A DNA stretch of 24,041 nucleotides, from positions 1 through 24,041 of the IMG/VR virus record IMGVR_UViG_3300017788_000167; one strand, 5' to 3'. Origin of the DNA: a virus. Shown one piece after another: positions 1-24,041 of this stretch (within the stretch, counting starts at the first letter, position 1; every line of letters begins with the position of its first letter). Position numbers and translations under genes: made by a program. A model generated the notes under the pieces. The model made no database searches. It was given only the letters and a program-made list of their open reading frames with translations, and had not been told where the DNA came from.

Positions 1-1
1 C

Positions 2-2653
2 TGGGCAGATAGGGGCAGCGGCACAGCATCTGACCCATTGGCATGGAAAGCAGCCCAGAAGAAAGCGGCTGGTACACTAACACCCGATGATGTTAAGTTT
101 GGTGTGGAAAAGAATTTCCCACGAGACGAACAAAATTACAACGAAGACATGCTGGCCAAGAAAGACTACGACGGTGACGGCAAAAAAGAATCCGGCAATG
201 CCGAATATTTAGGAAGTCGTGATAAAGCCATCAAAAAGGCCATGGGCAAGAGCCAAGATAATTTTGTAGTCGACGGTAAAAAATATCCTGTCAAGGAAAG
301 TGATGTGGTGCCGGGCAAATCATGGATCAAGCATCCAAATGATCCAGATAGCGAGATACCGGCTTATCGTCGCAAAGAAACAGAGCCCAGTCGACAGGCA
401 TCACAAGCGTCGGCTGATGCAGCCAATGCCCAGGTAGGAGCAAAAGTTTTCCGTGCTGCCAATACTCCACGTCCCGGCAAGGTAGGAGCAAAAGTTTTCC
501 GTGCTGCCAATACTCCACGTCCCGGCGATGTAGAAGATCAATACAATGAAGATGATGCGCACAGCAGCTTGCCTGGTGTTCGTAAAACTACCAAAAAAGA
601 ACACGGCGAGTATGACACAGCGGCACATACCGTGCGGAAATGGATGCGCAAGCGTGGGTGGAACACGCACGAAGAATTCAAGCCTGCTCTCAAGTATATC
701 ATGGATAACCTTGAAGACACTCACGATGACAGCCTTACAGACGAAGTCAAAGAAGCTGCTCAAATATGTGAGAAACATCATGCCACCATGGTAGAAGGTG
801 GATTGGACATGAACTTGATCAAGAGCGCACAAGGCGGCATGGCAGGGGTTAACACAGATCCAGAGAGCGAGCGCAATCGTGCCAAGCCATATGGATCTCG
901 TACTGATGCTGCACAAGACAGTGATGACGATTATGATGAATGGGGCAATCTAAAGAAAGGTGCTAAAAAAACAGCACCTGCTGCTGATGGTCCTAAAAAG
1001 AGAGGTCGTCCTCGCAAGAATTTTGGTCCCGTGAGGACCACTGCCAAGGCCTGGAAGCACAAGGGCAAGAGAGTGGCAGAATCTATCAATCTCGAAACTT
1101 ATGTTGATGATGTTATGGAAGAACTCGAAGCCATGTTCATTGTTGAAAAAGCCAAGAGCAAGGCGCAACAAAAATTCATGGGCATGGTATACGCTGCCAA
1201 GAAAGGCGAGAAACCTGCCAGCAAGGAAGTGGCAAAGGTAGCCAAAGGCATGAGCAAGAAAGACGCCGAAGACTTTGCCAAAACCAAGCACAAGGGATTG
1301 CCGGACAAGGTCACTGAAGGTGTGAACTTTGCAGAACTGATGAAAGAAACCGGACAGACTGTGGAAGAAATGCTCACAGAACTGAACATGGAAATGGAAG
1401 AATTTAGACGTTCGGGTAGATTGGGCGACAAACTGCGTGATGCTTTAGACTTGCACAGGCACGGTAAAAAGCTCATGGATACAGCCATGGCACCTCCTGC
1501 ATCAATGGCAGCTGAAGACAGCTTAGACGAGCTAGCACTGCTGGCAGGCCTGCATGGTGGACAAAAACAGCTGGACAAAAACAAAGATGGCAAACTTACA
1601 GCCATGGATTTTGAAATCCTGCGTGGTGAAAAAAAATCTGTGGATGAAAGTAGTTGCAACATGACTGCGGAAGGCGTATACTGCGAAGTGCATGGTATGA
1701 ATGAATGTGGCACCATGTATGAAGATAAAATCAGTAGTGGTGACAAAATCAATAAACTCGACGAAGGTGACATAGATCCAAATCGTCATCCCCAGACCCG
1801 CGACTATGGTAATTCTATACACCTGCAAGCCGATGATGGTGACCATTATGATAAAGATGTTAATTTCTTAGGCCAGTTTGAGCAAGGCTTTTTCGATCGC
1901 GAAGAGTACAGCGATGATGGTATGGAACTACGAGGATACATCGACGGAAAGAATGTCATGGTCTGGCGCTATGACGACGAAAGCCAGACCAGCGGATATG
2001 GCCATTACAATGATGATGAACTATATGATTTTGATCCTGTGGGAGAAAGCGGTTACAATCCCCTAGACGATGAACGCAGAGAGCAGCAATATATGGATCA
2101 AGAACGAGCATGGTTCAAACAGAACGAGCTGGCAGCAGAACTCGGTAACGAAGACTTACCATTTTCTCCTGATCCTGCTAATAAGCCGCCATCTGCTATA
2201 CCAGGCAAATATGGAATCGGGCCGTCTACTGCCAAGCACTTGGCCAAGCAAGGAATGAAATCGGCCATGTCGGACAACAAAATAGACGAGTGTGGCATGG
2301 CCATGGATGCAATGGACCAGCAGGATGGCATGAGCGTTAACACCAGTATGGATACCAAGACTGGACGTAAAACAGTAACAGTCACCGCGGATGGTGATGC
2401 TGCTGAGGAGCTGGCTCGTATATTGAAAATGGCCGGTATGATTGGTGCGGCCAAGCAAGACCACAGCTTAGATGAGTATGCCAATGAACCAGATGAAGTG
2501 TACGGTACCACCGACGCCATCATACGCCAGGGCAATGATCTTAATCGTCCTAAATCGCAACATGCTGACAAAGCCAAGCTGGGAGACAATCCACTGGCTA
2601 CGATGGAATCTAGACTGAACGCCCTATACAAAGCACTGAAACAGGAAAAATAA
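2..2653 (+). CDS. Large modular phage protein, probably virion- or scaffold-associated (5' partial)
   Basis: The frame is open from base 2, so the gene very likely starts before the window; the TTG at 38 is only the first start-like codon. Counting from that TTG (871 residues), I see a Ca-binding-like DYDGDG loop near residues 43-54, a tandem 16-residue duplication near 133-164, an AT-hook-like KRGRPRK at 321-327, a KSKAQQKFMG...KTKHKGLP block at 371-425 resembling the DUF3008 family, and an EF-hand-like DKNKDG loop at 513-524. The C-terminal part holds VTVTADGDAAEELARILKMAG and a YANEPDEVYG...NDLNRPKSQ segment, both of a kind I recall in structural-type proteins of marine myophages. No enzyme motif is visible. 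The gene is one base from the next and shares its strand. A virion or scaffold role is inferred from composition and context only. Confidence 0.7.
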   Translation, partial: WADRGSGTASDPLAWKAAQKKAAGTLTPDDVKFGVEKNFPRDEQNYNEDMLAKKDYDGDGKKESGNAEYLGSRDKAIKKAMGKSQDNFVVDGKKYPVKESDVVPGKSWIKHPNDPDSEIPAYRRKETEPSRQASQASADAANAQVGAKVFRAANTPRPGKVGAKVFRAANTPRPGDVEDQYNEDDAHSSLPGVRKTTKKEHGEYDTAAHTVRKWMRKRGWNTHEEFKPALKYIMDNLEDTHDDSLTDEVKEAAQICEKHHATMVEGGLDMNLIKSAQGGMAGVNTDPESERNRAKPYGSRTDAAQDSDDDYDEWGNLKKGAKKTAPAADGPKKRGRPRKNFGPVRTTAKAWKHKGKRVAESINLETYVDDVMEELEAMFIVEKAKSKAQQKFMGMVYAAKKGEKPASKEVAKVAKGMSKKDAEDFAKTKHKGLPDKVTEGVNFAELMKETGQTVEEMLTELNMEMEEFRRSGRLGDKLRDALDLHRHGKKLMDTAMAPPASMAAEDSLDELALLAGLHGGQKQLDKNKDGKLTAMDFEILRGEKKSVDESSCNMTAEGVYCEVHGMNECGTMYEDKISSGDKINKLDEGDIDPNRHPQTRDYGNSIHLQADDGDHYDKDVNFLGQFEQGFFDREEYSDDGMELRGYIDGKNVMVWRYDDESQTSGYGHYNDDELYDFDPVGESGYNPLDDERREQQYMDQERAWFKQNELAAELGNEDLPFSPDPANKPPSAIPGKYGIGPSTAKHLAKQGMKSAMSDNKIDECGMAMDAMDQQDGMSVNTSMDTKTGRKTVTVTADGDAAEELARILKMAGMIGAAKQDHSLDEYANEPDEVYGTTDAIIRQGNDLNRPKSQHADKAKLGDNPLATMESRLNALYKALKQEK
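434..529 (+). repeat. Tandem 48-bp duplication inside the large modular gene
   Basis: Two adjacent 48-base copies (434-481 and 482-529) are identical except in the last codon (AAG against GAT). They encode VGAKVFRAANTPRPG-K and VGAKVFRAANTPRPG-D, so the frame is kept. Near-identity at silent positions points to a recent duplication. Confidence 0.95.
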
Positions 2654-2654
2654 C

Positions 2655-3089
2655 ATGAGCTTGTTCCGTAAATTTTTAGAAGAAGCTGAGTATGCCGCGC
2701 AAAATCCAATTCCAGGAGATGTGGTGGAACTGGAATTTGGTGACGAGCTGGTGATAGAAGCAGTCGTAGCAGAAATCAACGACGACGGTGATATCATGCT
2801 AGAAGGTGACGAGCAAGCATTAAATCTAATCACGCAGGCCTTGCTGACAGAGGCCGAGTACCAAGGACGCAAGGTACCACTAGGCAAGCCCATGGCAGGC
2901 GATGTCAAAAAAAGCAAAGTGTATGTGCGCGGACCTAAAGGCAATGTAGTCAAAGTCAATTTTGGTGACAAGAACATGCGCATCAAGAAAAATATTCCCG
3001 GCCGCAGGAAAAATTTCCGTGCCCGCCACAACTGTGCCAATCCTGGACCACGCTGGAAAGCACGCTACTGGTCATGCCGAGCTTGGTAA
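2655..3089 (+). CDS. Small phage protein with conserved basic/Cys C-terminal tail
   Basis: The protein has 144 residues. It starts one base after the preceding stop, with AGGA at 2643-2646 as ribosome binding site. The N-terminal part is acidic (ELEFGDELVIEAVVAEINDDGDIMLEGDEQ). The C-terminal part is strongly basic and carries a GDKNMRIKKNIPGRRKNFRARHNC...NPGPRWKARYWSC tail ending in W. I recall this tail from the C-termini of many marine phage proteins near capsid and scaffold genes; its two cysteines and basic residues could bind metal or nucleic acid. The MSLFRKFLEEAE start resembles MDPRFFRKFADMIAEAE of the gene at 9946. The function is not known. Coupling to the preceding gene suggests a role in virion morphogenesis. 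Confidence 0.75.
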   Translation: MSLFRKFLEEAEYAAQNPIPGDVVELEFGDELVIEAVVAEINDDGDIMLEGDEQALNLITQALLTEAEYQGRKVPLGKPMAGDVKKSKVYVRGPKGNVVKVNFGDKNMRIKKNIPGRRKNFRARHNCANPGPRWKARYWSCRAW

Positions 3090-3109
3090 TCAACAAAGGA
3101 AAATCAACA

Positions 3110-3550
3110 ATGAAAAAATTACTAACTCTACTGCTGCTGGCACCTGTGTTGGCATTAGCTCAGGGCAAGATGCCTAAAGAGTCGGCCATATATGATGCAC
3201 AGATCATCAGCGTGACTGATGGAGATACCATCGTTATCTCTGCACCGTTTTTACCAAAGCCTCTCAAGCCTCAGCTGGCTGTGCGGGTGTTTGGTGTAGA
3301 CACACCCGAGAAGGGACATCGTGCGCAGTGCCCCAGTGAAGCGCAGCGAGGAGAGCAAGCCACAGCGTTTACTAAAGATGCTGTTGCCAAAAGTCTAAAA
3401 CGCCAGGTTGTACTGTACAAGTGGGACAAGTTTGGCGGCCGCGTGCTGGGTGACATCGTACTAGACGGTCGCAGCCTGCGTGCCGAACTGATCCGCAATG
3501 GGTTTGCTAGAGAATACTACGGCGACGCCAAACAAAGCTGGTGCCCCTGA
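3110..3550 (+). CDS. Secreted thermonuclease (SNase / micrococcal nuclease family)
   Basis: The likely start is ATG 3110 (146 residues), because AAAGGA sits nine bases upstream and the protein then begins with a classical signal peptide, MKKLLTLLLLAPVLALAQ; an upstream in-frame ATG at 3074 lies inside the preceding gene. The nuclease core follows: VTDGDT (D39), VRVFGVDTPEKG (R59, D64, E67) and DKFGGRVLG (R111). These match the calcium-binding and catalytic residues of staphylococcal nuclease (D21, R35, D40, E43, R87), so the enzyme should be active. The family cuts DNA and RNA. The signal peptide suggests export to the periplasm or outside, where it could degrade host or competing DNA or help entry or lysis. 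Its length fits the usual single-domain family. Confidence 0.9.
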   Translation: MKKLLTLLLLAPVLALAQGKMPKESAIYDAQIISVTDGDTIVISAPFLPKPLKPQLAVRVFGVDTPEKGHRAQCPSEAQRGEQATAFTKDAVAKSLKRQVVLYKWDKFGGRVLGDIVLDGRSLRAELIRNGFAREYYGDAKQSWCP

Positions 3551-3622
3551 TCATGGGATCGTCTGAAACTCGACCTGTGCCGGATTCGGGCGATCAGACT
3601 ATTCCTTACAGCCAACACTGAG

Positions 3623-3913
3623 TTGAAACAGATAAGATTTACACAAGAAACATTTGTCTCTCCTGGTGAACAAGGAGAACCTGACGCGGTGTTGGATCCT
3701 AACGACCCAATCTACGAGCTAAAAAAACTGTCAGGAATTAACAATCACAATCAGCCTCGCTGGGAACAGTATGACGGTATCAACATCAGTCGCACTGGTA
3801 TGGAAAAACGCGAGCTAGAAAAAAAGCATAACATACAGCCGGGTACACCGGAATGGTTCCGGCTGTGGTTTAGCTTGCCTTATATGACAGGCGAAAAACC
3901 TATCAAGCCTTGA
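3623..3913 (+). CDS. Hypothetical phage protein, 96 residues
   Basis: I do not recognise a domain. The protein is soluble and polar, rich in Asn, Pro and aromatic residues, and ends in PGTPEWFRLWFSLPYMTGEKP. The start is uncertain: TTG 3623 lacks a clear ribosome binding site, and the same frame is open back to the thermonuclease stop at 3550, so a non-canonical start or coupled translation is possible. The 3' end overlaps the convergent radical SAM gene by 11 bases, which marks the right border of the + strand structural block. Its codon use resembles its neighbours, so I think it is a real gene. Confidence 0.65.
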   Translation: MKQIRFTQETFVSPGEQGEPDAVLDPNDPIYELKKLSGINNHNQPRWEQYDGINISRTGMEKRELEKKHNIQPGTPEWFRLWFSLPYMTGEKPIKP

Positions 3914-5543
3914 CAGACGACAGTAGCTTGAGCCCCGCTTCACTGGGCCAAAAAATTGCATAGTTATACAGCTTGCCTTGGTCAAGAACAAAGCTAGTCA
4001 TCTGACCATATCGTTGGTAATACCCGGAAAACATGTCGGCGTCTAATCTAGCCCTGGCCAGCATTTTTGGCTTTAATGAATCGTAGAGTTTTTTCACTAC
4101 TTTTGGATTTTGGTTGTACCTGTTAGCCAGGTAGGCAATTGTTCCTGCAGCAATAGCCATATATAATTTATCTACTACTCCATTGCTGTAACTGCCCCAC
4201 AACGCATCAGTCACTCCACTAAACAAATCATCCTGATCTCGATTCAATAAGTGCATAACTTTTTCGCAAGATAACCCGGTAAAGTCTTTTACAACATGGC
4301 TGGAAGCATGAGGATTTCGAGTGCTCCGCACATCCATCTTGAGTCGTTCTTGATATTCTTGAGATCCACCGGGTGAATTCGGCAACACCACCCATTCATA
4401 CTGTCTAAGCCATTGGAGAGGAAACATATCTATAAACTCGTGCATCATATGGTCCCAAGTCTCTACAGTTTCGCCAGGCAATCCCACAATGATTTCTGGA
4501 TAGAATTCTACCTTGTGTCCTTGCTTACGGAAATCTAGCAACAGGCTTTTAACCTCAGTCCAGGGCATGCATGGTCTATCTATGTTATCTAGTACAGTCT
4601 GGTTGATACTCTGTAGACTGGTGAAAGCAGATAGCTGGCCTGTGATATCAATTTGTTTCTGCCAAATTTCTTTAACACGATTCTTGTGATTCTTCGCCCA
4701 GCTGGGCTCGTTATGTTTGATGCCAAGGGTATAGATGTACGTCATGTAGTCGATGTCTTCGGGAAACATACCCACGTTGGCTGCGGTAATATGGATATGG
4801 GCATCTAACTGTTTGAAAAGCTCTAGTTCTTGTTCAAAACGATATTTTTTCTTAGTTACTTTGTTATGCAGTCCGTAGCCCCAATCACAAAAACTACATT
4901 TGTAAGGGCAACCTCGGTCCGGTTCCCATGCAGCATGCAGCTCGCTTTTGCAAACATCCGTAATATAAGCAGCATCCTTGCGCACCTCGTGTTCGTGCAG
5001 TAACCAAGGACTCACATCTGAAAAAGCAGTGCCTTTGTAGACCTCATGTCGTGTCTTGACAGCATGTCCTTTTTTGTTTCGGTAGATCAGATTAGGAACA
5101 TTCAATAAATCTAGGTCGGTTGTTTTTTGTTCAAATAACAGATCTATCAACTTTACAAACGCATCTTCGCCAGCACCGTATATCACATAATCAAACCACG
5201 GATGGTCTTGCATGTATTGTTCATGAGTCTGGTGTCTGATGTCGGCTCCGCCGGCAATGAACACAGCATTGGGTGCTCGATCTCTCAAGTATTGAGCTAT
5301 CTTGACCATGTAAGGGGCGCTCCACACATACATACTGAAACAGATGATGTCTGGATTTTGGTCTAGTATCTTGTCAATGCTCTTCATCTCAGGAGTGTCG
5401 AGATATGTGTCCAACCATTGTAGTTTGTCAGGGTATTTGCCTGTGCTGGAATATGCTGTGTGCAAGATGTACTTGCCCAGTGGCAAGTACGTCCTGGTAG
5501 TGATAAATCGCCCGCTGATAAATCTAGCTCGTTTTATTTGCAT
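3903..5543 (-). CDS. B12-binding-domain radical SAM protein
   Basis: The protein has 546 residues. Residues 1-160 form a Rossmann-like cobalamin-binding-type domain (DIICFSMYVWSAP, FIAGGAD at 95-101, VIYGAGEDAF at 120-129) but lack the DxHxxG cobalamin-ligand motif. The radical SAM core follows, with GCPYKCSFCDWG giving the 4Fe-4S ligands C212, C216 and C219, and later GLPGETVETW. The C-terminal 150 residues are helical and unassigned. Members of this superfamily use S-adenosylmethionine to make a radical for methylation, methylthiolation or rearrangement; the substrate cannot be read from the sequence. The ATG directly abuts the TAA of the upstream HNH gene, so the two form one minus-strand operon among + strand genes. 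A TATAAATA box at 5581-5588 lies 37 bases upstream. It is an unusual phage cargo gene. Confidence 0.85.
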   Translation of the reverse strand: MQIKRARFISGRFITTRTYLPLGKYILHTAYSSTGKYPDKLQWLDTYLDTPEMKSIDKILDQNPDIICFSMYVWSAPYMVKIAQYLRDRAPNAVFIAGGADIRHQTHEQYMQDHPWFDYVIYGAGEDAFVKLIDLLFEQKTTDLDLLNVPNLIYRNKKGHAVKTRHEVYKGTAFSDVSPWLLHEHEVRKDAAYITDVCKSELHAAWEPDRGCPYKCSFCDWGYGLHNKVTKKKYRFEQELELFKQLDAHIHITAANVGMFPEDIDYMTYIYTLGIKHNEPSWAKNHKNRVKEIWQKQIDITGQLSAFTSLQSINQTVLDNIDRPCMPWTEVKSLLLDFRKQGHKVEFYPEIIVGLPGETVETWDHMMHEFIDMFPLQWLRQYEWVVLPNSPGGSQEYQERLKMDVRSTRNPHASSHVVKDFTGLSCEKVMHLLNRDQDDLFSGVTDALWGSYSNGVVDKLYMAIAAGTIAYLANRYNQNPKVVKKLYDSLKPKMLARARLDADMFSGYYQRYGQMTSFVLDQGKLYNYAIFWPSEAGLKLLSSVKA

Positions 5544-6080
5544 TTAGGTGCCTACTGCGTGTAGATCTTCCATCCCTAGATATTTATACCAGCTGGGATG
5601 CTCGATATGTATGGGACGATTCTTCCACTTGCTCACCAGCTGATAATAGTCAGGCTTGTAAGGCATACGCAGGGGTTTCCACAGCTTGGTACCTTTTTTG
5701 GTATTACAAGGCTTGCAAGAGGTCACAGCATTGTCCCAGGTCACACGTCCACCAGCACTGCGAGGAATCACGTGATCGATGGTGAGCTGATCGCTGTTGT
5801 AGGTATCTCCACAATATTGGCACTGATATAAGTCGCGCAGGTACAGGTTAGCCCTGCTGAAACGTATGCCTCGCTTGTTGTTGAAATAGTTTTTGGTCAC
5901 TGCCACGGCAGGATAATGGATCGTGAGATGGCTGCTACGAGCCACGTGATTTTCGTATTCTTCCAATACTGTGATCCGATCTAAAAACATCAGTTTGATG
6001 GCATGTTGCCAATTGATGATGCTTAAAGGCAGGATGGATATAGGTTCGTAATTTGAGTTAAGTAACAGGCAGTTTGACAT
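5544..6080 (-). CDS. HNH endonuclease
   Basis: The protein has 178 residues. The N-terminal MSNCLLLNSNYEPISILPLS segment is typical of a widespread family of free-standing HNH proteins. The nuclease core holds CQYC (C87, C90), TIDHVIPRSAGG (D102, H103), WDNAV (N117) and CKPCNTKKG (C122, C125, N126), so it is a complete zinc-stabilised beta-beta-alpha-metal fold. It should cut DNA. In phages such genes are often homing endonucleases or packaging-associated nucleases, and here it sits next to the terminase. It is transcribed away from the terminase, with only 16 bases between the two start codons and no clear ribosome binding site. The next gene starts at the base after its stop. Confidence 0.9.
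   Translation of the reverse strand: MSNCLLLNSNYEPISILPLSIINWQHAIKLMFLDRITVLEEYENHVARSSHLTIHYPAVAVTKNYFNNKRGIRFSRANLYLRDLYQCQYCGDTYNSDQLTIDHVIPRSAGGRVTWDNAVTSCKPCNTKKGTKLWKPLRMPYKPDYYQLVSKWKNRPIHIEHPSWYKYLGMEDLHAVGT
5581..5588 (-). promoter_or_regulatory. T4-like late promoter box on the minus strand, before the radical SAM gene
   Basis: The minus strand reads TATAAATA exactly, 37 bases upstream of the radical SAM ATG and inside the end of the HNH gene (codons WYKYLG). This matches the T4 late promoter consensus. The position is suitable, but the box is also explained by coding sequence, so this is a candidate. Confidence 0.4.
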
Positions 6081-6082
6081 TT

Positions 6083-6090
6083 GTTAAATA
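6083..6090 (+). promoter_or_regulatory. Late-promoter-like box GTTAAATA before the terminase
   Basis: GTTAAATA ends six bases before the terminase ATG at 6097. T4-type late transcription starts about six bases after the box, which would place the RNA start at or next to the ATG. No ribosome binding site is visible. Confidence 0.45.
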
Positions 6091-6096
6091 CTTATT

Positions 6097-7656
6097 ATGA
6101 GTAAATCACTTGAAGGTGTTATCGTTAAAAAAGCTCACCAGCTAGAGAGCTTTACCGAGCACCAGATACATGAAATCGCAAAATGCGCTGATCCTGTGAC
6201 AGGACCTTATTATTTCTTGTCTAATTATTTATATATCCAACACCCCACCCGTGGCGGTATCAAATATAACCCCTACGAATATCAGCAGCGCCTGATAGAT
6301 ACATATCATAATTATAGATTTTCTATCAGCCTCATGCCAAGACAAACGGGCAAGTCTACTTCGGCGGCCGGGTATCTGCTTTGGTATGCCATGTTTGTTC
6401 CTGACAGTACCATACTTGTTGCCGCGCACAAGTATCTGGGCGCACAGGAGATCATGCAACGCATACGATATGCATACGAACACTGTCCGGATTTCATACG
6501 AGCCGGAGTAGTCAGCTACAACAAAGGATCGATCGATTTTGACAACGGTAGCAGGATCGTTGCCCAGACCACGACAGAAAATACCGGCCGGGGCATGAGT
6601 ATATCTTTGTTGTACGCTGACGAGTTTGCTTTTGTACGACCCACCATAGCACGCGAATTCTGGACTTCGATATCTCCTACCTTGGCCACTGGTGGTAAGT
6701 GTATCATCACTTCAACACCCAACTCAGATGAAGATCAGTTTTCTCTGATATGGAAAGGAGCCAACAAGTGCGTAGACGAATATGGCAATCAAACTGATAT
6801 AGGAGTAAATGGATTCCGGGCCTATCGTAGCCGCTGGCAAGAACACCCAGATCGTGACGAAAACTGGGCCAATGAACAACGATCGCAGCTGGGCGAGGAA
6901 AGATTCCGCCGTGAGATGGAATGCGAATTTTTGATTTTTGATGAAACTCTAATTAATGCTGTGCATCTCTTGGAGATGGCAGGCATAGAACCTATAGAAA
7001 AACAAGGACAGGTGCGCTGGTTCAAACGACCAGAACCGGGTTGCACTTATCTCGTGGGCTTGGATCCCAGCCTAGGAACAGGAGGTAATCCATCGGCCAT
7101 ACAGGTGCTAGAGATTCCCAGCTTGATGCAAGTGGCAGAGTGGCAGCATAACAAGACTTCCATACAAAGACAAGTGGCCATACTGAGGGAGATCACCGGT
7201 CATATCGCTGAATGCACCAAAAGCAACACAGATGTTTATTACAGCGTAGAAAACAACAGCTTGGGCGAAGCAGCTCTAGTAGCGATATCTGAAATTGGTG
7301 AGGAAAATATTCCAGGAATTTTCCTCAGTGAGCCGCGGCGCATGGGCGGCGGGTATCGCAAAGGATTCAATACCACCAACAAGGTCAAGCTGACTGCGTG
7401 TGCCAAGCTAAAATCTTTGATAGAAACACGCAAACTCAAAGTAGCTAGTAAAAATCTCATCAGCGAACTAAAAACTTTTGTAGCCAAAGGTGTTAGTTTT
7501 GAAGCCAAAGAAGGAGAAACCGACGATCTGGTAATGAGTCTGTTGCTAACTGTACGCATGCTACAGTTTATCAAGGAATTCGACGAAAAACTGGACAGCC
7601 AGGTGCGTGATACCCTGGACGATTTCATCGAGCCTATGCCTTTTATCATGGTATGA
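6097..7656 (+). CDS. Terminase large subunit (gp17-type packaging ATPase-nuclease)
   Basis: The protein has 519 residues, somewhat shorter than T4 gp17 (610). The ATPase domain has the Walker A motif PRQTGKST (81-88), the Walker B motif LLYADE (171-176) and the coupling motif TSTPNS (205-210). The RNase H-like nuclease domain has acidic residues in VGLDPSLGTGG (D323), YYSVENN (E385) and GETDDLV (D476/D477), matching the gp17 metal-binding triad. It pumps DNA into the prohead through the portal and cuts the concatemer. The small subunit is not in the window. The ATG follows a late-type box by six bases and has no ribosome binding site. The stop overlaps the next start in ATGA. Confidence 0.95.
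   Translation: MSKSLEGVIVKKAHQLESFTEHQIHEIAKCADPVTGPYYFLSNYLYIQHPTRGGIKYNPYEYQQRLIDTYHNYRFSISLMPRQTGKSTSAAGYLLWYAMFVPDSTILVAAHKYLGAQEIMQRIRYAYEHCPDFIRAGVVSYNKGSIDFDNGSRIVAQTTTENTGRGMSISLLYADEFAFVRPTIAREFWTSISPTLATGGKCIITSTPNSDEDQFSLIWKGANKCVDEYGNQTDIGVNGFRAYRSRWQEHPDRDENWANEQRSQLGEERFRREMECEFLIFDETLINAVHLLEMAGIEPIEKQGQVRWFKRPEPGCTYLVGLDPSLGTGGNPSAIQVLEIPSLMQVAEWQHNKTSIQRQVAILREITGHIAECTKSNTDVYYSVENNSLGEAALVAISEIGEENIPGIFLSEPRRMGGGYRKGFNTTNKVKLTACAKLKSLIETRKLKVASKNLISELKTFVAKGVSFEAKEGETDDLVMSLLLTVRMLQFIKEFDEKLDSQVRDTLDDFIEPMPFIMV
6226..6233 (-). promoter_or_regulatory. T4-like late promoter box on the minus strand, before the HNH gene
   Basis: The minus strand reads TATAAATA, about 145 bases upstream of the HNH start and inside the terminase gene (codons NYLYI). 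It is the only exact late box found upstream of the minus-strand operon and points toward it. Confidence 0.35.
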
Positions 7657-8162
7657 TCATCAGTCCAATTGAACAGGTACCCAATCTTTGGTATGTACAA
7701 CAGGTATACGATGAAAATCTGCTCGATAAATTTCTTGCCGAAGCACACCAAAGCTATTCTTATACCATGTTGCCTGAACAGGAAAATTGGAAAAGAAAAA
7801 ATTATCAGCAATTTCCCGCAAGCAGTGTCTGGAATAGTTTGTTGAATTCGGTAGACTACGGGCCTACTACAGCACTGAAGTTCACCCCGGTCAGACATGC
7901 TTTTTGGATAGACAGTCCGGGATTTTTTGCTAGTATACATGAGGATAATAAGCAGGTGGTAGCCAGCCTACAAATATATTTAGACACACTAGATAATGCT
8001 GGTACGGTATTTTACGATTATCAGTACAAACCTTTGTATCGCGTGCCCTACAAACGTAACACAGGATATTTCATGATCAACTGTGGACAACTGCACGGAT
8101 TTCCTTATCCAATCTTGCAAACTCGACGAAGCACCTATACCTGGTTTAATAAAATTGGCTAA
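7653..8162 (+). CDS. Fe(II)/2-oxoglutarate-dependent oxygenase-like protein
   Basis: The protein has 169 residues and starts in a four-base ATGA overlap with the terminase, so translation is probably coupled. The second half looks like the double-stranded beta-helix of the 2-oxoglutarate oxygenases: SIHEDN supplies the HxD pair (H96, D98), followed by strand-like VVASLQIYLD and AGTVFYD, then GQLHGF with the distal H148 and RRS with an arginine (R158/R159) suited to bind 2-oxoglutarate. Such proteins are common in marine myophages and hydroxylate proteins, nucleic acids or small molecules; the substrate is unknown. Coupling to the terminase suggests a virion or DNA substrate, which is inference. 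Confidence 0.7.
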   Translation: MIISPIEQVPNLWYVQQVYDENLLDKFLAEAHQSYSYTMLPEQENWKRKNYQQFPASSVWNSLLNSVDYGPTTALKFTPVRHAFWIDSPGFFASIHEDNKQVVASLQIYLDTLDNAGTVFYDYQYKPLYRVPYKRNTGYFMINCGQLHGFPYPILQTRRSTYTWFNKIG

Positions 8163-8165
8163 ATA
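8158..8165 (+). promoter_or_regulatory. Late-promoter-like box GCTAAATA before the 588-residue gene
   Basis: GCTAAATA ends five bases before the ATG at 8171, the same arrangement as at the terminase. It overlaps the end of the preceding gene. The implied transcript start falls at the ATG. Confidence 0.45.
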
Positions 8166-8170
8166 CACGC

Positions 8171-9937
8171 ATGGCACAAGAAATTAATAAAATAGCAGAA
8201 TCTCTGTTTGAAAAAATCCGCAGCAGATTTAGCACCCTCAGCCTGGGCAACGACCGGGCAGAAGCCACCATGGATCCAGCAGAAGCGCGATTCTTCAATT
8301 TTGACTACGAAAGTTCCGACGGCGAAAACTTTGGAAATATAACCATTTCGTTGATCGACAACGACAGCCTAAAAATCTATTTTAGCAAAAACATATCACA
8401 GAACCTGGATCCTGATCAGCTGAAACAATGGTACGAGTTTTTGTATGAACTGCGTAAGTTTGCACGCAGAAATCTTATGACTTTTGACACCAAAGATATT
8501 TCCAGGAGCAACCTCAGTATCAAGGATGTCAAGCAAGCCACTAAAGCTGATTCCACCTACAAATCCGGAGACATCAAAGTGACCGAAAGCAAGCTATACG
8601 GAACTACCAAACACAGTTTTGAAAATATCGGCACAGCAAGGCTGCGCATCGTACACACTGAAAGCGTGAACACCGAGGTACGAGGCAGTCGTGCAAGACA
8701 TATCAACGCCATCTACGTAGAAAACGCACACGGTGAAAGATTCAAGCTAGAAAACAACAAGCTCAGCGGAGCCAGAGCCATGGCCAGGCACGTGAGCGAA
8801 GGCGGTACTCCATATGACGAAGTAGGGCAGCAAATCAAATCCATGGTTCAAGAAATGACTGAGCTGGGACGTTTCGTGCGCAGCATGCGAACTCGAGTGT
8901 TTGAGGACAGCGTGACTCGTACCATGGTAGAAGCCGCAGTCAGTTACTATAATAACATGCATCGTCAGTTGAATTCTCTGCGCGGTGCAAGGACCTATCA
9001 TGCTTTTGTAGAATCATTTGAACCACAGACACAGCAACTAGACGAAGTAGATGTCAACGAAATCAAAGAACGATTTGTTAAAAAGATCTTTGATGATCGA
9101 ATGACAGCAGCCTTGCCACATGTGTACAAAGCCTATCGCATGTTTGAAGAAACCAAACAAAATCAGATACACGCAGTAACCAATATCATACAAGGAGAAG
9201 ATTCTCTAGCATTGGCCACCAACGAAGGCATGGATGAATACATGAAAATGCTCAGATTCCAATCCGCTGACACGATGGTAACCAAGATACTCGAAGACAT
9301 CGCCACTCGTGCAGTCACCATGCCTGAGGTAGCAGAATTCGCATCATACTGGGCAAAAAATTTCAATAACATACAAGAAGACAACCAAGACCATCCAGGC
9401 AAGGCATTGGCAGTGCAATTGGCAACACACTATCTCAAAGATCTTAGAAACCTAAACGAAAATTCTCAGCTGAGATACACTTCAGAATATGACATTTCGG
9501 AAGAACTAGACAGCGCATACGACCTTCTCGACGAGGGCTCTTGGGCGCTACCCGAAACCACAGAAGAACTACAGGCACTACAACAACTGCTCTCCAAACC
9601 CATTCCTTATGGCATGGATGCTCAAAACGTAACCAGTACCATCTATAACCTGCTAGGTGATGACACACTATTTGATAAACTGACCGACCTGGTGGATGAG
9701 GTGGGCGAACAAAGCGATGCAGTTCCTGCTATAAAGGACTGGATCAAAGACAATCACCCTGCCATGTACCAACAGTTAGGTCTAGGCAATGAAGAACTAG
9801 ATGCTCCTCCACCGCAGCCAACGCAACCACCAGCACCAGAAAATACCACAGCCGCAGACACACCACCGGGCCAAAATTCTGGTGGTGTGGTAAGCGAAGA
9901 ATTACTCAAGATGTTAAAAATTGCAGGACTAAGATAG
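8171..9937 (+). CDS. Hypothetical phage protein, 588 residues, possibly virion-associated
   Basis: I do not recognise an enzyme fold. The protein is soluble, mostly helical, and charged. Residues 1-110 contain a mixed alpha/beta region (FFNFDYESSDGENFGNITISLIDNDSLKIYF). A Pro/Thr/Ala-rich linker near 545-575 (PPPQPTQPPAPENTTAADTPP) precedes a short terminal helix, SEELLKMLKIAGLR. That end resembles EELARILKMAGM in the large modular protein at the left edge, which suggests a shared docking or processing signal. The gene lies two genes after the terminase and is followed by a small gene eight bases on. A structural or assembly role is inferred from context. The start is supported by the late-type box immediately upstream but has no ribosome binding site. 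Confidence 0.7.
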   Translation: MAQEINKIAESLFEKIRSRFSTLSLGNDRAEATMDPAEARFFNFDYESSDGENFGNITISLIDNDSLKIYFSKNISQNLDPDQLKQWYEFLYELRKFARRNLMTFDTKDISRSNLSIKDVKQATKADSTYKSGDIKVTESKLYGTTKHSFENIGTARLRIVHTESVNTEVRGSRARHINAIYVENAHGERFKLENNKLSGARAMARHVSEGGTPYDEVGQQIKSMVQEMTELGRFVRSMRTRVFEDSVTRTMVEAAVSYYNNMHRQLNSLRGARTYHAFVESFEPQTQQLDEVDVNEIKERFVKKIFDDRMTAALPHVYKAYRMFEETKQNQIHAVTNIIQGEDSLALATNEGMDEYMKMLRFQSADTMVTKILEDIATRAVTMPEVAEFASYWAKNFNNIQEDNQDHPGKALAVQLATHYLKDLRNLNENSQLRYTSEYDISEELDSAYDLLDEGSWALPETTEELQALQQLLSKPIPYGMDAQNVTSTIYNLLGDDTLFDKLTDLVDEVGEQSDAVPAIKDWIKDNHPAMYQQLGLGNEELDAPPPQPTQPPAPENTTAADTPPGQNSGGVVSEELLKMLKIAGLR

Positions 9938-9945
9938 GAAATAAA

Positions 9946-10326
9946 ATGGATCCACGATTCTTTAGAAAATTTGCAGACATGATAGCCGAAGCCGAAATTG
10001 GCGAAGCCATGCCAGCGGCCAATGCTCAACTAGATCCGCAAACCACAGCCAAGTATGGCGAAGAGATTGTGAACAAATTGAATTCAGCTTTTGGAACAAC
10101 GCCAGGACAATATGGTTTTAGTTCTAGGATCAATCAGGACGGTTCATTTACCGTTATCCAAGGGCACCCAGGTACAGATGATCCGCGCCATGCTGACATG
10201 CAGGGTGTTGTCAGTCCACAAAACGTAACAAAAGTTATCAATCCTTACTACAACATGTTCCGCCAAAAAGGTTGGAGATTTGACCAGCCAGTGGGCGGAG
10301 AGTTTACCATTGCTGTAACTCAATAA
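9946..10326 (+). CDS. Hypothetical small phage protein, 126 residues
   Basis: The start is supported by AGGAA at 9936-9940. The protein opens with an amphipathic MDPRFFRKFADMIAEAE, similar in style to MSLFRKFLEEAE of the gene at 2655. The rest is a mixed alpha/beta sequence with FGTTPGQYGFSSRINQDGSFTVIQGHPGTDDPRH and YYNMFRQKGWRFDQP, with no catalytic motif I recognise. It lies eight bases after the 588-residue gene and is the last gene before a strong terminator, so the two probably share a transcript. The function is unknown. Confidence 0.7.
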   Translation: MDPRFFRKFADMIAEAEIGEAMPAANAQLDPQTTAKYGEEIVNKLNSAFGTTPGQYGFSSRINQDGSFTVIQGHPGTDDPRHADMQGVVSPQNVTKVINPYYNMFRQKGWRFDQPVGGEFTIAVTQ

Positions 10327-10341
10327 AAAACTTTTTTTACC

Positions 10342-10370
10342 AAAGGCGCAAAATTTGCGCCTTTTGCTTT
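10342..10370 (+). terminator. Rho-independent terminator
   Basis: AAAGGCGC (10342-10349) and GCGCCTTT (10357-10364) form an eight-base stem with an AAAATTT loop, which can extend through the A/T bases of the loop. It is followed by a T-rich tail (TGCTTT). It lies 15 bases after the stop at 10326 and just before the gp32 promoter box, so it separates two transcription units. Confidence 0.9.
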
Positions 10371-10375
10371 GACTT

Positions 10376-10383
10376 GCTAAATA
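10376..10383 (+). promoter_or_regulatory. Late-promoter-like box GCTAAATA before gp32
   Basis: GCTAAATA sits immediately after the terminator and 70 bases before the gp32 start. It predicts a leader of about 65 bases that contains a strong hairpin. Confidence 0.55.
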
Positions 10384-10390
10384 ATTATGT

Positions 10391-10417
10391 TATACACTTG
10401 CATGGTGCAAGGGTATA
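10391..10417 (+). promoter_or_regulatory. Hairpin in the gp32 mRNA leader, possible autogenous operator
   Basis: TATAC (10391-10395) pairs with GTATA (10413-10417). After one A-G mismatch, CTTGCA (10397-10402) pairs with TGCAAG (10406-10411) around a TGG loop. The loop and flanking bases (ATGGT) can pair with ACCAT at 10434-10438, just ahead of the ribosome binding site AGGAG (10443-10447). T4 gene 32 is known to be autoregulated through a leader pseudoknot, so this may be an analogue. Confidence 0.55.
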
Positions 10418-10453
10418 TCCAGGCACAATAAAGACCATCTTAAGGAGAATATC

Positions 10454-11455
10454 ATGGCTACATCATTGGCAGAAATCCGTGCAAAACTGCAAGCACAGGA
10501 AAACCGCACAGGCGGTAACGCAACAGGTGGCGACAACGCTATCTATCCACACTGGAATATTGCAGAAGGTTCCACAGCAAAAGTCCGATTCCTTCCGGAC
10601 GGCAATTCCAAAAACAGCTTTTTCTGGGTCGAGCGACTGATGATCCGTCTTCCATTTGCTGGCGTCAAAGGCCAAGCAGATTCAAAGCCGGTGATCGTTC
10701 AAGTTCCTTGCGTAGAAATGTATGGCGAAGCCTGCCCTGTGCTGGCTGAAGTGCGCACATGGTTCAAAGACAAGAGTCTGGAGGAAATGGGTCGCAAGTA
10801 CTGGAAGAAAAAGTCTTATCTGTTCCAGGGTTTCGTGCATGACAACCCACTCAGCGATGACAAGACTCCGGAGAATCCCATCCGTCGTTTTGTGATCAGT
10901 CCGCAGATCTTCAACATCATCAAGAACGCCCTGATGGATCCAGAAATGGAGAACATGCCCACCGACTACGCGGCCGGACTTGACTTCACCATCAAGAAAA
11001 CCTCCAAGGGTGGATATGCTGACTACAGCACTTCCAGCTGGAGCCGCAAGGAAACAGCACTGACCAGTGCCGAACAAGCGGCTATCGATCAGTTTGGTCT
11101 GTTTAATCTCACAGACTTCTTGCCCAAGAAGCCCAGCGACGTAGAACTCAAAGTGATCAAAGAAATGTTTGAAGCATCAGTAGATGGACAAGCATATGAT
11201 CCAGATCGCTGGAGTGCCTACTACAAGCCCAGCGGTTTTACTGGTAGTAACAGTTCTAGCGTTGATGACGACAACGCCGCGCCTGCTGCCAAGGCTGTCC
11301 CTGCTGTCAAGGCTGCACCGGCACCAGTGAACGAGGATCCGCCGTTTGAAGCTGACGAAGCTCCTGCTGCCAGCGCACCTGTACAAGCACCCAAAGCATC
11401 GAACGCTCGCGCCGAAGATATTTTGGCAATGATCCGCAACAGGCAAAAACAGTAA
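10454..11455 (+). CDS. Single-stranded DNA-binding protein, gp32 type
   Basis: The protein has 333 residues (T4 gp32 has 301). The core shows the gp32-type arrangement: YPHWNIAEGSTAKVRFLPDG, RLMIRLPFAG, then CVEMYGEACPV, YWKKKSYLFQGFVHDNP and FVISPQIFNIIKNALMDPEMENMPTDYAAGLDFTIKK. T4 gp32 binds zinc through one His and three Cys including CPVC; here the motif is CPVL and only C86 and C94 are present, so the zinc site appears reduced. The C-terminal 75 residues are a low-complexity Ala/Pro linker with acidic patches that ends in a helix, AEDILAMIRNRQKQ. It coats single-stranded DNA and works with the UvsX and UvsY homologues encoded just downstream. The start has a strong AGGAG six bases upstream. 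Confidence 0.9.
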   Translation: MATSLAEIRAKLQAQENRTGGNATGGDNAIYPHWNIAEGSTAKVRFLPDGNSKNSFFWVERLMIRLPFAGVKGQADSKPVIVQVPCVEMYGEACPVLAEVRTWFKDKSLEEMGRKYWKKKSYLFQGFVHDNPLSDDKTPENPIRRFVISPQIFNIIKNALMDPEMENMPTDYAAGLDFTIKKTSKGGYADYSTSSWSRKETALTSAEQAAIDQFGLFNLTDFLPKKPSDVELKVIKEMFEASVDGQAYDPDRWSAYYKPSGFTGSNSSSVDDDNAAPAAKAVPAVKAAPAPVNEDPPFEADEAPAASAPVQAPKASNARAEDILAMIRNRQKQ

Positions 11456-11461
11456 TCGTTC

Positions 11462-12283
11462 ATGCTGGAGGTGCGTTTGGACGATGCGCACAGCGTGGTC
11501 ATTGATCTAGATGATAATGCGTTTGTTCATCGTTGGATAGAAGTATTCAACCGTGCTGTGTCGTGCAGCACGGTTGATCAGACTGCTTCTTTCGCATTCC
11601 GGATACCCAAATCACAGGCTCTTGATAATCTAACACAAGCCGGTCGTATAGTGAATGAATTTTTCCGGAGAGAGATAGTGCCTGCAGCACCGCCACAGTG
11701 GAACAACGACTACTGCAACAGTGTACACATGGCATTTGAGAAATTGAGTGGTGAATATGATCGGCCTACCAGGCTGTTCATGTTGGCCCCCGAGCATGTG
11801 AAATCGGCCATAAGAGATCTCAATTTTTATGTGCATGTGCTCGAACAAGATCAAGAAGGGCAAAACAATCAATGGTATATCAATTTTGATCGTGCTTATG
11901 TTGATCGTCGCCCGTTGATAGATCAAGATTACTATCTGTTCCAACGATTGGTCGAATCTGGGAGAGTGTACGTGCATTATGCAGAACTGGGCAAAACACA
12001 TCTAGATTTGTATAAAGATGAGTTGCCGGCTGACTACAAAGCACAGAAAAATCTACACTATTTTGCTGCCGATCTTACCATATGGTTGGGCCCTGAAATA
12101 GATCTTTTCACCGAGGATTTTGAATCATGGGCTCAAGATAACAAGATAGACTTACAAGATAAAAGACTAGGACTGGGCATTTTACCAATTGGTCGTGTTA
12201 GAGATCTAGACACAGCCAAAAAATACATTTATAATGCAGAAAAAATCACACAATTGAGGATATATCATGGCCAAACCATTTGA
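11462..12283 (+). CDS. Hypothetical phage protein between gp32 and UvsX, 273 residues
   Basis: No family is recognised. The protein is soluble, acidic and rich in aromatic residues and Asp (WNNDYCNSVHMAFEKLSGEYDRPTR, WYINFDRAYVDRRPLIDQDYYLF, VYVHYAELGKTHLDLYKDE, IWLGPEIDLFTEDF). It starts six bases after the gp32 stop without a clear ribosome binding site, and its last 17 bases overlap the uvsX start. Its position between gp32 and uvsX suggests a role in DNA replication or recombination, but that rests on context alone. Confidence 0.7.
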   Translation: MLEVRLDDAHSVVIDLDDNAFVHRWIEVFNRAVSCSTVDQTASFAFRIPKSQALDNLTQAGRIVNEFFRREIVPAAPPQWNNDYCNSVHMAFEKLSGEYDRPTRLFMLAPEHVKSAIRDLNFYVHVLEQDQEGQNNQWYINFDRAYVDRRPLIDQDYYLFQRLVESGRVYVHYAELGKTHLDLYKDELPADYKAQKNLHYFAADLTIWLGPEIDLFTEDFESWAQDNKIDLQDKRLGLGILPIGRVRDLDTAKKYIYNAEKITQLRIYHGQTI

Positions 12284-13331
12284 CGTTGCAAAATTTAGAA
12301 AATCAATCACCAAGAGCATTGATGGCATTTCAGTAGGATTTCGCGATCCAGACACTTGGATCTCAACAGGTAACTACACATTAAATTATCTCATTTCAGG
12401 AGACTTCCACAGAGGTATCCCCATGGGCAAGGTTACTGTGTTTGCAGGCGAATCCGGCTCAGGCAAGAGCTTTATCTGTTCAGGCAATCTCGTCCGCAAC
12501 GCACAACAACAAGGCATCTATGTGATCCTGGTAGACACAGAAAATGCACTGGACGAAGCTTGGTTACACGCCTTGGAAGTGGACACATCAGAGGACAAAC
12601 TTCTCAAGCTCAACGTGTCAATGATCGATGATGTAGCCAAGCTGATTTCAGACTTTGTGAAAGAGTACAAAGGCATCCCCGAAGTCGAACGTCCCAAGGT
12701 GTTGTTTGTATTAGACAGTCTAGGCATGATGCTCACCCCGACTGACGTTAATCAGTTCGAAGGCGGCGATCTTAAAGGTGACCTTGGTCGTAAACCCAAA
12801 GCACTAACTGCCCTGGTGAGAAACTGTGTTAACATGTTTGGCGATCTGAACATTGGCATGGTATGTACCAATCATACCTATGCCAGCCAGGACATGTTTG
12901 ACCCAGATGACAAGATCTCAGGTGGACAAGGCTTTATCTATGCCAGCTCAATCGTAGTCGCAATGAGGAAACTCAAACTCAAAGAAGACGAAGATGGTAA
13001 TAAAATTACTGAAGTGCGTGGTATTCGTGCTGCCTGTAAGGTAATGAAAACACGCTATGCCAAGCCGTTTGAATCAGTACAGGTCAAGATTCCTTACGAA
13101 ACTGGGATGAATCCTTATTCAGGCATGACGGACATGCTGGAGGGCAAGGGTTTGTTAACCAAGGAAGGCAACAGTCTTAAATACACCCTGGGTGATGGCA
13201 CCGTGATCAAACAGTTCCGCAAGGCATGGGAACGCAACGAAGATGGTACGTTGGACCGTGTGATGGAAGATTTTGTCAAAAATCCACATCACGTGGTGTC
13301 TGCCCAACTACAAGAGGAAACAGCAGAATGA
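12267..13331 (+). CDS. uvsX: UvsX/RecA-like recombinase
   Basis: The protein has 354 residues (T4 UvsX has 391). The ATPase core has Walker A GESGSGKS (61-68), VILVDTENALDEAW (86-99) and Walker B VLFVLDSLG (145-153), followed by NIGMVCTNHTY and the DNA-binding-loop region GGQGFIYASSIVV. It forms filaments on single-stranded DNA and catalyses strand exchange, with gp32 and UvsY as partners. The start has GAGG within the upstream gene end, and the frame overlaps that gene by 17 bases. The stop overlaps the next start as ATGA. Confidence 0.95.
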   Translation: MAKPFDVAKFRKSITKSIDGISVGFRDPDTWISTGNYTLNYLISGDFHRGIPMGKVTVFAGESGSGKSFICSGNLVRNAQQQGIYVILVDTENALDEAWLHALEVDTSEDKLLKLNVSMIDDVAKLISDFVKEYKGIPEVERPKVLFVLDSLGMMLTPTDVNQFEGGDLKGDLGRKPKALTALVRNCVNMFGDLNIGMVCTNHTYASQDMFDPDDKISGGQGFIYASSIVVAMRKLKLKEDEDGNKITEVRGIRAACKVMKTRYAKPFESVQVKIPYETGMNPYSGMTDMLEGKGLLTKEGNSLKYTLGDGTVIKQFRKAWERNEDGTLDRVMEDFVKNPHHVVSAQLQEETAE

Positions 13332-13579
13332 TTGACGTTGAAGTTTTGGTAGAAACTTATTCAGTAATGAAAGAGTATGTGCCCAACAAAGATAGGCAAG
13401 CAGTAGCCGATCATTTGTTTAGTATACTCACAGATCTTGACGGCATAAGCGAAAAAGATCTCAAGGCATTTTCACAATCGGATTCTTATCTGGCCCGAGC
13501 TTGCGAAGAATATTTCCAGACTGAGGATGAAGATGAAGATGAAGATGAGGACGACTACGACTACGACAGGGATGACTGA
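13328..13579 (+). CDS. Small acidic protein between UvsX and UvsY, 83 residues
   Basis: The start is ATG 13328, in an ATGA overlap with uvsX and with GAGGAAA about ten bases upstream. An in-frame ATG at 13226 lies inside uvsX and is unlikely. The N-terminal 65 residues look like a small helical domain (VETYSVMKEYVPNKDRQAVADHLFSILTDL...EKDLKAF...SYLARACEEYF). The last 18 residues are almost only Asp, Glu and Tyr, encoded by GATGAA repeats. A similar gene with an acidic tail is, as I recall, often found beside uvsX in marine myophages. The tail could mimic DNA or bind a replication partner. The function is unknown. Confidence 0.75.
   Translation: MIDVEVLVETYSVMKEYVPNKDRQAVADHLFSILTDLDGISEKDLKAFSQSDSYLARACEEYFQTEDEDEDEDEDDYDYDRDD
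13523..13550 (+). repeat. GATGAA microsatellite encoding an acidic tail
   Basis: Short GAGGAT/GAAGAT units are repeated in tandem and encode the EDEDEDEDE stretch. Such tracts can change length by slippage without breaking the frame. Confidence 0.7.
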
Positions 13580-14031
13580 TGTGGTACAACCGTGTGGTCC
13601 AGGACCTAGGCGCGATCCCAGATTTTATCGCTTTTTTTGAAGCAGAAATGCTGGCAGCCAAACGTGATGTGGCCATCGCAGGTCGTGTGGAACAGCGGCT
13701 TAGCGACCTTCCTGGGCTGACTGAACACCGTTTCAATCAATTGCAAGAGATCGAAGCGGTGTTAGAGTATCTCAACATCCAGCTGAGAAAGATCCGGCGC
13801 AGACATTTCCAGAAATATCTCGAAACTTATGCACGAAGTCTCACCAGCCGAGACGCGGAAAAATACGTGGATGGCGAAGACGAAGTGATCGATTTTGAAA
13901 CTATCATCAACGAAGTGGCTCTCCTGCGCAATCGTTGGTTGGGTATCATGAAAGGACTGGAAAGCAAAAACTTCATGCTAGGACACATCGTGCGCCTGCG
14001 CACAGCCGGCATGGAAGACGTGAGCGTGTGA
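13579..14031 (+). CDS. uvsY: UvsY-like recombination mediator
   Basis: The protein has 150 residues (T4 UvsY has 137). It is all-helical and basic in the middle (QLRKIRRRHFQKYLETYARSLTSRDAEKYVDGEDEVIDFETIINEV). The C-terminal part, LRNRWLGIMKGLESKNFMLGHIVRLRTAG, resembles the end of UvsY-family proteins. UvsY loads UvsX onto gp32-coated single-stranded DNA. The start shares one base with the upstream stop (TGATG), and the stop does the same with the next gene, so this is a tightly coupled recombination operon. The identification rests on recalled family pattern plus position after uvsX. Confidence 0.8.
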   Translation: MWYNRVVQDLGAIPDFIAFFEAEMLAAKRDVAIAGRVEQRLSDLPGLTEHRFNQLQEIEAVLEYLNIQLRKIRRRHFQKYLETYARSLTSRDAEKYVDGEDEVIDFETIINEVALLRNRWLGIMKGLESKNFMLGHIVRLRTAGMEDVSV

Positions 14032-14282
14032 TGGATCATAGAGCTCGAGCCGATCAGCTGATAGAAGATTTTAATCTCTGCATGCAGGCTCGGCCTCGGG
14101 GAAATGCCATCGAAGTACAGATGGAAAAAGATGCCTGTGCCAAATGGGCGTATCATCTGGCCACACAACGCAGCTGGGGCAGCGATCTAGAAGTTGCAGA
14201 AGCCTGCAATCAGCTGGAGCCAAGGCTACAACAGCTGAAAAACAAAGTCATCATCGAAATACTAAAACATGGCGCAATTTAA
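14031..14282 (+). CDS. Hypothetical small protein, 83 residues
   Basis: The start ATG 14031 overlaps the uvsY stop by one base (TGATG), which makes it preferable to the in-frame ATG at 13935 inside uvsY. The protein is helical and soluble (ADQLIEDFNLCMQARPRGNAIEVQMEKDACAKWAYHLATQRSW, then LEPRLQQLKNKVIIEILKHGAI). No motif is recognised. Its last 14 bases overlap the methyltransferase start. Translation is probably coupled through uvsX, uvsY and this gene. Confidence 0.7.
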   Translation: MDHRARADQLIEDFNLCMQARPRGNAIEVQMEKDACAKWAYHLATQRSWGSDLEVAEACNQLEPRLQQLKNKVIIEILKHGAI

Positions 14283-15018
14283 TAATCCGCATCAGAGCCA
14301 TGCTCACAGTCTGCAGGTGCTCAATCTACTCAAGGAACACGATACTTTTATGGAAAGCATCAGCACGGTAGCCGATATGGGTGCTGGTGCCGGCTTGGAT
14401 GCGCTATGGTGGGCCAATGCCACCACTAGAGATGAACCTGCTGAGCCATTGGATCTGAGAGTTTTTGCTGTTGACAAATCACCCATGCCTGTAGATTTCG
14501 ATCTACCTAAAAATTTTTCTTTGCTGGAAAAAGATTTTGAAAAACGCTGTTTGCCCAGCATGGTAGACGTGATCTGGTGCCATGACGCTTTCCAATACGC
14601 ATTAAATCCTGTGAACACCTTGCGTCTGTTTAATCAACAGATGAATGAAAACGGTTTGTTATACATAGGCATGCCACTCTTGAGCAATCACGAATACGGT
14701 CGTTGGTTTAATCGCGGAGAAAACTATCAGCTGTACCATCACTCATTCCTCAGCATGGTATACATGTTGGCGCTTAATGGATTTGACTGCAATGACGCCT
14801 ATTTCCGCAAGGCCCAGGATGACTCATGGTTGCATATGGCGGTGTTCAAAACAGATCAAGAACCCTTGGATCCTGCAGGAGTCAGCTGGTACGACCTAGC
14901 AGAACGTGGATTGCTACATCCTAGCCTGCTCAACAGCCTGCGCAACTATGGTTATATGCGGCAGCAGGATGCGCTTTTTCCCTGGCTGGACAAAGCACTG
15001 TATCGTATAGACCATTAA
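14269..15018 (+). CDS. Class I SAM-dependent methyltransferase
   Basis: The protein has 249 residues. Motif I is VADMGAGAGLDALWWA (34-49), the acidic ribose-binding strand is FAVDKS (66-71), and VDVIWCHDAFQYALNP (99-114) is the post-II/motif IV region, so the SAM-binding Rossmann fold is complete. The C-terminal half (YHHSFLSMVYMLALNGFDCNDAYF, SWYDLAERGLLHPS, LRNYGYMRQQDALFPWLDKALY) is probably the substrate-binding cap. It is not a recognisable DNA methyltransferase, since DPPY or NPPY is absent; the VIWCHDAFQY style suggests a protein or small-molecule methylase. Similar genes are, as I recall, frequent in marine phages. It starts inside the preceding gene and has no clear ribosome binding site. 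Confidence 0.85.
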   Translation: MAQFNNPHQSHAHSLQVLNLLKEHDTFMESISTVADMGAGAGLDALWWANATTRDEPAEPLDLRVFAVDKSPMPVDFDLPKNFSLLEKDFEKRCLPSMVDVIWCHDAFQYALNPVNTLRLFNQQMNENGLLYIGMPLLSNHEYGRWFNRGENYQLYHHSFLSMVYMLALNGFDCNDAYFRKAQDDSWLHMAVFKTDQEPLDPAGVSWYDLAERGLLHPSLLNSLRNYGYMRQQDALFPWLDKALYRIDH

Positions 15019-15019
15019 T

Positions 15020-15027
15020 CATAAATA
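15020..15027 (+). promoter_or_regulatory. T4-like late promoter box CATAAATA
   Basis: CATAAATA lies two bases after the methyltransferase stop codon and 21 bases before the ATG at 15049. It differs from the T4 late consensus by one base. The palindrome at 15026-15043 starts inside its last bases. Confidence 0.6.
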
Positions 15028-15043
15028 CTCTGTTAACAGAGTA
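15026..15043 (+). promoter_or_regulatory. Perfect 18-bp palindrome between late box and start codon
   Basis: TACTCTGTTAACAGAGTA is fully self-complementary. It covers the expected transcript start and ends five bases before the ATG at 15049. As DNA it could be an operator; as RNA it could form a seven-base-pair stem with a TTAA loop close to the ribosome binding region. It is followed by A residues rather than T, so it is not a + strand terminator. Confidence 0.7.
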
Positions 15044-15048
15044 AAAAA

Positions 15049-16824
15049 ATGCGCTATACTGATCTAGTGAACGAAAATTTTGACGCCGATTCCTTTGGCG
15101 AACACGTAAAAAATCTAGCCGCCAAGCAGCGTTCTCTGCCTGCAGGCGATCCCATGCATTCAGTGATCAATAAGATCATGGATCAGACGGCTTTGATCTT
15201 GGCGCAGACACAGCCGTTAGAAGAGCAGACGGCGCCACCTATGGACATGCCGCCACCGGCAGCTAACGTGGCAACACCGCCAATGGGTTCAGTGACCACA
15301 ACCCCTCCTGCTGCCCCGATCGCGCCTGCTCCGCCAAAATTACGCCAGAGCGGGGCCGTGCCCAACAAGGAATTGGTATTCCGTGCCAGTGCGGCCACCA
15401 TCGATGCCGCGGCCAGGATGTTTATGGAACAGAACCCAGAAAACAGCCAGGTCATGCAGCAGTTTATGGAATTCGTGGCACAGGCAGACACACGCTTGGA
15501 GTTAAAGAAAGATCCCGAAGTGGTCAAGGCTGTTACAGCAACAGTCAAGGGCATACAGCTGAATACCAAGGCAGAATTGGGTAAATTAGACACTGATATC
15601 GAAAAAACCGCACTGGGATTTGCAGAGCGATTTAATCTTCCGGACATTTGGGCTCGTAACCTTGTGGGCATGTTTGGCACACGTATCACCGGCGACAAAC
15701 GCAAAAAGTTTCTGCAGGCGTGCGAAGCAGGCAAAGCACTTGATATAAATCGCATGATGAAGCTGGGGCAAGGCAGCATTGATGAAGTGGTATCCATTGA
15801 CGATCCTGCTATCAAAGACGTTTACAAAGATGTCAAGCGCACTCTGCTGGACATCAGCTTGAGCACAGGGCAACGCGGTGCTACAGGTCCGTTCGAAGCC
15901 ATGCTGGCCATCATGGGCGGCGCTCGCAAACCGCGCAGCGACGAAGGTGGCGACCTGGTAATCGAGCGTGGAAAGAAAACCACCAAATTGGAAGTCAAGT
16001 CGGGGTCGCTTACTCCTAGCAGCAAGCTACTCAAAGATGGTACCTTGCCCAGCACAGGCAAAGCCACACAGGCCTGGTTGGACAGCATGGAAGGCAAAGA
16101 GATCAGCGGCAGCCGTTTGCGCGGAGAAGCAGATAGTTGGCTGCAGGCCTGGTTGGACAGCATGGGAGGCAAAAAAGCCTCGTTGATCAAAAGGGGAAAA
16201 TTTTTCAGCTTATGGCGTGGTGCAGATTTCCGCCCGGGCGGTATTCTCAACTTGGCCGAGGTCTTGAATTTCCTAGATAAAGAACCTGGCACATCAAACA
16301 ATTTCATGTCTTTTCTAATGTTGTCGGTCTTTCCAACACTGCGCCAGGCACCGGGGTATAATTTTTCTGCCGCTGTCAAAAGGTTGGTCAATGCTATCAA
16401 GGCCACGGAAACAGATCAAGTGGCCAGAGAGCAAGGCGTGATGGCACTATTACAGTATCATCTGGGCAAAGGTAATGACGGTTTTATTTTCTTCAACAGT
16501 AGCACACAGGAATACAAGATGATCATGGGAATCAAGGACATATTGAGTCTCCTTACAGAAAACCCCAAGACCAAAGATCCCGAAGAAGAAAGCCTGCTGC
16601 GATTCAGCCATACCATGACTTTTTCTGGCGATCGATGCAGCCCGGGTGTGTATTTTGGACCAGCTGCTACCAGCAAGCGGGCAAAAGAATATTTTGCAGA
16701 ATACAATTCTGATCCCAAACGAGTCAAACTGCGTAGAGAAGCCGCAGCTAAAGAAACTGGTGACATCGGTCATGAAAGTGACCAGTTTGAAAGAACAAGA
16801 TCATCTAGAACAAAAATCAGATGA
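15049..16824 (+). CDS. Large protein with PD-(D/E)XK nuclease-like core, 591 residues
   Basis: The N-terminal part (1-55) is helical and is followed by a long Pro/Ala/Thr linker (about 56-100). The middle holds a restriction-endonuclease-like signature: E283 in GPFEAMLAIMGGA, D302 in GGDLVIERGKK and ExK at E315/K317 in LEVKSGS. The order and spacing of Glu, Asp and ExK fit a PD-(D/E)XK metal-dependent nuclease. A local 25-codon duplication follows (QAWLDSMEGK / QAWLDSMGGK, 341-375). The rest is mixed alpha/beta with RFSHTMTFSGDRCSPGVYFGP near the end and a basic tail. A DNA-processing role (endonuclease or packaging-linked nuclease) is inferred. It is preceded by a late box and a perfect palindrome and followed by the first tRNA promoter. 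Confidence 0.7.
   Translation: MRYTDLVNENFDADSFGEHVKNLAAKQRSLPAGDPMHSVINKIMDQTALILAQTQPLEEQTAPPMDMPPPAANVATPPMGSVTTTPPAAPIAPAPPKLRQSGAVPNKELVFRASAATIDAAARMFMEQNPENSQVMQQFMEFVAQADTRLELKKDPEVVKAVTATVKGIQLNTKAELGKLDTDIEKTALGFAERFNLPDIWARNLVGMFGTRITGDKRKKFLQACEAGKALDINRMMKLGQGSIDEVVSIDDPAIKDVYKDVKRTLLDISLSTGQRGATGPFEAMLAIMGGARKPRSDEGGDLVIERGKKTTKLEVKSGSLTPSSKLLKDGTLPSTGKATQAWLDSMEGKEISGSRLRGEADSWLQAWLDSMGGKKASLIKRGKFFSLWRGADFRPGGILNLAEVLNFLDKEPGTSNNFMSFLMLSVFPTLRQAPGYNFSAAVKRLVNAIKATETDQVAREQGVMALLQYHLGKGNDGFIFFNSSTQEYKMIMGIKDILSLLTENPKTKDPEEESLLRFSHTMTFSGDRCSPGVYFGPAATSKRAKEYFAEYNSDPKRVKLRREAAAKETGDIGHESDQFERTRSSRTKIR
16069..16173 (+). repeat. Imperfect direct repeat of 30 bases, 75 bases apart
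   Basis: The 30-base segments at 16069-16098 and 16144-16173 differ at one position and are exactly 25 codons apart. They encode QAWLDSMEGK and QAWLDSMGGK. This is a recent in-frame duplication in the 591-residue protein, directly after the nuclease ExK motif. Confidence 0.9.
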
Positions 16825-16830
16825 TCCTGG

Positions 16831-16859
16831 TTGACATAAAATAACACACCAACTATAAT
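16831..16859 (+). promoter_or_regulatory. Consensus sigma70 promoter for the first tRNA block
   Basis: TTGACA (16831-16836), 17 bases, TATAAT (16854-16859): a perfect host-type promoter. The predicted start near 16866 is directly before tRNA-Met at 16868. Confidence 0.9.
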
Positions 16860-16867
16860 TCATTCAC

Positions 16868-16944
16868 GTGCCGTTAGCTCATTAGGTTAGAGCAGCAAAC
16901 TCATAATTTGTTGGTGGAGTGTTCGAATCACTCACGGCACACCA
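16868..16944 (+). tRNA. tRNA-Met(CAT), elongator type
   Basis: Acceptor stem GTGCCGT/ACGGCAC is fully paired, with discriminator A and encoded CCA. The anticodon loop is CTCATAA. The normal G1-C72 pair marks it as an elongator. It could instead be a lysidine-type tRNA-Ile, since the CAT anticodon alone does not decide. Confidence 0.9.
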
Positions 16945-16948
16945 AATT

Positions 16949-17024
16949 CCGACCGTAGTTCAGTGGAAAGAACAACTGCCTTCTAAGCAGTGGGTCGCAG
17001 GTTCGATTCCTGCCGGTCGGGCCA
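16949..17024 (+). tRNA. tRNA-Arg(TCT)
   Basis: Acceptor CCGACCG/CGGTCGG, anticodon stem ACTGC/GCAGT with loop CTTCTAA, T-arm GCAGG-TTCGATT-CCTGC, discriminator G and CCA. It decodes AGA and AGG. It follows tRNA-Met by four bases. Confidence 0.92.
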
Positions 17025-17027
17025 GGT

Positions 17028-17035
17028 ACTAAATA
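17028..17035 (+). promoter_or_regulatory. Late-promoter-like box ACTAAATA between tRNA genes
   Basis: ACTAAATA lies four bases after tRNA-Arg. Seven bases later an ATG opens a 14-codon frame (17043-17087) that I do not regard as an established gene. Confidence 0.35.
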
Positions 17036-17058
17036 ACTTACTATGAACTACAAAGGTT

Positions 17059-17088
17059 TTCACAGCTTACGAATACGAATACGATAAT
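17059..17088 (+). promoter_or_regulatory. Possible sigma70 promoter before tRNA-Leu(TAA)
   Basis: TTCACA (17059-17064), 18 bases, GATAAT (17083-17088). It is weaker than the other tRNA-region promoters, but the predicted start lies a few bases before tRNA-Leu at 17103. Confidence 0.35.
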
Positions 17089-17102
17089 GTATTTGTTCAG
17101 TC

Positions 17103-17186
17103 GCGACTGTGGAGAAATGGTATACTCAAAAGACTTAAAATCTTTCGTCCTCGGGCATGCGGGTTCGAATCCCGCCAGTCGCACCA
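17103..17186 (+). tRNA. tRNA-Leu(TAA)
   Basis: Acceptor GCGACTG/CAGTCGC, anticodon stem AAAGA/TCTTT with loop CTTAAAA, a long variable arm as expected for leucine, T-arm GCGGG-TTCGAAT-CCCGC, discriminator A and CCA. 84 bases. Confidence 0.93.
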
Positions 17187-17189
17187 TAA

Positions 17190-17279
17190 CCCTCGGTAGC
17201 TCATGGAGAGCAGGCTCGCTTATAACGAGTTAGTCCAGATAAGACCCAGGATGCGGTTCGATTCCGCACCGAGGGACCA
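17190..17279 (+). tRNA. tRNA with TAT anticodon (Ile by anticodon), extended variable arm
   Basis: Acceptor CCCTCGG/CCGAGGG, anticodon stem GCTCG/CGAGT with loop CTTATAA, T-arm TGCGG-TTCGATT-CCGCA, discriminator A and CCA. The anticodon reads ATA (Ile), but the variable region is 21 bases long and the total is 90 bases. Isoleucine tRNAs normally have a short variable loop, so charging identity is uncertain. Confidence 0.8.
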
Positions 17280-17304
17280 AAAAAACTTTCCAACAAATCA
17301 GCCC

Positions 17305-17312
17305 TATAAATA
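17305..17312 (+). promoter_or_regulatory. T4 late promoter box TATAAATA before the polymerase gene
   Basis: An exact match to the T4 late consensus, 32 bases before the ATG at 17345. The predicted transcript start is near 17318. Confidence 0.7.
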
Positions 17313-17344
17313 CTGCACATTATGGCATTCAAAGGGCAAGCATC

Positions 17345-19021
17345 ATGGAAGATCGATTTCAAGAACTTGAACGGCTGATCTCGCTGTTCACAAGACCACT
17401 ACCAGACTCAGAAGCATACGCACAAAGACTAGAAGAAGAACTGGAAATAATTGCCAGGCTGGGCTTTGCCAAACACTTTCTCCGTGTGAGAGAAATACTG
17501 GATCTCACACGCGACATACCACACATTACCAGAGGATCCGCAGGCAGCAGTTTGTTGTGCTGGCTGCTGGGCATAGGTGATGTGGATCCTATCCAAGAAC
17601 GCATACCACTGTCACGTTTCATGAACCCACGTCGTGATGACCTGCCGGACATTGACCTAGACTTTCCACACTGGCAACAGGAAACAGTGATGAATCGCAT
17701 ATTCCGACGCTGGCCAGGACAGAGTGCCAGAGTCAGTAATTATGTGACCTACAAAGAAAAGTCAGCCTTGCGTGAAGCTGCCAAACGCTATGGTGCCAAA
17801 GGCACCCTCAAGCGTAACTTCAAACTGTCAGAAGTCATAGCACCTGAGTATGTGAGCGAAGCCGAACGTTTGGCCAACAAGCTCATGGGCAAGAAACGTG
17901 CAATCAGCAAACACTGTGGCGGCATTTTGATCTTTGATCGTGGCGTGCCCAAGAGCCTGATCAACGGCGAAAATCAAATCTTGCTGGACAAGTATGAAAT
18001 TGAAGACCTAGAACACTTTAAGATTGATGTTTTGGCCAATCGTGGACTCAGCCAACTGTGGGAAATTGAACAGCGTGAGCTTATGGATTATCCTGAGACA
18101 GATGCGGCCACAGCAGAACTGCTGATGTCAGGCAACACACTGGGTGTCACTCAGGGAGAATCACCGGCCATGAAACGACTGTTTCGTGCGCTGCGAACTC
18201 GCACACGATCTGACTGTGTGTTGGCCACTGCTTTGATTCGTCCGGTAGCTACCATGGGTCGCAGACGTGCAAACAGTTTCCAGGACTGGAGTCAAGATTC
18301 ATTTGAAGATCACATTGTGTTTGAAGATGATGCGATTGTCTTGATCTCAGAGATCTTGGGTTGTGATCAGTATGAAGCAGACATGTGGCGTCGTGCTTTT
18401 GCTAAGAAAAATGAAGAAAAGATCTTTGAATTCATGCAGATGATTGGCAACAATCCACGACGTGACGAAGTGCTTACCGCACTGCGTGAACTCAGTCATT
18501 TTGGACTGTGTCGTGCTCATGCAATCAATCTAGGCAGATTGATCTGGGCTCTGGCCTATCAAAAAGCACACAATCCCGAAGCGTTTTGGCGTGCCACACT
18601 CAAACACTGTCAAGGCTCATATGCCAGCTGGGTATACTATCATGAAGCCAAGCTGGCAGGTGCTGTGCCTGCTGTAACTGAAGGCGGCGAAGTGCAGGAC
18701 CTTATGGCCAATGGACGCTGGCAAAGTGGTAAGTTTTTGCCTGTGTGCCAAGAGATTCGTAGACCAGGGCAGATTGAGTTCTGCGGACTAGTGGCCAACT
18801 ATCGTGTGTTCAAGAGTTCGCCCAAAGAATACATCACCTTTGTTACTCTGGGCACAGGCAATGGTCGTTATCTGGATGTGATACTGCCGCATGCTGCCAG
18901 TTTTCATGAACATCCGGTATTGTGGGGAACGGGCAGATTAGGCTACAAAAACAACAGCGAATATGTTACAGTGTATCGTAGCAAAAAATTCAAACTATCA
19001 GACGTGGAGCACATCAAATGA
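17345..19021 (+). CDS. Compact DnaE-like (C-family) DNA polymerase lacking the PHP domain
   Basis: The protein has 558 residues, about half the length of bacterial DnaE (about 1,160). It aligns by eye with DnaE from the palm onward: LEEELEIIARLGFAKHFLRVREI (29-51), RGSAGSS (63-69), PDIDLDF (101-107) with the two catalytic aspartates of the PDxDxDF motif, ISKHCGGILIF (about 187-197), KIDVL (about 226-230) with the third aspartate, GVTQGES (267-273), the finger motif FGLCRAHAINLGRLIWALAYQKAHNPEAFW, and an OB-fold-like end (GQIEFCGLVANYRVF...YLDVILP). The N-terminal PHP domain is absent. All catalytic aspartates are kept, so polymerase activity is likely. AAAGGG eight bases upstream supports the start. 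It is coupled to the next gene by ATGA. An exact late box precedes it. Confidence 0.85.
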   Translation: MEDRFQELERLISLFTRPLPDSEAYAQRLEEELEIIARLGFAKHFLRVREILDLTRDIPHITRGSAGSSLLCWLLGIGDVDPIQERIPLSRFMNPRRDDLPDIDLDFPHWQQETVMNRIFRRWPGQSARVSNYVTYKEKSALREAAKRYGAKGTLKRNFKLSEVIAPEYVSEAERLANKLMGKKRAISKHCGGILIFDRGVPKSLINGENQILLDKYEIEDLEHFKIDVLANRGLSQLWEIEQRELMDYPETDAATAELLMSGNTLGVTQGESPAMKRLFRALRTRTRSDCVLATALIRPVATMGRRRANSFQDWSQDSFEDHIVFEDDAIVLISEILGCDQYEADMWRRAFAKKNEEKIFEFMQMIGNNPRRDEVLTALRELSHFGLCRAHAINLGRLIWALAYQKAHNPEAFWRATLKHCQGSYASWVYYHEAKLAGAVPAVTEGGEVQDLMANGRWQSGKFLPVCQEIRRPGQIEFCGLVANYRVFKSSPKEYITFVTLGTGNGRYLDVILPHAASFHEHPVLWGTGRLGYKNNSEYVTVYRSKKFKLSDVEHIK

Positions 19022-19323
19022 AAGCAAGACTGCATCTTTACCCACACACCGGGCCAGGCACACGAGGTTATATCGTAGGCGAGCCGGCTGCACTGCGATC
19101 CTTGGCAAGACATCTAGAGGACGCTGCTCGTGGACTAGCAGGCTTTGACATCGTGGAGTGCTATGGATCAGACGGACATGCGTATGAACTGGCACTGGTG
19201 TGTGATGTACCTGAAGAAGAGTGGCAGACTCTGCCACTGCCATCAGACAAACAGTCTGATCCTGCTCAGCTGGCCGTGGTTAGAACCTTTGATGAATTGA
19301 AGCAACAGCACCAAGATAAGTAA
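19018..19323 (+). CDS. Small hypothetical protein coupled to the DnaE-like polymerase, 101 residues
   Basis: The start overlaps the polymerase stop by four bases (ATGA), so the two are translated together. The sequence MKARLHLYPHTGPGTRGYIVGEPAALRSLARHLEDAARGLAGFDIVECYGSDGHAYELALVCDVPEEEWQTLP looks like a compact alpha/beta domain: a strand, a helix, then strands. I recognise no family with confidence. It vaguely recalls immunity-protein-like folds (Imm32 style), but I do not rely on this. An accessory subunit or regulator of the polymerase is a reasonable inference from coupling. Confidence 0.7.
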   Translation: MKARLHLYPHTGPGTRGYIVGEPAALRSLARHLEDAARGLAGFDIVECYGSDGHAYELALVCDVPEEEWQTLPLPSDKQSDPAQLAVVRTFDELKQQHQDK

Positions 19324-19415
19324 TTGCATGTCCCGGATAGAAGTACCTGGTGCACCAGTGCGATCCTAGCAATTTGTTGCGATTTTGCTAATGTGTTGCA
19401 AAAAAACAACAAAAA

Positions 19416-19423
19416 ACTAAATA
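19416..19423 (+). promoter_or_regulatory. Late-promoter-like box ACTAAATA
   Basis: ACTAAATA in the A-rich gap after the 101-residue gene, followed 13 bases later by the TTGACA box of a sigma70 promoter. A second ACTAAATA lies at 19447-19454, inside that promoter's spacer. The two promoter types may drive the same downstream RNA. Confidence 0.4.
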
Positions 19424-19435
19424 TTCCAAAAGAGA

Positions 19436-19464
19436 TTGACAAGAGAACTAAATAACCTTATACT
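19436..19464 (+). promoter_or_regulatory. Strong sigma70 promoter before a short terminated RNA
   Basis: TTGACA (19436-19441), 17 bases, TATACT (19459-19464). The predicted start is near 19471. A strong terminator follows at 19636-19663. Confidence 0.85.
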
Positions 19465-19470
19465 AGAGAC

Positions 19471-19663
19471 ATGATGCAAACTTTATCCTATTCATCGTTG
19501 ATTACCCGGACCGGCCGTTGTCAGCCCAAGCCAGCCTTTTGGCATGCGGCAGACACAGTCCTCACAAGTAATCTACGCGAGGATAGTGAGGGGTGTAGCG
19601 GATAGAATCTAGGCAACTAGGATAAATCCAAAACACCCCGGCTCGAAAGACCCGGGGTTTTTT
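19471..19663 (+). ncRNA. Candidate small RNA, about 190 bases, own promoter and terminator
   Basis: The unit is delimited by a near-consensus promoter and a strong terminator. Inside, CCTCAC pairs with GTGAGG across about 20 bases, and TCTAG-GCAA-CTAGG forms a hairpin with a GNRA tetraloop. No tRNA T-arm and no convincing gene is present; a 44-codon frame opens at 19471 but has no ribosome binding site. I do not recognise it as tmRNA, 6S or RNase P RNA. The function is unknown. Confidence 0.5.
19636..19663 (+). terminator. Rho-independent terminator
   Basis: CCCCGG (19636-19641) pairs with CCGGGG (19652-19657) around a ten-base loop and is followed by six T residues. Confidence 0.9.
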
Positions 19664-19792
19664 ATTATCCGCTTTCTGCAGAATGGTGTGCATAGGCAAC
19701 GCGAGCCTGCCCGCACCTAAAACATGGGCTTAATGAGGGCGTCCCGGGGGATGGGAAGTGTGTGGCGATAACGCACATGGTAAAAACCCGGC

Positions 19793-19856
19793 GTAGTTGA
19801 GCAGATTGGTTGTCCCACAGAGGCCACACTAATATCTGAGCAGTCTGCTCAACTAC
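19793..19856 (+). repeat. Long inverted repeat (16-bp stem, 32-base loop)
   Basis: GTAGTTGAGCAGA (19793-19805) and TCTGCTCAACTAC (19844-19856) are perfect complements. The stem extends inward by three more pairs including one G-T. It lies in the roughly 245-base stretch between the small-RNA terminator and the tRNA-Leu promoter, which holds no gene I can support. Further short complementary pieces (GTGTGGC with GCCACAC) suggest more RNA structure. Confidence 0.8.
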
Positions 19857-19910
19857 ACATTTTGGATGGACAGCTTCCTCTGCCCCTGAAACGCAGATGC
19901 GATAGCATGC

Positions 19911-19939
19911 TTGACAGCAACCAGAATGTTTGTTATAAT
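19911..19939 (+). promoter_or_regulatory. Consensus sigma70 promoter before tRNA-Leu(TAG)
   Basis: TTGACA (19911-19916), 17 bases, TATAAT (19934-19939), a perfect match. The tRNA begins at 19950, a few bases after the expected start. Confidence 0.92.
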
Positions 19940-19949
19940 GATTTTTCTC

Positions 19950-20029
19950 GCGCATGTGGTGAAATGGTAGACACGCTTGCCTTAGGAGCAAGTCTTCGGG
20001 TGGGGGTTCGAATCCCTCCATGCGCACCA
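19950..20029 (+). tRNA. tRNA-Leu(TAG)
   Basis: Acceptor GCGCATG/CATGCGC, anticodon stem CTTGC/GCAAG with loop CTTAGGA, extended variable region, T-loop TTCGAAT, discriminator A and CCA. It decodes CTN leucine codons. Confidence 0.92.
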
Positions 20030-20043
20030 AATAGATTTTACGG

Positions 20044-20072
20044 TTGACTATTAAATCAATCGATCGTATAAT
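20044..20072 (+). promoter_or_regulatory. Sigma70 promoter before a structured RNA region and tRNA-Tyr
   Basis: TTGACT (20044-20049), 17 bases, TATAAT (20067-20072). The predicted start is near 20079. The next recognisable gene is tRNA-Tyr at 20422, so about 340 transcribed bases precede it. Confidence 0.85.
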
Positions 20073-20078
20073 ACAATT

Positions 20079-20421
20079 TCCGGTTACTGCTTATCCTAAA
20101 AACAGCGTATGGTAAACGATAAAATCCCGGTGGCTCGGGCACCGTAGCGAGGCAACCCCTCAGACAACCGAGCAGCGTGGACACTACGTGGCGCAATGCC
20201 TTTAGTGTTTGGACAGGGTAACAACTCCAGCTTGGGGGCGACCGTGGAAAGCGTGGCCCGAGCACCCAAAAGCAAGTGCTATAGATGAAAAACGGGTATC
20301 GTATCAGGACGCTGATACTATACGGGCCTAACCGGCGTGGGACAGGTCCTGACATAACCGACCGTACGCTATGACTGGGAAAGCACCCAACGTCTAAATT
20401 GGTCCTATAGCACTTACTTTT
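20079..20421 (+). ncRNA. Candidate structured noncoding RNA of about 340 bases
   Basis: No + strand gene is present. Many compensating pairings are visible: GCTCGG with CCGAGC, GAGG with CCTC, ACACTA with TAGTGT enclosing GGC/GCC, a 12-base hairpin GTATCGTATCAG/CTGATACTATAC with one mismatch and a GACG loop, AAGTGCTATAG (20274-20284) with CTATAGCACTT (20405-20415), and AGCGTATGGT (20104-20113) with ACCGTACGCT (20361-20370). The last two helices interleave and would form a pseudoknot. It lacks the GAGGAAAGTCC and ACAGAA hallmarks of RNase P RNA, and I see no group I intron core. The class is unknown. Confidence 0.45.
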
Positions 20422-20509
20422 GGGGGCTGTTCCCTGCGGCGGACTGTAAATCCGTTGCCATAATATGCAGGGTGGCGGCAGTTAGGTTCGATTCCTTCAG
20501 TCCCCACCA
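20422..20509 (+). tRNA. tRNA-Tyr(GTA), non-canonical D-arm and variable region
   Basis: Acceptor GGGGGCT/AGTCCCC, anticodon loop CTGTAAA, discriminator A and CCA support tyrosine. The D-arm is too short to form a normal stem, and only three T-stem pairs form beside TTCGATT. CCCTGC of the D region is complementary to GCAGGG in the variable region, giving an alternative fold around a lengthened anticodon stem. Confidence 0.7.
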
Positions 20510-20551
20510 ATTGACTTATTTTTAACCGGCGGTTTAACCAGAAATACAACT

Positions 20552-21118
20552 GTGGAAGAAAACTTAAAACTGATCCAAGGGGTTTTTGATCGACTGGGGT
20601 ACGATTGGATAGAACCCTATGCAACAACAGAAGGTTCTATCAATCGTGAAGAAGTGGGCGATCACAGAGGTTTGTATTGGATTTATCCTCAAGTGAATTT
20701 CTACTTTGGTAAAGCGGCAACAAACACCGTGATAGGCAGACATAGAACACATAGACTAAAGTTAGATGTAGACCTAGCAGGATTGTATTCTACACCTGTA
20801 GAAAAAGTTGAAGCAAAAGACAAGTTCCCCGACGGGTGGAAAGATGGTGTGTGCAAGTTCATCCTTGAAGGTGTGGACTTCATCCCTAGCCATTATGAGC
20901 GCATAGGAAAAAAACGTGTGCGGCCGGGTGTGCTGCATTTTCCAGTTTCGTACAAAGTTGACGTTGATACGCTGCCGGTACTGGTATGGAATTTAGAACA
21001 TTTGAGCGGCGCTCAAATAAGTGAAATTGAAAAAGCAGTGATTCCTGTTATTTGGCCTTACTGTAACAATGAGACACACAGGAAAAGAAAGTTAATGCAC
21101 CGTTCGTCTATCGGTTAG
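20552..21118 (+). CDS. Possible GIY-YIG-like endonuclease, 188 residues
   Basis: The protein starts at GTG 20552 without a clear ribosome binding site, 42 bases after tRNA-Tyr. HRGLYWIYPQVNFYFGKAATN (near residues 39-59) resembles the GIY...YIG pattern, with GLY and YFG eight residues apart, and GRHRTH follows as the possible basic catalytic region. The spacing is slightly shorter than usual. The rest is mixed alpha/beta with EGVDFIPSHYERIGKKRVRPG. GIY-YIG proteins in phages are often homing endonucleases, and an insertion among tRNA genes fits that habit. The 3' end runs 22 bases into tRNA-Glu, so the last residues (MHRSSIG) are encoded by the tRNA. The assignment is tentative; that it is a real gene is more certain. 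Confidence 0.6.
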   Translation: MEENLKLIQGVFDRLGYDWIEPYATTEGSINREEVGDHRGLYWIYPQVNFYFGKAATNTVIGRHRTHRLKLDVDLAGLYSTPVEKVEAKDKFPDGWKDGVCKFILEGVDFIPSHYERIGKKRVRPGVLHFPVSYKVDVDTLPVLVWNLEHLSGAQISEIEKAVIPVIWPYCNNETHRKRKLMHRSSIG

Positions 21119-21171
21119 GACACCCGCCTTTCACGCAGGTAAGAGGGGTTCGATTCCCCTACGGTGTACCA
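21097..21171 (+). tRNA. tRNA-Glu(TTC)
   Basis: Acceptor GCACCGT/ACGGTGT (one G-T pair), anticodon loop CTTTCAC, T-arm AGGGG-TTCGATT-CCCCT, discriminator A and CCA. It closely resembles bacterial tRNA-Glu. One mismatch lies in the anticodon stem. Its first 22 bases overlap the end of the upstream gene. Confidence 0.9.
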
Positions 21172-21387
21172 AACCCGCCGGGGTAACGCCTGGCTAGTGT
21201 GACCCGCACGAAGGAGAAGTGAGTTCGTGACTCAAGGGTGGTTCCGGTCCTACCGAACCGGCGCTGGCAATGCGAGAACGGACCCTGTCGCGGAGAGGGT
21301 GGAGGCCGTGCGTGATGGTGTGCGATGCAAAGATCGCCACTTGATGCGGTATAATTACCTCCGGGGGTCGTCAGAGCACCCTATTTT
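21172..21387 (+). other. Unassigned 216-base gap between tRNA genes with RNA-like structure
   Basis: I see no supported gene here. Several hairpins are evident: CACGAA/TTCGTG, GGTTC/GAACC around GGT-CCT-ACC, and ACGG-ACCCT enclosing a loop closed by AGGGT and CCGT. One 13-base piece resembles a T-arm (GAGTTCGTGACTC), but no acceptor stem or CCA belongs to it. It may be part of the polycistronic tRNA transcript or a separate noncoding RNA. Confidence 0.4.
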
Positions 21388-21467
21388 GGCCGATGGGACT
21401 GCATGGAGTGGTCGCTTGCCTGTCACGCAAGAAAGTCAGAGGGGATCGTTACCCCTATCGGTCGCCA
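21388..21467 (+). tRNA. tRNA-Asp(GTC)
   Basis: Acceptor GGCCGAT/ATCGGTC, anticodon stem CTTGC/GCAAG with loop CTGTCAC, T-stem AGGGG/CCCCT with an atypical loop ATCGTTA, discriminator G as expected for aspartate, and CCA. The variable loop is slightly long (eight bases). Confidence 0.85.
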
Positions 21468-21471
21468 GATT

Positions 21472-21549
21472 GCCGCTTGAGCTAGTGTGGTCATTCAGCG
21501 CGAGCCTGAAGAGCTTGAGAACTTGGTTCGATTCCAAGAGGCGGCACCA
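21472..21549 (+). tRNA. Atypical tRNA, anticodon possibly CGA, no U33
   Basis: Acceptor GCCGCTT/AGGCGGC, T-arm CTTGG-TTCGATT-CCAAG, discriminator A and CCA are all good. The anticodon stem TTCAG/CTGAA closes a CGCGAGC loop, giving CGA (Ser) but with G at position 33 in place of the nearly universal U. No normal D-stem can be drawn. It may be a degenerate or highly diverged tRNA. Confidence 0.55.
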
Positions 21550-21566
21550 GTATAAGTAAAATATAT

Positions 21567-21641
21567 TCCAGAGTAGCCAAGAGGTAAGGCAGCACACTGT
21601 TAATGTGCCTATCGTTGGTTCGATCCCAACCTCTGGAGCCA
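21567..21641 (+). tRNA. tRNA-Asn(GTT)
   Basis: Acceptor TCCAGAG/CTCTGGA, anticodon stem GCACA/TGTGC with loop CTGTTAA, T-loop TTCGATC, discriminator G and CCA. Confidence 0.93.
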
Positions 21642-21656
21642 TATAGGAAAACTATC

Positions 21657-21809
21657 ATGCCTATGTATGAAACCACTGTTCGCACCGCCGGTGGCGAAGA
21701 AAAGAAACGCATCTTTGCGGATACTCCGCAAGAGGCCAAAAAACTTTTTGAGCAATTGTACGGTGGGCCTAGAGCAGTTCCTTACATACCAAAGATAGTG
21801 CCAAGTTAA
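21657..21809 (+). CDS. Small hypothetical protein among the tRNA genes, 50 residues
   Basis: The start ATG 21657 has AGGAAA about seven bases upstream; the in-frame ATG at 21603 lies inside tRNA-Asn and is unlikely. The peptide MPMYETTVRTAGGEEKKRIFADTPQEAKKLFEQLYGGPRAVPYIPKIVPS reads as a strand, a helix (TPQEAKKLFEQLYG) and a proline-rich end, a plausible small folded protein. It starts 15 bases after tRNA-Asn and ends one base before tRNA-Ala, so it must be cut out of or translated from the tRNA transcript. The function is unknown. Confidence 0.65.
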   Translation: MPMYETTVRTAGGEEKKRIFADTPQEAKKLFEQLYGGPRAVPYIPKIVPS

Positions 21810-21810
21810 T

Positions 21811-21885
21811 GGGGAATTGGCGTAATTGGGAACGCAGTAGCTTTGCAAGCTTCAGTCAGGAGTTCGAATCTCCTATTCTCCACCA
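21811..21885 (+). tRNA. tRNA-Ala(TGC)
   Basis: Acceptor GGGGAAT/ATTCTCC contains the G3-U70 pair that marks alanine tRNAs. The anticodon loop is TTTGCAA, T-arm loop TTCGAAT, discriminator A and CCA. There is one T-T mismatch in the anticodon stem. Confidence 0.93.
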
Positions 21886-21891
21886 AAACAG

Positions 21892-21966
21892 GCATCGTTA
21901 ATTCAGTGGTAGAAGGCAATCCTTACAAGATTGAAGTCGGGAGTTCGAATCTCTCACGATGCACCA
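21892..21966 (+). tRNA. tRNA-Val(TAC)
   Basis: Acceptor GCATCGT/ACGATGC, anticodon stem CAATC/GATTG with loop CTTACAA, T-loop TTCGAAT, discriminator A and CCA. Confidence 0.94.
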
Positions 21967-21983
21967 GAAACAAGTAAAGTACT

Positions 21984-22057
21984 GCCCCATTAGCATGAAG
22001 GTCGTGCAGCCGCCTTGTAAGCGGCAGGTGATAGTTCAATTCTGTCATGGGGCACCA
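21984..22057 (+). tRNA. tRNA-Thr(TGT)
   Basis: Acceptor GCCCCAT/ATGGGGC, anticodon stem GCCGC/GCGGC with loop CTTGTAA, T-arm GATAG-TTCAATT-CTGTC, discriminator A and CCA. Confidence 0.93.
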
Positions 22058-22063
22058 TTTCAT

Positions 22064-22142
22064 CCGAGTGTAGGATAGCCTGGTTCATTCCGCCTGCTTT
22101 GGGAGCAGGATGTCGCAAGTTCGAATCTTGCCACTCGGACCA
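22064..22142 (+). tRNA. tRNA-Pro(TGG)
   Basis: Acceptor CCGAGTG/CACTCGG, anticodon stem CCTGC/GCAGG with loop TTTGGGA, T-loop TTCGAAT, discriminator A and CCA. Confidence 0.93.
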
Positions 22143-22149
22143 ATTTTGT

Positions 22150-22225
22150 TGGGGGTTAGCTCAGTTGGTAGAGCAGCGGGTTTTGATCCCGCGTGTCACA
22201 GGTTCGACTCCTGTACCCCTTGCCA
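22150..22225 (+). tRNA. tRNA-Gln(TTG)
   Basis: The body TGGGGGT...ACCCCTT has an unpaired U1-U72, consistent with the weak first pair preferred by glutamine tRNAs. D-stem GCTC/GAGC, anticodon stem GCGGG/CCCGC with loop TTTTGAT, T-arm ACAGG/CCTGT, discriminator G and CCA. Confidence 0.92.
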
Positions 22226-22232
22226 AGACTAT

Positions 22233-22308
22233 CGCGGAGTATGGAAGTGGTCATCCGTCCGGTCTCATAAGCCGGGAATCGCAGGTTCGAATCCTGCCTC
22301 CGCAACCA
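22233..22308 (+). tRNA. Initiator-type tRNA-fMet(CAT)
   Basis: The acceptor is CGCGGAG/CTCCGCA, so bases 1 and 72 are a C-A mismatch, the hallmark of bacterial initiator tRNA. The D-stem has purine 11-pyrimidine 24 as in initiators. The anticodon stem CCGGT/GCCGG with loop CTCATAA keeps two of the three G-C pairs; the pair next to the loop is U-G. Discriminator A and CCA are present. Confidence 0.88.
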
Positions 22309-22316
22309 TCAACCAA

Positions 22317-22394
22317 GCGGGTAGATTGTGGCAAGGGGCGCCCAGCAGTCTTCCAAACTGATAATGCGGAGTTCGACTCTCCCTACCCGCTCCA
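22317..22394 (+). tRNA. tRNA-Gly(TCC)
   Basis: Acceptor GCGGGTA/TACCCGC with discriminator T typical of glycine, anticodon loop CTTCCAA on a CAGT/ACTG stem, T-loop TTCGACT, and CCA. The D region is longer than usual, and only a short TGG/CCA stem can be drawn. Confidence 0.85.
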
Positions 22395-22401
22395 ATAATA
22401 T

Positions 22402-22476
22402 ATCGCCGTGGTGAAAGGGATATCACAAGACCCTGCGAAGGTTTAGATCCACGTTCGACTCGTGGCGGCGATGCCA
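22402..22476 (+). tRNA. tRNA-Arg(GCG)
   Basis: Acceptor ATCGCCG/CGGCGAT, perfect D-stem GTGA/TCAC, anticodon stem AGACC/GGTTT with loop CTGCGAA, T-arm CCACG/CGTGG, discriminator G and CCA. The anticodon GCG reads CGC/CGT; bacteria usually use ACG (inosine) for this box. Confidence 0.88.
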
Positions 22477-22482
22477 GACCGT

Positions 22483-22558
22483 GGTGTCCTTAGTGTAGTG
22501 GCCTGCACACTAGTCTGTGAAACCGGAAGTACGAGATCGATACTCGTAGGACACCCCA
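22483..22558 (+). tRNA. tRNA-His(GTG)
   Basis: The extra G at position -1 (22483) faces discriminator C, the identity mark of histidine tRNA. Acceptor GTGTCCT/AGGACAC, anticodon loop CTGTGAA, CCA encoded. Confidence 0.93.
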
Positions 22559-22559
22559 T

Positions 22560-22636
22560 GCCTCCTTAGCTCAGTGGACAAGAGTAGTGCGCTTCGAACG
22601 CATTGGCCGGGGGTTCGAATCCCTCAGGAGGCTCCA
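22560..22636 (+). tRNA. tRNA-Arg(TCG)
   Basis: Acceptor GCCTCCT/AGGAGGC, anticodon stem GTGCG/CGCAT with loop CTTCGAA, T-arm GGGGG-TTCGAAT-CCCTC, discriminator T and CCA. It begins one base after the CCA end of tRNA-His. Third arginine tRNA in the window. Confidence 0.9.
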
Positions 22637-22647
22637 GGATTATTCTG

Positions 22648-22676
22648 TTGACAACAGCCAATCTAGACTATATACT
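22648..22676 (+). promoter_or_regulatory. Sigma70 promoter for the hydrolase gene
   Basis: TTGACA (22648-22653), 17 bases, TATACT (22671-22676). The predicted start near 22683 gives a leader of about 60 bases. Confidence 0.88.
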
Positions 22677-22686
22677 AAATTACAAC

Positions 22687-22712
22687 TGTGCTCGGGTCAT
22701 ATAGACGGCACA
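22687..22712 (+). promoter_or_regulatory. Hairpin in the hydrolase mRNA leader
   Basis: TGTGC (22687-22691) pairs with GCACA (22708-22712), and GTC/GAC pairs inside around an ATATA loop. It lies almost at the predicted 5' end of the transcript. It could be a stabilising 5' hairpin or part of a small ligand-sensing element; I cannot match it to a riboswitch by eye. Confidence 0.4.
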
Positions 22713-22743
22713 AGCAACACCATAAAAATTAACAAGGAATAAC

Positions 22744-24030
22744 ATGGATTACAAAATACGCGACATCGGCCTAGCTGCCTGGGGACACAAAGAGATTGCC
22801 ATTGCTGAAACCGAAATGCCGGGATTGATCGCTATCAGAGAACAGTATCGAGACCAGCAACCGCTCCTGGGTGCCCGCATCGCAGGGTCACTGCATATGA
22901 CTATTCAGACTGCTGTGCTGGTAGAAACTCTTGTGGCACTGGGCGCCACAGTACGTTGGAGTTCGTGTAACATTTTCTCAACACAGGACCATGCTGCCGC
23001 AGCCTTGGCCGCTCAAGGCATTCCAGTGTTTGCCTGGAAGGGCGAAACCGAACAAGAATACTGGTGGTGCATAGAACAAACAGTTCGTGGCCCTGATGAA
23101 TGGACACCAAATATTCTGCTAGATGATGGACACGATCTAACTGGGTACATACATGATCGGCATCCCGATCTGTTGGACGCCATAGTGGGAGTGACCGAAG
23201 AAACTACCACTGGTATTTATAAATTGCGTGAACGCATCACTGCCGGCACATTGAAAATTCCGGCCATCAACGTGAACGATTCGGTGACCAAAAGCAAGTT
23301 TGACAACTTGTATGGCTGTAGAGAAAGTTTGGTAGACGCACTCAAGCGTGCTACAGATGTGATGATAGCTGGTAAAACCGCTGTGGTCGCCGGTTATGGC
23401 GACGTAGGCAAAGGCTCTGCAGAAGCCTTGCGTGGCTTACAGGCACAGGTATGGGTGACCGAGATTGATCCTATCTGTGCGTTACAGGCCGCGATGGACG
23501 GCTATCGTGTGGTTACCATGGACTATGCAGCTGACAAAGCAGATATATTTGTAACAGCTACTGGCAACATCGATGTGATCACCCGGGTCCATATGGAACA
23601 AATGAAACACAATGCTATCGTGTGCAACATCGGTCACTTTGACAGCGAAATTGACATCGCGGGCCTGGGTGACTGTGAGTGGGACGAAATCAAACCACAA
23701 GTGGATCACGTGACCATGTCCAGTGGAAGAAAGATTATCGTTCTCGCAAAAGGTCGTTTGGTCAACTTGGGTTGTGCAACAGGGCATCCCAGTTATGTCA
23801 TGTCGAACTCATTTACCAACCAAGTTATCGCACAGATCGAACTGTTTAACAATTCCAACAAGTATGCTGCCGGAGAGATTTATCTTTTGCCAAAACATCT
23901 GGATGAAATGGTGGCAAGGTTGCATTTGGATCAGCTGGGTGCAAAGATTACCACATTGACCGAGGCGCAGGCCAAGTACATCGGTGTAGCACCAACAGGT
24001 CCTTATAAACCAGATGGATATAGATATTAG
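22744..24030 (+). CDS. ahcY: S-adenosylhomocysteine hydrolase
   Basis: The protein has 428 residues, the usual full length. Family signatures appear in order: [15 protein letters not shown] (49-63), [13 protein letters not shown] (75-87), LLDDGHDLT (125-133), GVTEETTTG (149-157), [22 protein letters not shown] (175-196) with active-site lysine, Asp and Asn, the NAD-binding GYGDVGKG (217-224), [33 protein letters not shown] and the C-terminal KPDGYRY that completes the partner subunit's NAD site. It splits S-adenosylhomocysteine into adenosine and homocysteine, removing an inhibitor of methyltransferases. AAGGA precedes the ATG. It has its own sigma70 promoter, which suggests early or host-like expression. 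It is a clear auxiliary metabolic gene if the contig is phage. Confidence 0.96.
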
Positions 24031-24041
24031 GGTGTACCACA

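Follow-up and report, generated by a model that had tools for sequence, protein, structure and literature searches.

What a minimal Pol III α may consist of is an open question, because mutations in the PHP domain destabilise the cellular enzyme; to our knowledge, all four cellular groups of C-family polymerases carry this domain. The division into four cellular groups follows a 2026 survey of bacterial polymerases (PMC12926913). The closest described system comes from jumbo phages of group 2.2, Atu_ph07 being named as one, where a minimal, phage-specific Pol III α without a PHP domain accompanies a family B polymerase; it is split into an NTP-binding protein and a metal/template-binding protein (Iyer et al., 2021; PMC7824862). 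Its discoverers proposed that the split enzyme might assist the family B polymerase, either in repair or in making one of the strands (PMC7824862). In a 2022 survey, 51.9% of its largest cluster of jumbo phages had PF07733, in the form of a single unique gene (PMC9123017).

Here we describe a 558-residue, one-piece family C polymerase (mini Pol III α, hereafter mini-pol) and its 101-residue partner, encoded in a 24-kb virus record of which the whole stretch of 24,041 nucleotides was analysed (the window). The window also carries a T4-type terminase, a gp32-like SSB, UvsX and UvsY, and its TerL is nearest to the terminases of PA5oct, Phosso and Atu_ph07 (50.7-54% identity). The notion that T4-like jumbo phages have a PHP-less minimal Pol III α next to a family B polymerase is already published. 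A separate, unsplit form with a partner appears to be new: no description of such an enzyme was found in the literature searched, where nothing of relevance came up under PHP-less wording.

Results

A family C polymerase core without a PHP domain

The polymerase gene (17345-19021, plus strand) starts with ATG and is one continuous open reading frame, matched by the Pfam families DNA_pol3_alpha (5.3e-40, residues 21-231) and DNA_pol3_finger (4.3e-12, residues 245-365). PHROG 405 and the Pol III α chains of the PDB match it from the palm onward; only about 20 residues precede the palm match, and no PHP domain was found in the protein by Pfam search. Aligned to E. coli DnaE, the metal-binding aspartates D102 and D104 of the catalytic motif PDIDLDF (residues 101-107; 17645-17665, plus strand) correspond to D401 and D403, and K226 and the third catalytic aspartate of K226-I-D228 (18020-18028, plus strand) to K553 and D555, while R349/R350 in the fingers correspond to R709/R710 and H392 to H760. 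D102, D104 and D228 are invariant among 37 aligned relatives, one of them at 37% identity. The hallmarks of family C are thus present, namely a Pol-β-type palm, intact in its catalytic and nucleotide-binding residues, with a GS motif (R63-G64-S65) and three metal-binding aspartates, fingers with conserved basic residues, and a template-binding OB fold.

The AlphaFold model of the protein (mean pLDDT 87.3, pTM 0.86) reproduces the palm fold with high confidence. In VIA-align, residues 1-449, comprising approximately the palm, thumb and fingers, superpose on Pol III α (E. coli ~284-811) with Z of 19-24; after a linker, residues 473-551 (18761-18997, plus strand) match OB folds and the C-terminal OB of Pol III α. 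From this fold match and the residue mapping, the palm aspartates are expected to converge. As the alignment of 1-449 and 473-551 leaves no space for them, the tandem HhH and β-clamp-binding region and the tau-binding C-terminal domain of replicative Pol III α are absent: the 24 residues between 449 and 473 are too few for the former, and nothing lies C-terminal of the OB fold, which is the last domain. The original prediction, made from the sequence alone, had named a PDxDxDF motif, the third aspartate region, finger motifs, an OB-like end and the lack of a PHP domain in only 558 residues, and all of these are borne out. We regard it as confirmed that 17345-19021 encodes a catalytically intact, PHP-less family C polymerase core, whose activity is predicted from sequence and model.

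Compared with bacterial DnaE1 (E. coli, Taq, M. tuberculosis), to which it is about 25% identical, mini-pol shares the palm, thumb, fingers, OB fold and catalytic residues, and lacks the PHP domain (E. coli 1-~280) that stands at the N terminus of DnaE1, DnaE3 and PolC, the HhH/clamp-binding region (~812-970) and the tau-binding end. PF02811 (PHP) was not found in 12 host contigs, including ones of 337, 320 and 484 kb, a search whose controls were cellular genomes and which a highly divergent phage PHP could escape; on this result we rejected the reading that a separate gene supplies the domain. The phage DnaE-like polymerases that we sampled (PB1, Ss1, Patience and Streptomyces phages) also belong to family C, but in them a PHP-type region of 225-350 residues precedes the palm, and their total length is 930-1160 residues. 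The best NCBIfam profile is that of error-prone DNA polymerase (4e-48, far below its cut-off), and a functional analogy to ImuC/DnaE2 may be proposed; ImuC, however, possesses a PHP region and is accompanied by ImuA/ImuB as neighbours, and the mini-pol clade stands apart from it in the phylogeny described below.

Relatives, selection and phylogeny

A scan of IMG/VR with the single query returned 63 relatives and one with the family alignment at least 536, nearly all of the same length and design among those read. The only GenBank phage record with the same one-piece design is LR756508, a 484-kb metagenomic phage, whose homologue has 574 residues (37% identity over 98%) and no recognisable partner gene. 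This record also has family B polymerase matches; these extend over two open frames of 1022 and 625 residues, several kb apart (LR756508.1 260623-266900), a layout that suggests an insert or a split gene. In the bacterial genome collection the sole matches were to ordinary DnaE, ~28% identical, and a bacterial origin was discarded.

Where dS is unsaturated, pairwise dN/dS lies at 0.03-0.1, strong evidence of purifying selection. A gene of half the usual Pol III α length might be taken for a degenerate remnant of a full-length one, but selection and conservation both refute this reading, with more than 500 relatives of which those read share one design, invariant catalytic residues and clean domain boundaries, and we give it practically no weight. 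Of the two outcomes named beforehand as refuting the original prediction, palm aspartates that fail to converge and a truncated remnant free of purifying selection, neither was obtained: the model gives the palm fold with high confidence, and selection is strong.

In a tree that included ImuC, E. coli DnaE and other phage DnaE, and no PolC or DnaE3, the mini-pol sequences form a single long-stemmed clade (100/100) apart from all of these; owing to the long branches, the root is uncertain.

Other polymerases in the same phages

T4-type phages had been said to carry a family B polymerase as a rule, and one is indeed present in related genomes: PolB matches occur in two of them (G001 and G002), that in G001 being a gp43 of T4 type in which a polymerase and an exonuclease domain are both present. 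Among the 14 long contigs of the lineage found via terminase or UvsX, two have mini-pol. In two others, possibly incomplete contigs of 317 and 261 kb, gp43 is present and mini-pol probably absent, which argues that mini-pol is accessory and not the replicase. The original suggestion of a separate replication, repair or translesion module therefore holds as far as a module distinct from the family B replicase is concerned, while its replication option is disfavoured by these gp43-bearing relatives. No Y-family polymerase was found in 12 contigs of mini-pol genomes, which would leave a bypass niche open.

Replication nevertheless deserves weighing. In nonredundant loci, gp43 is adjacent to or near mini-pol in 10 and a gp41-like helicase gene in 7, an arrangement that also fits a specialist at the gp43 fork, for instance in lagging-strand or primer-end synthesis, and that counts against a repair or bypass role. 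The retained OB fold and the help in one-strand synthesis or repair suggested for the split enzyme (Iyer et al., 2021; PMC7824862) point the same way. Against it stand the long lineage members with gp43 and no mini-pol, the loss of the HhH/clamp-binding region, the late-type promoter and the patchy, cassette-like placement, and we consider such a specialist unlikely.

The split minimal Pol III α (e.g., RaK2 ORF162 with RaK2 115147-115791) is likewise a PHP-less reduced core, and both it and the window enzyme occur in T4-like jumbo phages, of group 2.2, with a family B replicase. The two differ in that the split form has its catalytic core in two distant genes (~172 and ~200 residues), with no OB part as far as seen, whereas the window form is a single chain that has full fingers and an OB fold and is accompanied by a partner gene. 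The two are found together in the 337-kb relative G001, which encodes a one-piece mini-pol (93749-95455), gp43 and both split halves, the N half at 117005-117598 and the C half at 17433-18053 (L175:17433-18053, plus strand). The C half was found by profile search of the G001 sequence and matches RaK2 115147-115791 at 4.5e-34. The window enzyme is thus not a mere fusion of the published split enzyme, and the coexistence of both split halves with the one-piece form indicates that the latter is a distinct third polymerase. We matched the split genes to the published halves by the description in the paper rather than by accession, and they probably are the same. A further candidate for the C-terminal half, phrog_12219, was rejected, since it mostly re-found mini-pol.

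The split N half (~172 residues) has a GRGSS motif and no catalytic aspartate, and the C half (~200 residues) has DIDID and KID motifs. The N half is conserved in RaK2, PA5oct, Atu_ph07, SCTP-2 and Phosso, lying near gp44 in RaK2 and near GroES in Phosso; N-half genes are located at L084:5042-5599 on the plus strand and at L080:4818-5336, L081:5033-5545, L082:5013-5531 and L083:5049-5588 on the minus strand.

The 101-residue partner

The partner gene (19018-19323, plus strand) overlaps the polymerase stop codon by four bases (ATGA, -4), the coupling that had been read from the sequence. In a survey of 95 loci, 67 of them nonredundant and compared, it is present in all 59 nonredundant loci of the main clade that extend far enough to show it (53 directly downstream of the polymerase, 6 within 1.2 kb), while the next commonest neighbour of mini-pol occurs in 16 of the 67. 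The surrounding genes and their orientation vary freely, so that the pair moves as a cassette. Polymerase and partner thus form a real two-gene module. The partner profile is too variable for a scan of the collection; single-sequence scans found the polymerase upstream in 13 of 15 loci, the other two being L387, with no polymerase in 1.4 kb, and a weak 35-residue match. In five nonredundant loci of a clade whose polymerase is 57-60% identical, the partner was not recognisable, which indicates that it is not essential to the polymerase fold. In L002, a broken partner start (2534-2641) follows the polymerase, then an inserted gene and then a full partner (3459-3740), an arrangement resembling insertion with duplication.

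The partner evolves faster than the polymerase (dN/dS ~0.25, from one unsaturated close pair) and has nine invariant residues. Its AF2 model (pLDDT 88.9) has a β-β-α-β-β-α-α fold, for which Foldseek and VIA gave no significant structural match; the top Foldseek rows, to the Pol γ accessory subunit (E 0.57), were taken as noise. Imm32 (PF15566) scores 18.1 against a cut-off of 27, and 14 of 38 partners show similarly weak Imm32 matches. A two-gene cassette with a small, fast-evolving second gene and such matches might recall a toxin-antitoxin-like or superinfection system in which the partner restrains the polymerase. The Imm32 matches, however, extend over some 20 residues without reaching the Pfam cut-off, the gene order and the long polymerase are unlike known toxin-antitoxin pairs, and the 57-60% clade has the polymerase without a partner, all of which makes a system of this kind very improbable.

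Promoter box and genomic setting

The exact late box of the original prediction is present at 17305-17312 (plus strand) as the T4-late-promoter-like TATAAATA, the sole exact copy on the plus strand of the window. In 34 of 36 loci an NTAAATA box lies no more than 70 nt ahead of the polymerase gene, against 3.25% of random 70-nt windows from the same loci, and its spacing to the start codon differs among relatives. Boxes of this kind also stand in front of terL, gp32 and further genes within the window, so that the box looks like a general phage promoter type. In most loci (e.g., L006, L007 and L054), AGGCA-type motifs are repeated 60 nt upstream of the polymerase, past the TAAATA box and ahead of the start codon.

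As had been noted, tRNA blocks flank the gene in the window. Most relatives have no tRNA nearby, and we dismissed a link between mini-pol and tRNA blocks, regarding the setting as incidental. ARAGORN reports no tmRNA within the window, but in several related phages reports tmRNA genes at L003:19186-19551, L005:17258-17658, L022:12002-12443, where it directly follows the partner, and L064:9287-9681. Sub-threshold matches to a tRNA-Sec model at window positions 20421-20506 and 22317-22390 are possibly serine-type or odd tRNAs that ARAGORN missed. Adjoining the tRNA array is an S-adenosyl-L-homocysteine hydrolase (22744-24030, Pfam 1.7e-128), an unusual phage-borne metabolic gene, and a B12-binding radical SAM protein of 546 residues is encoded at 3903-5543 (minus strand). 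Genes for gp32, UvsX or UvsY lie near mini-pol in several loci.

Discussion

We propose, with a probability of roughly 55%, that mini-pol is an accessory family C polymerase without proofreading, which in T4-like jumbo phages has a dedicated 101-residue subunit and serves in gap filling or lesion bypass. It would carry out short, distributive synthesis on gapped or damaged phage DNA, acting on gaps that the replicase or a repair enzyme leaves behind, and with its T4-late-like promoter it would be expressed when the infection has reached recombination and repair. The partner would supply recruitment or processivity, replacing the lost clamp and HhH parts.

The most direct pointer to such a role, resting on three loci, is a gene for an endonuclease III-type glycosylase inserted exactly between polymerase and partner, in two distinct forms (L017:5866-6552 and L042:1492-2190; L020:7970-8635; HhH-GPD 1e-18 to 5e-27). 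Because mini-pol is optional beside gp43 and preceded by a late-type box, repair or bypass is favoured over replication and is, on sequence grounds, the most likely role. Counting against it, the tree shows no specific relationship of mini-pol to the error-prone ImuC/DnaE2 clade; also counting against the proposal, no known fold or family fits the partner apart from the sub-threshold Imm32, and the 57-60% clade lacks a partner.

The same active site might instead serve an unusual nucleotidyltransferase, engaged in untemplated addition, end-marking or counter-defence, since a stripped architecture, an accessory distribution and a partner of no known family would suit a non-replicative task; yet conservation extends beyond the catalytic residues to the template-contacting fingers and the OB fold, and we consider this distinctly improbable. 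The accessory gap-filling or bypass polymerase that we prefer also has a bolder version, which we judge less likely than not: in one jumbo-phage lineage three DNA polymerases may be at work (gp43, the split mini Pol III and the one-piece, two-subunit mini Pol III), the last being self-sufficient without PHP, HhH and clamp motif as its partner replaces these, and dedicated to damage bypass or gap filling.

If the proposal is true, a family C polymerase would be seen to work with very little of Pol III α; the enzyme, being small, of one chain and paired with a defined partner, would lend itself to structural and biochemical work, and large T4-like phages, otherwise without a Y-family polymerase here, would gain an enzyme for damage tolerance.
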